Below, one piece after another: positions 1 to 53,924 of a stretch of 53,924 bases of DNA. The notes under the pieces are model-generated. The model had not been told where the DNA came from. It did no database searches and saw only the letters and a list, made by a program, of their open reading frames with translations. The translations under genes were made by a program, and so were the position numbers. Within the stretch, counting starts at the first letter, position 1; each line of letters begins with the position of its first letter. Source of the stretch: an uncultured Chthonomonas sp. (GTDB taxonomy: Bacteria; Armatimonadota; Chthonomonadetes; Chthonomonadales; Chthonomonadaceae); NCBI GenBank assembly GCA_903919615.1, contig CAIXIX010000325.1, forward strand, positions 1 to 53,924, in the 5' to 3' direction.

Positions 1-1
1 G

Positions 2-460
2 GGCCTGCGCTATGAGTGGCAGGGCAAATCTCCTTGTGCAACGGGAGACCCTGTCGCGATGAAATGGGGTCCAAAAACCGACATTGGCATCTATGGAACT
101 GCATACAGCGGTTTACTGGCAGGAATCGTAGGCAGAACAGATGATCCGAAGATCCTGATGCTCGATTGCCTCGCAACCGATTTCTTTCGGCCCAAAGCGT
201 ATCCAACGTACCTGTTGTTCAATCCCTCAACGACACCATCAAACGTTCATATCCGACCTAAATCTGGACCATGTGATCTTTACGATGCCATAACCGATCG
301 GATGCTTAACACCACGGCGAAAACAACTGCGGCAGTCACCGTTCCAGGGAGGCATGCTGTTCTGCTTGTGTACGTTCCACGAGGAGCCAAACGCTCCGTT
401 GACAAGGCAGCTATTCGATACAACGGCGTCGCCGTAAAATATTTCAACAAAAATGACTAG
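2..460 (+). CDS. C-terminal part of a large protein, possibly a secreted glycosidase (5' truncated by window edge)
   Basis: The reading frame is open from base 2 to the TAG at 458-460, so the gene begins outside the window. About 152 residues are visible. The last third has alternating short beta strands and a closing pattern (DLYDAITDRML, then AVLLVYVPRGAKR, then IRYNGVAVKYF) that resembles the small beta-sandwich domain at the end of many secreted glycoside hydrolases of the alpha/alpha-barrel type. That resemblance is from memory of such tails and does not identify the enzyme. There is no transmembrane segment in the visible part. An ATG at 59 lies inside the frame but has no ribosome binding site, so it is not taken as a start. 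Confidence 0.7.
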   Translation, partial: GLRYEWQGKSPCATGDPVAMKWGPKTDIGIYGTAYSGLLAGIVGRTDDPKILMLDCLATDFFRPKAYPTYLLFNPSTTPSNVHIRPKSGPCDLYDAITDRMLNTTAKTTAAVTVPGRHAVLLVYVPRGAKRSVDKAAIRYNGVAVKYFNKND

Positions 461-463
461 GCC

Positions 464-490
464 GGGAACCTGTTGGTACTAACTCGAGTT
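464..490 (+). promoter_or_regulatory. Putative ECF (SigR-type) promoter of the sigma factor gene
   Basis: GGGAAC at 464-469 is followed after exactly 18 bases by GTT at 488-490. This matches the GGAAT/C-N18-GTT layout recognised by SigR-like ECF sigma factors and lies 85 bases before the ECF gene start. Autoregulation is the obvious inference, but no transcription start can be seen. Confidence 0.4.
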
Positions 491-574
491 ACATCTTATG
501 TTCTATGCATTGTGGGCGGTGAGCTATCCTTTAGCTTTCGTCCGCAAGTTTACGGATGGATGTAATGGAAATCT

Positions 575-1180
575 ATGATTACAACACTGAATGCGCCTGC
601 GCTTCGGGTTCAATTTGACGAACTGCTTCGGGCCAATCTGAAGATCGCGTTTACCGTTGCGCGGCGCCTGACAGGAAACACGGAGGACGCGGAGGACCTG
701 CTTCAGGAAGCGTGTCTGCGAGCCTACAAAGGCTTTGCAGTGTATGAGTCGCGAGATCAGTTTCGAGCGTGGTTCCTCAAAATCATCACCAATACTTACT
801 TAAGTCGGTACAGGCAGTTCAAACGCGTGCAAGACCAGGTGGGCATCGATGATACTTCGGAGCTTTACCTGTACCAGATGGCGAAAAGGTCTGGACTTGC
901 GAAACGCGGCTCAGATCCAGCCGCGGAGATCGTCAGCAAGCTAGAAGCTGAGAGGATAGAAGAGGCGATCAGGGCTCTGCCTGAGGAGTTCCGGATCGTA
1001 GCGATGCTCTATTTTGTAGAGGAGTTCGCGTATCAGGAGATCGCCGACATCGTAGATTGCCCCGTTGGGACGGTGCGATCTCGACTTCATAGGGCGCGCA
1101 AAGCTCTTCAGAAATCGCTCTGGGAGCTTGCCGGTCCATGTGCTGCACAGGGGCAAGGCGCCCGCGGAGGCAAACTGTAA
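575..1180 (+). CDS. ECF-type RNA polymerase sigma-70 family factor (SigR-like)
   Basis: The 201-residue protein has the two usual ECF domains and no extra domain. Region 2 lies at about residues 15-85, with the DAEDLLQEACLRAYKGF core-binding helix and an FRAWFLKIITNTYLSRYR segment that would read the -10 element. Region 4 lies at about 125-185, with QEIADIVDCPVGTVRSRLHR as the helix-turn-helix that reads the -35 element. The ATG has a GGAA five bases upstream. The next gene starts two bases after the stop and encodes a zinc-type anti-sigma factor, so the pair should be co-expressed and act together. Sequence style and partner resemble SigR/RpoE-type redox systems; the exact ECF group was not determined. 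Confidence 0.93.
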   Translation: MITTLNAPALRVQFDELLRANLKIAFTVARRLTGNTEDAEDLLQEACLRAYKGFAVYESRDQFRAWFLKIITNTYLSRYRQFKRVQDQVGIDDTSELYLYQMAKRSGLAKRGSDPAAEIVSKLEAERIEEAIRALPEEFRIVAMLYFVEEFAYQEIADIVDCPVGTVRSRLHRARKALQKSLWELAGPCAAQGQGARGGKL

Positions 1181-1181
1181 T

Positions 1182-1460
1182 ATGCTGCCACTACTGAACA
1201 TCTATACATGCAAAGAGGCGCTGGCTCGCCTGAACGATTATGTTGACCGAGAGCTGAGCGAACGCGAGATGACCCTAGTTAAACGGCATCTGAAGGTCTG
1301 TCACGAGTGCTCCAAAAAGTTTGCCTTTGAAGAAGATTTGATCAAACAGGTCCGAGGGCGATTGAGCCACATGGACCTGCCAGCCGGGCTAATGGATCGG
1401 CTCTCTTCGGCTCTCGATGATGCCTCGCCTGTCGAGGACGAGAAGCTCACTGGCGCATAA
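1182..1460 (+). CDS. Zinc-binding anti-sigma factor, RsrA-like
   Basis: This 92-residue soluble protein has one ZAS zinc-finger domain with C10, H36, C40 and C43, that is H-x3-C-x2-C preceded by an upstream cysteine. Streptomyces RsrA binds zinc with C11, H37, C41 and C44, so spacing is preserved exactly, and in RsrA oxidation of such cysteines releases SigR. There is no membrane helix, which fits a cytoplasmic sensor. The start is the ATG at 1182, with GGAGG at 1166-1170, directly after the sigma factor stop. An upstream in-frame extension into the sigma gene is ignored because it lacks a ribosome site. Expected role: sequestering the sigma factor of 575-1180. Redox sensing is an inference from the conserved ligand pattern. 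Confidence 0.88.
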   Translation: MLPLLNIYTCKEALARLNDYVDRELSEREMTLVKRHLKVCHECSKKFAFEEDLIKQVRGRLSHMDLPAGLMDRLSSALDDASPVEDEKLTGA

Positions 1461-1494
1461 AGCCCGCAGACAAAACGTTGTTTAGCTTCCGATC

Positions 1495-1539
1495 GCCCCT
1501 GTTCGAGACTCTCCGTGAGATCTCGTTCAGGGGCCTTTT
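1495..1539 (+). terminator. Rho-independent terminator of the sigma/anti-sigma operon
   Basis: Arms CCCCTG and CAGGGG enclose a second paired block, CGAGA with TCTCG, and the right arm is followed by CCTTTT. It begins 35 bases after the anti-sigma stop. Confidence 0.75.
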
Positions 1540-1718
1540 ACTGTCTCGGTTAGAACGGGTCCTGAACTTCAGGCCGTGCGAAAGAAAGAATTTTACAATC
1601 CCGGGAACCGAACTCACTCCATCCGCATTTACACTTCCGTGATCCCAATTCCGGGGCAAGATGAAAACAAGCTGATGCGGAAATTTCGGTCAGCGCTAAT
1701 CAGGGGGAAGGTACGAAA

Positions 1719-2849
1719 GTGATCAAGTCAATTAGAACTCAAGGAAGCATTGCGGTTTTTGTGGGGCGTTTTGTTGCAGCGTCATTCGCGGCATGTTCCG
1801 GGTTAGCTGCTGCCAACGCGGCTCAGGCACAGGCCGGTGATGTGTTCACATCAACGAACACGGCAGCTGGTAACAGCGTACTGCGGGTGCATCGACTTGC
1901 GAATGGCCGATTAATTGGAGTAGCAAGCTATCCAACTGGTGGCAATGGCGCCGGAGCCAGCCTTGGCAGCCAGGGTGCACTGACACTTGCCTGGGGCAAT
2001 CACTTCCTCTACGTTGTGGATGCTGGCAGCAACGACATTGCAGGCTTCAAGGTTCAGCCGCTAAACCTGACACACATCTCGAACACCTCGTCAGCAGGGA
2101 CTACACCCGTGAGCCTTACAACGTGGGGCAATCTGCTCTACGTACTCAACTCCGGCGGCGCAGGAAGCATCTCTGGCTACCAGATACAGTCAAATGGCAC
2201 GCTATCGCCGATCCCTGGCTCAGTACAGGCTCTGAGTTCAACATCCGCCGGAGCAGCTGAAATCTCTTTTAGCCCAGACGGCCAGGAGCTCGTTGTAACA
2301 GAAAAGGCAACAAACAAGATTGATGTGTTTCCGGTAGGGCAGGGCGGAGCAGCCGGGGAGGTGATTGTAACCTCGAGTTTCGGGTTAACTCCGTACGGCT
2401 TTGCCTTTGATGCTGCAGGACATCTGATTGTGTCCGAGGCTGCAGGCGGCGCCAAGGCTGGCGGGTCCGTATCCTCCTACTTTGTCTCCGGATATGGAAG
2501 CCTGCCCGTTACAGGCTCGGCGCTCAATGATCAGACTGCTCCCTGCTGGATCGCAGTAAGTGGCCGTTATGCATGGACCACGAATGCGGGCAGCGGCACG
2601 ATCTCTGGTTACTACATCAATGGAAACGGCACCCTTCAGCTCATCGGAAATGGCGGTGTGGCTGCGAACATCGGCGCAACAAGCAAGCCGCTCGATATGG
2701 GCCTGGATGCCGCCGGCCAGTATCTTTACGTGCTTGAAGGTGGATATGGAGCTATTGGCGCGTACCGAGTTCAGGCGGATGGCAGCCTCGTGTCTATCGG
2801 CAGTGCGGGCTCGCTCGGTACAGGGCTGTCTGGTCTCGTGAGCTACTAA
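1719..2849 (+). CDS. Secreted lactonase-family (YVTN/PGL-like) beta-propeller protein
   Basis: The 376-residue protein starts with a long signal peptide ending near AANAAQAQA, so it is exported. The rest is repeated four-stranded blades with recurring motifs such as LYVVDAGSNDIAGFKV, LYVLNSGGAGSISGYQI and LYVLEGGYGAIGAYRV, typical of the beta-propeller lactonase family related to 6-phosphogluconolactonase Pgl. Being secreted, it is unlikely to act in the pentose phosphate pathway; a binding or hydrolytic role outside the cytoplasm is more likely. The start is GTG at 1719 with a GGGGGAAGG ribosome site eight bases upstream. A CGGGAACC box at 1602-1609 followed by TTTAC resembles the promoter before the ECF gene, so it could belong to that regulon, though spacing is one base off. 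Confidence 0.85.
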   Translation: MIKSIRTQGSIAVFVGRFVAASFAACSGLAAANAAQAQAGDVFTSTNTAAGNSVLRVHRLANGRLIGVASYPTGGNGAGASLGSQGALTLAWGNHFLYVVDAGSNDIAGFKVQPLNLTHISNTSSAGTTPVSLTTWGNLLYVLNSGGAGSISGYQIQSNGTLSPIPGSVQALSSTSAGAAEISFSPDGQELVVTEKATNKIDVFPVGQGGAAGEVIVTSSFGLTPYGFAFDAAGHLIVSEAAGGAKAGGSVSSYFVSGYGSLPVTGSALNDQTAPCWIAVSGRYAWTTNAGSGTISGYYINGNGTLQLIGNGGVAANIGATSKPLDMGLDAAGQYLYVLEGGYGAIGAYRVQADGSLVSIGSAGSLGTGLSGLVSY

Positions 2850-2919
2850 GGCGTGACAATCACGCTTCGTGACCAGCCTTGCGGTGTTCATGAAAGTTAG
2901 ATATCGACGAGTGAAACGA

Positions 2920-2962
2920 TCTCCCTGCTCCGTTCGACAACGGTCGAAATTGGGCAGGGAGA
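2920..2962. other. Inverted repeat downstream of the beta-propeller gene
   Basis: TCTCCCTGC at 2920-2928 pairs with GCAGGGAGA at 2954-2962, and an inner CCGTT/AACGG pair lies between them. There is no T run on either side, so it is a hairpin of unclear use, possibly a weak terminator. Confidence 0.35.
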
Positions 2963-3023
2963 CGGCCATATGAGCATAGTGAGATTGGTACGATCATAAC
3001 GGTGATTCGTTGTCGATTTTGCC

Positions 3024-3053
3024 TTGACAAACTCCGGTGTGCCGTAGTATATT
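3024..3053 (+). promoter_or_regulatory. Sigma-70 promoter of tRNA-Asn
   Basis: A perfect TTGACA at 3024-3029 and TATATT at 3048-3053 with an 18-base spacer lie 16 bases before the tRNA, a strong housekeeping-type promoter. Confidence 0.75.
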
Positions 3054-3068
3054 ATCTCGCGCATACGG

Positions 3069-3140
3069 TCCCCGTTAGCTCAATGGCAGAGCGTTCGGCT
3101 GTTAACCGAAATGTTGATGGTTCGAGCCCATCACGGGGAG
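3069..3140 (+). tRNA. tRNA-Asn (GTT)
   Basis: A complete cloverleaf can be folded by eye. Acceptor TCCCCGT (3069-3075) pairs with ACGGGGA (3133-3139), the D arm is GCTC/GAGC, the anticodon arm TTCGG/CCGAA carries loop CTGTTAA with anticodon GTT at 3101-3103, the variable loop has five bases, and the T arm GATGG/CCATC carries loop TTCGAGC. The discriminator is G3140, and CCA is not encoded. Confidence 0.97.
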
Positions 3141-3147
3141 TAAATTG

Positions 3148-3189
3148 AAGTTGCCCGCAAGACGATATCGTCTTGCGGGCAACTTTTTT
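3148..3189 (+). terminator. Strong rho-independent terminator after tRNA-Asn
   Basis: A perfect 19-base-pair palindrome spans 3148-3185 and runs into six T residues. It begins eight bases after the tRNA, so the tRNA is a single-gene transcript. Confidence 0.9.
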
Positions 3190-3404
3190 GTATTCACACG
3201 GTGCATGCCTCCGAACTTCAGGATCATGTTGCCTTCCGATGGGCACTATATCCGTCCAAAGGCCCAACGCCTAACACCTAAAAACTGGATTTGCCCCTTG
3301 CCTTGAGATCATCCTATTCGTGGATTGACATTTCAGAGCAGACGCATAGAATGGATAGGAATACAGCGAATGAGTTAGTGTGCGAGTGAGTCTGGAGTGT
3401 GTGT

Positions 3405-6400
3405 ATGAAGCGCTTTCAACCTTATTTGATACTGTCGATGATGTGTGCAGTGAATGCTGCTTTGGCGGCGCCACCGAGCATTACTTCACAGCATAACGGT
3501 CACGCTGAGACGATTGCCGCACATATGGATGCCGGGAGCTTCACCGGCTTCGATCTGCTTGTGGATGGCAAGGTTGTGGCGCCCGTACACTTTAGCTCGT
3601 GTGGGATTATACGAGCCAGTCGCGTGCGACTGAGCCACCGTGGTTACAATCCTGAGATTGCGTTTGAGGGGCTGCAAGGCACGCCGGGCTCGGGCCTGAA
3701 GCTCCAGAACAGCAGCATTACCGTTACTCTCCCCACCGCTGAATTTCCTAGGGTCAGTTTTGACATCCACATCGCCAGCTTCTCGCCGCAGCAGTGGAAG
3801 GCGAAGATCGGCGCGCAGCCGTTCCATTTTCTAACCATCAGCATGCCGAGCGCCAAGGTGTGGCATCACCGAGGATGGCTCAACGCCACTCCGCTGGCCG
3901 ATCCGTTTCCGCTGCTGCAGGATGCACATGTAAACACTCCCGAGCTATCGGCGTTTCCGTACAACCGTGAGTGGAGCACCACACCGCCGCTTTCAGGACA
4001 TCCGCTCCCAATCATCGGTCTCTGGGATCCCTCACCTAATTCTCATCTGTATGTATGTTGGGATTTTCAGGAGACGCGAGTCACACAGAATAGTGAACGG
4101 GATATTGCAACGGGGTTTTGCAACCATATTGTTACAGGTAAGCCACCAACCTCCACGCTGCCGGATCAACCTGTTTCGGCTGAAGATAGGGCAGGCGCCG
4201 ATAAGTTCATAGCGCTGGTCTATCCGTACGGAGGCCAGGGATATCAGCAGTTAGTCTATCCCCACGCAGGCAATTCGCTCCGATCTCATTGCAGACTTGT
4301 ATACAATCGGAACCTTCTGCCTGACCAGGATCCCAATCGATATCTGTGGTCTCTGTGGTGGCATGATCCGGCAATCCGATCGCGATTGGCACATGTGCCA
4401 TCCCTTGTCGATCTCTCCTGGATCCCAGATGCGATGCATCTGCAATCTATCCCCGATTCGCCGGGAGGTAGCATCATTTCTGGTGTGGAGGGCGGATTTC
4501 AGGTACCGGGTTCCCGGCTTATCTCAGGCTGGACCTGGCATAACGATAGTCCTGTTTTTGCTGCCGCAGCAAAAAATGATCCTGCGTGGCAATCCTCGCT
4601 GGAACACGACGCCGCTGAGCTTATGCAGTCGGTCAAGTGGCTCAATATAGATGGGCAGAAAGCCGCGTTCTGGGAGAAGCCGCTAGCCGGCAGATGGACC
4701 GACGACTGGGGCGGCAAAGCTGTAACGACCCTACACAACGCTGGAGGATGGGCTGCCGCGAGATTGCTCCTCGATCTCTACAAGGGGTCCAGGAACAGAA
4801 GTTACCTTGAGGTCGTCGATGGCGTATTTAACTGGACGAAGCAAAGCGTATGGACACGCAATGAATTCGCAGATGTTCCGAGTTCTCCATTTGCGATCGG
4901 GGGAACGCTTGCCGTTTCGTTCCTGTGGGACTACTACTTTACATTCAAAGCAGATGCAGACTCTGCCTATCGCACTCGCGCGATCGCTGCCCGAGATATG
5001 GCGGTCAGCTATACCTATCGGTACCTGAACATGTGGGGATCCGATAGCATCCGAACCGATGGTCTCGACCCCTCGTTTCTCTGGGAACCGAACTCCGGCC
5101 GAGATTGGACCGGCGCAGCCTGCTCGAATGAATTCGTGTGGAATATCGATACACTGGCGCAAACAGCAGTGCACTCGGGCGACCCTGTGCTTCTCTGGGC
5201 GCTTAAAGGAACAGCATCGCATTGGCATGAGATGTTCCAGGATGTCTTCCATCCGTCCCTCAAAGACTATACGCCGCAGGATATGGCCGAAGGTTACGGC
5301 CTCGCCCCTGGAAATCCCTACGGATACCCCGGAGGACACGCGCCATACGGTTTTGGCGGCGGGTTGGTGCTGCTAGATCCGGTTGGCACCTCCATCGTAC
5401 GCGTGATCGCTGGTGAAAAGGCCGCAATTGCGTTTGACCGCACGACAGCACGCACCTCTATCTCTCACTACACTTGCTCAGCGGCAGGGGACTTTACCGT
5501 TCGCCTGATGAGTGATGCACAACAGGAGTTCTCGGCAACGCTCACTTTCCCGTACGCAGATCTCGTACACACTCCAATCCATGTCGTTTCACTCACTGGA
5601 GAAAACCGAGAAGTTCATGCTGGAGCCGGGCTGGAGGTCAGCGCAGGATCTCAATGGACCGTTATTGTTGCCGGTTTGCGCAGCGGTGATATGATCGTAG
5701 CGGGCAACGGAAAGCCGGATGGGCCGGATCTGAGACTGTCAGAAGCGCTGGATGCTGCTGTTGAAATACGTGCAGCGGTTGCGGATAGGCCGTTTCAGTT
5801 TGTGACGCTCAGTACTGGCGATCCGTGGAATCTGGATTGGAAGAGCCTCGCAACAACAGCCGGCCTTTCCGAGGGCGTGCATTGGGCGAATGGTGTCCCA
5901 TTCCTGCTCGACCATTCAAAAAGGCAACAGCTTAACGGTCAGAAAACTCCGTTGGTGGGAGTGAGCGCTGCGGCGAAAACGGTGTATCTGCTCTATCTCG
6001 CAGACTCAGCATCGCAATCTCCTTCAGTTGCTCCCCAGGTGTGGCTCACAAACGGTGAGAAGGTAGCGCCCGTCGCTAGCAGTGCGCTAGGATGGCAGGC
6101 ATGGCCGAATGCGCTCACTGCCCGTCTACTGGTAGCTGCCTACAAGTCTGCAGATGGCAAGCGCTTCGCTGCGCTCAGCAGCGGATCTGATAGCGGATCA
6201 ACTGTGTTTGCGATTACCTCGAGCGATGTGGCGCCGTCGACAGATGTGACGGTTGCGCTGAATTCGGCCTCGAATCAGTGGAAAACCCTGTATGCGTCAG
6301 ATAAACTCGCCTCAGGTTTGCAGGCGCTTGCCGCACAGATACCGGTCGGCTCTATAGCTGTCATTCCGCCGGATGCAAGCACCAGTTCCGCGGCCAAGCT

Positions 6401-7049
6401 GCTGGGTAAAGGCGGATTTCTGGCTAGAGCACGGATGCTTTCGCCGCAACAGCTTGTCAATCCCTCAGAGTTCTCCGCAAATCGATCGCCGATTGCGCTA
6501 TTTCTTGGCGGGGAGAGTTATGTTAATGGCGTGAACCGGGCAGGCGACGGCGAGGACGCTCTAAAGCGATATTTGGATGAGGGCGGTACCTTAGTGCTCC
6601 TTTCTGGCATGCCGTTTCCGCTCTATTACGCTCTCGGCCCTGGCGATAAGGCAAAGCCAGACCCGGCAATGGGGCGTTTGGGATGCCCATTGGATAACTC
6701 CATTGAGCAGAACCCGACAGAGCACCTTACGGTTCATCTGATAGCTGACCAGAACATCTTCGTCAGTTTGCCAAAGGAGTTCAAGTACCCGGATGGTGAT
6801 CCGCGGCTGCGTACTGTGGCCCGATCAGGAATCACGGCCGGATCTACCTATGTGCCGATCTATCATGTGACAGGCGCAAGCGGTAAAGAGTATGGCGATG
6901 CAGCGGCATTGGTAACGCTGGCTGCGAGTTCAAACGGCAAACGCGGCAGGATTATCTACATTTCGAATGTACTGCTTCGTGATCCAATCGCTGGTCCGAG
7001 AATCACGGAGTCTGTGTTGAAGTGGCTGGCGGCGCAGCATACACATTAA
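3405..7049 (+). CDS. Large secreted protein of unknown function with an alpha/alpha-toroid-like middle
   Basis: The 1214-residue protein begins with a clear signal peptide (cleavage after NAALA). ATG 3405 is chosen over an in-frame GTG at 3399 because GGAG lies seven bases upstream. Residues up to about 270 look like beta-rich carbohydrate-binding or galactose-mutarotase-like sheets. The middle (about 370-640) is helix-rich with repeated Trp and aromatic residues (GGWAAARLLLDLYKG, FLWDYYFTF), as in alpha/alpha-barrel polysaccharide enzymes. The C-terminal third includes IALFLGGESYVNG and YLDEGGTLVLLSGMPFP, which resemble ThuA/class-I amidotransferase-like sheets, and ends in a secreted-protein style. 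No catalytic motif was recognised. It stands alone, after the tRNA unit. A role in polysaccharide binding or breakdown is an inference. Confidence 0.85.
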   Translation: MKRFQPYLILSMMCAVNAALAAPPSITSQHNGHAETIAAHMDAGSFTGFDLLVDGKVVAPVHFSSCGIIRASRVRLSHRGYNPEIAFEGLQGTPGSGLKLQNSSITVTLPTAEFPRVSFDIHIASFSPQQWKAKIGAQPFHFLTISMPSAKVWHHRGWLNATPLADPFPLLQDAHVNTPELSAFPYNREWSTTPPLSGHPLPIIGLWDPSPNSHLYVCWDFQETRVTQNSERDIATGFCNHIVTGKPPTSTLPDQPVSAEDRAGADKFIALVYPYGGQGYQQLVYPHAGNSLRSHCRLVYNRNLLPDQDPNRYLWSLWWHDPAIRSRLAHVPSLVDLSWIPDAMHLQSIPDSPGGSIISGVEGGFQVPGSRLISGWTWHNDSPVFAAAAKNDPAWQSSLEHDAAELMQSVKWLNIDGQKAAFWEKPLAGRWTDDWGGKAVTTLHNAGGWAAARLLLDLYKGSRNRSYLEVVDGVFNWTKQSVWTRNEFADVPSSPFAIGGTLAVSFLWDYYFTFKADADSAYRTRAIAARDMAVSYTYRYLNMWGSDSIRTDGLDPSFLWEPNSGRDWTGAACSNEFVWNIDTLAQTAVHSGDPVLLWALKGTASHWHEMFQDVFHPSLKDYTPQDMAEGYGLAPGNPYGYPGGHAPYGFGGGLVLLDPVGTSIVRVIAGEKAAIAFDRTTARTSISHYTCSAAGDFTVRLMSDAQQEFSATLTFPYADLVHTPIHVVSLTGENREVHAGAGLEVSAGSQWTVIVAGLRSGDMIVAGNGKPDGPDLRLSEALDAAVEIRAAVADRPFQFVTLSTGDPWNLDWKSLATTAGLSEGVHWANGVPFLLDHSKRQQLNGQKTPLVGVSAAAKTVYLLYLADSASQSPSVAPQVWLTNGEKVAPVASSALGWQAWPNALTARLLVAAYKSADGKRFAALSSGSDSGSTVFAITSSDVAPSTDVTVALNSASNQWKTLYASDKLASGLQALAAQIPVGSIAVIPPDASTSSAAKLLGKGGFLARARMLSPQQLVNPSEFSANRSPIALFLGGESYVNGVNRAGDGEDALKRYLDEGGTLVLLSGMPFPLYYALGPGDKAKPDPAMGRLGCPLDNSIEQNPTEHLTVHLIADQNIFVSLPKEFKYPDGDPRLRTVARSGITAGSTYVPIYHVTGASGKEYGDAAALVTLAASSNGKRGRIIYISNVLLRDPIAGPRITESVLKWLAAQHTH

Positions 7050-7666
7050 CGATTGCAAGTCCATGCACGCAACTTCCGGAGGCGCGAGCAGTGAACCCGG
7101 TGAGGGTCCCGTCACGCACGCCGATAACAAATCACACGCAAAACCCATGAAACAGGGCTATGCAGGAGCGCAACCATCATCAAAAAAGATATGAATCATA
7201 GTTAGGGGTAGGGGAGGGGGACTGGTTCCGCTAACCTCATTCTCGCTGCTTGGATGTTGGTGCCAATCGTTAGGCATCTGTCTGTAGTGCTGCTGCTAGT
7301 TGCGACCGTGATGTTCGCTTCCTGCATGCCCTATGCTCCACCTAAGCCCAGGGCCAGGCTTTCAATCGCATTCATCGAGCTGTAAACGGTACATAATGCC
7401 TGTTGCATCTGCATTTCCATTATGATATAAATGTTGCAGGTGAGGTCGCTGCAAATCTGCAGCCTTGGCTTGCACAGCATGCCGTTTTTGCACTGCACTT
7501 TTACTTTATTGAGCAGTTATTGGCGGTGCGTTGTGTCGCAAACGAGCTAGTCGCGATCGCGTCAACTGTGTGATCTTGAGACCGCTGTGCGCATCGGCAT
7601 GGCGTTGACTTTTCGTTGTGAACCGCTGGACACCGCCCAAGTTACAGCGAGTGCGTTCTGATACGT
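7050..7666. other. Gene-poor stretch with possible decayed coding sequence
   Basis: No ordinary gene is visible. Several short frames look protein-like but are interrupted. A 43-codon frame at 7063-7194 has no ribosome site. A lipoprotein-like start lies at 7254. Between about 7400 and 7660 two adjacent frames (one ending in ANELVAIASTV, the next reading DLETAVRIGMALTF) look like one coding region split by a frameshift. No promoter, repeat or RNA structure was recognised. Confidence 0.4.
7254..7385 (+). CDS. Possible small lipoprotein or truncated lipoprotein start
   Basis: The 43-codon frame has a basic start (MLVPIVRH), a hydrophobic core (LSVVLLLVATVM) and a lipobox-like FASC with cysteine at residue 24, as in exported lipoproteins. 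It ends only 19 residues after that cysteine, which is short for a functional lipoprotein. There is no ribosome site next to the ATG; a GGGGAGGGGG stretch lies about 30 bases upstream. It may be the remaining 5' end of a decayed gene, since the sequence behind it also looks like broken coding sequence. Confidence 0.25.
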   Translation: MLVPIVRHLSVVLLLVATVMFASCMPYAPPKPRARLSIAFIEL

Positions 7667-7891
7667 TTGAGTGAAACCTTGCAGGAGAACATTCGACTGA
7701 TTAGAGCTATCACGAAATCGAAAATGCTGCTGGTCTCAATACTCGTAGCATATGCGTTTGCAATACCTAGCCCTGCGCGGGCAGGTTCGTTGCCGTCTGT
7801 TCATAGCCTGATTTCCCATTTCGGCGGCAGTAACGGCCTATCCGCATCCAGAATGCTATTGCTGCGTGGCAATACTGCAATACCGGCGTAA
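7667..7891 (+). pseudogene. 5' part of a secreted HEAT-like protein gene, cut by an in-frame stop
   Basis: The frame opens at TTG 7667 (or ATG 7724) and encodes a signal-peptide-like segment (MLLVSILVAYAFAIPSPARA) and a short stretch after it, then meets TAA at 7889-7891. The same frame stays open from 7892 through the ORF that starts with ATG 7955, and the codons between read like the first half of a HEAT repeat (RYSAIATLGQ). The simplest reading is one gene of about 388 codons broken by a nonsense change, or by two compensating frameshifts near 7860-7890. A sequencing error cannot be excluded. Confidence 0.5.
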
Positions 7892-7954
7892 GAACGCGCC
7901 TGTCACTGTGGCAATTGGCGAACCCGGTATAGCGCAATTGCTACTCTGGGCCAA

Positions 7955-8833
7955 ATGAACGCACGCAGGGTTGTAGCCAGGGAAGCCAGTCGGCTGCTTC
8001 ACGACCCGGATTGGCGAGTTCGTATCTCTGCCATAGTGGCGACGCGCCAGGAGTTCAACTGTGGCCCTGATGAATTCTTACCTATAAACGCAAGTGAACA
8101 GAATCATAACGTGCGAAGCGTAATCGATGCCATTCGGTTGGACAATCAGAATCCGGTTGGGACACAGATCGTCGCCGCGCTGGATGGAGATGACTGGCGC
8201 GCTGAGTGCCTGACAAGCGGATCTGAGATTGTGCACCGTTTTGTAACCGTTGGCAGGAAACACATTCTGTTTCTCGCGGCTCGACACTGCGATGACCATA
8301 TCGCTAGTAGCAAATGCAGAGGTCGTGTGCTCTACATGTCAGGAAATCACGTGGTTAAGCAGGAGCTAACTTGGCCACGTAACCGATTTCCTGAGGATGA
8401 CATTGTCTGGAAAAAAAGGTCAGTTCGCGAGGTTAGTTTCGGTTCGCAAAAACTCTTAATGGTGCTCGCGGACGATCTGGACTCAGGTACTTGGGAATGT
8501 ATGACTCCTCTCCTGTTCCAGTACCGCGGTGGACGATGGAAGGCGACACAGAAGAGCCCTGACGAATTCAGATTCTCGTGCCGTGGAGATTTTGCCATTC
8601 GGGGCAACCGTCTGAGTGTGTTTGACTTCGACTATACCGACGGAAGCTATGCACACCCCCAGCCGTATAAACTGAAAAGGTTTTACTTCCTGAATGGAGA
8701 ATTCCACCCAACCCGGACCCTTAAGACCAGGCGTCGGTATTTTTCTCCTCGTCAGCGGGAATCAACCGGACCATGTCCTGCGAATGAAGATCCCCTGCAT
8801 GAGTTTGGTTTGCGCTGGAGCTCAGAGCGGTAG
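7955..8833 (+). CDS. Hypothetical protein, 3' part of an interrupted gene with a HEAT-like repeat
   Basis: The 292-codon frame starts with RRVVAREASRLLHDPDWRVRISAIVATRQ, a good match in style to a HEAT/PBS-lyase-type repeat. After about residue 70 it has a domain I do not recognise, rich in beta strands and aromatic residues (RGRVLYMSGNHV, KLLMVLADDLDSGTWECM, RLSVFDFDYTDGSYAHPQ). ATG 7955 has no convincing ribosome site. In-frame coding sequence continues upstream to a TAA at 7889, beyond which lies a signal-peptide-coding frame, so this is probably the body of a disrupted exported protein. Neighbours downstream are a truncated and an intact ankyrin gene. Confidence 0.5.
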   Translation: MNARRVVAREASRLLHDPDWRVRISAIVATRQEFNCGPDEFLPINASEQNHNVRSVIDAIRLDNQNPVGTQIVAALDGDDWRAECLTSGSEIVHRFVTVGRKHILFLAARHCDDHIASSKCRGRVLYMSGNHVVKQELTWPRNRFPEDDIVWKKRSVREVSFGSQKLLMVLADDLDSGTWECMTPLLFQYRGGRWKATQKSPDEFRFSCRGDFAIRGNRLSVFDFDYTDGSYAHPQPYKLKRFYFLNGEFHPTRTLKTRRRYFSPRQRESTGPCPANEDPLHEFGLRWSSER

Positions 8834-8862
8834 CAGGCCGATAGCCTTGAGGGACAGTCTTA

Positions 8863-9054
8863 ATGCGCACTCGTTGCGGAACAACTGCATACCGTTGCAG
8901 GACGACTTCGGCGACAAGGTATCGCCGTGCAATGGCGCCGATATTGGCGCTGGTCATTGGTGGTTCTCTCCTGGGCGTACAGACATTGAAAATGCTGCGT
9001 GAACAGGCGTTGTTTGCTGCCATCGCGCGCGACGACACTGTGAACCAAGATTAG
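8863..9054 (+). pseudogene. Truncated N-terminal copy of the adjacent ankyrin membrane protein
   Basis: The 63-codon frame has a GAGGG site nine bases before the ATG. It encodes a basic head, one membrane helix (APILALVIGGSLLGVQTLKML) and REQALFAAIARDD. The last part lines up with RNNALLKAIKEAD in the intact gene at 9309, including the helix position, so it is a paralogous start without the ankyrin repeats. It ends two bases before the first copy of the direct repeat, as the intact gene is also followed by a copy. It could still be translated as a tiny membrane protein. Confidence 0.5.
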
Positions 9055-9055
9055 G

Positions 9056-9200
9056 TTTCGAGATTACCGGTTGCGGGGCGTAACATCGTGTTTCCATTCG
9101 GCGTGCGTCTGGTAGGGGGACGCGGCTAATCGGGTTTCAATCTCGAAGCGCCTCTAGACCGTCGCAGCGCCCCTACAAAAATGCCTTGCCTGTCGGATGT
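9056..9200 (+). repeat. Direct repeat copy A (~145 bp)
   Basis: The block runs from TTTCGA to GGATGT and matches 10596-10741 at about 90 percent by eye, with one single-base length difference. The best-conserved core is GGGGCGTAACATCGTGTTTC and, further on, ACGCGGCTAATCGGGTTTC. An imperfect TCTCGA-AGCGCC-TCTAGA hairpin sits inside. It does not encode a continued frame. Confidence 0.85.
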
Positions 9201-9308
9201 TGGCGAAATCGGCACCGAAAAACATCCACATTCCGGATGTTTACGCTCTGCGCGTGTTCTCGCTGATCGGGCTGGGCATCGTCAAAGGCGTGAAACAGGG
9301 ATGCCGGA

Positions 9309-10532
9309 ATGCCTGTAATATGGTTTATGGTACGAGAACACAGTAAGACAATTGAACTGTTGTCACGGCAGTACATTTCTCCGCCATTACGACGGCCGCC
9401 TCAGCGGGCTCTTGTTGTTGCTGTAGGTTTCATAATATGTCTGTTTGTTGCAACTCTTGGACTTGTATCGCAACAGTACTCCCAGGCGCACAGAAATAAT
9501 GCACTGCTTAAAGCCATAAAGGAAGCAGATGAGCCAACCTGCATTACGCTGATTGCAGCCGGAGCGAAGGGCAACGCCGTGCAGGACCCGAGCGCCACGT
9601 CCTGGCTGCGCTTTGTGCTCGCAAGAATTGAGAGAACGCTGAACATTAGTAGGCGTGACCTGCAGGAAAACCCTGTCGGTCAGGATGCTCTCGTGCTCTA
9701 TTTCGATACCCGTCCTTTTGGGGACGAGGAACTGCCGCTAGCTTTGCTCAAAACCGGCGCAAACGCATCAGCACATTGTCACAATGCGCATGATTCCAGT
9801 CTCGTATGGAACGCGGCAACACGGCATCAACATCAGGTGGTGCGCGCTTTGGTAGCTGGCGGGGCGGATGTTAGCACTGTGCTTGGAGACTATCCGCTGC
9901 CTGATCCGCAGGACCTGCAGACTGTGTTAGATCATGGCGCCGATCCCAATCAACCGAGCTTCGATGGATCAAAGGGGACACCGCTTTTTGGTGCAGACCT
10001 GACGCAGACAGAGATACTGATTGCACATGGCGCTAAACCGAACGTTCGGAATATCGAGAGAGATTGTCCGCTCAATCTTGCAATTGACCGTAATGAGGGT
10101 TCTTTCAGGTGTGTAACAGCTCTATTACGAGCAGGCGCAACGGACGAAAGCAAGAACGTCTATGGCGAGACGGCGCTGTTAATCGCATGCCATCGTGGCT
10201 CGCTGGAAACCGTGCAGGCGCTCGTCAAGAAGGGCTCCAGCCTCACCGCAAGGGACAATGTTGGCAGTACAGCTCTGATGCGATCCACAGCCAACAACGA
10301 TCCAAGGGTCTTGAGCTGGCTGATTGCGCGTGGAGTCAATCTTAACGATCGCGACAGCCATGGCAATACCGCCCTTGGTATTATTACGGAAGTGCTGCAC
10401 GACAGAAACACCTGGGCAGATGAGAACGACGTACCATCAGCCCAACTGCTTCAGTATGCGGAGAAACTAAGGAAAGCGGGTGGTATCACCAAAGATTCGC
10501 GCGACGGTTGGTATGGGTTTCACCCTGAATAG
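9309..10532 (+). CDS. Membrane-anchored ankyrin-repeat protein
   Basis: The 407-residue protein has a short cytoplasmic head, one membrane helix at about residues 35-57 (ALVVAVGFIICLFVATLGLV), then a linker and ankyrin repeats from about 75 to 370. Repeat signatures include LLKTGANASAHCHNA, LVAGGADVSTV, VLDHGADPNQPS, LIAHGAKPNVRN, ALLRAGATDESKNVYGETA, ALVKKGSSLTARDNVGSTA and LIARGVNLNDRDSHGNTA. Ankyrin stacks bind other proteins; the partner is unknown. The ATG at 9309 has a weak purine-rich site upstream; ATG 9327 is an alternative. A truncated paralogue precedes it, and copies of a 145-bp repeat lie on both sides, so the locus seems to have arisen by tandem duplication. Confidence 0.88.
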   Translation: MPVIWFMVREHSKTIELLSRQYISPPLRRPPQRALVVAVGFIICLFVATLGLVSQQYSQAHRNNALLKAIKEADEPTCITLIAAGAKGNAVQDPSATSWLRFVLARIERTLNISRRDLQENPVGQDALVLYFDTRPFGDEELPLALLKTGANASAHCHNAHDSSLVWNAATRHQHQVVRALVAGGADVSTVLGDYPLPDPQDLQTVLDHGADPNQPSFDGSKGTPLFGADLTQTEILIAHGAKPNVRNIERDCPLNLAIDRNEGSFRCVTALLRAGATDESKNVYGETALLIACHRGSLETVQALVKKGSSLTARDNVGSTALMRSTANNDPRVLSWLIARGVNLNDRDSHGNTALGIITEVLHDRNTWADENDVPSAQLLQYAEKLRKAGGITKDSRDGWYGFHPE

Positions 10533-10595
10533 ATAGCACAGAGTTTTGATCGACCGCTACCCGAAAAGCGACGGATTTGTCAACCTCAGGCACCC

Positions 10596-10741
10596 TTTCG
10601 AAATAACGAGTCGCGGGGCGTAACATCGTGTTTCCTTTTTGGCATGCGTCTGGCAGGGGGACGCGGCTAATCGGGTTTCAATCTCGAAGCGCCTCGAGAC
10701 CGTCGCAGTGCCCCTACAGAAATGCTTTGCCTGGTGGATGT
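10596..10741 (+). repeat. Direct repeat copy B (~146 bp)
   Basis: This is the second copy of the block at 9056-9200, in the same orientation, 63 bases after the ankyrin gene stop and 23 bases before the end of the converging dioxygenase gene. Here the internal hairpin TCTCGA-AGCGCC-TCGAGA is perfect. Confidence 0.85.
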
Positions 10742-10764
10742 GGGCGGCGCGCGGAAATTATTGC

Positions 10765-11559
10765 CTACCCATACTGGATCGCGCGCATGCTCAGGGAGCC
10801 GAGGTCGAAGCCGGTGACGGGGAAGGAGACCGTGTCTTCCTCGGTGGCTGCGCCAACGGTGTAGAGCAGCGGCAAATAGTGGTCTGGCGTGGGATGCGAT
10901 GTTCGAAACTCTGGTTTCGACGCCAGCTGAACCAGAAACTCGCTATCGTGCTGAAGAGCAGCACGGGCCACATCGGCATCAAATTGCGCTGCCCAAGCCG
11001 GAGGTGGAGCATCGGGCAATCCAAAATGGCTTATTGCATCGGGAAGATTGTGTGTTACGTTGCCGCTACCGAGGATCATAATACTTTCGTCGCGAAGATC
11101 AGCGATCGCGCGGCCAAGCTCAAGGTGCTGCGCGGCGGATAGCCTCTGATCGATGCTCAGTTGCAGCACCGGCACGTCTGCCGTGGGCCGAAGGAACTTC
11201 ATCACCGTCCAGGTGCCATGATCCAGCCCCCAGCTTAGAGTTACCTGCGCGCCATACTTTGCAAGCTGACTGCTAAGTGTCGATGCCAGCTCAGCCGAGC
11301 CTGGCGCGCTATACTGCGCCTGAAACAGCTCGCGAGGGAAGCCGCCAAAGTCATGGATTGTCTCCGGCCGATCGTTGCCGGTTAGATATACTCCCGGGCC
11401 ATACCAATGCGCTGAGATGCAAAGATAGGCTGCCGGCGTTGGCAGTGTTCCTCCAAGCGCCTCAAACGCTCTGCTCCATCTGTTATCTTCGATGGCATTC
11501 ATGGGATTGCCGTGGCCGACGAAAAGGGAAGGCATTCTCTTTATTGTTGCCGATTGCAT
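10765..11559 (-). CDS. ygiD: YgiD-type extradiol ring-cleavage dioxygenase (4,5-DOPA dioxygenase family)
   Basis: The 264-residue protein matches the LigB/YgiD family in length and motif order. SLFVGHGNP near the start supplies the first metal-binding histidine (H16). CISAHWYGPG gives the second, WGLDHGTW a conserved central histidine, LGSGNVTHNL a conserved loop, and SHPTPDHYLPLLY the C-terminal catalytic block. Members bind one divalent metal and open catechol rings such as DOPA; the in vivo substrate in bacteria is uncertain. The ATG at 11559 has a GAGAGA site. The gene follows the YceI gene on the same strand, 65 bases apart with a hairpin between, so both are probably co-transcribed and under the divergent MarR regulator. 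Confidence 0.9.
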   Translation of the reverse strand: MQSATIKRMPSLFVGHGNPMNAIEDNRWSRAFEALGGTLPTPAAYLCISAHWYGPGVYLTGNDRPETIHDFGGFPRELFQAQYSAPGSAELASTLSSQLAKYGAQVTLSWGLDHGTWTVMKFLRPTADVPVLQLSIDQRLSAAQHLELGRAIADLRDESIMILGSGNVTHNLPDAISHFGLPDAPPPAWAAQFDADVARAALQHDSEFLVQLASKPEFRTSHPTPDHYLPLLYTVGAATEEDTVSFPVTGFDLGSLSMRAIQYG

Positions 11560-11574
11560 CGCTGTTCTCTCTAC

Positions 11575-11608
11575 TTGCCCTGGTTGCGGCTGCGCCGAGC
11601 CAGGGCAA
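11575..11608 (-). other. Intercistronic hairpin between the YceI gene and ygiD
   Basis: TTGCCCTGG at 11575-11583 pairs with CCAGGGCAA at 11600-11608, and a CGGC/GCCG pair extends the stem inside. Neither strand has a T run behind it, so it is more likely a processing or attenuation stem than a full terminator. Confidence 0.45.
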
Positions 11609-11624
11609 CAATTAACTTAATACA

Positions 11625-12251
11625 TTATTTCGCGGGTGTCGCTTCCAGGTTAATCTCGATATCAACATCGTCGCTAACGGCAAGACCGCCTTTATCGAGC
11701 TTCATGTTCCATTTTACGCCATAGTCCTGTCGATTGATGCGAACGTTCGATTGCAGACCTAACCGGGTCTGTCCGAATGCATCCTTAACCGGTCCGGAAA
11801 GAGTGAACGGCAGGTCGAGCTTCTTAGTAATTCCGTGCAGAGTGAAATCGCCATGCGCAACATATTTGCCGGCGCCAACTTTCGAGATGGAGCGACTCTT
11901 GTAGCTTATGGTTGGATACTTTGTCGCATCGAAGAAGTCAGCAGATTTTAGGTGTGCGTCTCGCTGTGGCTCGTTCGTATCGATGCTCGCGACCTGAATT
12001 GTGAAATCGACGGTTGAACTCTCGATGTCCTTTCCTGCAGCGTGAATAGAGCCCGAAACTTTGTTAAATCTGCCATGTACGGTGCTCACTACCATGTGGC
12101 GGACGGAGAAGCTGATGCCGGTGTGCGACAGGTCAATGGTCCAATCACCTTTCACGGGAGCGGCAGATTGCGCAAACGCAGTTGATGAGACAGAAGACAG
12201 TGCAACGGCACCGGCAAGAGCAATGCTGCTTAAGAGCGTTCGAATTTTCAT
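11625..12251 (-). CDS. Periplasmic YceI family protein (lipocalin-like)
   Basis: The 208-residue protein has a signal peptide (MKIRTLLSSIALAGAVALSS, cleavage near AFAQ) followed by a complete YceI domain. The family pattern is clear: WTIDLSHTGISFSVRHMVVSTVHGRF at the start, then TVDFTIQVASIDT, RDAHLKSADFFDATKYPTI, GDFTLHGITKKLDLPF and the closing strand with VDIEINLEA. YceI proteins form an eight-stranded barrel that binds long isoprenoid lipids; the role in the cell is often stress related. ATG 12251 is chosen over TTG 12263 because GGAG lies seven bases before it. A MarR gene is divergent from it. Confidence 0.92.
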   Translation of the reverse strand: MKIRTLLSSIALAGAVALSSVSSTAFAQSAAPVKGDWTIDLSHTGISFSVRHMVVSTVHGRFNKVSGSIHAAGKDIESSTVDFTIQVASIDTNEPQRDAHLKSADFFDATKYPTISYKSRSISKVGAGKYVAHGDFTLHGITKKLDLPFTLSGPVKDAFGQTRLGLQSNVRINRQDYGVKWNMKLDKGGLAVSDDVDIEINLEATPAK

Positions 12252-12304
12252 ACAGGTCTCCAATCAAACGGGTTTGAATACAGAAGCGTTTATGGAATTA
12301 TTTA

Positions 12305-12364
12305 GTTCCACATGTGATTATATTACTATCGAATCACTGTAATGGTTCCACATCGAATTATATT
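12305..12364. promoter_or_regulatory. Two direct repeats in the YceI/MarR divergent region, likely operators
   Basis: GTTCCACAT followed by three variable bases and ATTATATT occurs at 12305-12324 and again at 12345-12364, exactly 40 bases apart, which is about four helical turns. The first copy also forms an inverted repeat with TGGAA at 12293-12297. Position between divergent genes, next to a MarR gene, makes them candidate regulator sites or overlapping -10 elements. Confidence 0.5.
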
Positions 12365-12455
12365 CGTGCAAGAATATTTAGGCATCGCGCCGAATTGACA
12401 ATTATGCCTGGCCAGAAAATCGGACGCCAGCCCTTAGTGCGCAATGGGAGCGGGT

Positions 12456-12902
12456 ATGCCAACGCATTACAACGGAACAGAGTGTGAGAAGCGAGCGCTA
12501 GATCTGTTTATTAAGCTAAATCGGGCCGCTGAATCGGTGAATGGTCGAACTATGGCGTCAATTATGGGAGCCGGACTGACACCTACGCAGTTCGGCGTGC
12601 TGGAGACGTTGTACCACCTGGGACCGTTGATGCCGAGCCAGCTTGCCGAGAAGCATTTGAAGAGCCGAAATAACTTTACTCTGGTAATCGACAATCTCGA
12701 AAAGGCGGGGCTAGTGTCGCGGATGCGAAGTGATACTGATCGTCGAGCGGTGTTTGTTAGCCTTACGGAGTTGGGAACGTACAAAGTGAAAGCGGTGCTC
12801 CCGCAGTTCGTGAATGCACTGGTTACAGATGTTGGTATATTGGATAAATGTGAGCAGGAGCAGTTGGGGGAGTTATTGAGGAAGCTGGGGAAAGGAAAGT
12901 AA
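12456..12902 (+). CDS. MarR family transcriptional regulator
   Basis: The 148-residue protein has the MarR layout: a dimerisation helix at each end and a winged helix in the middle. LTPTQFGVLETLYHLGPLMPSQLAEKHLKSRNNFTLVIDNLEKAGLV covers the recognition region, and SRMRSDTDRRAVFVSLTELG is the wing, with the conserved DxRxxxVxLTxxG pattern. ATG 12456 is preferred to ATG 12444 because GGGAG lies just upstream of it. The likely targets are its own promoter and the divergent YceI-dioxygenase pair, where two direct repeats occur. The signal is unknown; many MarR proteins respond to phenolic compounds, which would suit a ring-cleaving enzyme, but that is inference. Confidence 0.93.
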   Translation: MPTHYNGTECEKRALDLFIKLNRAAESVNGRTMASIMGAGLTPTQFGVLETLYHLGPLMPSQLAEKHLKSRNNFTLVIDNLEKAGLVSRMRSDTDRRAVFVSLTELGTYKVKAVLPQFVNALVTDVGILDKCEQEQLGELLRKLGKGK

Positions 12903-12910
12903 CAAATTCA

Positions 12911-12947
12911 CCCTCAAAGGACAGACATGGCATCTGTCCTTTGAGGG
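12911..12947. terminator. Perfect 15-bp hairpin between converging genes
   Basis: CCCTCAAAGGACAGA at 12911-12925 and its exact complement at 12933-12947 enclose a seven-base loop. It lies between the stop of the marR gene and the end of the opposite operon. The T-rich side is modest (TGAATTTGTT on the minus strand), so it likely serves as a bidirectional terminator. Confidence 0.65.
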
Positions 12948-12958
12948 CGTGCTCTAAG

Positions 12959-15082
12959 TCAGTCGTCGCGATCGCTGATGACAGCGACGCGTTTCACGTT
13001 GATTTTGCCGAAGGAGAAGCGGAACTCGTCCGTTGCGCCTTCCAGGGTAGCCTGTATGGGCGCCCATTTCAGGTCTCGGGCCAGGAACGGCGCTGTATTG
13101 TTGCCGTCTGGCCGAACATTGAGTGTTACTTCGTCGCCGGTTGTCGCCTCTGCATTTGCCACCCAGCCTAACGGAAGCCCTGATAGGTAGATAGTGACAC
13201 TGCCCTTGAAGCCGTCTCGCCTCTTAATCCTAACCTTTACAGGTGTCGCCTTTCTCGGGTGAACCAGTATCGGCTCTCGGATAGAGGCAAACTCGAGGCT
13301 GAAATCGGCCTGTCCGCGAATGGTTACTGTAGCGTCGCTCCAGTTTCTGGCACGCGGATCGTTGTTGAGACGGAACTCTTCTTGTGGGATGGCTTCCGTT
13401 TTGACGTCACCCGCTGGTCCATGAGCAGTTGCGTAGACCTTAATAGGCGACTGCGCAAGCGCAGCGCCGGGAGCCGCTTTGAACTCCAGCCATGCCGTAT
13501 CACGGTCTGGAGTGATCACAACAGGTGCGACGGTTACGCCTGCCGGCAGATTTTCTGCTGAGATCGTGACATCTCCTGTGATACCCTCTCGTCGTGTGAG
13601 GATGACGCGAGCTGCCGTAGCTACACCGGGCCTAATGGTGATGTTGTCTGGACGGAGCACGCACTCCAGGCCAGGGTGCGCCGGCCTCGCCTCGATAGCA
13701 AATACGCTATCCGGTCCGCCCTGTCCGTTGGCATTGGCCACACGCAACTGATAGGTGATACCCGCCTGAAGCGTAACGGTCATTCGCCCATCATTGCCGA
13801 AACTGCCCACGCCGCCGCCATCTGGTTTAACGAGTGAAACCGACAGAGCAACCGGAGATGAAAGCCGCGTTGAATAGCCCTCGAACTCAAAGGTTCCGTT
13901 GCCCTGTACGGCGAACGCCTCCACTACGCCGGGTTTCGCGATGACACCCGTGAAAGCGGCGGGCAGTTGAGCAGGTGCGCCCTTCGCGGAATCGTCCCGA
14001 ACAACGGAGAATTTGGAAACAAAGTAGGGTACCGGGCCATATGGGCTCGGCGCTGTCGTTACACCGAGATCCTCGGGAGCAGTAAATTTGTATGCAGCGC
14101 TTCCTTCTGCAACCTTGCCGGCCACCGTCGCGCTTGTCTCAACACCAGCCTGCCCGGCGGGCGGCACCGCGACTGCATCATATGGCAGTTTGCCCATCGT
14201 CATGCGGTAAACGCTGCCCGGATTAGGTCGGCCCATCAGATCGCGAACCTCAAGAGTATACGATCCATCGGCCGGGCACTCCCAATCAATTACCGGATCC
14301 ATCTGGTAGTAGCCATGGTTCTCCGATATCTGCTTGCCAGCATCGTTATACAATCTCAAATTCGGGCTGAAGTAGAACTGGTTCGTCATATTGTAGCGGA
14401 ACGCTTTGAGGTTGAAGACGTCGTGGTCGCCTTTATGGGCTGTGAACTTGAAAAAGTGGCGCTCACCTCCCGACATGAAGCAGCCATTTGCAATGCAGGG
14501 AAGGGTTACCGGCTGTGCCTCATCCATCTTCCCACCTGCCCCAATAACCTCTGTCAGGTTGCCAACCTCGAAGTAGTAGGGTGACGAAATTCCGCGAGGA
14601 GTGACGATGCGAATCTCGTAAATACCAGGCAGCGTGTTGTTTCCAACCGCAATCTGAGCGGTAACTCGACCGGCTTTGGCTGCGCCGACTAGATATTGGC
14701 TGACCTTTGTCGCTTCGTCCGCGCTTAGCGGAGCTGCACGTACCTTCACCATTCGATCCACTGTCGCAGCCCATTGAGCGGGAGTTAGACTGCGGTTAGC
14801 TGGCGAGCGGAGCTCATGGCAGCTTCCGCACCTGTTCTGCCATATGGGCTTGTTCGATTCGTCGACTTTGGCGTTCCCGGGCGTAACCGTGCCGCTGAGT
14901 CCCTTACCATGGACCAGCATTGTGTTCGCGCCATCAAGGGAAGAGCCTCGGATCTCCACGTCAACCGTGCTTCCCGCTCGTGCGCCCATAGGGAAAAACG
15001 TGTTGATACGAGGTATCTGCGCTCCAGCGGCTGTGCCAATCAGAACGATGCCGAGATCAAAATTCAAGGGTCGAATGTTCAT
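12959..15082 (-). CDS. Secreted PPC/Ig-like protein with an inserted cytochrome-c-type haem motif
   Basis: The 707-residue protein has a signal peptide (cut near GTAAGAQ). An Ig-like opening (FFPMGARAGSTVDVEIRGSSL) is interrupted by a helical insert with CGSCH at residues 85-89 and the text LTPAQWAATVDRMVKVRAAPLS, which resembles a small mono-haem cytochrome c. Then follow pre-peptidase C-terminal (PPC) type domains (VFNLKAFRYN, GSYTLEVRDLMGRPNPGSVYRM) and further Ig-like beta domains. It is the last gene of the operon, with its ATG overlapping the stop of the WD40 gene by four bases. In Planctomycete-type genomes similar proteins accompany DUF1501 and DUF1549 proteins. Electron transfer by the haem site is an inference. 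Confidence 0.85.
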   Translation of the reverse strand: MNIRPLNFDLGIVLIGTAAGAQIPRINTFFPMGARAGSTVDVEIRGSSLDGANTMLVHGKGLSGTVTPGNAKVDESNKPIWQNRCGSCHELRSPANRSLTPAQWAATVDRMVKVRAAPLSADEATKVSQYLVGAAKAGRVTAQIAVGNNTLPGIYEIRIVTPRGISSPYYFEVGNLTEVIGAGGKMDEAQPVTLPCIANGCFMSGGERHFFKFTAHKGDHDVFNLKAFRYNMTNQFYFSPNLRLYNDAGKQISENHGYYQMDPVIDWECPADGSYTLEVRDLMGRPNPGSVYRMTMGKLPYDAVAVPPAGQAGVETSATVAGKVAEGSAAYKFTAPEDLGVTTAPSPYGPVPYFVSKFSVVRDDSAKGAPAQLPAAFTGVIAKPGVVEAFAVQGNGTFEFEGYSTRLSSPVALSVSLVKPDGGGVGSFGNDGRMTVTLQAGITYQLRVANANGQGGPDSVFAIEARPAHPGLECVLRPDNITIRPGVATAARVILTRREGITGDVTISAENLPAGVTVAPVVITPDRDTAWLEFKAAPGAALAQSPIKVYATAHGPAGDVKTEAIPQEEFRLNNDPRARNWSDATVTIRGQADFSLEFASIREPILVHPRKATPVKVRIKRRDGFKGSVTIYLSGLPLGWVANAEATTGDEVTLNVRPDGNNTAPFLARDLKWAPIQATLEGATDEFRFSFGKINVKRVAVISDRDD

Positions 15083-16209
15083 TTTGTCGGTTTTGCCTGT
15101 GTCGGAGCGGTCACCTTGACCGTGGCGAGTATCGTAGTCGTCGCAGCGGGTTGTTTTGGCGCCATCAGGCCAGGGGGCGTTATCGTTGTCAGCAGCTTAT
15201 TAGCCTCTACGTCCCACACCCAAACCACGCCTTCACGACCACATGCAGCCGCCATTTTTCCATCTGTGCTAAGCGCAACGCCGTACACTGGCGCTGTGGC
15301 GCCTTTGAACTCTCGAATTAGGCCGCCGTCATCCATCCGTCTTACAGCAACTTTGAGGTCAGCGCCAGCGGTGATAATTCTCTTCAGATCGGATGAAGTT
15401 CCAAATGCGGTGACGCCATCTTCGTGAACCTTGATGGCGCGAATTCCATAGCCGCTATAGAATCGTCTTCTCTCGTTGTAAGCGACACCCCACCAGTAAA
15501 GATTGCCATCCATACTCGAAGCAACGATCTGCTCGCCATTTGAAAGGAAGGCAGCCCCTGTAATTGGCGCAGTTGCCTGGTCAAAGTTGACCACGACCTT
15601 GTTGGTCTTGTAGTCCCAGATTTTGACCATCTTGTCCATTGCGCCAGTGAGGTAGATGTATTTGGGCTTTGAAGAGAAGCCAACCGCGGTGACACGGCCG
15701 TTGTGCTCCTCAAGCTTCTGAGGCGTGTACGGATAGAAGGCTACGGCATAGTAACGTGCTTTGCTATCGAAGGCAGCCGTCAGCATATTCCTGCCATCTG
15801 CGGAGAAGGCGATTGATTCAATCGTATCGTCGCCGGGCTGATAGTTTACGCCGTGCGTGGGATCGCTGGTATCCCACATATAGAGATTGCCGGATACGCC
15901 CGCGGCTCCGCTGCCGATAGCAAGATGTTTGCCGTCGGGATGGAAGGCGAAGCATCGCACTGCATCGACCACCTTCGTGCAAGTATCGGTTACACTCCAC
16001 GTTGCGGTGTCGTAGAGAAGCGCTTCGCCATTCGTGCCAACGGCGAGCTTCTTGCCATCGGCGCTAAATGCTACGGCGTAGACAGCAGGTTTCAGGGCTT
16101 GACCTGCAGCGGGTTGCTGCTGGGCCCGAGAGATGGTGGGGAGGAAGACAGTGGCGCACGTGAGCGCTCCAAGAGCGGCGACGGTCGCCCGTTTAACAGA
16201 CGGGAACAA
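15079..16209 (-). CDS. Secreted WD40 beta-propeller protein
   Basis: About seven WD40 blades are visible, with motifs such as VYAVAFSADGKKLAVGTNGEALLYD, VRCFAFHPDGKHLAIGSG, IESIAFSADGRNMLTAAFD, YIYLTGAMDKMVKIWD and MAAACGREGVVWVWD. I place the start at TTG 16209, with AGGGA eight bases upstream, giving a normal 30-residue signal peptide (MFPSVKRATVAALGALTCAT, cut after SRA). The alternative ATG 16248 has no ribosome site and sits in the loop of a perfect hairpin. The protein is exported and probably acts as a scaffold with its operon partners DUF1501, DUF1549/DUF1553 and the PPC protein. Confidence 0.88.
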   Translation of the reverse strand: MFPSVKRATVAALGALTCATVFLPTISRAQQQPAAGQALKPAVYAVAFSADGKKLAVGTNGEALLYDTATWSVTDTCTKVVDAVRCFAFHPDGKHLAIGSGAAGVSGNLYMWDTSDPTHGVNYQPGDDTIESIAFSADGRNMLTAAFDSKARYYAVAFYPYTPQKLEEHNGRVTAVGFSSKPKYIYLTGAMDKMVKIWDYKTNKVVVNFDQATAPITGAAFLSNGEQIVASSMDGNLYWWGVAYNERRRFYSGYGIRAIKVHEDGVTAFGTSSDLKRIITAGADLKVAVRRMDDGGLIREFKGATAPVYGVALSTDGKMAAACGREGVVWVWDVEANKLLTTITPPGLMAPKQPAATTTILATVKVTAPTQAKPTK

Positions 16210-16230
16210 TTCTAAAATCCCTTTTCTGAA

Positions 16231-16262
16231 CGGTATCGCCAGATTCATAGCTGGCGATACCG
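16231..16262 (-). other. Perfect 12-bp hairpin between the DUF1501 and WD40 genes
   Basis: CGGTATCGCCAG at 16231-16242 and CTGGCGATACCG at 16251-16262 are exact complements around an eight-base loop that contains the ATG at 16248. There is no T run. It lies within the operon, so it may stabilise mRNA ends or tune translation of the WD40 gene. Confidence 0.7.
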
Positions 16263-16271
16263 ATCGAAATT

Positions 16272-17591
16272 TTACGCGAGAGCTTGCCGGATAGGGCTGC
16301 CACCACGTGCAATGGTAATTCTTACGCCATCTGGCGAAGAGATAGACTGCGAATAGTCCAGGCCAAGGCACTGGTAGATCGTCGCTGCGAGGTCCTCTGG
16401 CTTAACCGGGTCGGACGCTGGCTCGATACCGCGCGGATCCGAAGAGCCAACGACGGTGCCGCCCTTGATGCCGCCACCTGCCAGGAGTGAGGAGAACACG
16501 CGAGGATGGTGGTCGCGTCCCGCGTCCTTATTGACAATCGGAGTTCGGCCAAATTCGCCCATGCAGATAACCAGCGTGCGCTGAAGCAGTCCGCGCTGAG
16601 CGAGATCTGCAATGAAGGCTGCGTATGCTTGATCGAACTGAGCTGCGGTGCCGTTCATACTACCGTGAATATTGGTGTGCATATCCCAGCCGCCAATAGT
16701 ACAGGTTACAAAGCGAACGCCCGTCTCAACTAGCCGGCGGGAGAGCAGGAGGCTCTGGCCGAAGTTTGTGCGGCCATATGCATCGCGCGTAGCTGGCTTC
16801 TCTTTGCTCAGATCGAACGCTGCTCGCGCTTCAGACGAGGAGAGCAGCGTGTACGCATGATCGTAGAAAGAATCGACCGCTTTTGCTGTGTCATTGCCCT
16901 TCTCATAATCCCGGAACGTGGAATCAATTGTCTCGCGTAGCGATTTGCGCTGATCCAGCTTCTGGGCCGTCATTCCACCGGGGAGCTCTAGGTCTCGAAC
17001 CTGGAAACCTGGAGAAGCGGGATCACCGCCCGGGCAGAACGGGTTCAGCGATGCTCCGAGGAAGCCGGCGCCCATGTCGTCGTTCGGCTGCTGAATTGAG
17101 ATATAGGGCGGCAGAGCGCTGCGTGGGCCAAGCAGGTGCGAGGCGACTGCCCCATAGCTGGGTACCGAGAAGCCGGGCAGGGGCAGGAAACCCGTGAGCA
17201 GGTAGTGCGTGCCGATTTCGTGCGCTGCTGCGGGGCTAGTCATCGATCGAACGACGCAGACCTTGTCCATCTGCTTTGCCGTTTGAGGGAAGTAGCTGGC
17301 AATCTGAATGCCGTGAGCCTTGGTGTCTATCGCGGTCGACTCGCCGCGGATCTCGAGTGGCGCCTGCGGCTTTACATCCCACGTGTCCAGGTGGCTCGGA
17401 CCACCCGCCATCCAGATTAAAACTACAGAGTCGCACGATCCATTGGTCTTACCGGTTGGCGATGACTTCTTGGCCTCATCGGCAAGCGCGTAGTATTGAG
17501 ATAGTGAGAGTCCCAGGAAGCTGAGCATGCCAACTCGCAGGAAATCGCGGCGGTGGAACTTCTCACAGTCATTTAGCAGGTTTGCGTTCAT
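16272..17591 (-). CDS. Tat-exported DUF1501 family protein (sulfatase/alkaline phosphatase-like fold)
   Basis: The 439-residue protein has a Tat signal (HRRDFLRVGMLSFLGLSLSQ) and the complete DUF1501 pattern. SVVLIWMAGGPSHLDTWDVKP is the first strand and metal region, followed by VRSMTSPAAAHEIGTHYLLTG, then FGQSLLLSRRLVETGVRFVT, and LVICMGEFGRTPIVNKDAGRDHHP near the end with the GEFGRTP and H-rich motif. The family shares the alkaline-phosphatase-like fold; its substrate is unknown. It almost always sits next to a DUF1549/DUF1553 protein, as here. The ATG has GGAG a few bases upstream. The gene is 62 bases after the DUF1549 gene in the same operon. Confidence 0.95.
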   Translation of the reverse strand: MNANLLNDCEKFHRRDFLRVGMLSFLGLSLSQYYALADEAKKSSPTGKTNGSCDSVVLIWMAGGPSHLDTWDVKPQAPLEIRGESTAIDTKAHGIQIASYFPQTAKQMDKVCVVRSMTSPAAAHEIGTHYLLTGFLPLPGFSVPSYGAVASHLLGPRSALPPYISIQQPNDDMGAGFLGASLNPFCPGGDPASPGFQVRDLELPGGMTAQKLDQRKSLRETIDSTFRDYEKGNDTAKAVDSFYDHAYTLLSSSEARAAFDLSKEKPATRDAYGRTNFGQSLLLSRRLVETGVRFVTCTIGGWDMHTNIHGSMNGTAAQFDQAYAAFIADLAQRGLLQRTLVICMGEFGRTPIVNKDAGRDHHPRVFSSLLAGGGIKGGTVVGSSDPRGIEPASDPVKPEDLAATIYQCLGLDYSQSISSPDGVRITIARGGSPIRQALA

Positions 17592-17652
17592 TTGGCTCCT
17601 CAGAGTGTCTCTTGTATGGTCTTGCCAGACCGGAATGATCGGGAACTACGGT

Positions 17653-19914
17653 TTAGTGATTGAAATAGAACTCTCGCGACGTTATTAAGGCCCACAGAAT
17701 ATCCTGCGCGGCTTCCTTCTTCACCTTAGCAGATGCCAGGCCAGGAAGAGTCTTGGCCTTTTCCGCATCGGTGGCAGGTCTGCCTAGCGTCCGGATGAAT
17801 AGTCGATTGAGTATCTCAGTATCATCCTTCGTGCCTGCCAGAGCCTCATCCACGGCAGTACCGTTTCGCACCTTATCATTGATGTAAGGCGAGTTAATCA
17901 TGTGCAGCGTCTGGACCAGGTTCGGTTCGAGCTTGGGATTAAGGTCTGCAAGCACATCGCGATGAGACTGTCCAAATGCATCTAGGAAGTAGTTGCCTAC
18001 GGGCACTGTCGTCTGGATAGCTCGCGCTCGATCCGGCCAGGAAGTAAACTGTTCCTTGGAACCGGTTGCTTCGTTGATCATGTCCAGCAGCGCCTGGGCA
18101 GGCATCGGTCTGGGCAAGAAGCGAGAGAAGTACCGATCGTCCGCGACATTTGAGTCGTTCGCCTTGGCCGATTCCTGATAGGCGCGTGAGTTCAGGATCA
18201 GGCGTATCAAATGCTTCATGTCGTATTTGGTGTCGATAAGCTCTGTCGATAGCGCATCGAGCAGGCCAGGGACACTTTCAGGTGTGGTAGCTCGCATATC
18301 GTCCACGGGGTCGATGATGCCTTTGCCAAAGTAGTAGGACCAGAGTCGATTAACTGCTGCTCTCGCGAAGAACGGATTCTTTGGCGAAGTCATCCAGTCT
18401 GCAAGTGAAACGAGCATGTCCGGTGAGGATTTTGCGGGAGTAACCTCGCCTAGGAAGGTTGCTGGAGCGACCTTGCCCTTGTTCCTGCCATTAACGGACT
18501 GGTTGACGACCTGGGCGCCGGGAGAGTAGTAAACCACGTTCTCATCATACAGAGGACCGCCGCCAACACCGACCTTACCGAGGAAGGAGGCGAAATTCCA
18601 GTAATGATCGGTGGACCATCGATCGAACGGATGCTTGTGGCAGCGAGCACAGGTCATTCGAACGCCGAGGAAAGCCTGACCAATGTTCTCCATTCGATCG
18701 TTGGCTTCGCGCTCGATTCGGAAGAAGTTCGCGGGGCCAACCTGATAGGTGCTGCCTCGGGCCGTCAGGATCTCTTTGGCGAACTGATCCCAGGGCTTGT
18801 TTTGATCGACACTGTTCCAGATCCACTCGTAATACAGCGTAGCAGCTCGATCGCCGAGAATGGTGCCGAGCTTTTGCGGGTTAACACGCAGAAGGTCTGC
18901 GAGGCGCAGTGCGCGGAAATCGACAAATTCGGGGTTCGCCAGCAGGGTGTCGATCGTTTTTGCGCGTTTCTGCGGATCAGAGTTAGAAATAAAGGACTGG
19001 CTCTCTACGGGTGTTGGCAGCCTGCCAATGGTATCCATCGTGACGCGGCGGATAAATTCGTTATCGTTGCATAGCGGTGATGGAATGATATTGAGCCGCT
19101 TTAGATTGTCTGCAGCCAGTTTGTCGATAATATTTGAAGTCGTCGGGATCGTCGGGTAGGGGCCTTTGCGCGCCTGAGGGAGCGTAAAGAACGACGGAGT
19201 GATAACACCGAGGTAGCGCGCCATCACTGCGCCGCCACCCCAGCGCGCTGGAGAAACAACACCTTTGGCATCGACACCAATTACCGCGCTGTTGGAGGCC
19301 ATAAATACGGATTGCGCGGTTACATCTCTGGCGCCGCCATCGGTATAGGTGGCTACCACCTTAACCTGCTGCTTATCTCCAACCTTTTTGAATACCGTTT
19401 TGTCTGGCAGGACCTTCAGGGCAACAACGCGCGGGTCCTTGTCATCAAACTTGGCGCCTTGCTTAATCCAGTTCAAAATCGTGTTGTAGTAGGGAGAGCC
19501 TTCTGTAAACCGCTCGCCGCCAGCATGCGGCACCTTCATGGTCGCTTTGAGCAGGATGAGGCTGTTCGCTGGATTGGAAAAATCGACCCTGCGACCTCGG
19601 GAGGCGGTTACGATGGGATCAAAATCATCTTCTGGGCTCATCGTCATCAGCGAAAGCTGAAAACCTCCGCGTCCGCCAAATTTACCGTGACACGCAGCGG
19701 CAGAGCAGCCGCCACGATCGAGTATCGGCGAGACATCGCGCAGGAACTCGATCTTCTTTGGCGCTGCTGCCTGCGCTACCTTCACGGCTGTAGACGAAGA
19801 ACCGACAGTCACCTTCGCAGGCGCCGCAGGTTTTGTTGGCGTTTGCGCCATTACACCGACGGCCGCCGCTGCTGCGCAAATTGTAGCCGGGAGGCTGGAT
19901 TTGAACCTGATCAT
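17653..19914 (-). CDS. Secreted DUF1549/DUF1553 protein with cytochrome-like motifs (planctomycete cytochrome type)
   Basis: The 753-residue protein has a signal peptide. The start is ATG 19914 with GGA at suitable spacing; an in-frame extension of 30 codons upstream lacks a site. An N-terminal cytochrome-like stretch reads RDVSPILDRGGCSAAACHG, where C70 and C75-H76 form an unusual C-x4-CH instead of CxxCH. A bacterial Ig-like segment follows (VVATYTDGGARDVTAQSVF). DUF1549 begins near FIRRVTMDTIGRLPTP and contains CARCHKHPFDRW, a canonical CxxCH. DUF1553 covers the C-terminus (NPFFARAAVNRLWSYYFGKGI to LITSREFYFNH). These proteins are common in Planctomycetota and Armatimonadota, and their function is unknown. 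It heads the operon. Confidence 0.94.
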   Translation of the reverse strand: MIRFKSSLPATICAAAAAVGVMAQTPTKPAAPAKVTVGSSSTAVKVAQAAAPKKIEFLRDVSPILDRGGCSAAACHGKFGGRGGFQLSLMTMSPEDDFDPIVTASRGRRVDFSNPANSLILLKATMKVPHAGGERFTEGSPYYNTILNWIKQGAKFDDKDPRVVALKVLPDKTVFKKVGDKQQVKVVATYTDGGARDVTAQSVFMASNSAVIGVDAKGVVSPARWGGGAVMARYLGVITPSFFTLPQARKGPYPTIPTTSNIIDKLAADNLKRLNIIPSPLCNDNEFIRRVTMDTIGRLPTPVESQSFISNSDPQKRAKTIDTLLANPEFVDFRALRLADLLRVNPQKLGTILGDRAATLYYEWIWNSVDQNKPWDQFAKEILTARGSTYQVGPANFFRIEREANDRMENIGQAFLGVRMTCARCHKHPFDRWSTDHYWNFASFLGKVGVGGGPLYDENVVYYSPGAQVVNQSVNGRNKGKVAPATFLGEVTPAKSSPDMLVSLADWMTSPKNPFFARAAVNRLWSYYFGKGIIDPVDDMRATTPESVPGLLDALSTELIDTKYDMKHLIRLILNSRAYQESAKANDSNVADDRYFSRFLPRPMPAQALLDMINEATGSKEQFTSWPDRARAIQTTVPVGNYFLDAFGQSHRDVLADLNPKLEPNLVQTLHMINSPYINDKVRNGTAVDEALAGTKDDTEILNRLFIRTLGRPATDAEKAKTLPGLASAKVKKEAAQDILWALITSREFYFNH

Positions 19915-20061
19915 AGTTATATCCATTGTATACGACATGCACAGCCCAAGTGTGTAGAAATGAGAGTCAGAATCTGGGTGCGAATGCCTGCGTTTCAGTT
20001 GCATTATTCGACAACTCGACGTAGAAGAAGTTACTCGGTTCCTTACAATATTTTAACGTAT

Positions 20062-20562
20062 TCAGCGCGGCTCTTCTTGCTTGGTTAGCCGCATCGCATA
20101 GTGAATCTGTTTCGCAACAGGCTGAAAACCAAATCTGGGGTAGAGCTTCTGCCCGATGGAATTCTGTTCGAGTGTTTCGATTTTTGCGATCTCCATGCCC
20201 TGATCCTTCAGGAATGCAATTGCATGATAGAGGAGTTCAGTTCCAACTCCGCTTGCTTGATGGTCAGGATCGACGGCAAGGTTAGGAATCCAGCCAATTC
20301 GCGAGACATCGTTCAGTCGCGTGGTGATGTATCCGATTACTTCGCCGGATGTACTATCGATGGCAACGAAGACCCCATCTGGCTGTATCCTGCAATCTTC
20401 TGTTACTGCGGCAATCTTCCGAGTAGACCAGCCTCCTTCGCCAAAGCTTCCGAGGGTAATCTCCATGTTTCGATCGATCGATACTTCTTCGAACGTGGCA
20501 GTAGTTATCTCCAGCAGGCGGACGAGATCTCTTGGATTAAAGGAACGAATCGAGAACGACAT
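20062..20562 (-). CDS. GNAT family N-acetyltransferase
   Basis: The 166-residue protein covers a single GNAT domain. The acetyl-CoA binding motif is visible as NLAVDPDHQASGVGTELLYHAI, with the Q/R-x-x-G-x-G/A turn partly altered to QASGVG, and the C-terminal LEQNSIGQKLYPRFGFQPV strand-helix is typical. It would transfer an acetyl group from acetyl-CoA to an amine; the substrate cannot be read from sequence. ATG 20562 has GGAG nine bases upstream and is preferred to the TTG one codon earlier. It follows a small-protein candidate on the same strand by 45 bases. Confidence 0.92.
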   Translation of the reverse strand: MSFSIRSFNPRDLVRLLEITTATFEEVSIDRNMEITLGSFGEGGWSTRKIAAVTEDCRIQPDGVFVAIDSTSGEVIGYITTRLNDVSRIGWIPNLAVDPDHQASGVGTELLYHAIAFLKDQGMEIAKIETLEQNSIGQKLYPRFGFQPVAKQIHYAMRLTKQEEPR

Positions 20563-20607
20563 CAATGGAACTCCTGTGAATTGAGCCGACTAAATCTTTG
20601 AAAGAAA

Positions 20608-20793
20608 TTATACAGCGCAACCGGCGTGTGTATCGGTCCCTCGTCCTGCGAGAGTCGCCTCCATGTTCCCTAGTCTTAACTGCAACGCAGAGTTGACGAC
20701 ACCCCTGGCGGCAGACGCAAGATGCTCAGTACAAACGCCCAAATTGGTGGCCAATAAGGCACTCAGCAAAATCCGATTGTGGGTTAATCTCAT
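20608..20793 (-). CDS. Small exported-protein candidate (61 aa)
   Basis: The frame starts at ATG 20793 with a strong GGAGG seven bases upstream, one of the best ribosome sites in the window. It encodes a basic start and a hydrophobic stretch (RILLSALLATNLGVC), then a helical tail (GVVNSALQLRLGNMEATLAG). No family is recognised. It lies 45 bases before the GNAT gene on the same strand, so they could share a transcript. The strong ribosome site is the main support. Confidence 0.42.
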   Translation of the reverse strand: MRLTHNRILLSALLATNLGVCTEHLASAARGVVNSALQLRLGNMEATLAGRGTDTHAGCAV

Positions 20794-21126
20794 CAACTAA
20801 CCTCCGTATGCGCTGTGCGCTGCCAATAACAATATTGTGGATCATATGGTGCAGCTGGGATGAACAATTTCTAAGGGGCACGGCAATTAGGTAGGACTAA
20901 GGGTGGGCTTTTCAGATCAGGATTTCTGGGACGTCTTCGTGCCGGCCCGTCACATTGAGACCGTTTGCCGCGCCACTGTAGATCACGCTTAATCAGGTAT
21001 ACAACTGAGGCAAGCATCGCCGAGTTGCCCGTGATGCATCGCACGAGGCCCAGGCGTAATTAGCTTGAGGAGAGGCTGTTGCGCGAGTCTCTAAATGCAA
21101 CAAAGCTCAGAGCGGGGAGAGACGAT
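20794..21126. other. Intergenic region between two small-gene candidates
   Basis: I see no gene, RNA, strong hairpin or repeat here. It separates a minus-strand small gene from a plus-strand one and so must hold their promoters, but no clear -35/-10 pair was found. Confidence 0.5.
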
Positions 21127-21366
21127 ATGTCGCTGAACGCTGTTGGTGCGATTAGGTCATTCAAACTGTGTAGGATTCAGCCTAACCTTTGGTGGTTGGT
21201 TTGCACGTCGTGGATATGTTGCCTCATCCTTCCTGCCATGCTGGAAATTCAGCATCGCGTTGGCGTACAGCACTTTGCCCTGCTTCAGTTTGTCTGCCTT
21301 TTCCTGATAATGTTGTTGTGTGCCATCTGCTATGCTCATCACTATGCGGTTCGTCGTATGCTCTAG
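21127..21366 (+). CDS. Small two-helix membrane protein candidate (79 aa)
   Basis: The frame starts at ATG 21127 with GGGGAGAG upstream. It has two hydrophobic segments, LWWLVCTSWICCLILPAML and FALLQFVCLFLIMLLCAI, separated by a short polar linker, and ends in a basic tail. Many cysteines in the helices are unusual. No family is recognised. It precedes the CocE-type hydrolase by 66 bases on the same strand. Membrane-protein character and the ribosome site support it. Confidence 0.42.
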   Translation: MSLNAVGAIRSFKLCRIQPNLWWLVCTSWICCLILPAMLEIQHRVGVQHFALLQFVCLFLIMLLCAICYAHHYAVRRML

Positions 21367-21432
21367 AAACGCGCTACACTATTCACTCAAGATTTCATCG
21401 CAGCCGAGCATCTGATGTGAAAGGGCTCACAT

Positions 21433-23307
21433 ATGTTTCGTATCGCACGATGGGTGACGTTTCTCCTTGTAGTGTTTGCTGTTGTGCCTGCGTCCGCTCA
21501 GACTGCGGCGAAACAGGCCGATGGCTCTTCGGCGGAATGGAGTGTTACTGCAGCAGAGATCCCGATGCGCGATGGAGCAAAGCTTCACACGCTTATTGCT
21601 GCGCCGGTGCACCCCGACAACAAGCTGCCTTTTATGCTCAATCGATCTCCTTATGGAACGCCTGAGGAGTTGCTGAAGCCGCTGCCAAAGGACACATCCA
21701 GGTCACTCTCCGAAACCGGTTACATTCGGATCTGGCAGGATATTCGCGGCAAGTTCAAATCCGAGGGCACGTTTGTTATGTTGCGGCCGCCCCATGCACC
21801 GGAAGATATTCACGGCATCGACGAGAGCACCGATACCTACGACACTATTGAATGGCTGCTAAAGCATGTTCCAGGCAATAATGGACGCGTTGGCATTCAA
21901 GGCGTATCTTACGATGGCTGGCTTGCTGCGATGGCGCTGATCCATCCGCATCCCGCATTGAAAGCTGCTTCACCTCAGGCTCCCGTGGCGGATATGTTCC
22001 TCGGAGATGATTTTCATCACAATGGCGCCTTCAGGCTAAGCTATGGTTTCGAGTACGTGTGGCTTCTGGAATCCGGCAAAGAGATGAACATGGCATGGCC
22101 GATTGATCTGCCGGATGCCTACAACTGGTATCTGCGCATGGGGCCGCTCGTTAATGCCAACACGAACTATCTCCACGGCACCCGCCCGAGCTGGAATGAC
22201 TTTCTGGCCCACCCCAATTACGATGCCTTCTGGCAGAAACAGGCCATCAGCTCCTATCTGAAGACACCACTCACAGTGCCCACACTGCTTGTTGGTGGCT
22301 GGTACGATCAAGAAGATTTCTATGGACCGCAACGCATATACGCCGAACTTTCGCGTCACGACCCGCACCACCTGGCTTATCTGGTTCTTGGACCATGGAA
22401 CCACGGTGGCTGGGAGGGTGGCACGGGCCAGAAGCTTGGGCCAATCGATTTTGGCAGTGAGACGGGCAGCTACTATCGAGAGAAGATACTGAAACCCTGG
22501 TTCGATAGCTTGCTCAAGGGCTTGGGAAAAGGGGAGATTGCCAACTTCCCTCATGTGTGGACCTACGAGACCGGCGGCAACACCTGGGTGAAAGGAGAGA
22601 AGTGGCCGCCAAGAAGCAGTGTGGTGCGTAACCTCTATCTTGATAGTGAGCGCAACGCCTCGTTCCAGCCTCCTTCTGCGAACGATGTGGACGGGTTTGA
22701 CAGCTATGTCTCCGATCCCGCACATCCAGCGCCCTATCGAAAACGGCCGATCTTGCCGACCTATGGGCCCGGTTCAACGTGGTATACGTGGCTGACTGAT
22801 AACCAGAAGGATATTGAAGCGCGGCCGGACATCCTTGCGTGGAAGACTGAACCTCTCTCACAGGATGTGACTATTGCCGGCGACGTTGTGGCTGATCTGT
22901 TTGCGGCCACCACCGGTACCGATAGCGACTGGGTAGTCAAGCTCATCGACATCTATCCAGACGAGTATCCTGCCGATCCAACACTGGCGGGATATGAACT
23001 GATCATCTCCGATGAGGCGTTCCGAGGCCGGTTCCGTAAGAGCTTTGAACATCCGGAAGCTATTCCCTCCAACCATGTGGAGGAGTACAAAATCGATCTG
23101 CACACTGCGGACCACGTCTTTCTGAAGGGTCATCGAATCGCCGTGCAGATCCAAAGCTCCTGGTTCCCGCTGATCGACCGCAATCCCCAGACCTTCGTGC
23201 CAAATATCTTTGAGGCTAAGGCTGAGGACTATCACATCGCAACGCAGCGCATCTACCGCTCGCGAAAGCACGCAACGCATATCATTTTGCCGGTGAAAGG
23301 GAAATAG
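21433..23307 (+). CDS. Secreted CocE/NonD family hydrolase (X-Pro dipeptidyl-peptidase/acylase type)
   Basis: The 624-residue protein has a signal peptide (cut near ASA-QTAA). The alpha/beta-hydrolase part has the catalytic serine in GVSYDG (S159), the aspartate in GGWYDQEDF (D292) and the histidine in GPWNHGGW (H324). The C-terminal jelly-roll domain typical of the family (SQDVTIAGDVVADLFAATTGTDSDWVVKL to GHRIAVQIQSSWFPLIDRNPQT) is complete. Members cleave cocaine, beta-lactam side chains, amino-acid esters or X-Pro dipeptides; the substrate here is not known. ATG 21433 has AAAGGG eight bases upstream. It precedes the glycosidase gene, 76 bases apart. Confidence 0.93.
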   Translation: MFRIARWVTFLLVVFAVVPASAQTAAKQADGSSAEWSVTAAEIPMRDGAKLHTLIAAPVHPDNKLPFMLNRSPYGTPEELLKPLPKDTSRSLSETGYIRIWQDIRGKFKSEGTFVMLRPPHAPEDIHGIDESTDTYDTIEWLLKHVPGNNGRVGIQGVSYDGWLAAMALIHPHPALKAASPQAPVADMFLGDDFHHNGAFRLSYGFEYVWLLESGKEMNMAWPIDLPDAYNWYLRMGPLVNANTNYLHGTRPSWNDFLAHPNYDAFWQKQAISSYLKTPLTVPTLLVGGWYDQEDFYGPQRIYAELSRHDPHHLAYLVLGPWNHGGWEGGTGQKLGPIDFGSETGSYYREKILKPWFDSLLKGLGKGEIANFPHVWTYETGGNTWVKGEKWPPRSSVVRNLYLDSERNASFQPPSANDVDGFDSYVSDPAHPAPYRKRPILPTYGPGSTWYTWLTDNQKDIEARPDILAWKTEPLSQDVTIAGDVVADLFAATTGTDSDWVVKLIDIYPDEYPADPTLAGYELIISDEAFRGRFRKSFEHPEAIPSNHVEEYKIDLHTADHVFLKGHRIAVQIQSSWFPLIDRNPQTFVPNIFEAKAEDYHIATQRIYRSRKHATHIILPVKGK

Positions 23308-23383
23308 GTGTTTGGTCTTGCCAGGTAACTGACCCGGGCGGCATACGTATTACATGTAGTGCTAAATGTGTCTGGAGAATAAC

Positions 23384-24454
23384 ATGCGACGACCAACTCA
23401 ACATTGGGTGATACTACAGCTAGTGAGCATGTTCTGCCTGGGTATATCAGCACAAGTTCAGGCTCAAACTCGGGGCGCTTCTATGGGAGTCTTCATCGAT
23501 CTTCGAAGCGACAAGACCGCTGCAGACGCTAAGGCGCTCGGGCTCGGTTGGGTCCGAATCATGTACAGCTGGACCTGGTTGGAGCAGACGGAGGGCAAAT
23601 ACAACTGGATCGAGTTTGACCAATGGATTGCGCGAGCGAAAGCGCAAAAACTGAAAGTGCTCGCGGTTGCTCAGGGCAGCCCCGCATGGGCCAATGGCGG
23701 ACATGGACCGTACGATAAGGAGAGCGGCCTGGCCACTCCGCCTTTGCCAGAGTTCTATCCACAATTCGCAACCTATGCGGCCGAAATGGTGCGTCGTGGC
23801 GTCGATGCGATCGAGGTATGGAATGAGCCGAACAGTGGTTTTTGGCTTCCTGGTCCTGGTCCAAAGGCATGGGCCAAACTCGTCGCGGCTTGTTTTGATG
23901 CCGTTAAGGCAGTGGATCCTAAGGTCCCGGTAGTAACCGGAGGAGTGTGCCCGTTACAGCAGGGCTCTCTGAATGCAAATTCGCCGGAGCGCTTTCTCAA
24001 GGCCGCTCTGGAGGCCGCGCCGGAATTAACTCACAAATTCGATGGTGTGGGACACCATCCTTATGTTTTTGCAAATGATCCGAAGGCAAAGGATCCGTTA
24101 ACGGCTCCATATCAATGGAACGCCATCCTGCAGACCGAAGCCATGCACAAACTCCTCACCGAGCATGGGGTTGGTGACAAGCCTATCTGGTTTACCGAAT
24201 ACGGGGTTCCAACGGGAGGTCCGTTTGGGGCTGTAACCGCACAGGAGTCTGGCATGATCTATTCCCACTACTATCAGGCATTTGACAGGCTGACTGCGCT
24301 GGGAATCAAACTCGGCCCAAGCTTTTTCTGGACCCTCTACGACAGCGCCGAATACCGCAAAGCGAACGCAATCGAGGGCTGGGAGGGAATCTACGACCTC
24401 GACGGATCACCTAAGGCTTCCGTAGAAGTCATCAAGTTGCGTGCAGGCAAGTGA
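23384..24454 (+). CDS. Secreted clan-A glycoside hydrolase (GH39/GH5-like TIM barrel)
   Basis: The 356-residue protein has a signal peptide (cut near VQAQ). It is a TIM-barrel hydrolase with the acid/base glutamate in IEVWNEPN (E148) after strand 4 and the nucleophile in WFTEYGVPT (E272) after strand 7. Other conserved features are GLGWVRIMYSWTWLEQTEG near the start and GVGHHPYV. Such enzymes act on beta-linked glycans, and GH39 members on xylosides or similar. The family number cannot be fixed by eye. ATG 23384 is used because GGAG lies eight bases before it, which an upstream in-frame ATG (23366) lacks. Confidence 0.9.
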   Translation: MRRPTQHWVILQLVSMFCLGISAQVQAQTRGASMGVFIDLRSDKTAADAKALGLGWVRIMYSWTWLEQTEGKYNWIEFDQWIARAKAQKLKVLAVAQGSPAWANGGHGPYDKESGLATPPLPEFYPQFATYAAEMVRRGVDAIEVWNEPNSGFWLPGPGPKAWAKLVAACFDAVKAVDPKVPVVTGGVCPLQQGSLNANSPERFLKAALEAAPELTHKFDGVGHHPYVFANDPKAKDPLTAPYQWNAILQTEAMHKLLTEHGVGDKPIWFTEYGVPTGGPFGAVTAQESGMIYSHYYQAFDRLTALGIKLGPSFFWTLYDSAEYRKANAIEGWEGIYDLDGSPKASVEVIKLRAGK

Positions 24455-24559
24455 TCTGCCGATCTCAATCCAATCGTGATTAATAGTTCGCTTCTCGACG
24501 ATTCAACGGGAAAAATCCCAAATGGCAAATAGCAAGAACTGCAGCGGATTCATTCCCGA

Positions 24560-26095
24560 TTATCGTGTCAGTTCAGCTTCCATCTTCAACAGCTCCGCCT
24601 CTGACGCAGCCTGCCGAATTGGTCCTTTGAAATTTCCACGCACACCAATGACATAATAGATGGAGAGCCCGACGATGACCGGTACGAATGCCAGGCCGGT
24701 TAAATGGTTCGGCGGAAGCACAAACAGAACAGTTATAAACGCTACCCAGATGATGGATAGCGTGTTAATGATAACACTCCAACGAGCCAGGTTCCAGGGT
24801 CCGTTTGTCTTTGCACTCCACACTCCGGCCTTGTGAGCTCTTAGCTTCAACAGTATTGGGAGTCCGTACGATAGGTAGAGCCCGATTGTACTTACACCAG
24901 TGATCGCGCCGTAAAGCGTCGAGAAGTCTGAGACGTTATGTCGCGCAGCGAGAAACATCAGCAGCAGCGCCGGAAGCAGAAACGCCAGTAGAGCGCTGAG
25001 CCATACCGCTGCCGCTGGAGTTCGGAAGCGGCGGCTTACGCCAGCCCATGTGCCAGCGAACGGCATTCCCTTGTCCCGTGAGAGCGCAAACATCATGCGC
25101 GATGTTGATGTTACGCACGCGAGCCCACAGAACCACTGGGCAATGGTCACGATCCACATTACTGCCAAGGGGAAGCCGGAGCCCGGGAACGCGTGCTCGA
25201 AGATGAATTTGAACGGATTATCTGCGGCGGCTGCAGCTGGAAGATCTCTGATGGCAAGCGTTACAAAGCAGATGAGCAGATAGCCGAAGAGGCCGGAGAT
25301 CGCGACCGATGAGAAGATTCCCCAGGGAGCTTTCACACGCGCGTTTCTGGTCTCTTCGATAGTATGGGCCGATGCATCATAGCCCGTGTAGGTCCATTGC
25401 GCTAGAAGCAATCCGCTCATAAATGCGTACCAGTAAGGTACGGGGGACTGACCGAACTTTAGCGTGGTGAAATGCTCGGTGAACAGATACGAGACAGGCT
25501 GCTTATGCGCGAAAAACGCTAGAGCTCCTATGATAATGCCTGCACCAAGAATGTGGTACCAGGCGCTAAAATCGTTCAATCGGGCGACGGCGCGAATGCC
25601 GACATGGTTCAGCACGGCATGGCTTATGAGTAGAAGGGTGAAAACCTTCATCACACTTGAAGGCGAATCTCCGAACCCGAGCATTGGACTTAAGAATCCT
25701 GCGCAGCCATAATCTATTGCCGAGATCGTTGCGACCAGTCCAATCAGGTTCAGCCAGCCGGTAATCCAGCCCCAGCCCGGACCACCGAGCAGCGCGGACC
25801 AGTGATAGAGTGCGCCGCTCGTTGGTATGGCGGATGCTAGCTCCGCCATCGATGCTGCGACCATAAAGACGAAGATTGATACGAGAGGCCAGCCAATACC
25901 CATGACTGCTGGCCCGCCTGCATTAAGGCCCGTGCCGTAGAGCGTAACGGCGCCGGTGAGAATAGAAATTACAGAGAACGAGATAGCAAAGTTCGAGAAG
26001 CCGCCCATGTCTCGCAGAAGCTGCTGCGCATAGCCGAAGCGATGCAAAAGCTGACTGTCTGATTCTTCGTGGTGGGCACTTTCTGTTCCGGCCAT
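24560..26095 (-). CDS. APC superfamily amino acid/GABA permease
   Basis: The 511-residue integral membrane protein has about twelve hydrophobic segments. The N-terminal FGYAQQLLRDMGGFSNFAISFSVISILTGAVTLYGTGL is the usual APC start, with the unwound helix-1 region, and AQWTYTGYDASAHTIEETRNA is the conserved helix-6 region of GABA-permease-like APC members. The ATG at 26095 has an AGGAG site nine bases upstream; an in-frame extension of 21 codons lies beyond the site and is dropped. It is the last gene of the cluster with the ligase and dehydrogenases, so it likely imports their amine or amino acid substrate. Confidence 0.92.
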   Translation of the reverse strand: MAGTESAHHEESDSQLLHRFGYAQQLLRDMGGFSNFAISFSVISILTGAVTLYGTGLNAGGPAVMGIGWPLVSIFVFMVAASMAELASAIPTSGALYHWSALLGGPGWGWITGWLNLIGLVATISAIDYGCAGFLSPMLGFGDSPSSVMKVFTLLLISHAVLNHVGIRAVARLNDFSAWYHILGAGIIIGALAFFAHKQPVSYLFTEHFTTLKFGQSPVPYWYAFMSGLLLAQWTYTGYDASAHTIEETRNARVKAPWGIFSSVAISGLFGYLLICFVTLAIRDLPAAAAADNPFKFIFEHAFPGSGFPLAVMWIVTIAQWFCGLACVTSTSRMMFALSRDKGMPFAGTWAGVSRRFRTPAAAVWLSALLAFLLPALLLMFLAARHNVSDFSTLYGAITGVSTIGLYLSYGLPILLKLRAHKAGVWSAKTNGPWNLARWSVIINTLSIIWVAFITVLFVLPPNHLTGLAFVPVIVGLSIYYVIGVRGNFKGPIRQAASEAELLKMEAELTR

Positions 26096-26181
26096 TCCGT
26101 CTCCTATGCAAAATAGGGAAAAGGGAAGAGTGAACAGTGCTGTTCGCTCGGACCTCACCCGTAATCACAAGACCCGTCCGT

Positions 26182-26328
26182 CTACGGTTTATCAGCACTA
26201 AATGCTTCATGTTGATCGTGCCGGAACTCCGACACGCTCCGCGCAGCGCGACCAATGATCGCGAAAGCCACTACTGTTGCAAGCAGTACAAGCCCACCGC
26301 CAAGTAGAATTCCATATTTTGCTAGCAT
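26182..26328 (-). CDS. Tiny single-pass membrane protein, possible permease partner (48 aa)
   Basis: The protein is one hydrophobic helix (ILLGGGLVLLATVVAFAIIG) with a polar, basic C-terminus. ATG 26328 has GAGGAG nine bases upstream; a GTG at 26370 would add 14 residues without a site. It ends 86 bases before the permease on the same strand. Small helices beside transporters can be accessory subunits; here that is inference only. Confidence 0.5.
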   Translation of the reverse strand: MLAKYGILLGGGLVLLATVVAFAIIGRAARSVSEFRHDQHEAFSADKP

Positions 26329-26544
26329 GTACAGTAACTCCTCTGGTGGTGAATGCGTCTCTGTCGGCACTTACGGAGGATGGGGGGCGGTCCAACGCGA
26401 CGCTGTTTACGGGTAACCGAACGAGCGCTACGAGGTGAGCATCGATGCAGTGCCTCCGAATGTCGGCGGTGTGATGTATCTCGCCTCACCACGATACGGA
26501 AGGCACGGTTTCGGTCCTAACACCAATCACCCGATACCTGACAC

Positions 26545-27318
26545 CTACTCCGGCGTCGTATACGCCGCAGTGATTCCGCCATCCACCAGGAAGGTAGAGC
26601 CGGTGACGAAGGACGATTCTTCGGATGCCAGGAAGAGCGCTGCGTTTGCGATTTCTTTGGCTTCGCCGAAGCGGCCCATTGGTATGTGTACGAGGCGTCG
26701 CTGTCGTCGCTCTTCTGTATTCAGGTACTTCATCAGCAGTTCGGTGTGCAGTGGTCCGGGACATAGGGCGTTAACGCGGATGTTCTGTCGCGCATGGATT
26801 GCCGCGAGTTCGCGGGTCATTGCGAGGACTGCACCTTTGCTGCTGGTGTAGGCCAGCTGAGGCGTCGCCGCTCCGAGAACGGCGACGAAGGAAGCTGTGT
26901 TGATTATCGAGCCGCCACCTGCCCGCTGGAGAGCAGGGATTCCATACTTGCAGCCCAGAAAAACGCCGCGCACGTTGATCGCCATCGTGAGGTCCCATAC
27001 CGATTCTTCGGTATGAACGGCGTCGTCGTCATCTGCATGGGAGATGCCTGCATTGTTGAATAGGATATCCAGTTTGCCGAAGGTTGACTCGGCCGCCGCG
27101 ATCATCGCCTCGGCTTCTGCACCTTTGGAAACATCTGCATGCACATAGATCGCTTCTCCGCCTGCTGCTATTACGAGCGCGACTGTCTTAGCGCCGCCCG
27201 CATCATTCACATCGGCAACGACAATCTTTGCGCCCTCCTCTGCAAATCTAAGGGCACTCTCACGCCCAATACCGGAACCTGCGCCTGTAATTAGCGCTAC
27301 CTTATCTTTTAATCGCAT
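26545..27318 (-). CDS. Short-chain dehydrogenase/reductase (SDR)
   Basis: The 257-residue protein is a classical SDR. The NAD(P) motif is TGAGSGIGRE, followed by the acidic residue in VVADVN, the NNAG motif, a serine strand (GSIINTAS) and the YTSSK active-site tyrosine-lysine pair, then NALCPGPLHTELL and the closing GSTFLVDGGITA. ATG 27318 begins MRLKDKVAL, the usual SDR start. The aspartate after the second strand suggests NAD rather than NADP. It sits 72 bases after the ligase gene in the same direction, so it may oxidise an alcohol or hydroxy acid of the same pathway. Confidence 0.93.
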   Translation of the reverse strand: MRLKDKVALITGAGSGIGRESALRFAEEGAKIVVADVNDAGGAKTVALVIAAGGEAIYVHADVSKGAEAEAMIAAAESTFGKLDILFNNAGISHADDDDAVHTEESVWDLTMAINVRGVFLGCKYGIPALQRAGGGSIINTASFVAVLGAATPQLAYTSSKGAVLAMTRELAAIHARQNIRVNALCPGPLHTELLMKYLNTEERRQRRLVHIPMGRFGEAKEIANAALFLASEESSFVTGSTFLVDGGITAAYTTPE

Positions 27319-27390
27319 GGATCTGCTCTTTCTCTGCTTGTCGACGTCGGAAGCGAAACGGGACAGTCTCATCCGTCGCCGCAGCGGGTG

Positions 27391-28773
27391 TTATATTCGT
27401 TCGAAGAAGCGGGCCTTTTCCCAATCGGTAACGATCTCGTCAAACTTTCTCTGTTCCGTTTTGAAGAAGTGGATGTAGTGATCCACCACGTCGCTACCAA
27501 ACGAACTTCTTGCAAATTCGCTCTGATCGAAACTTGCCACTGCATCTCTCAGGCTCGTTTGAAGCCGGGGCATGCTCGCTGCCTGGTAAATATCACCGGC
27601 AAATGGAGGCGGGGGCTCCAGCTGTTTTTCGATGCCCTCCAGGCCGGCGGCAATAAATGCAGCGTAGGCAAGATAGGGGTTCGCATCTGCGCCAGGGATG
27701 CGGCACTCTATCCGCAGGGACTTTCCAGTTCCTACAACCCTGAACCCTGCCGTCCGGTTGTCATCGCTCCAGGCGATGCCGGTAGGAGCGAAGGACGAGG
27801 CCTGAAACCTTTTATACGAGGATACGTTGGGTGCATAAAACGCCGTGCTGTCCAGCGCGTAAGCCAGCGCTCCGGCAAGAAAATGTCGGAACGTGTCGCT
27901 GACGGAGGCGCTTCCCAGTTTAATAGGGCCATTAAAGGCGCTTTCGCCATCCAGATCCCAGAGACTGACATGCATATGCATTCCGGAACCAGCGAGTGTG
28001 GAATCCCATTTTGCCATGTAGGTGATCGCTTTACCCTGGGCATCGGCGATCTCCTTCGAAGCATGCCTGCATATCACTACCTGATCTGCCTGGTCCAGGG
28101 CCGAAGAGTAGATAAGGTTCAACTCCTGCTGGCCGGGGCCCCATTCGCCCTTCGTGCCTTCGACAGAGACCGCGCTCTTCGCCAATTCGCGCCGAATTGC
28201 GCTCAGCACCGGCTCTTCGCGGGTGCCCTGCAAGATGTGATAATCCTCAATATAGGAGGCAGTTGTCTTGAGGTCACGATATCCTTTGTCCCTGGCAGAG
28301 GCATAGCTCTCGTCAAAGATATAGAATTCAAGTTCTGTACCTATATTGATGTTGAATCCGAGAGACGTTGCACGCTCAAGCTGCCGCTGTAAAATTCGGC
28401 GCGGTGCAGGCGCAGCGGCGGAGTGATCCGGCATGAAGAGATCGCAAATTACGATTGCTGTCCCAGGCAGCCAGGCCGCCCTTCGGAGCGTTGAGACGTC
28501 TGCTACGGCGTGCATGTCGCCATAGCCTTTTTCCCAGCTTGTGAATGTATAGCCCGGAACGGGATCCATCTCAATGTCGCAGGCGAGCAGGTAGTCACAC
28601 ACATGCGTGCCACCTTCCGCCGCATGATCGAGGAAGAACGTAGCTGCCAGACGCTTGCCTAGCAGACGACCATACATATCTGGAAAGACTACCAGAACGG
28701 TCTCGATCGCGCCGTTGTCGACTTCCGCAGCGAGTTCGGAGAGGCTGAGTTTACCTTGTAGTTTTCTGGACAT
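27391..28773 (-). CDS. Glutamine-synthetase-fold ligase, PuuA-like (gamma-glutamyl-amine ligase)
   Basis: The 460-residue protein has both GS domains: the beta-grasp start with VLVVFPDMYGRLLGKRL, and the catalytic barrel with TELEFYIFD (E147/E149, metal binding), GEWGPGQQELNL, SGMHMHVSLWD, RIECRIPGADANPYLAYAA and FKRTE-like FKTEQRKF at the end. Compared with true GlnA it fits the PuuA/GlnA3 subgroup, which joins glutamate to putrescine, polyamines or other amines. The aldehyde dehydrogenase lies six bases upstream, and SDR and permease genes follow. That context supports amine catabolism by gamma-glutamylation. Which amine is used is not visible, and partner oxidase and hydrolase genes are absent nearby. 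Confidence 0.9.
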   Translation of the reverse strand: MSRKLQGKLSLSELAAEVDNGAIETVLVVFPDMYGRLLGKRLAATFFLDHAAEGGTHVCDYLLACDIEMDPVPGYTFTSWEKGYGDMHAVADVSTLRRAAWLPGTAIVICDLFMPDHSAAAPAPRRILQRQLERATSLGFNINIGTELEFYIFDESYASARDKGYRDLKTTASYIEDYHILQGTREEPVLSAIRRELAKSAVSVEGTKGEWGPGQQELNLIYSSALDQADQVVICRHASKEIADAQGKAITYMAKWDSTLAGSGMHMHVSLWDLDGESAFNGPIKLGSASVSDTFRHFLAGALAYALDSTAFYAPNVSSYKRFQASSFAPTGIAWSDDNRTAGFRVVGTGKSLRIECRIPGADANPYLAYAAFIAAGLEGIEKQLEPPPPFAGDIYQAASMPRLQTSLRDAVASFDQSEFARSSFGSDVVDHYIHFFKTEQRKFDEIVTDWEKARFFERI

Positions 28774-28779
28774 TTCAGA

Positions 28780-30231
28780 CTACTCCGCTGAGAAGAAGAC
28801 GCTCTTAACTTCGCTGAACAGATCGAGCGCGGTCGGCCCAAGCTCGCGCCCGATGCCGCTCTGCTTAAATCCACCGAAAGGCATCTCGAGATGGACGCTG
28901 CTGCTGGAGTTTACGGAGATGACGCCGGATTCAATCGCACGTACCATTCGCAGCGCTCGCCCACCGTCTCGAGTCCACACCGATGCGCTAAGACCATAGG
29001 GCGTTCCATTCGCGATTTCGACTGCTTCGGTCTCGCTATCAAAAGGGATCACGGCGACAACCGGGCCAAAGATCTCTTTCTGTGCAATCGCCATTCCAGG
29101 AGTGACATCGGCAAAGACAGTCGGCTCGTAATAACAGCCCGCTGCAAACGATTCGTTCGACGGTTTCTTTCCACCCGTGCAGAGCTTTGCTCCCTCTGCG
29201 ACGCCCTGCTTCACGTAGCCATCCACGCGGTTCCACTGAACGGAGGATGCTAGCGGACCGATTTCGGTATCAGAAGCCATTGGATCTCCAATTCTTACCG
29301 CTTTGCTGTTTGCAACGAACCGGTCGATAAACTCAGAGTAGATGGAGCGCTCGACCAGGTACCTGCTGCGACCGCAGCAATCCTGGCCCGTGTTGTCGTA
29401 GATGCTCATGACCGACGCAGCGGCCTTTTCAATATCTGCATCTGCAAAAACGACAGACGGAGACTTGCCTCCAAGCTCCAGCGAAACACGTTTGATGTCT
29501 CCCGCGCAGGCAGACATGATCGCCGAACCCGTAGCGGTGGAACCTGTAAAGGAGATCTTGCGCACCCGTGGATGAGTGCTTAGCGCTTTGCCAGCAACGG
29601 GACCCGCGCCCGGCAACACGTTTAGCACACCTGCCGGGAAGCCCACTTCCAGCGCGAGTTCACCAACTCGTAATGCGGTGAGCGGGGTCAATTCTGCGGG
29701 CTTTACTATGGCAGTATTGCCCATCGCAAGACACGGCGCCAATTTCCAGGCCATGATGACGATCGGGAAGTTCCACGGAACAATGAGCCCGCACACTCCG
29801 ATTGGCTCGCGGAAGGTGAGGCCGATGCCATTGGCCGATAGGGGTACTGTCTCGCCGCCAGCGCTGGAGGCAATGCCAGCATAGTACTCGTAAACCTTTG
29901 CGGCGTAGCCGACCTCGCCTCGTGAGGAGCCAATCGGCTTACCAGTACTCTGAGTTTCGAGTAGCGCGAGCTCTTCCTGGTTTTCGCGGATCTTTGCAGC
30001 CAGTGCACGAAGGAGCGTCGCTCGATCACCAACTTTTGTCTTACCCCAGCCATTCACAAACGCAGAATGGGCTGCTGTTACAGCGGCGTCGACATCTGAA
30101 GCTGTCGCGTCTGAGACATTGGCGATCGTTGCCCCGTTTGCTGGGTTGATGATCGGTCTGCTGGAACCGTCTGATGCTGGAATGGATTTGCCATCGATTA
30201 GAAGAGGAAGGGGAGAGAGATCCGTGGCCAT
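28780..30231 (-). CDS. NAD-dependent aldehyde dehydrogenase (PuuC/BetB-like)
   Basis: The 483-residue protein has all ALDH motifs: VPWNFPIVIMAWKLAPCLAMGN, the coenzyme loop FTGSTATGS, the general base glutamate in ELGGKSP (E252) and the catalytic cysteine in GQDCC (C285). EIFGPVVAVIPF and PFGGFKQSGIGRELG follow. It would oxidise an aminoaldehyde or another aldehyde to the acid using NAD. The ATG has AAAGGAG seven bases upstream. It heads the minus-strand cluster, and its product would match the step after amine deamination in a Puu-like route. The exact substrate is unknown. Confidence 0.94.
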   Translation of the reverse strand: MATDLSPLPLLIDGKSIPASDGSSRPIINPANGATIANVSDATASDVDAAVTAAHSAFVNGWGKTKVGDRATLLRALAAKIRENQEELALLETQSTGKPIGSSRGEVGYAAKVYEYYAGIASSAGGETVPLSANGIGLTFREPIGVCGLIVPWNFPIVIMAWKLAPCLAMGNTAIVKPAELTPLTALRVGELALEVGFPAGVLNVLPGAGPVAGKALSTHPRVRKISFTGSTATGSAIMSACAGDIKRVSLELGGKSPSVVFADADIEKAAASVMSIYDNTGQDCCGRSRYLVERSIYSEFIDRFVANSKAVRIGDPMASDTEIGPLASSVQWNRVDGYVKQGVAEGAKLCTGGKKPSNESFAAGCYYEPTVFADVTPGMAIAQKEIFGPVVAVIPFDSETEAVEIANGTPYGLSASVWTRDGGRALRMVRAIESGVISVNSSSSVHLEMPFGGFKQSGIGRELGPTALDLFSEVKSVFFSAE

Positions 30232-30451
30232 GCAAGCGCTCCTTTAAAACTTCGCCCGCACAACACCGGGCAAACTGTGACCGCGTGTAGTTCGACGGAA
30301 CCCTGAGGAAATCCTGCCGCGCAGAAGCATGTATCAGGTTTTTGGTGTTGCGTTTCAGAACGGATACCGTTCATGACGAGAATTGGATCGATTGCCGCCG
30401 CGTGTCCAATTGATATGCAGTGCTGTGTAACCACAAGGTAGACTCAGAGGC

Positions 30452-31840
30452 ATGATAAGTAAGAAAAGCAAATTGCTTCGCATTCGTGCTAATTGGATCG
30501 TGCCGATCGCCTCAGCCCCGATTCAATCAGGCGAGATTGTAATTGAGAATGGCGTCATTCTCGAGGTTCGGCAGTCACACAGTAAAGCGGATGATGCACT
30601 GGATTTTGGCAATGCCGTAATATTGCCTGGGCTTGTTAACGTTCACACGCATCTCGATTACACCGTGATGCGAGGGCTGATCGAGGATGTTGAGTTCTTC
30701 CCCTGGATACGCGAGTTGACGGCTCGGAAAGCTGCCATCACGCAAGAGGAATGGGAAGCTTCCGCGTTGGTTGGCGGCGCTGAGGCGCTAGCAGCGGGCG
30801 TGACTACAATTGGAGACTGCTGCGACAGCGGCGCAGTTCCAGGCGCGGCGGTGAAACTGGGATTGCGAGCGATCGTCTACCAGGAAGTTTTTGGGATAGA
30901 CGAATTGCGTTCCGTGGATGCGATTCTGGAGGAGTTAGCCGCCAAAGTCAATAACCTGAAGGGGATCACAGCTGGTTCTCTGGTTGAAATAGGAGTGTCT
31001 CCCCACTCGCCATACACGGTCCGTCCGGCGTTGATGCGGTCGCTAGCAAGTTATGCGCGCACCGAAGGATTGAAGCTATGTATTCACGCTTCAGAATCGC
31101 AGGCGGAAGGAGCGCTTATCCGATCTGGAACCGGCCCGATTGCGGAGATGTACGATCGGCGTGGAATTCAGTGGGATGTGCCCGGAAGCGGAACGGCATC
31201 GTATCTAGGCAGTCTGGGAATCTTAGGTAAAAACACACTGCTGGTGCATGGGGTACAGCTTGGCGCGGAAGAGCGGGACGTCGTAAATCGATCAGGCGCT
31301 GCCTGGGCGCACTGCCCAAAATCCAACGCGAAGCTTGGTAATGGCGTGGCAGATATATCCATGTTGGGCTTTAAGTCTGCGAATGCTGAACAGCCAGGTA
31401 CGCCGGTTGGCATCGGTTCAGACAGCGTAGCCAGCAACAATACCATCGACTTGTTTGAAGAGATGCGCTTTGCCGTGCTCTTGCAGAGGGCCGCACGGAG
31501 GAAGATTGCAGCGATGACCGCTCAAGACGCGCTCGAGATGGCGACAATCGGCGGCGCGCGCGCCCTGGGCTTGGATTCATTGGTAGGTTCCCTTGAGGTG
31601 GGCAAGCGCGCTGATCTATGCGTTGTGAGCCTCAAAGACCGCCGTCTCGCTCCCGCATACGACCCGGTTAGCGCTCTGGTCTATTCGGCTAGCGCATCAG
31701 ACGTGGTGATGACCTTTGTGGATGGTGCGGAGCGCTATTCCAAGGACAACCTGGACCATTTTCCGGGAGTCGATATCGGTTGTGCAAACAACGTGATGGA
31801 CCATGCCGCAGTGAGAATGCGGACATGGGCGCCCACCTAG
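30452..31840 (+). CDS. Amidohydrolase (Atz/Trz type; possible aminodeoxyfutalosine or related deaminase)
   Basis: The 462-residue protein is a metal-dependent amidohydrolase with the HxH motif HTHLDY (H65/H67), the third histidine in LCIHASESQAEG, another in LVHGVQLG and the catalytic aspartate in GIGSDSVASNN. ALGLDSLVGSLEVGKRADLCVV is the usual C-terminal block. FFPWIRELTARKAAIT resembles aminodeoxyfutalosine deaminases, enzymes of the futalosine menaquinone pathway, but guanine, SAH or other deaminases cannot be ruled out. The start ATG has AGAGG only one base before it, so the real start may differ. It is divergent from the ligase cluster and precedes the Gfo/Idh gene. Confidence 0.85.
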   Translation: MISKKSKLLRIRANWIVPIASAPIQSGEIVIENGVILEVRQSHSKADDALDFGNAVILPGLVNVHTHLDYTVMRGLIEDVEFFPWIRELTARKAAITQEEWEASALVGGAEALAAGVTTIGDCCDSGAVPGAAVKLGLRAIVYQEVFGIDELRSVDAILEELAAKVNNLKGITAGSLVEIGVSPHSPYTVRPALMRSLASYARTEGLKLCIHASESQAEGALIRSGTGPIAEMYDRRGIQWDVPGSGTASYLGSLGILGKNTLLVHGVQLGAEERDVVNRSGAAWAHCPKSNAKLGNGVADISMLGFKSANAEQPGTPVGIGSDSVASNNTIDLFEEMRFAVLLQRAARRKIAAMTAQDALEMATIGGARALGLDSLVGSLEVGKRADLCVVSLKDRRLAPAYDPVSALVYSASASDVVMTFVDGAERYSKDNLDHFPGVDIGCANNVMDHAAVRMRTWAPT

Positions 31841-31897
31841 ATTGGTTGGCGAATAATTGATGCGCATATGCGTTAAGAAATGGAGATCTGTTCAGTA

Positions 31898-32977
31898 ATG
31901 AGTACGACATCCGGTGTTACCGCTGCGGCGGAAAAGCCGATTCGGTTTGGCCTGATCGGCTGCGGACAGCTGGGAATTGTACATGCAGAGCGGCTAACTG
32001 CGATCCCTGGCGTAATGGTGACGGCCGTCTCCGATCCTGATGCAGGTGCAATGGAGCGAACCATCGCGGCGTCGGCAAATCCTGCAGACAGCCCAGCCAT
32101 CGTGTCTTTTAACGATTATAGAGTGCTCTTGTCCAGCGAAGATATCGATGCGATCTGTATCAGTTCGCCTAACCCATGGCACGTCGAGCAGATTGTCGCA
32201 GGTCTGGAGCGCGGTGTAGATATTCTGTGCGAAAAGCCATTATCAATGGAGCCGGCACAGGTACAGCGCGTTATCGATGCGACCGCTGCCTCTGGCAAGA
32301 AGGTGATGATCGGCTACCAATCACGCTACCGACGAGACAACAGGATTTTACGCAGGTGCATCCAGTCTGGGAAGTGGGGCAAGGTCACTTCAATCTCTGT
32401 GTTTACTTGCGAGGACTGGATCACGCCGAACGTGAATACCTGGAGGCACGATCCCGAGCGCTGCCCGGGTGGATTTTTTGCAGATGCAAACGGACATCAG
32501 ATCGACCTATTATTCTGGCTAACGGGACTTAAGCCAGACTGGGTTCGCGCCACGATGCAGAACCGTGGAACGCCGAATCCGATGGTGATCTGGGGAGAAT
32601 CGCGCCTGAGCACGCCGGGGAAGCCAAATCCCGATTTCGCGCCGGATGGGATTCCGTTTACGTTCATGTTCGCCGGTCATGCGAGACATTGGAGCGAAGA
32701 GATACGAATTCAGACGGAAGGCGCGGACTTTATTCTTCACGACACGAAGCTTTTCTGGACCGATGGCAACCATGCCGAAGAGCCCTTCCCAGAAGAGCTG
32801 GTGCATCCGGACGACGCTATAAACGACACGCCGGATACTGCTTTTGTGAAGGCGCTGCGGGGTGGGGTGGAGATTGCATCGCCGCCGGATACCGTCTGGC
32901 CTGTTCTGAGATTTACACTTGCCGGGCTCGCAAGCGCCAACGAATCTAAGTTGATTGATTGCGCGCAGTTCGCGTAG
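31898..32977 (+). CDS. Gfo/Idh/MocA family oxidoreductase
   Basis: The 359-residue protein has an N-terminal Rossmann domain (FGLIGCGQLGIVHAERLTAI) and the conserved EKPL motif in ILCEKPLSMEP. The C-terminal alpha/beta domain includes PGGFFADANGHQIDLLFWLTG, where the GH-x3-D pattern is the usual catalytic region. It would reduce or oxidise a sugar or cyclitol with NAD(P). ATG 31898 is preferred to ATG 31880 because GGAG precedes it. It has no signal peptide, so it is cytoplasmic, unlike two other family members in this window. The ThuA gene follows 18 bases later, a frequent pair in sugar catabolic clusters. Confidence 0.92.
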   Translation: MSTTSGVTAAAEKPIRFGLIGCGQLGIVHAERLTAIPGVMVTAVSDPDAGAMERTIAASANPADSPAIVSFNDYRVLLSSEDIDAICISSPNPWHVEQIVAGLERGVDILCEKPLSMEPAQVQRVIDATAASGKKVMIGYQSRYRRDNRILRRCIQSGKWGKVTSISVFTCEDWITPNVNTWRHDPERCPGGFFADANGHQIDLLFWLTGLKPDWVRATMQNRGTPNPMVIWGESRLSTPGKPNPDFAPDGIPFTFMFAGHARHWSEEIRIQTEGADFILHDTKLFWTDGNHAEEPFPEELVHPDDAINDTPDTAFVKALRGGVEIASPPDTVWPVLRFTLAGLASANESKLIDCAQFA

Positions 32978-32995
32978 CCGAAGGGAGTTTGAAAA

Positions 32996-33664
32996 ATGAG
33001 CCGAGCGCTTTTTGTGGGCGGATGCCCTGCGAGCTATCACCGCCTGGAGCCTGCCGAACCGTTTGTCCGCTCCGTGCTGGAGAGATTGGGACTGATCGTC
33101 GATGTATCCGGCATCTACCATCCGGATGGAGGCGAAATGTGGGCAGGCGACTATAGTCTGCTCAGCGCAGAGGCGCTGAAACAGTACGATATCGTTGTTC
33201 TGTTTACTACCGGACAGGAGACCCGCGGCGCTGAGATCGATTCTCTCATTGCCTGGAATGAGGCTGGCGGCGGGCTAGTCGGGATCCACTGTGCAACCGA
33301 TTCCTTCACGGACAATCCCAAGTGGGTTGCCCATATCGGCGGCAAGTTCCGCACGCATCCCTCACAACTGGATATTGCCCTTGAGGTAATTGATGGAGAT
33401 CACCCGATAACAAAGGGTCTGCAGTCGTTCACCGTTAAGGATGAGCTCTACCTGTTCGCGGATTATGATCCCGGCAAAGTGCACCTGCTTGCTGAGACGA
33501 ACTCCTTTGCGGATGAGAGCCATGTTCCACTTGTATGGACGAAACAGCCGGGCGCCGGGCGGTTGGTTTATATTTCACTGGGGCATAATCCATCCACAAT
33601 GGAGACAGAAGCATGGCAGGATCTGTTCGCTTCCGGAGTTGAGTGGGCGTTGAATAGGAAGTAG
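32996..33664 (+). CDS. ThuA-like domain protein
   Basis: The 222-residue protein is a single ThuA domain, a class-I amidotransferase-like fold. VLFTTGQETRGAEIDSLIAWNEAGGGLVGIHCATDSF covers the nucleophile elbow region, and GKFRTHPSQLDIALEVIDGDHPITKGL is a conserved ThuA segment. The end, GRLVYISLGHNPSTMETEAWQDLFASGVEWAL, is the family signature. ThuA proteins are linked with disaccharide use (trehalose in rhizobia), but their reaction is unclear. GGGAG nine bases before the ATG supports the start. It is probably co-transcribed with the Gfo/Idh gene just upstream. Confidence 0.93.
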   Translation: MSRALFVGGCPASYHRLEPAEPFVRSVLERLGLIVDVSGIYHPDGGEMWAGDYSLLSAEALKQYDIVVLFTTGQETRGAEIDSLIAWNEAGGGLVGIHCATDSFTDNPKWVAHIGGKFRTHPSQLDIALEVIDGDHPITKGLQSFTVKDELYLFADYDPGKVHLLAETNSFADESHVPLVWTKQPGAGRLVYISLGHNPSTMETEAWQDLFASGVEWALNRK

Positions 33665-33815
33665 CAAATAGGTGTTAGGTCTCAGGGCATAGGTCTTTGG
33701 ACGGAGCATGCACCGCGATCGCTTTTTTGGCTTACAAGGCGTCATCACTCGTTCGAAATGACGAGTTGCGTGTTCGTTTCGTCATTTGACTTCAGTTGCT
33801 CTTTTGAGACAGAAA

Positions 33816-33845
33816 TCCGTCAGAGTGCCTATGCATTCTGACGGA
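33816..33845 (-). terminator. Terminator-like hairpin after the Tat Gfo/Idh gene
   Basis: TCCGTCAGA at 33816-33824 pairs with TCTGACGGA at 33837-33845 around a 12-base loop. On the minus strand it is followed by a T-rich TTTCTGTCT, and it lies 32 bases past the minus-strand stop at 33877. Confidence 0.6.
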
Positions 33846-33876
33846 CTTCCCATTACCCACTAACTTACTAACCCTC

Positions 33877-35211
33877 TCACACCTTGTAAATCGGCAGCTT
33901 CCAGGGTTTACGGTATTCGCGATGGTAGGATTGCGTATTCTTGCCCGCTCTGCCAACAATATCCATTTTTTCTTTATCGAAGCGAACTGTTTCGCCCGCC
34001 AGAACAGAACTATTGATGAGGTGACACACGATCGTTGTCTGTGCCATGGAGGCCAGGTTGGACCGCGGCTGTTCACGCGTTTTGACGCAGTCGATCCAGT
34101 TTTGCCAGTGGTCGGACGTGCCTTCGCCGCGATACTTCTCGATCTCTTCGCCGCCTGGGTCGAGGATCTTCATCCCTCCACGCCACACGCGCAGAGTCTT
34201 ACCTTCGGCGCTTACGAATTCGCTTCCGTGGTCTGGCTTGCCTGGATAGTCACGCCCCGTTTCCCAGTGCATCAGAAAATCGGGATCTTTGAACTTCATT
34301 ATGGATTGGACTGTATCTGGCGCAGTACGGTCATCGGTGGGGTAGGCAAGCTTGCCGCCATAGCTGGTCACCTCGGTCGGCATCACCAGATCTGTATCCT
34401 TGCTCATTCCCAGTAAACAGATATCCATCATGTGCACGCCCCAATCGCCAGTCATGCCGGAACCATAGTTCAAGAACCAGCGCCAGTTGCTGTGAACATG
34501 GTTCGCAGAGTAGGGGAGGAGTGCGGCGGGGCCATTCCACATGTCGTAGTCGAGGTTCTTGGGCGGATCAACAAACTGCGATTTTCCTACCTGGAAGGGA
34601 TCGGTTTTCCAAGCACGTGCCAGGATTATCTTGCCCAGCTTGCCCGACCGAATGTAGGATATGGCATCGGTAAACTCCTGAGTGCTGCGCTGCCAGGTGC
34701 CAACCTGAACAATCCGTTTAAAGTGCTTTACGGCGGCATCCATCGCCTTTGCCTCTGTAATGTCGTGTGAGATCGGCTTTTCGCAATACGCGTCCATGCC
34801 TGCCTCACACGCCATGATCAGCGGAAGCGCGTGCCAGTGATCGGGAGTGCCAATGATAACTGCATTGATATCCTTGCGTTCGAGCATCTTTCGGAAGTCT
34901 TTGTAGATGGTCGGCTTTCGGTTGTACTTCTCTTCCACGTCTCGCGCATCGTTCGGGATCCGGTTGTCATCCACATCACACAGAGCGGCGACTTCAACAT
35001 CGGGCTTGCGCATAAGGTTGCGCATGTCTACTGCGCCCATTCCGCCGCATCCAATGAGTCCTAACACGATCTTGTCGTTTGGGCCGACCCTCTTCTTGCG
35101 CTCCGTGATCTCTGCATGAACTGGTTTAATCGCTGCAAGCGCTGCCGCTGCGGCCGCACCTACACCAATTACTTCTCTGCGAGACATTATGCCCAGATCA
35201 GGTTTACCCAT
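33877..35211 (-). CDS. Tat-exported Gfo/Idh/MocA oxidoreductase (paralogue 1)
   Basis: The 444-residue protein has a Tat-like signal with the twin-arginine block MSRREVIGVGAAAAAALAA. The Rossmann motif is LGLIGCGGMGAVDMRNL, and AYCEKPISHDITEAKAM carries the EKP motif. DWGVHMMDICLLGM and DHWQNWIDCVKTREQPRSNLASMAQTT are signatures of the exported bacterial subgroup common in Planctomycetota and Armatimonadota. ATG 35211 has GGGAGG six bases upstream, so an in-frame extension of 19 codons is dropped. The gene at 52497 is clearly a paralogue with the same motifs throughout. The substrate is unknown, probably a sugar outside the cytoplasm. Confidence 0.94.
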   Translation of the reverse strand: MGKPDLGIMSRREVIGVGAAAAAALAAIKPVHAEITERKKRVGPNDKIVLGLIGCGGMGAVDMRNLMRKPDVEVAALCDVDDNRIPNDARDVEEKYNRKPTIYKDFRKMLERKDINAVIIGTPDHWHALPLIMACEAGMDAYCEKPISHDITEAKAMDAAVKHFKRIVQVGTWQRSTQEFTDAISYIRSGKLGKIILARAWKTDPFQVGKSQFVDPPKNLDYDMWNGPAALLPYSANHVHSNWRWFLNYGSGMTGDWGVHMMDICLLGMSKDTDLVMPTEVTSYGGKLAYPTDDRTAPDTVQSIMKFKDPDFLMHWETGRDYPGKPDHGSEFVSAEGKTLRVWRGGMKILDPGGEEIEKYRGEGTSDHWQNWIDCVKTREQPRSNLASMAQTTIVCHLINSSVLAGETVRFDKEKMDIVGRAGKNTQSYHREYRKPWKLPIYKV

Positions 35212-35291
35212 GTCAGTCCTCCCAGCCATGCGCTCGGCGCACTTTATTGTGGCGTAATTGCTACGCACACGATACAGAATCCTTTATGCTA

Positions 35292-36428
35292 TCAAGCTCT
35301 GCGTTCGATGATGCTCACGGGGTCGAGCGTGTTGAGACGCCACCAGATTGTGAAGAACGCAAAGGCGGTTATCGTGATAGGAAGTGGCAAGGTCAAGAGA
35401 AACGAATCTGGATCGACTGGGTTGAGCAGCAGTCCCTTGGGCGCTAACGCGATCAAACGAACGACCTGCAAAAGGCCAACTGTAAGGCATGCGCCCATTA
35501 GCCAGCCAACCGCACACAGGATGCCCGTTTCTGCGACCGCTCTCCACAGCAGTTTTGCGCGGGAATAGCCAATAGCAGACAGCGTTGCGATCTCTGGCAA
35601 GCGTTGAGTAAAGTAGATATTGGACAGCAGGCCGCATACGAAAGAAATCGCGAACACAATGATGCCTATCACGATGTTCATGATGAGGTAGAGGTTAGAC
35701 AAGGAGCTGCGCGTCTCTTTTACCAGCCCCGAAAACTGCCATTCGCGTGCCCGCTTTTTATCCAGAATATGCTCAATCGCTTTGTCAAGGCGGCGCTGTC
35801 CAGCCGTTGTTGGCGCAAAGGCGATGTAACCGTGAAAGGTGTATGGCGAGAGGCGATCCACAAGCGCACGAGAGGTTAACCCAAGCCACACTTTACCGCG
35901 AAGGGTCCCAACGAGGCGGACTGGCTCGGGAGCGAAGCTATCGGTCGACTCGGGCTGTGAGATGACGTCGCCAATTCGAACACCGAGGTTACGAGCTACA
36001 TCCTCAGAGATTAGCGCCTCAGGTTTGCCATCTTCAATTAGCCTGCCCTGCGCGAGAGACACTCCCGAGCGCTCCATCATCAGCTTTCTCCCGCGCGCAT
36101 CAAGGCCGAAAATCGGGAAAGGCATCTTCCCAAAGATCGTCTTAACCATGGTTTGGTACGAGTGCGAGGGGCAGAGGAAGCCAACCTCCGGCAGATTTCG
36201 CACCTTTGAAACGACCTCTTCATCGATGGTAATGGCGTTACGTGGGGTGATGCCGGTCATGTATCGGTTCGAACCGTAGAGAGTGTACACAGTGAGGTCG
36301 ATAGAATGAACGATCGTGACTACGCTTGCAACCGATGCCGCGGCAAGCATGATAACGATCATCATCGGCAGCGTTCGGCCAGGATTCCGGCGAAGATAGA
36401 GCAGCGGATTCAGTGACGAGGGCAACAA
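35292..36428 (-). CDS. FtsX/MacB/LolC-type ABC transporter permease
   Basis: The 378-residue protein has the FtsX-family layout. One membrane helix lies near the start (MMIVIMLAAASVASVVTIV), a periplasmic domain of about 220 residues follows, then three helices (LIMNIVIGIIVFAISFVCGL, AETGILCAVGWLMGACLTV, PITITAFAFFTIWW). LPEIATLSAIGYSRAKLLWRAVAETG in the loop is the conserved FtsX contact with the ATPase. It starts at TTG 36428 with GGAGG six bases upstream. No ATP-binding subunit gene is adjacent. Such permeases export lipoproteins, antibiotics or peptides; a LolA-like protein two genes upstream would fit lipoprotein transport, but that is inference. Confidence 0.9.
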   Translation of the reverse strand: MLPSSLNPLLYLRRNPGRTLPMMIVIMLAAASVASVVTIVHSIDLTVYTLYGSNRYMTGITPRNAITIDEEVVSKVRNLPEVGFLCPSHSYQTMVKTIFGKMPFPIFGLDARGRKLMMERSGVSLAQGRLIEDGKPEALISEDVARNLGVRIGDVISQPESTDSFAPEPVRLVGTLRGKVWLGLTSRALVDRLSPYTFHGYIAFAPTTAGQRRLDKAIEHILDKKRAREWQFSGLVKETRSSLSNLYLIMNIVIGIIVFAISFVCGLLSNIYFTQRLPEIATLSAIGYSRAKLLWRAVAETGILCAVGWLMGACLTVGLLQVVRLIALAPKGLLLNPVDPDSFLLTLPLPITITAFAFFTIWWRLNTLDPVSIIERRA

Positions 36429-36466
36429 ACAACGCCTCCAGATAGTCCTGTGTCTCTGCCCACCGG

Positions 36467-37120
36467 TCAGGACAAGGTTGCAGAAAGGTGCGACGTATCG
36501 TTGATGAGCGATACACGCAGGAATTTGCGATCTTCGGCTGGATAGGTCTCTTCGACTACGCTCAAACTCGCGTTCGACAGCCAGATGTGCTTCATGGATG
36601 TGATCGGAGCGTCGAGTGCCTCACAAATCAGCGCTCTAAGGCTGCCACCATGGCCGACAATGGCAATGGCCTCACCTCTGTGCTGCGAACGAATTTCGGC
36701 GCCTGCTGCCGTCAGCCTTTGCCACACCGAGTCCATCGTCTCCGCATTTGGCGGGCGATTCCGATAGGAATCTTCGCGGTAGAGTCGCAGAAGTTCTGAA
36801 TCTCCTCGGGCGACGATCTCGGCCTGCGTGAGTCCTTCCCAGTCTCCCAGCATTGTTTCTCGAAGCTGATGACGGATAATAACTTCCAGACCCAATCGAT
36901 TTGCAACTGCCTCGGCCGTAGCGCGTGCACGTTTAAGGTCGCTGCAGTAGACTGCCGTGGGCTTCCGGTCGCAGCAACAGAGGCGCGCGGCAATTCTATC
37001 GGCCTGTTGGTGTCCTTCGGAATCCAGCGCGACATCCGTGTGACCCTGCATGCGAAATTCGCGATTCCATGCGGTTACACCGTGCCGTACTAGATAGATA
37101 CGTGTTGTGTCTGGTGTCAA
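36467..37120 (-). CDS. Histidine phosphatase family protein (phosphoglycerate-mutase-like, CobC/GpmB type)
   Basis: The 217-residue protein has the family motifs. IYLVRHGVTAWN supplies the phospho-accepting histidine (RHG at about residues 12-14), followed by YCSDLKRARATAEAVA, LRETMLGDWEGLT and the second histidine in AIAIVGHGGSLRALI. It would remove phosphate from a small metabolite; the family includes alpha-ribazole phosphatase and broad sugar phosphatases. The start is TTG 37120, directly after the TAA of the upstream gene, with a weak AAGAAG site, so translation is probably coupled. It lies between the LolA-like gene and the permease gene. Confidence 0.9.
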   Translation of the reverse strand: MTPDTTRIYLVRHGVTAWNREFRMQGHTDVALDSEGHQQADRIAARLCCCDRKPTAVYCSDLKRARATAEAVANRLGLEVIIRHQLRETMLGDWEGLTQAEIVARGDSELLRLYREDSYRNRPPNAETMDSVWQRLTAAGAEIRSQHRGEAIAIVGHGGSLRALICEALDAPITSMKHIWLSNASLSVVEETYPAEDRKFLRVSLINDTSHLSATLS

Positions 37121-37915
37121 TTACTTCTTTAGTGGCGAGCCAGGAGCAGCCGTGGAGCGCTGCGCATTTGATGGCTGCATCTCCTTAGAGCCCGGTGGAG
37201 GCACGAAACTAAATGCCGCCACAGGAATGTTACTGTTGAAGACCTGATCGTTCAGGTTGATATCCACAGCGACACCATTGGATATCTCCGTGATCTGCAA
37301 AAGTTGAAAATTCCGTTTGTCTATGGTAACTCGGACCGGGCCCGCATTCGCTGCCGCTGCCTTCCACTGCAATTGTTGAGCTGGAGTATAAGTGGATGGC
37401 ATTTTAAGCCGAATTTCAACAACGTACGCCGATCTGCCGCTAAATGTTCTATCCGCTAGCCGCGAGATAATTTGTTCGCCATTTGCATTCGGCAGGTTCT
37501 TAATGAACTCAAGCAGGTCTGGAACCGTAATATTTGACGGGCTCTTGCGCTTGCCGTACAACTTTTTAGATGGAACGTAAGCCGTTATTACCTTGCCGTC
37601 CGATACAAATGTTTTATCATTCTCGGAGAATTTGTCAGAACCGGCGCCTGTACCTTTAAGAGTGATAACGACATTGATGAGGTTCGGAGCCTTGTACTTA
37701 ATAGACTCACTGCTCGTGATGGCGAACGGCTGACCTTCTTTAGTTTTGGATTTTTGATGCGTGATGATACTCGCAGAGTATGTCCTCGCGGTGCCGTAGT
37801 TCGCCTTGACCTTCGTTAGAATCGTTGCACAATCCTGCGCTTCCGCAATTGAAGCGGAGCGGACAGTCATCACCAGAACAACGCTCACGCCAAATCCTAG
37901 TTTCAAAAAACGCAT
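37121..37915 (-). CDS. Secreted LolA-like outer-membrane lipoprotein-carrier fold protein (DUF2092-like)
   Basis: The 264-residue protein has a signal peptide (MRFLKLGFGVSVVLVMTVRS, cut near AEAQ). The body resembles LolA/LppX-type half-barrels that bind lipid: TILTKVKANYGTARTYSASI, then KAPNLINVVITLKG, FVSDGKVITAYVPSKKLY, and FSGRSAYVVEIRLKMPS with RVTIDKRNFQLLQITEI. These proteins carry lipoproteins or other lipids across the periplasm. ATG 37915 is chosen because it puts the signal peptide at the start; no good ribosome site is visible for it or for an upstream alternative. It heads a minus-strand group with a histidine phosphatase and an FtsX-type permease. Confidence 0.75.
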   Translation of the reverse strand: MRFLKLGFGVSVVLVMTVRSASIAEAQDCATILTKVKANYGTARTYSASIITHQKSKTKEGQPFAITSSESIKYKAPNLINVVITLKGTGAGSDKFSENDKTFVSDGKVITAYVPSKKLYGKRKSPSNITVPDLLEFIKNLPNANGEQIISRLADRTFSGRSAYVVEIRLKMPSTYTPAQQLQWKAAAANAGPVRVTIDKRNFQLLQITEISNGVAVDINLNDQVFNSNIPVAAFSFVPPPGSKEMQPSNAQRSTAAPGSPLKK

Positions 37916-38342
37916 ATATGGTCGCAAGGCAAGCGGCCATGCCTCTACGATAATAGGCAGTATCAAACAGACCCTCCTGGTTCCAATTTCGGCAGTCAGT
38001 ACAGGAAATTGCTTGCCGAACCAGAGCGATATCAAAGCTAAAACGGCACACCGCTTCGCTCGGACTAAATGCGCCTTGGAACTGCGTAAGTATACCTTGT
38101 TAGCAAAGTGCTACTCGGGCACAGTAACAGCATATCGGAGTTTGAGTGAGTGGGAGCAAGGAAGCCTCAGTTCACATCACAATATGCAATTACTCGTAAT
38201 TAATCCTGATCACAGCACAAAGCGGGTAACATATTTGGCGTAGCGGCGCAGCGGCTTTTTCCTGACGCCGGAAACTTCATAGCGCCACATTTTAGAGCAA
38301 TGAGTTGGAGCTTTGCGATTAGAGTGCCGGCGAGGGGCTGTT
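37916..38342. other. Divergent intergenic region before the sdhA-like gene
   Basis: No gene, RNA or clear promoter is recognised. Two direct AGCGGC units with a following T run at about 38242-38263 do not form a convincing hairpin. Confidence 0.45.
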
Positions 38343-40157
38343 ATGGATTCCTATGAGACTTTTGAATACGATGTTCTGGTTATTGGTGCCGGTGGCGCCG
38401 GACTTCGTGCAGTAATTGCTGCGCGAGAAGCCGGATGCAGTGTAGGCGTAGTATGCAAGTCCTTACTGGGCAAAGCACACACAGTCATGGCCGAAGGCGG
38501 CGTAGCTGCAGCGCTCGGAAATATGAAATCTCCCGATGGAATGAATGAGCCGGATAGCTGGAAGGTTCACCTTACGGATACGTTCAAGGGTGGAGCATTT
38601 CTCAATAATCCGAGAACCGTCGAAATTTTCGCCAAAGAGGCGCCCGAGCGCGTGCTTGAGTTGGAGCAGTATGGCGCGGTGTTCGATAGGACTCCAGAAG
38701 GCTTGATCGCTGAACGGCCATTTGGCGGTCATAAGTACCGACGATTGAACCATGTTGGCGACAGAACAGGTCTTGAGCTGATTCGCACCGTTCAGGATAA
38801 GGCTGTTGGCGTTGGCATGTCGGTACACATGGAGATCACGCTAACACGGTTGTTGAAAGACGGCGATCGTGTTGTTGGCGCCTTTGGGTATCGCCGTGAT
38901 ACTGGCAAGTTTGTCGTGTTTCGCGCTAAGAGCATCGTCCTTGCGACCGGCGGGTGGGGCCGAATGTATCAGTTCACCTCAAACTCGTGGGAGGGTACGG
39001 GCGACGGACTGCAGATGGCTTATGAAGCGGGCGCCGAACTGCTGGACATGGAGATGATTCAGTTTCATCCGACCGGCATGGCGTGGCCGCCAGGAATGCG
39101 CGGGATCCTTGTTACCGAAGGCGTTCGCGGCGAAGGCGGAATCCTCAAGAACAACAAGGGTGAGCGATTTATGTTCAATCCGGACTATACGCCGCCATTG
39201 TATAAGGGACAGTTTGCCGAGACCGCCGAGGAGGGAGAGCGATGGCTGGAGGACAAGAAAAACAACCGTCGGCCACCGGAACTTCTCCCAAGAGACGTTG
39301 TTGCACGCGCGATTTATAAAGAGGTTGAGGCGGGCCGTGGCACGGAGCATAAGGCCGTTTACCTTGACGTTACGCATCGAGGCGCAGAATATATTAAGCG
39401 GAAGCTGCCGAGTATGTATGAGCAGTTTCATGCGCTTGGCGCCGTCGATATTACGAAAGAGGCGATGGAGGTCTATCCGACGGTTCACTACACCATGGGT
39501 GGCGTGTGGGCAGAGCCTGAAGGCTGCGCAACTTCAGTGCCAGGACTTTTCGCAGCCGGCGAGGTTGCTGCTGGACTGCACGGAGCCAATCGCCTAGGCG
39601 GAAATTCGCTTTCGGATATTCTGGTATTTGGTAAGCGCGCTGGCGAAGGCGCAGCGGAGTTTGCCAGGACGGCAAAACTGGGTGCAATTGACCCTGCACA
39701 GATCCAGGCGGAAATCTCAGTGCTGATGCATCCACTTGAGCTTCAGGAGGGTGAGAGCCCGTACAAAATTCACCAGGAGCTTCAGGAGAACATGCAGAGG
39801 GATTGCATGATTGCGCGAAATGAACAGGGTCTCAACAGTGTGTTAGCCAAGATCCTTGAGCTGCAAACAAGGGCTGCCAAGATTAAGGTTAATGGCGATA
39901 CCGCTTTTAATCCCGGATGGCATGCAGCTAGAGACGTTCGATTTATGCTCCGAACTTCGGAGATTATCGTAAGGTGCGCTCTTGAGCGAAAGGAAAGCCG
40001 TGGCGCACAGTGGCGGCTGGATTATCCGGCGCTGGACCCTGTTTGGGGAAAGAAGAATTTGATAGCGACTCAGGATGGCGATAAGGTAAAGATCACCGAA
40101 CGACCGCTGCCCGATATGCCGGCCGAGCTTAAAGCCATTGTGGAGGAATACAAGTAA
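38343..40157 (+). CDS. sdhA: Succinate dehydrogenase/fumarate reductase flavoprotein subunit
   Basis: The 604-residue protein carries the FAD-binding start VLVIGAGGAGLRAVIAARE. The flavin-linking region AHTVMAEGGVAAALGN has the histidine (H46) that normally binds FAD covalently. The catalytic region is IQFHPTGMAWPPGMRGILVTEGVRGEGG with conserved His and Arg, and LHGANRLGGNSLSDILVFGKRAGEGAA is the second FAD contact. It oxidises succinate or reduces fumarate at the membrane with its partners. ATG 38343 has GAGGGG five bases upstream; ten in-frame codons before it are discarded. Its TAA overlaps the iron-sulfur subunit ATG. No membrane anchor gene lies upstream or downstream. Confidence 0.94.
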   Translation: MDSYETFEYDVLVIGAGGAGLRAVIAAREAGCSVGVVCKSLLGKAHTVMAEGGVAAALGNMKSPDGMNEPDSWKVHLTDTFKGGAFLNNPRTVEIFAKEAPERVLELEQYGAVFDRTPEGLIAERPFGGHKYRRLNHVGDRTGLELIRTVQDKAVGVGMSVHMEITLTRLLKDGDRVVGAFGYRRDTGKFVVFRAKSIVLATGGWGRMYQFTSNSWEGTGDGLQMAYEAGAELLDMEMIQFHPTGMAWPPGMRGILVTEGVRGEGGILKNNKGERFMFNPDYTPPLYKGQFAETAEEGERWLEDKKNNRRPPELLPRDVVARAIYKEVEAGRGTEHKAVYLDVTHRGAEYIKRKLPSMYEQFHALGAVDITKEAMEVYPTVHYTMGGVWAEPEGCATSVPGLFAAGEVAAGLHGANRLGGNSLSDILVFGKRAGEGAAEFARTAKLGAIDPAQIQAEISVLMHPLELQEGESPYKIHQELQENMQRDCMIARNEQGLNSVLAKILELQTRAAKIKVNGDTAFNPGWHAARDVRFMLRTSEIIVRCALERKESRGAQWRLDYPALDPVWGKKNLIATQDGDKVKITERPLPDMPAELKAIVEEYK

Positions 40158-40954
40158 TGGAGACGATCACCCTGCGCTTATTTAGAGGCGATGCAACAGG
40201 TGGCAAGATGGTCGACTACCAGGTTAAGACCTTTCCGAACATGGTAGTTCTAGATGCGGTGCATCAGATACAGGCGGAGCAGGATAGCTCGGTTGCATGC
40301 CGGTGGAATTGCAAGGCTGCCAAGTGTGGATCCTGCAGCGCCGAAATCGATGGCAAACCAGCGCTAATGTGTAAGACACAGGTTCATGAGTGCGCTGGCT
40401 CAACGATCACTGTCACTCCTATTCGCACGTTTCCTTTGATCAAGGACCTGGTTACGGATGTCTCGTGGAACTACCGGATGGCTGCGAAGATCCCGCCATT
40501 AACACCGCGCGCCGACGTGGCAGGTAAGCCGTTCAACATGCAGCAAATCGATGTTGATCGGGTGCAGGAGTTCCGGAAGTGTATCGAGTGCTTCCTTTGC
40601 CAGAATGTATGTCACGTTCTCAGAGAGCATGAGCGCACAGATGCATTCTTTGGACCGCGACAGATGGTGCGTATCGCGTCACTCGAAATGCATCCGATGG
40701 ATAACCTGAACCGTCGAGAGCAGCTTCGAGGCGAGGCTGGCGTCGGTTTCTGCAACATTACCAAGTGTTGTACAGAAGTGTGCCCAGAATCGATCCATAT
40801 TACAGATAATGCCATCATCCCCCTGAAAGAGCGCGTTGTCGATGACTACTTTGACCCAGTTCGCAAGGGGCTGGTAGCGATTGGCCTGATAAAGAAGCGC
40901 AAGAAGGCGCCTCTCGACAGCGTGCCTAATGATGTTACAAAGATAATGCGCTAA
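40157..40954 (+). CDS. sdhB: Succinate dehydrogenase/fumarate reductase iron-sulfur subunit (Sdh1-like)
   Basis: The 265-residue protein has an N-terminal ferredoxin domain with [2Fe-2S] cysteines in CRWNCKAAKCGSCS and a later cysteine in ALMCK. The C-terminal domain has CIECFLCQNVCHV and CNITKCCTEVCPE, for [4Fe-4S] and [3Fe-4S] clusters. The phrase FFGPRQMVRIASLEMHPMD and the long CNITKCC block recall mycobacterial Sdh1 iron-sulfur subunits. It passes electrons from the flavoprotein to quinone. The gene overlaps the flavoprotein gene by a base pair of its stop and start, as in an operon. A membrane subunit is expected elsewhere in the genome. Confidence 0.94.
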   Translation: METITLRLFRGDATGGKMVDYQVKTFPNMVVLDAVHQIQAEQDSSVACRWNCKAAKCGSCSAEIDGKPALMCKTQVHECAGSTITVTPIRTFPLIKDLVTDVSWNYRMAAKIPPLTPRADVAGKPFNMQQIDVDRVQEFRKCIECFLCQNVCHVLREHERTDAFFGPRQMVRIASLEMHPMDNLNRREQLRGEAGVGFCNITKCCTEVCPESIHITDNAIIPLKERVVDDYFDPVRKGLVAIGLIKKRKKAPLDSVPNDVTKIMR

Positions 40955-40979
40955 TCCGGTACATAAGGGTTGACAATAT

Positions 40980-41019
40980 AAAAGGGTCTGCATTCGGATT
41001 GAATGCAGACCCTTTTAGT
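40980..41019. terminator. Bidirectional terminator between sdhB and the anti-sigma gene
   Basis: AAAAGGGTCTGCATTC at 40980-40995 and its exact complement at 41001-41016 enclose five bases, giving a T run on the plus side and A-rich 5' flank (T-rich on the minus strand). It sits between converging genes. Confidence 0.88.
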
Positions 41020-41038
41020 TTACGATTGGATGTCTGGG

Positions 41039-42115
41039 CTAATTACCAGCTGTTCGCAGGTTGACCACGATCTCAACTTTTGAGGGAGCTGCAGTTGGTA
41101 GGACCATACCACCCTTTGACGGTACCTTCTGCTGCGCATCGTCCGACCTGCCAGGCAAGTTTGATTGTCGGTTTCGATCCGAAGGTGTGCCTGGCTGGTA
41201 GCCCGACCACGGAACTTGCTCGCCTTGCGCCGATTCGATTGCAGTTACTGATCCTGCGCGGTTAAGCGCAATGAAGAGTTGCCGGCATGCCTTTTGTGGC
41301 GCTTTCAGAATAACCTGTTTTTGATTGTTGCCATCTGCAGTGAGTTCGGCGCTAACACCATTGTGCTGGGCCCAATTGCGCAGCCCGGAGCACGCGGCGT
41401 CAAGACCGTGAACTTCCACAACGACATTGATCAATGATCGCGAATTCGGCTTCGAGATAGTACTGGGAGAAAATGCGGATGCAATCATGCTGTCCCACGT
41501 CTGAGGTATCCGCAATCGTTCTGCACGTTTCTCATCCTCAAGCTGCTTCGCCGCAAGCGCGTCCGCTATTAAGCTCGTCGGATCGGGCCGCATCAGGTCC
41601 TCTGGCAGAGCGCTCTCCCGGGCCGTCGAAGCGTGTGGGATAACAGCGGTGCTAATCGGCTTCGGCCGTGTCGAATCGCTAATGGGTCCGGGAGTGCCGG
41701 CAACTGGATGCGGAGCAAATATACCGTTGAGCGCTGCGAAGGCACCAAATGCCAGAAGCAGACAGAAAGCCGTTGCTATTGCAGTGCGATATGTTCGATT
41801 GTTCGCAATTGCTGGTCTTGTATACACATTTCGCTGCGCTACCGGGGACATCGCAGGAAGTGTTGCCAGGATTCTTGCCCGCAGCTCAGGTCTCGGATGC
41901 CCGACATTAAGAGGTGTGAGGTTCATTGCAAGTTGTATAAGTTGGTCCACTTCGTCCTTGCAGCTAACGCATCTGGAAAGATGGAAATCAACGAATCGAC
42001 TGCGAACAGGATGCAGCTCACGATCAACATACGCTTTGAGCTGGCCCTGAATGTGTGTGTTTTTGCAGCGAGAAGATGTCCCGCTGCCTGAACTGTTATC
42101 GCGGTTACTGGTCAT
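41039..42115 (-). CDS. Membrane-spanning anti-sigma factor with zinc-finger (zf-HC2) domain
   Basis: The 358-residue protein starts with a zinc-finger anti-sigma domain: H45-x3-C49-x2-C52 in FHLSRCVSC, with an upstream cysteine (C17). One membrane helix (AIATAFCLLLAFGAFAAL) at about residues 110-130 places the rest outside the cytoplasm. The outer part is Pro/Ser/Arg-rich, then has a folded segment at about 230-290 (LINVVVEVHGLDAACSGLRNWAQHNGVSAELT) and a low-complexity tail. The ATG overlaps the sigma factor stop by four bases (ATGA). It should hold the ECF factor at the membrane until a signal triggers proteolysis. No sensor ligand is visible. Confidence 0.9.
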   Translation of the reverse strand: MTSNRDNSSGSGTSSRCKNTHIQGQLKAYVDRELHPVRSRFVDFHLSRCVSCKDEVDQLIQLAMNLTPLNVGHPRPELRARILATLPAMSPVAQRNVYTRPAIANNRTYRTAIATAFCLLLAFGAFAALNGIFAPHPVAGTPGPISDSTRPKPISTAVIPHASTARESALPEDLMRPDPTSLIADALAAKQLEDEKRAERLRIPQTWDSMIASAFSPSTISKPNSRSLINVVVEVHGLDAACSGLRNWAQHNGVSAELTADGNNQKQVILKAPQKACRQLFIALNRAGSVTAIESAQGEQVPWSGYQPGTPSDRNRQSNLPGRSDDAQQKVPSKGGMVLPTAAPSKVEIVVNLRTAGN

Positions 42116-42681
42116 AACGTGCCGCTTCCTTCATACACATATCCACTCAACTGCTCACGCAGGCGACGAAAAGCATTGGAGAGCCTCGACTTGACAGTGC
42201 CTACTGGAACATTAAGTGTTGCAGCTACCTCCTGGTATGTGAGGCCTTGAAGCTCATGCAACACAACGACGTCCCTATGCAATGGTGATAAGCTGTTGAT
42301 TGCCGCCTCAACCTGCTCGGAGAGTTCGCGCTTGCCGGCGCTTTGCACCGGGTCGTCCTGCCATGCGGTAGAGGCAAGCGAAAGCCCCTCTTCGTAGGGT
42401 ACAACTTCGAGGCGCCGCTTACGTCGAAATTCCAGGCAATGGTTCATGGCTACACGGTAGATCCATGTACCTAACGACGAGTTACCACGAAATTTCGCGA
42501 TGCTGCGGTATATTGCGTGGAAGATCTCCAGCGTTAGATCTTCGGCATCCGCAACGTTTGCAGTGAACCGCATTGCAAGGCGATAGATTCGCGCCTCGTA
42601 GGTGTCCATCAACTGTTCGAATGCCTGCCGATCCCCGGCCTGGATTTTATGCACCATCAATTGTTCGTCGCAAACCGTCAT
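42112..42681 (-). CDS. ECF-type RNA polymerase sigma factor (second pair)
   Basis: The 189-residue protein has ECF region 2 (ARIYRLAMRFTANVADAEDLTLEIFHAIYRSIAKF, then LGTWIYRVAMNHCLEFRRKRR) and region 4 (LSPLHRDVVVLHELQGLTYQEVAATLNVPVGTVKSRLSNAFRRLREQL). The LTLE variant of the usual LTQE is noted. The ATG at 42681 gives a typical ECF start; TTG 42741 with AGGAAGG ten bases upstream is a real alternative and would add 20 residues. The downstream gene overlaps it and encodes its membrane anti-sigma factor. A TGAACC block upstream on the minus strand resembles an ECF -35 element, suggesting autoregulation. Confidence 0.92.
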   Translation of the reverse strand: MTVCDEQLMVHKIQAGDRQAFEQLMDTYEARIYRLAMRFTANVADAEDLTLEIFHAIYRSIAKFRGNSSLGTWIYRVAMNHCLEFRRKRRLEVVPYEEGLSLASTAWQDDPVQSAGKRELSEQVEAAINSLSPLHRDVVVLHELQGLTYQEVAATLNVPVGTVKSRLSNAFRRLREQLSGYVYEGSGTL

Positions 42682-42813
42682 TGCGTGGTTATGTCCGCGA
42701 TCTAGGAGATGAGAATGCCGATTTGCTGTGAGATTCAGCAACGTAAGCGAACCTTCCTGCGAAGCGGTTGCGATACAATCAATTGTTTAGTCGGAGCCGG
42801 GAGTGGAAAGGTT

Positions 42814-42825
42814 CACATCGATGTG
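42814..42825. promoter_or_regulatory. 12-bp perfect palindrome in a divergent region
   Basis: CACATCGATGTG lies between the second sigma operon and the plus-strand gene at 42903. It could be a regulator site. On the minus strand it directly precedes the ECF-like -35 box. Confidence 0.2.
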
Positions 42826-42902
42826 CCAGTGTAACAAGGGGCTATCTGCGTCAACAACAGTGGTAATAGCCAAACTGGTTCGACTTACGGCAGGAGGATG
42901 AG

Positions 42903-43415
42903 ATGAAAAAGAGCTCATGGTGCATCCTGTTTGCATGCATCGCACTCGCGGGTCTGTTAGGGTTCGCGTATGTTCAATCTGAACGCAAACCTGCAGAAGT
43001 CAGCACGGTGATGGTCACATCAATGCTGGATTATATGAAATCCGCAGTTGAGCACAAGAATGTGCACAAATTGATGGAGTATGTAGATCAAGCGCAAGAT
43101 ACGCGAATCTCACACCTGAATAACGATCAACTGCGCATTTTGCTCTCTCGCAGCTTCAATCAATCGGAAAAGCTTGATGCCAACTATTCTAACGTGGACG
43201 TCCGTCATCGGGGAGACGACGCAACTGCTGAATTTGATCTGCTTGTGTCGCATCACATGGGGGCTGGAGACGCGGAAGACTACAAAGGACATATTACTCT
43301 GCATTTGCGTATTGTCCCGATTGCGCATCTACTTGGCCTGTACCACACGCATGAGTGGCGAATTTTTAAGGCTGATACAGACGGACCGGACCTGGCGGGG
43401 TACGGCGACTATTAG
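42903..43415 (+). CDS. Membrane-anchored or secreted hypothetical protein (NTF2/SnoaL-like style)
   Basis: The 170-residue protein has an N-terminal hydrophobic segment (SSWCILFACIALAGLLGFAYV) acting as signal anchor. The rest is about 140 residues in a pattern of one long helix and curved strands (MLDYMKSAVEHKNVHKLMEYVD, then ATAEFDLLVSHHMGAG, ITLHLRIVPIAHLLGLYHTHEWRIFKADT) that recalls NTF2/SnoaL-like small domains, which often bind small molecules. That is only a style match. GGAGG five bases before the ATG strongly supports the start. It is divergent from the second sigma operon and may be one of its targets. Confidence 0.8.
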   Translation: MKKSSWCILFACIALAGLLGFAYVQSERKPAEVSTVMVTSMLDYMKSAVEHKNVHKLMEYVDQAQDTRISHLNNDQLRILLSRSFNQSEKLDANYSNVDVRHRGDDATAEFDLLVSHHMGAGDAEDYKGHITLHLRIVPIAHLLGLYHTHEWRIFKADTDGPDLAGYGDY

Positions 43416-43477
43416 AAAATTGCACGCAGCAAAGCATGCTAGAACGCATCTTTCATAGATGAAGGGGGACTCGACGT

Positions 43478-44533
43478 TTGAATGTTGGAATAATTGGCGC
43501 AGGCGGAATCGCGCGCAAGCTTCATATTCCCCAGTTGATGGAGCTAGCCGACCAGGGAGTGCGTGTAACTCACCTTGCAGGTCGTTCACGCAGCAGGCTA
43601 GAGCGCCTCGCCCAGGATTACGACGTTAAACACCTTGTTTCAGACTATAGAGATATGCTCGCTGATGATAGCGTTGATGCGGTGGTCATTGCCCTTCCTC
43701 ACCCACTGCATGTATCAGCTGGATTAGATGCGCTAGCTGCCGGGAAGCATGTGATGATGCAAAAGCCCCTGTGCGGCGACATCGATGAGGCGAATGCATT
43801 TGCAGCAGAGGTTGAGTCTACCGATGTTACAGTCTACGCACTGCCACACTACGGCGCTGAGATCGAGGCGGTGCGAAGATCGATTCGGTCTGGTGAAATT
43901 GGTAAATTATCCGGCGCGTACTGTCGTGTGAGCCACGGTGGGCCTGAAGTCTACTACGCTGAGATCCGCGACTATTTTGGCGAGCAGGCCGATGATGGCG
44001 ACCTGTGGTTCTTTCGGTCTGGTGAGGCAAGTGTTGGCGCGCTATTCGATATGGGCGTTTATGCAGTCGGTGTGCTCGTTGCAGTCATGGGTTCGGTAAC
44101 GTCTGTGATCGGGCACACAGCGACGATCGACAAACCAACGGAACTGGAAGATACGGCTACGCTGCTGCTTCGTTTCGAATCTGGAGCGCTCGGAACTGCC
44201 GAGACGGGCTGGTGTGATCCGGCTAAATCCACCGCGTTGTCGGTTCATGGAACGCGTGGCAAGATAACCATGCCAGGCGTTCACGGTCAGGGAATTATGC
44301 GCTGGGAACCGGGAAGTTACACTCGGGAAGATGAGCCCGCAATTCCTCACAAACTTGACGTGGACGGAACTGATAGTGGATCTGCTCACCGCCAATGGCT
44401 GGACTGCATTCGACAAGGTCGGCAGCCAGAGCTGTGCAATGTGTCGACAGCAAGGCACATTACGGAGGTTCTACTTGCAGGTTTGGAATCTTCGAGAACC
44501 GGTACCTCGCAAAAGGTGCATTCCAGGATGTAA
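43478..44533 (+). CDS. Gfo/Idh/MocA family oxidoreductase
   Basis: The 351-residue cytoplasmic protein has a Rossmann start (VGIIGAGGIARKLHIPQL). The usual EKP motif is replaced by MMQKPLCGD, a common variant. The C-terminal domain has FFRSGEASVGALFDMGVYAVGVLVAVMG, with the G-x3-D-x-G/H pattern, and TALSVHGTRGKITM. It would act on a sugar-like molecule with NAD(P). It starts at TTG 43478 with GGGGG nine bases upstream. The neighbouring genes are an anchored protein and the kinase-like beta-helix protein; there is no sign of a shared operon beyond direction. Confidence 0.9.
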   Translation: MNVGIIGAGGIARKLHIPQLMELADQGVRVTHLAGRSRSRLERLAQDYDVKHLVSDYRDMLADDSVDAVVIALPHPLHVSAGLDALAAGKHVMMQKPLCGDIDEANAFAAEVESTDVTVYALPHYGAEIEAVRRSIRSGEIGKLSGAYCRVSHGGPEVYYAEIRDYFGEQADDGDLWFFRSGEASVGALFDMGVYAVGVLVAVMGSVTSVIGHTATIDKPTELEDTATLLLRFESGALGTAETGWCDPAKSTALSVHGTRGKITMPGVHGQGIMRWEPGSYTREDEPAIPHKLDVDGTDSGSAHRQWLDCIRQGRQPELCNVSTARHITEVLLAGLESSRTGTSQKVHSRM

Positions 44534-44664
44534 AAAGAGGCCGGTTGCTGTCACTTTGATTGCCTGCAACACGGCGTCGGGTAGAATTGCTTTATAGCCT
44601 CGCTAATTACGGTGGCTCGGGCAATATCGAAAGCGTCTGTTTGTTCTCCGACTGGAGGCTGCAG

Positions 44665-47253
44665 GTGATCGAAGCAACGCTCTGGCAACTACTCGTCGGC
44701 AGTACCGTTGATGGTCTGTACCGACTTACGTCTTGGGTTGGATCTGGTGTGCACGGAGCAGTGTATACATCTGATCCACTTTTTGGCGACTCATCACATC
44801 GTAGAATTGCGATCAAGCTAACAGAAATTGATGCGTTGAGATTTGCCGATCGAATCGAAGCGTTGACTTCGTTTGTAGGCCTCAATCATCCCTCTTTGCT
44901 GCGCTCGTACACGCCAGGCAGATGCGAGCTTCATGCGAAACAATTCCTGTACCTCCCGTCCGAATTAGCCGATGAAACGCTAGGCACTCGACTCTATTCC
45001 GGCCCGCTTACGGATGACGAAATTCGCGATGCCGGAATCTGTATTGCCTCCGCGCTCGTTTACCTCCACTCTCAGCCACAGCCGATCGTACATGCGAATA
45101 TCAAGCCCACGAATGTCATGCACCTCGGAGGACGATGGAAACTCGGCGACTATTCTGAGATGTACCCTGTTCCGCCGAACGGGGGAATGCGAACACGCAA
45201 TGCACCAGCATCACCTCAGTTTGCGGCTCCGGAGTGCTTTGATGGATGTATGGCGCCTGCGCAAGATATGTGGGCGCTTGGGGTGCTTTTGCATGTAGCC
45301 GCAACGGGATATCTCCCATTCTCTGGTGCGTCGACATCCGATTTAGTTCGTTCTATCTGTACCGAGCCACCGATTCTCGATAACGTAAATAACGATGGAT
45401 TACGGGATGTCATCGCTGCGTGTCTTGAGAATGATCCTACGGTACGCTTGAGTGCAGAGCGAGCATTGGAGGCGCTGGAGATGCTGGATACGGGCTCCAG
45501 CACCTGGGAGCACGCTGTGATGCCAGAGCCTGTTCGCCCTCAGCGTAATGGAGTTAAGAGCGCTCCGGCGAATAACCCGGTATCCGATGTTGCAACAGAA
45601 CATGAGCCCGATGCGGATTATCTGATAGTATCTGCGACAGGCCAAGGAGATTGTGCCGAACTGTTCGAAGCGATTCAGCGTGCCCGAGACAATGCAACGA
45701 TCATTGTCCAGCCTGGTATCTATTCAGGACCATTGCGAATCAAGAGACCGGTAACGATTCAAGCTCAGGGCGAGACCAGTGATTGCCTTGTGAGCTCTGT
45801 GGGCAGTCCTGCGGTCCAGGTTGAGGCCGCTGGAGTTTCGATTGTTGGCATTACGTGCCTGAGTCGGCCAGATTCGCAGGGTTCAAAGCATCCCGCGATC
45901 GAAATACTGGCGGGAGACCTGGTGGTAGATAATTGCATTTTTACCTGTACCTCTATGGCGGGGATCCATTTGGGCGCAGGTATTGCAGAGGTATCAATGA
46001 CCGGCTGCACAGTACGAGATTGCAGGTCTGACGGGGTCGTCCTCGACTCGGGAGCCTCGTTACTTTTTGTGAGCGGTACCGTTGCCAACAACTCTGGTGC
46101 AGGCATTCGATTGCATTCGGGATCGGCTGCTACGGTACAGGAATGCAACGTATGCGGTTGTGGCGAGGCTGGCATCGTAGCGGAGACGGCCTCTGCAGTC
46201 AGGATTCTGAACTGCTCAGTATTTGAGCAAACAGGCACAGGTGTAGCTGTCGGAGATGGAGCAGAAGTTGAGATCGCCGGTTGCGCCATCTATAGCAATC
46301 AGCAATCAGGAGTTACTATCCGCGGAAAATGCAGAGCGGCGATCTCCGATACTGAGGTCTGTTCAAACATTCTTGCCGGAGTTGCTATTTCCGGTGTGGC
46401 TGTGGTGGAACTGACAGGATGCAGGCTGCATGACGGTCGCTCGAACGGAATCTCGGTAATTGATGCGAGTACCTGTATTTTGCAGGAGTGCGAAATCGAC
46501 AGAAATGGCTTCTCGGGCATCAAAGCATCGCGTGGGTGCACTCTTGAGTTACGACGTTGTGCGCTGCATTCCGGTCGGCGGAATGCGGCAACCATTCATG
46601 ACGGAGCGGATGCTACCTTCGAAGACTGTGATATCTATGGCAACAGCCATCCGGCAATTGTAATTGACGAGGGCGCTTCTGCGAGCCTTGTGGGAACCTC
46701 GATCCGGCAATGCGTGGAGGTTGGGATCCTTTGCAGCGGTGATCTGTTGGCACAGCAGTGTACATTCAGCGAGTCGTACAAACCAGGTGTAGAAGCTGTA
46801 AATGGGGGTGTTGTAAAGCTCATCGATTGTGAATACGCCGGTTATGATCAGCCGGCCGTGATGATCCGCTCTGCTTCTGAAGCTGTCGTGGAACGCTGCC
46901 ACATAATGAACAACAACCTACCTGGTATTGTTGTGGGTGAATCCAGCAAGGCTATTCTTACGGAATGCACCATTGAATCAGGCGCCCAGATGGGCGTCGT
47001 CTTCTGGGATCATGCCCAGGGCATTCTTGAGCGGTGCAATATCCTGAACAATCAAATGGATGGCGTGCACGTTATGAACGAATCAAATGTTGAGTTGACG
47101 CAGAGCACGATTTATGACAATAGAGGCTTCGGCATCCATGTGACTGGAGTTTCAGGCGGTTCTATCACAGATTGTGAGTTGAGAGGGAATGGAGCGGGTT
47201 CGGCGTGGATAGAGCAAGGGTGCTCGGTTGCCAGTAACGACAATCTCACATAA
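44665..47253 (+). CDS. Protein-kinase-like domain fused to a long right-handed beta-helix (probable pseudokinase)
   Basis: The 862-residue protein starts at GTG 44665, supported by GGAGG six bases upstream; 35 in-frame codons before it lack a site. Residues about 15-280 form a Ser/Thr-kinase fold: glycine loop VGSGVHGAVY (26-34), the lysine in IAIK (K51), APE (188-190) and DMWALG (201-206). The catalytic loop reads HANIKPTN instead of HRDIKPxN, so the catalytic aspartate is Asn145, and DFG is DYS (162-164). That predicts weak or no phosphotransfer. From about 330 to the end follow some 20 short CASH/beta-helix rungs (for example SGVTIRGKCRAAISDTEV). No membrane helix was found. A receiver-domain gene follows. 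Confidence 0.9.
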   Translation: MIEATLWQLLVGSTVDGLYRLTSWVGSGVHGAVYTSDPLFGDSSHRRIAIKLTEIDALRFADRIEALTSFVGLNHPSLLRSYTPGRCELHAKQFLYLPSELADETLGTRLYSGPLTDDEIRDAGICIASALVYLHSQPQPIVHANIKPTNVMHLGGRWKLGDYSEMYPVPPNGGMRTRNAPASPQFAAPECFDGCMAPAQDMWALGVLLHVAATGYLPFSGASTSDLVRSICTEPPILDNVNNDGLRDVIAACLENDPTVRLSAERALEALEMLDTGSSTWEHAVMPEPVRPQRNGVKSAPANNPVSDVATEHEPDADYLIVSATGQGDCAELFEAIQRARDNATIIVQPGIYSGPLRIKRPVTIQAQGETSDCLVSSVGSPAVQVEAAGVSIVGITCLSRPDSQGSKHPAIEILAGDLVVDNCIFTCTSMAGIHLGAGIAEVSMTGCTVRDCRSDGVVLDSGASLLFVSGTVANNSGAGIRLHSGSAATVQECNVCGCGEAGIVAETASAVRILNCSVFEQTGTGVAVGDGAEVEIAGCAIYSNQQSGVTIRGKCRAAISDTEVCSNILAGVAISGVAVVELTGCRLHDGRSNGISVIDASTCILQECEIDRNGFSGIKASRGCTLELRRCALHSGRRNAATIHDGADATFEDCDIYGNSHPAIVIDEGASASLVGTSIRQCVEVGILCSGDLLAQQCTFSESYKPGVEAVNGGVVKLIDCEYAGYDQPAVMIRSASEAVVERCHIMNNNLPGIVVGESSKAILTECTIESGAQMGVVFWDHAQGILERCNILNNQMDGVHVMNESNVELTQSTIYDNRGFGIHVTGVSGGSITDCELRGNGAGSAWIEQGCSVASNDNLT

Positions 47254-47278
47254 AAAGATTCATTTTTGAGAATCTTTT
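47253..47278 (+). terminator. AT-rich hairpin after the kinase-like gene
   Basis: AAAAGATTC and GAATCTTTT form a nine-base-pair stem directly at the stop codon, ending in TTTT. The stem is AT rich, so it may be a partial terminator before the receiver gene. Confidence 0.4.
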
Positions 47279-47357
47279 GTATTTATGTATTTTTCGCTTG
47301 AGCGGACGCATCTTGATATTGAATAACGATTTTGTTCGCTCAAATGAGGATGTTGGG

Positions 47358-47894
47358 ATGGGATTTGCTTTACGAAGTTTAACTGGTGATTATGCATCGA
47401 GGCTCAGCCCTATAGCCTATGATGTGACTGCGCCTGCACGGAGCCTCCCGCAGACCCATGGCTTGCGAATTGTCCACACGCAGCCCGAGCGATCTTCTCA
47501 TGAAATTCCTTGCGGTCGGGGTACCATCCTCGCGGTCGATGATGAATCAATGGTTCGCCAACTTATGGTGGCCGCGCTTCGAAAACAGGGTTACGACGTA
47601 ATTGAAGCCAGTAATGGCACAGAAGCTCTCCGGATAATCGAAGAGCAGGGCGATCGAATTGACCTGATGGTTTCCGATGTTGTAATGCCACGAATTGGTG
47701 GACAGGAGCTTGCGCGAAGGCTTCATGAAAGCAAACCTAACGCCGCGGTATTATTGGTGACGGGATGCTCCGAGCAGATGGTTACAGGTACGAGCGCCTC
47801 TTCAGATGCGCACCCACTGCTGCATAAGCCATTTCGCAGCAGCGATTTTGTTGACCGCGTTAATAGCCTGCTTGAAAATCGCGCAGCGCTTTAG
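47358..47894 (+). CDS. Stand-alone response regulator receiver protein
   Basis: The 178-residue protein has a 55-residue N-terminal linker and one receiver domain. The acidic pocket is D61-D62, the phosphorylated aspartate is D107 in VSDVVMP, and T135 and K157 in VLLVTG and HKPF complete the conserved set. No output domain is present, so it acts by protein contact, like CheY or hybrid-kinase receivers. ATG 47358 has GAGG and GGG upstream; earlier in-frame codons lack a site. It follows the kinase-like beta-helix gene by 104 bases on the same strand. No histidine kinase gene is visible in this window. Confidence 0.9.
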   Translation: MGFALRSLTGDYASRLSPIAYDVTAPARSLPQTHGLRIVHTQPERSSHEIPCGRGTILAVDDESMVRQLMVAALRKQGYDVIEASNGTEALRIIEEQGDRIDLMVSDVVMPRIGGQELARRLHESKPNAAVLLVTGCSEQMVTGTSASSDAHPLLHKPFRSSDFVDRVNSLLENRAAL

Positions 47895-47958
47895 ATCATA
47901 ACTTTCCACATCGCATTAAATAATCTCCAGAATATTCAGATACCGGGCTGAATGCAAT

Positions 47959-47999
47959 AACGGCGGCGATTGAGCATGTCTGCTCTAATCGCCGCCGTT
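47959..47999. terminator. Long GC-rich hairpin after the receiver gene
   Basis: AACGGCGGCGATT (47959-47971) pairs exactly with AATCGCCGCCGTT (47987-47999), and an inner GAGCA/TGCTC pair extends the stem to about 18 base pairs. There is no T run on either side, but the position 64 bases after the receiver stop suggests a terminator. Confidence 0.5.
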
Positions 48000-48006
48000 C
48001 TAAGTT

Positions 48007-48105
48007 CTGTGTCCGCAGTTTGCAGAGGCCACCAGGAATGAACATCATTCCAGCCTCCCCACCGGTCAAACGCACGTCCCTGGTGGCCTCAGCAAACTTC
48101 GCACA
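48007..48105. other. Long imperfect inverted repeat, possible structured RNA
   Basis: AGTTTGC-A-GAGGCCACCAGG at 48017-48036 is mirrored by CCTGGTGGCCTC-A-GCAAACT at 48079-48098, 19 base pairs with one mismatch. Outer CTGTG/CACAG ends add more pairing. The 42-base middle contains its own GGAATG/CATTCC stem. It carries no gene on either strand that I trust. It might be a small RNA, a leader element of the following gene, or a protein site. I do not match it to a known RNA family. Confidence 0.55.
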
Positions 48106-48506
48106 GCGCCTAATGGTCACTACATTTAGGTAGTGATTCACACTTTGCTCGACTTGATGTTTCTCAAAAACAGATTGTTTAGCGCACTGTTCGTATGACA
48201 AAATTATTCTAGCAGATGATTATGAAAACAGGATGAAATCACTTGATGTGTGTTAATTAATTTGAAAATGACCGCTGGATGCACATCTTAACCGGACCTT
48301 TACAAGTGTCGGGGTAGACTAACGACATCAGATGCGCCAGATAGCGCAAGCAGCTCTCAACACGCAGCGAAATGTCTCCGATTCCATCCGGCGCAAACAC
48401 GCCGCAAACAGGTACAATGCGTGGATCGTAACTCCAGTGCAGTTATAGCCGCCAGTTTTCTTGGGGCCGTATCTACTTGCACATGACGTCAGGAGAACCT
48501 CTTTCT

Positions 48507-51278
48507 GTGAAACCAATTAGTACATCGTGGGCTCTCGGTATATTGGCGCCCATGTTGGGAGGCCTTTACGTTGCCAACTGCACGAAGGCTCTTGCGCAGG
48601 CTCCAACGGCTTCGCCATACCTGCACGCTCCCTCGGTAGAGTCGTACGCCAAACACGATCCCGAAGGAACGACAATTCTTGCTACAGGTCGGCTGCTCAA
48701 GCCTGTCGGCACGCACTTGCCTGTTGGGCATTGGCCACACAATCTTGTGCCAAGCCCAGATGGAAAAACTGCCTTCATTGCCTGTGATGGTGATGGCGAG
48801 TTTATAAATTGGACAGATCCCAATCCTCAGCCGGTAAAAATCGTAAATGGCAAGCGGCGGCGCAAGTCGAACGCTGGCGGCGCTGCCTTTTCCGCGGATG
48901 GAAAGACCCTCTACTGGAGCAGTGGCGACTCTGGAGAAGTATATTCCGTTGATGTAGCAACGCATACCGTTACTGGCAGCCTCTCGTTAAATGTAGCTGC
49001 AAACGGTACGAAATTCGCGGACAGCTTCGCGATGGATCTCAAGCTGAGCTCAGACGGGAAGTACCTGTACGCGGCTGATGTAACGAATTTCCGAGTAGCG
49101 GTGATCGACGTTGCGGCTCAGAAGGTCATCTCGTCGGTCAAGGTTGGCAGATATCCGTACGCGCTGGCCGTCTCTGGAAGCCGAGTTTACGTGGCCAACA
49201 TTGGAATGTTCGAATACAAGGCCATTCCGCCACCAGATCATAAAGTGGTCGCAAAATTAGCTCGTGACACTGATGAGAAAGAGACGATAGATCCGCGCGG
49301 GCTAACCTTCCCACCTTACGGCTTTCCCAGCAAGGAGGCGCGCGATGGCGTTCGCCGCGAAGGACGAGATATCCCCGGCCTTGGCGATCCGAATGTCTAC
49401 GAGTCATTTTCGGTGTGGGGAGTTGATGCCACTAATCCCATTCAGCCGCGTATCGTCGCGAGAATAAAGACCGGGCTCCTGGTTGGCGCGCCATCCGATA
49501 ACGGCAAAGCAGTAGGTGGCAGCGCACCTAACTATCTTGTAGTGCGAGGCACATCCCTCTACGTCTCCAATGGCAACAACGATACCGTGCAACGGATCGA
49601 TCTAACCACCGGTAAGATCACGATGACAACGCGCATCATTCCATCGCCGCTTGTCTCCAAAATACGCGGGGTTGGGCCATCGGGAATGTGCCTGTCACCC
49701 AAGGGGGATCGCCTCTACGTTGCAGAATCCGGGCTCAATGCCGTTGGCGTCATTGATACCACAACCGGCAAGGTGCTTGGCCAAATCCCGTCTGCCTGGT
49801 ATCCGTATCGAGTTATAACTTCGCCGGATGGCAGCAAGCTTTGCACGATCTGTTTCCGTGGATTCGGCAATGGTCCCAATGCGGGTGCAAACCGACCGAA
49901 GAGCGCATTCCTTGGGATGGCGGGCGCCGTTATCGTAACCCCGACGCCTACGACCGCAGATCAGCTAAAGACGATGACTGCGAATACGCTGGAATACAAT
50001 GGCATCGTGGATCGCAAAGCAGATCGTAAGACGATGACCTCAGCCATTATCCCTGCTGTTCCGGGCAAACCTTCCAGTGAAATTAAGTATGTGGTATTTA
50101 TCACCAAAGAGAACCACAGCTACGATGCGATCTTCGATCGCGTCCCGGGAGCGAATGATGATCCAACTCTACTGCGATGGGGATATCACCAAACGATAAA
50201 AGCGAACGGCCAGCCGACGCTTCAAGATGTAGCTGTGATGACCAATCACAACAAGCTTGCAAACCAGTTTACTGTAAGCGACAACTTCTACATGGAGCCA
50301 GAGGCTTCTGGAGTTGGGCACCGATGGCTCATTGGGGTCCAGCCGGACACCTTCTGCCAGATGACCTATACGCTTGGGTGGGACTTCAAATTAAACAGTA
50401 CGGCGCCAGGACGACGTGCGTCTTTTGGTTCAAATGGTTCCATAGCTCCAGAAGACTATCCAGAGGCGGGCTCCATGTGGGAGCATCTTGCACGGTTTGG
50501 CGTTAAGTTCCGCAACTACGGCGAGTCGTTCGAATTTGCGGGAGTTGGCGAGGATGAGGACGAGCACAATACAGGGGCTCGCGAAGTCATCAATATGCCA
50601 ATGCAGAAGATTGTTTACGACAACACATGCCGTGAATTCCCCATATTCAATATGAACATACCAGACCAGTACCGCGCCTACTGGTTCGAACAGGACTTCA
50701 CAAAACTGTTCCTCGATCAGGCGAAGCCCGCACCGTCATTTATTAACATCGCGATTTGCAACGATCATGGCACAGGCCCAAAACCTGACAGAGGATACCC
50801 ATACGAAGCGTCGTGGATGGCAGACAATGACCTTGCGCTCGGCAGGATCGTTGAGTTCCTGTCCCATACGCCATACTGGAAGAACATGGCGATATTTGTG
50901 ACACAGGACGATTCAGGTGGCGAACCGGATCATGTTGATGCCCAGCGCAGCGTCCTGCTTGTAATCAGTCCCTGGGTGAAGAAGCATAATGTTTCTCATC
51001 GTCATACAACGATAGTTAGTATGCACCGCACACTCTATGAGATCTTTGGCTTGCCCCCGCTGAACATGTTCGATGGGTTAGCAAATGACTTCTCGGACTG
51101 TTTCACGGACAAACCGGATTTTACGCCCTACACGGTGGCTCCGGTGGATGCAAGGATCTTCGATCCGGAGAAAGCAAAAGACCCGAAGGATCCTGATTAC
51201 AAAAACGCACGCAGAACCGCATCGGTTATCCGCGACGATCCAGACGAAATAGAAAAGAACGTAAAGGGCAGAGACTAA
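48507..51278 (+). CDS. Secreted beta-propeller/alkaline-phosphatase-type phosphoesterase fusion (YncE-like plus phosphoesterase)
   Basis: The 923-residue protein has a signal peptide (cut near ALAQ). The first half is a YVTN/YncE-type beta-propeller with motifs such as GKTLYWSSGDSGEVYSVDV, GKYLYAADVTNFRVAVIDV and GDRLYVAESGLNAVGVIDT. The second half is a phospholipase-C/alkaline-phosphatase-like phosphoesterase: KYVVFITKENHSYDAIFDRVPG with the metal region, VSDNFYMEPEASGVGHRWLIGVQPD, then NDHGTG and IFVTQDDSGGEPDHVDAQRS near the end. The fusion is known in bacteria, but the substrate is not. GTG 48507 is preferred (AGGAG upstream, proper signal peptide); ATG 48483 is the alternative. Its 3' end overlaps the converging gene by four bases. 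Confidence 0.92.
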   Translation: MKPISTSWALGILAPMLGGLYVANCTKALAQAPTASPYLHAPSVESYAKHDPEGTTILATGRLLKPVGTHLPVGHWPHNLVPSPDGKTAFIACDGDGEFINWTDPNPQPVKIVNGKRRRKSNAGGAAFSADGKTLYWSSGDSGEVYSVDVATHTVTGSLSLNVAANGTKFADSFAMDLKLSSDGKYLYAADVTNFRVAVIDVAAQKVISSVKVGRYPYALAVSGSRVYVANIGMFEYKAIPPPDHKVVAKLARDTDEKETIDPRGLTFPPYGFPSKEARDGVRREGRDIPGLGDPNVYESFSVWGVDATNPIQPRIVARIKTGLLVGAPSDNGKAVGGSAPNYLVVRGTSLYVSNGNNDTVQRIDLTTGKITMTTRIIPSPLVSKIRGVGPSGMCLSPKGDRLYVAESGLNAVGVIDTTTGKVLGQIPSAWYPYRVITSPDGSKLCTICFRGFGNGPNAGANRPKSAFLGMAGAVIVTPTPTTADQLKTMTANTLEYNGIVDRKADRKTMTSAIIPAVPGKPSSEIKYVVFITKENHSYDAIFDRVPGANDDPTLLRWGYHQTIKANGQPTLQDVAVMTNHNKLANQFTVSDNFYMEPEASGVGHRWLIGVQPDTFCQMTYTLGWDFKLNSTAPGRRASFGSNGSIAPEDYPEAGSMWEHLARFGVKFRNYGESFEFAGVGEDEDEHNTGAREVINMPMQKIVYDNTCREFPIFNMNIPDQYRAYWFEQDFTKLFLDQAKPAPSFINIAICNDHGTGPKPDRGYPYEASWMADNDLALGRIVEFLSHTPYWKNMAIFVTQDDSGGEPDHVDAQRSVLLVISPWVKKHNVSHRHTTIVSMHRTLYEIFGLPPLNMFDGLANDFSDCFTDKPDFTPYTVAPVDARIFDPEKAKDPKDPDYKNARRTASVIRDDPDEIEKNVKGRD

Positions 51279-51664
51279 CTTATCGCCTCTGACTGATTAA
51301 CGGGATTACATGGAGCCGCAAACGTTTCTGTTTGCGGCTCTGCTGCTTCTGAAGCCCGAGGATGGGCGCAAGCGAAGTCCTTCTCGATGTAAAACCGCAC
51401 CTTGTTAAAATCGTCAGGTTCGAAATAAACACCCTCGGAATCCTCACTGGACAAATCCTCAAGATCGTGCAATGCGAGGTTGATGCACAGTGCGCCATCA
51501 GAAATCTTAAGGTCAGTCCGCGCACACCCTGGTACAATACGTGCCGACCAACCTCCAGTCTTCGGGCCGAGTGCAGCCTTTACAATCTTATTCTGGGACA
51601 ATGCGATGAGCTCGGCAGGAGTAATACGCAGGCGCACGCTTTGGTCGGTCCATCGAACCTTCAT
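51275..51664 (-). CDS. DUF7009-like small protein
   Basis: The 129-residue protein begins MKVRWTDQSVRLRITPAELIALSQNKIVKAAL, which matches the opening of a small beta-rich family (DUF7009 as I recall it) often found in Bacteroidetes- and Planctomycete-type genomes. The rest includes INLALHDLEDLSSEDSEGVYFEPD and a Cys/Pro tail. Function unknown. The ATG has a GGGGA site nine bases upstream. The stop overlaps the converging phosphoesterase stop by four bases. It lies after the two coupled small genes of the same strand, 35 bases apart, so it could share their transcript. Confidence 0.8.
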   Translation of the reverse strand: MKVRWTDQSVRLRITPAELIALSQNKIVKAALGPKTGGWSARIVPGCARTDLKISDGALCINLALHDLEDLSSEDSEGVYFEPDDFNKVRFYIEKDFACAHPRASEAAEPQTETFAAPCNPVNQSEAIS

Positions 51665-51699
51665 AAATAGAATCCCCTATACCGCAAATGCAAAACTAA

Positions 51700-52092
51700 C
51701 TATTTAGATCTTACCATCACGAATACAAATAGCCCTATCACAACGAGCACGGTTAGTAACACCAAGACAGATGTGAAGGCATTTGCGTTTACTGTCTTCT
51801 TCCGTGGCGCGCTGCCGTTCAAATAAACATGTTTGAATCGTAACGCGACTCTTTCAAGATCAGTTTCACGCATCTGCTCATGAGTCGTAGTAACCGTAAT
51901 CTGAGTTGAGCCACCCTGCTCAAGCCAGCTGACACGCACTTCAACATTGGAGCTGCCGCTAACGATAACTCCACTGATGTAGTGACCTGAATCTGTTTTC
52001 AGCGGAGCGCCGAGGCTGCGAATCGCCTGTTCTGCTTTGCGCGCGACTACCAACCCGCTGTCCGTTACCGTAAAATAGAGAGCTGCGTTCAC
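51700..52092 (-). CDS. Small tail-anchored membrane protein, function unknown
   Basis: The 130-residue protein has a folded N-terminal part (NAALYFTVTDSGLVVARKAEQAIRSLGAPLK, then SGHYISGVIVSGSSNVEVRVSWLEQGGSTQITVTTT) and a C-terminal membrane helix (FTSVLVLLTVLVVIGLFVFVMV), so it should be anchored by its tail with the rest in the cytoplasm. The start is GTG 52092 in CCGTGAAC, with GGGAGGA nine bases upstream, and it overlaps the stop of the small ORF before it (GTGA). No family recognised. The overlap supports translational coupling. Confidence 0.65.
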   Translation of the reverse strand: MNAALYFTVTDSGLVVARKAEQAIRSLGAPLKTDSGHYISGVIVSGSSNVEVRVSWLEQGGSTQITVTTTHEQMRETDLERVALRFKHVYLNGSAPRKKTVNANAFTSVLVLLTVLVVIGLFVFVMVRSK

Positions 52093-52310
52093 GGAGCACA
52101 TCCTCCCAGTTTGTGTCGCGACTTGCCATTGAATATTTGCTGCATAGACGAGCCATTTATCTGCTCGAACTTGCACAGTCGATAGTGCAGCGACAAATCC
52201 AAATTAAGCACATTATAGACGTAACTACTCTGCAAGCCGATAATGTCTACCTGCATTATCTGGTCCATACTATACACTGCCCACGATTCGTTCCCATTCT
52301 GCTTTAACAT
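52089..52310 (-). CDS. Small protein candidate coupled to the tail-anchored protein gene (73 aa)
   Basis: The frame runs from ATG 52310 to a TGA that overlaps the GTG start of the next gene by four bases, a typical operon arrangement. The protein is polar and aromatic (NESWAVYSMDQIMQVDIIGLQ, then NVLNLDLSLHYRLCKFEQ) with no hydrophobic helix and no recognised motif. The ribosome site (GAGCC) is weak. The overlap is the main evidence; it may instead be chance. Confidence 0.4.
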   Translation of the reverse strand: MLKQNGNESWAVYSMDQIMQVDIIGLQSSYVYNVLNLDLSLHYRLCKFEQINGSSMQQIFNGKSRHKLGGCAP

Positions 52311-52496
52311 TTGGCTCGAGTGAACATATTTGCAAGTCTTCGGTGTCTTCGGAAGGCTTCCTGCCTGCTGTTTCTGTTCTTCAATTGCTAAAAGATAATC
52401 GCGTCAGGTCGTAGGAGTAACCTGCGCATTAAGTAGCGAATATATAGCGCAATCGGGAATATCCCCGCACTGAGATAGAACGGGAGCAGCAGCGAT

Positions 52497-53828
52497 ATGG
52501 CGTTCGACGAAAAGAGCATTACGCGAAGGGAGTTGATCGGGGCAGCCGGAGCTGTAGGTTTTGCTGCCGCTTCGATCCGACCTGTTCATGCAGAAGCTAC
52601 CTACAGAGCACGGAGCGTTGGTGCAGGCGATAAGCTTGTCCTGGGGCTCATCGGCTGCGGCGGCATGGGCGCGAACGATATGAAGCAGCTCATTAAGAAG
52701 CCGGAAGTTCAGATTGCTGCGCTTTGCGATGTCGATAAGAATCGAATGCCGAACGATATTAACACGGTCACCGAAAAATACGGTAAGGCGCCGGAACTTT
52801 ACGGCGACTACCGGAAGATGCTCGAGCGAAAAGACATCGATGGCGTCATCATCGGCACACCCGACCACTGGCATGCGCTCAACCTGATCCACGCTGTTGA
52901 AGCCGGTAAGGACGTCTACTGCGAAAAGCCAATCTCGCACGACATCACCGAAGCCAAGTCGATGGCGGCAGCCGCAAAGCACTACAAGAAAATTGTTCAG
53001 GTCGGCACCTGGCAGCGCAGCACTCAAGATTTTACTAGCGCAGTAGACTATGTGCGCAGCGGCAAGCTTGGGAAGCTCGCGAAGATCCACTGCTGGAAGG
53101 TAGAGGAGCGAGGCGCCGGTCGCGGTGTGCATGCGCCTGTTCCGCCGAACTTGGATTTTGAGATGTGGACCGGCCCCGCAGCAGCTTTCCCCTATATGGC
53201 AAATCACGTCCATAACGCGTGGCGCTGGTTTTACAATACTGGCACTGGCAAGACTGGTGATTGGGGCGTGCATATGATCGATATCGGCCTGCTTGGTGCG
53301 AGCAAAGATACCGATCTTGTTATGCCGACAGAGATTTCCGCATATGGCGGCAAATTCACCTTTGTGGACGACGATCGTGACGCGCCAGATACGGTGCAGG
53401 CGATCATGCGCTTCAAGGATCCAGATCTGCTGTTACACTGGGAGACAGGGAAAGATCAGCCAGGTCGGCCGGATCACGGCACCGAGTTCGTAAGCACCGA
53501 TGGGAAGACGCTCAGAGTATGGCGAGGTGGTCTGAAACTGTTTGATGCGTTCGGTGAGCAGCTTCCGATCGAGCAGACACCCGCGACAAACGACCATTGG
53601 CAAAACTGGGTGGACTGCGTTAAGTCCCGGGAGCAGCCAAGATCCAACATCGCCTCCATGGCTCAGACGACAATCACATGTCATCTGATCAATGTCGCGC
53701 TTTTGGCGCAACAGTCGATCACGTGGAATAAGGAAAAGATGGACCTCATCGGCAAAGCTGGTAAAGACACGATCTACTACCATCGAGAATACCGGAAGCC
53801 GTGGAAACTGCCGATCTATAGAGGGTAA
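52497..53828 (+). CDS. Tat-exported Gfo/Idh/MocA oxidoreductase (paralogue 2)
   Basis: The 443-residue protein has a Tat signal (ITRRELIGAAGAVGFAAASI). The Rossmann motif is LGLIGCGGMGANDMKQLI, and VYCEKPISHDITEAKSMA carries EKP. VQVGTWQRSTQDF, TGDWGVHMIDIGLLG and DHWQNWVDCVKSREQPRSNIASMAQTT match the protein at 33877-35211 block for block, so the two are paralogues of one exported subgroup. The insert KVEERGAGRGVHAPVPPN differs between them, which may change substrate. The ATG has GGGAG upstream at loose spacing. It is the last gene of the window; nothing is seen after it. Confidence 0.94.
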   Translation: MAFDEKSITRRELIGAAGAVGFAAASIRPVHAEATYRARSVGAGDKLVLGLIGCGGMGANDMKQLIKKPEVQIAALCDVDKNRMPNDINTVTEKYGKAPELYGDYRKMLERKDIDGVIIGTPDHWHALNLIHAVEAGKDVYCEKPISHDITEAKSMAAAAKHYKKIVQVGTWQRSTQDFTSAVDYVRSGKLGKLAKIHCWKVEERGAGRGVHAPVPPNLDFEMWTGPAAAFPYMANHVHNAWRWFYNTGTGKTGDWGVHMIDIGLLGASKDTDLVMPTEISAYGGKFTFVDDDRDAPDTVQAIMRFKDPDLLLHWETGKDQPGRPDHGTEFVSTDGKTLRVWRGGLKLFDAFGEQLPIEQTPATNDHWQNWVDCVKSREQPRSNIASMAQTTITCHLINVALLAQQSITWNKEKMDLIGKAGKDTIYYHREYRKPWKLPIYRG

Positions 53829-53924
53829 CAAGGTAGACGGGTAAGTTGGTAATAATTTGCTACCGCCCGGCAGACGCGCATTCCAGATCTCACGTAATAC
53901 CTTCCGCTAAATACGCCGATTTCA

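Follow-up and report, generated by a model that had tools for sequence, protein, structure and literature searches.

Bacterial pseudokinases have been little studied. By one sequence definition, a pseudokinase lacks at least one of three residues—the beta3 Lys, the HRD Asp, and the DFG Asp (PMC12599244). ActPs2, a bacterial Ser/Thr pseudokinase in which the HRD Asp has become Asn, is altered further: Arg takes the place of the beta3 Lys, DFG usually contains a deletion, there are long insertions, and a membrane region is common (PMC12599244). In the case of human PSKH2, the switch is lineage specific: most mammals have HRD, and only primates have HRN (PMC9988210). The HRN pseudokinase domains of HER3 and JAK2 can retain very low activity (cited in PMC9988210). 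Neither pseudokinases in bacteria nor HRD-to-HRN switches in single lineages are new, and fusions of kinases to beta-helices recur in the phylum studied here; our search of the literature on kinase–beta-helix fusions found no relevant account.

Here, we have concentrated on one such fusion, encoded in a stretch of 53,924 nucleotides from an uncultured Chthonomonas sp. (the whole stretch is what we call the window), and on one question: what became of its kinase? Like PSKH2, it shows a switch of the HRD-to-HRN kind in one lineage with the ATP-binding residues kept; PSKH2 differs in belonging to a CAMK-related group, in having no beta-helix, and in having chiefly one Asp changed. Like ActPs2, it is a bacterial Ser/Thr pseudokinase with Asn for the HRD Asp, but it keeps both the beta3 Lys and the DFG Asp and so falls outside that family.

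The fusion protein and its predicted fold

The fusion lies on the forward strand at 44665 to 47253 and is 862 aa long if it begins at a GTG, which agrees with the N termini of two orthologues described below; an alternative TTG at 44560 would make it 897 aa. The frame has no internal stop from either start, and its codon positions 1 and 2 are conserved far above position 3. Pfam finds Pkinase (PF00069; E = 1.9e-20, 73.8 bits against a curated cut-off of 31.7) and Beta_helix (PF13229; E = 5e-73, 244 bits against a cut-off of 25.9), and the AlphaFold2 model of the full fusion has a mean pLDDT of 89. The kinase domain (residues 12–272, 44698–45480, forward strand), placed by the Pfam match and by structure, is modeled as a fold that matches PknB and other kinases with Z scores of about 28–30. 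A low-confidence and probably disordered linker (residues 277–313, 45493–45603, forward strand; pLDDT below 50) follows, and then the right-handed beta-helix (residues 325–858, 45637–47238, forward strand), seen both by Pfam and in the models. With an intact ORF, Pfam matches, and predicted folds in agreement, the fusion proposed in the sequence-only reading is real.

That reading also counted about 20 rungs, and the many-rung helix stands with a slightly higher count of about 22: 18 from residue 441 to about 854, built on a 23-residue repeat, and about four less regular ones at the N-terminal end. Modeled alone, the helix has a mean pLDDT of 95 and is regular, without long inserted loops. We take it to recall the CASH domain of FBXO11; FBXO11 is not among the PDB matches listed for the helix, an absence that excludes nothing. 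To the beta-helix enzymes that are polysaccharide lyases and epimerases the likeness is one of fold only, at roughly 10–16% identity. Conservation in the helix is concentrated at one Cys, one Gly, and one adjacent position of the repeat, and because it lies mainly at these three positions, a binding site cannot be named. We looked for a conserved ladder of exposed residues and found none, with the register of the later rungs set by eye. Nowhere is the fusion as hydrophobic as a membrane segment would be, in keeping with a cytoplasmic protein. The host genome (G000) also holds a second beta-helix protein (G000:C387:1393-2049, L138), which lacks a kinase and begins with what looks like a signal peptide, and in a wider contig collection a one-sequence query with the window protein, an insensitive search, gave as its sole match a helix protein from Hydrogenedentota that has no kinase domain.

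Catalytic motifs, relatives, and rates

The kinase retains much of what one would want for holding a nucleotide. The glycine loop (VGSGVHGAVY, 44737–44766) is kept, with G28 and G31, as is Lys51 of the VAIK motif (44815–44817), the beta3 Lys; K147, N150, D162, E190, D201, and R261 are also present, and the residues of the fold (D201, W203, G206, G215, P218, E190, and R261) are intact. The losses lie elsewhere, all on the same forward strand. At the HRD position the protein reads HAN (residues 143–145, 45091–45099, codons CAT GCG AAT), such that the Arg is Ala144 and the catalytic Asp is Asn145; at the DFG position it reads DYS (162–164, 45148–45156, codons GAC TAT TCT), with the Mg-binding Asp kept and the Gly replaced by Ser164. 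Both motifs had been called degenerate from the sequence alone, with the catalytic Asp lost, and this is right for the HRD Asp, which is the only one of the two gone, D162 still being there. The damage extends beyond that earlier list, however, to the HRD Arg, to the alphaC Glu, which is Ala66 (44860–44862) where 15 of the 16 other aligned sequences have Glu and one has Asp, and to the P+1 loop, where GT has become AS (182–183, 45208–45213). With Asn145 for the HRD Asp, the domain lacks one of the three residues of a catalytically complete Hanks-type kinase (beta3 Lys, HRD Asp, and DFG Asp) and is a pseudokinase by the definition cited above (PMC12599244). Across 65 conserved columns, it departs at 13 (including E66, R144, D145, G164, G182, T183, and Y186); several of these changes are conservative, such as V to I, and the nonconservative ones fall mostly in the catalytic apparatus.

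Could this nonetheless still be a kinase, if a weak one? Asn145 or an acidic residue that has moved might stand in for the HRD Asp and give low but real activity. In favor of such an idea are the ligands of ATP and Mg (K51, N150, and D162), Glu65 right beside the lost alphaC Glu, and the traces of activity that HER3 and JAK2 keep in their HRN domains (cited in PMC9988210). Against it, more than the base has been swapped: the HRD Arg and Asp, the DFG Gly, the alphaC Glu, and the P+1 Thr have all become unlike those of nearly all relatives. We rank weak residual activity as the main rival to our own reading and consider it unlikely. With the beta3 Lys and the DFG Asp both present, ATP binding is plausible and may survive, and it is made less than certain by the changes to the alphaC Glu and the DFG Gly. 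On balance, judging from these residues, phosphotransfer has probably been lost and ATP binding probably retained.

When were these residues lost? In 291 genomes of the phylum, we found two full-length orthologues, one in the same genus (G001, 38% identity) and one in the same family (G010, about 30%), and both share the architecture of the fusion end to end. In contrast to the window protein, they are canonical and look active: in the same alignment columns as HAN and DYS, G001 has HRDIKPDN and DFG and G010 has HRDVKPGN and DFG. Since both orthologues are ordinary in this respect, the motif loss is not a trait of the family, as the first reading had allowed one to suppose, and the pseudokinase state looks confined to the lineage of the window. 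More widely, the HRD Asp is present in 16 of the 18 kinase domains that score at least 220 bits against a profile of the subfamily, the exceptions being the window and G022, which has HGN for HRD and Arg for the beta3 Lys and departs at 22 of the 65 conserved columns (the other 15 rows depart at 1 to 12). The two exceptions do not group on the tree, where G022 forms a very long row of uncertain position, and so their losses of the HRD Asp look like separate events. The G022 kinase (L044, G022:C163, 7608–8438, reverse strand) reads HGNLTPSS and is fused to a sulfatase-modifying-factor-like domain. The host genome itself holds two further degenerate kinase-like proteins (G000:C209, L087, and G000:C182, L090), one with GFG for DFG and the other with HGG and GYY, which is in line with a review's statement that the share of pseudokinases differs widely between bacteria.

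On the kinase tree, the window and G001 are sisters (support 100/99) with very different tips, 1.02 and 0.37. With G010 as third taxon, maximum likelihood gives kinase branches of 0.65 for the window and 0.43 for G001 and helix branches of 0.72 and 0.69. Tajima-type relative-rate tests, uncorrected and on three sequences, agree: the kinase has counts of 35:18 (p = 0.03), the helix 75:59 (p = 0.19), and the C-lobe, one of five regions tried, 26:9 (p = 0.006, uncorrected). By these comparisons, the kinase part is accelerated on the window's branch, and the helix has kept pace. One might see in this a kinase domain simply decaying under relaxed selection, with any function left only in the helix, or none at all. 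The long kinase tip beside a helix at its usual pace is what such decay would look like, and G022, the other member of the subfamily to have lost the HRD Asp, has the longest tip of the tree, 1.88. Yet the frame runs through 862 codons without a stop or a frameshift, the structural residues are kept, and the nonconservative changes cluster in the catalytic apparatus. Progressive decay is thus, for us, the second rival, and a rather improbable one, although selection for a new state is hard to separate firmly from relaxation when the degenerate form occurs in one genome only.

Kinases of other kinds in the phylum carry helices too, as had been surmised of fusions elsewhere. In G061 and G205, a kinase is followed by a related CASH-like helix, as in the window, but the kinases belong by score to a different subfamily, with HRD and DFG intact in G061 and DFG intact in the partial G205. 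Within the window's own subfamily, the other C-terminal parts, assigned by eye, are sulfatase-modifying-like, Sel1-like, WD40-like, S1-like, or membrane regions. One 20 kb stretch (L033, G020:C40) has three kinases of the subfamily with Sel1-like and sulfatase-modifying-like C termini and looks like a local duplication, and in another genome (L058, G077:C73), a subfamily kinase adjoins an ORF whose sequence is FHA-like and PP2C-like, which suggests a kinase–phosphatase module.

Among PADLOC models, mad6 scores best for the kinase domain (93 bits for the window, 153 for G001, and 186 for G010), and PD-T4-6 is also among the best. The match to these phage-defense kinases is essentially limited to the kinase part, and against NCBIfam MADS6, the fusion scores 73 bits where the cut-off is 460; we have therefore rejected phage-defense membership through Mad6. 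Of the four neighboring genes scanned, three match no PADLOC model, and one, the receiver gene discussed below, has a weak and unspecific match to PD-T4-6; the locus lies among ordinary genes. We would read the mad6 match as a lead to the subfamily, which gives no evidence for a role in defense.

The receiver gene next door

Downstream on the same strand (47277–47894) is a lone receiver protein, whose Response_reg match (E = 1.3e-22; residues 84–195 of 205, 47526–47861) is accompanied by no other Pfam family; a receiver without an output domain is just what had been described. Judged by eye, the likelier start is an ATG at 47358, which would leave a gap of about 100 bases after the fusion. An A+T-rich hairpin over the stop codon of the fusion (47248–47288, forward strand; −9.6 kcal/mol, z = −2.3) is a possible weak terminator that a scan for terminators did not pick up; promoter-like matches turn up around here no more often than in shuffled sequence.

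Do the pseudokinase and the receiver make a two-gene signaling unit? The receiver is the next gene on the same strand, and it keeps, by inspection, the acidic pair, the phospho-acceptor Asp, the Thr, and the Lys. Against the unit stand the orthologous loci, the likely gap with its hairpin, and the receiver's own relatives. The neighborhood in G001 is similar to that of the window (a sigma/anti-sigma pair, a 188-aa protein, a Gfo/Idh oxidoreductase, the fusion, and a phosphoesterase, with an aldo-keto reductase-like gene and two others in between), and the receiver is absent from it. In G010, whose contig is only 4.1 kb, no receiver adjoins the fusion, and an S41-peptidase-like fragment is convergent with it (gene types by eye). 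Within the host genome, what the receiver most resembles is mainly the C-terminal receiver domains of hybrid histidine kinases (55% over 121 aa at best), and its best relative in G001 reaches 38%. We have rejected an operon of fusion and receiver, the pairing being conserved in neither G001 nor G010, and also a truncated hybrid kinase, of which no histidine-kinase remnant is found upstream in any frame. A two-gene unit is, in our view, very improbable; the tie between the two genes is adjacency in one genome, nothing more, and the receiver is not supported as the proposed partner.

The flanks shared with G001 include a protein of 170–188 aa. At 42903–43415 (forward strand) in the window and at 11289–11855 (reverse strand) in L031, this short protein has an N-terminal hydrophobic segment and no family above threshold, and it is conserved beside the sigma/anti-sigma pair in the two genomes of this genus.

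From kinase to scaffold?

The gene goes back to a Ser/Thr kinase of the ordinary Hanks type that was already joined to a beta-helix, a state which the proteins of G001 and G010 still show. In the lineage of the window, the kinase has lost the catalytic base and parts of the activation machinery, retaining the fold and most of the residues that bind Mg-ATP. The pseudokinase head might then bind ATP, its former substrate or partner, or both, without phosphorylation, and the 22-rung helix could offer a long docking surface. In other words, we think with moderate confidence that a former Ser/Thr kinase is now probably an ATP-bound cytoplasmic scaffold or competitor; the step to either role is a guess, as is the identity of any partner. 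The cytoplasmic scaffold with a nonphosphorylating kinase fold that the first reading imagined thus survives in part, in the probable loss of phosphotransfer, the lack of a membrane segment, and a helix that is scaffold-like, and it does so without its receiver.

A bolder version would have an active fusion become an ATP-sensing scaffold within one genus, the head acting as a switch, gated by ATP, that alters which molecules the helix binds; we hold this to be possible, if doubtful. No new kind of system is revealed by this fusion. What it does provide, because an intact sister protein exists in the same genus in a similar gene neighborhood, is a clean pair for comparing a kinase–helix protein with and without catalysis. 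Were the ATP-gated switch to prove true, the conversion to a pseudokinase would have been caught beside its active sister, with the function of the helix kept.
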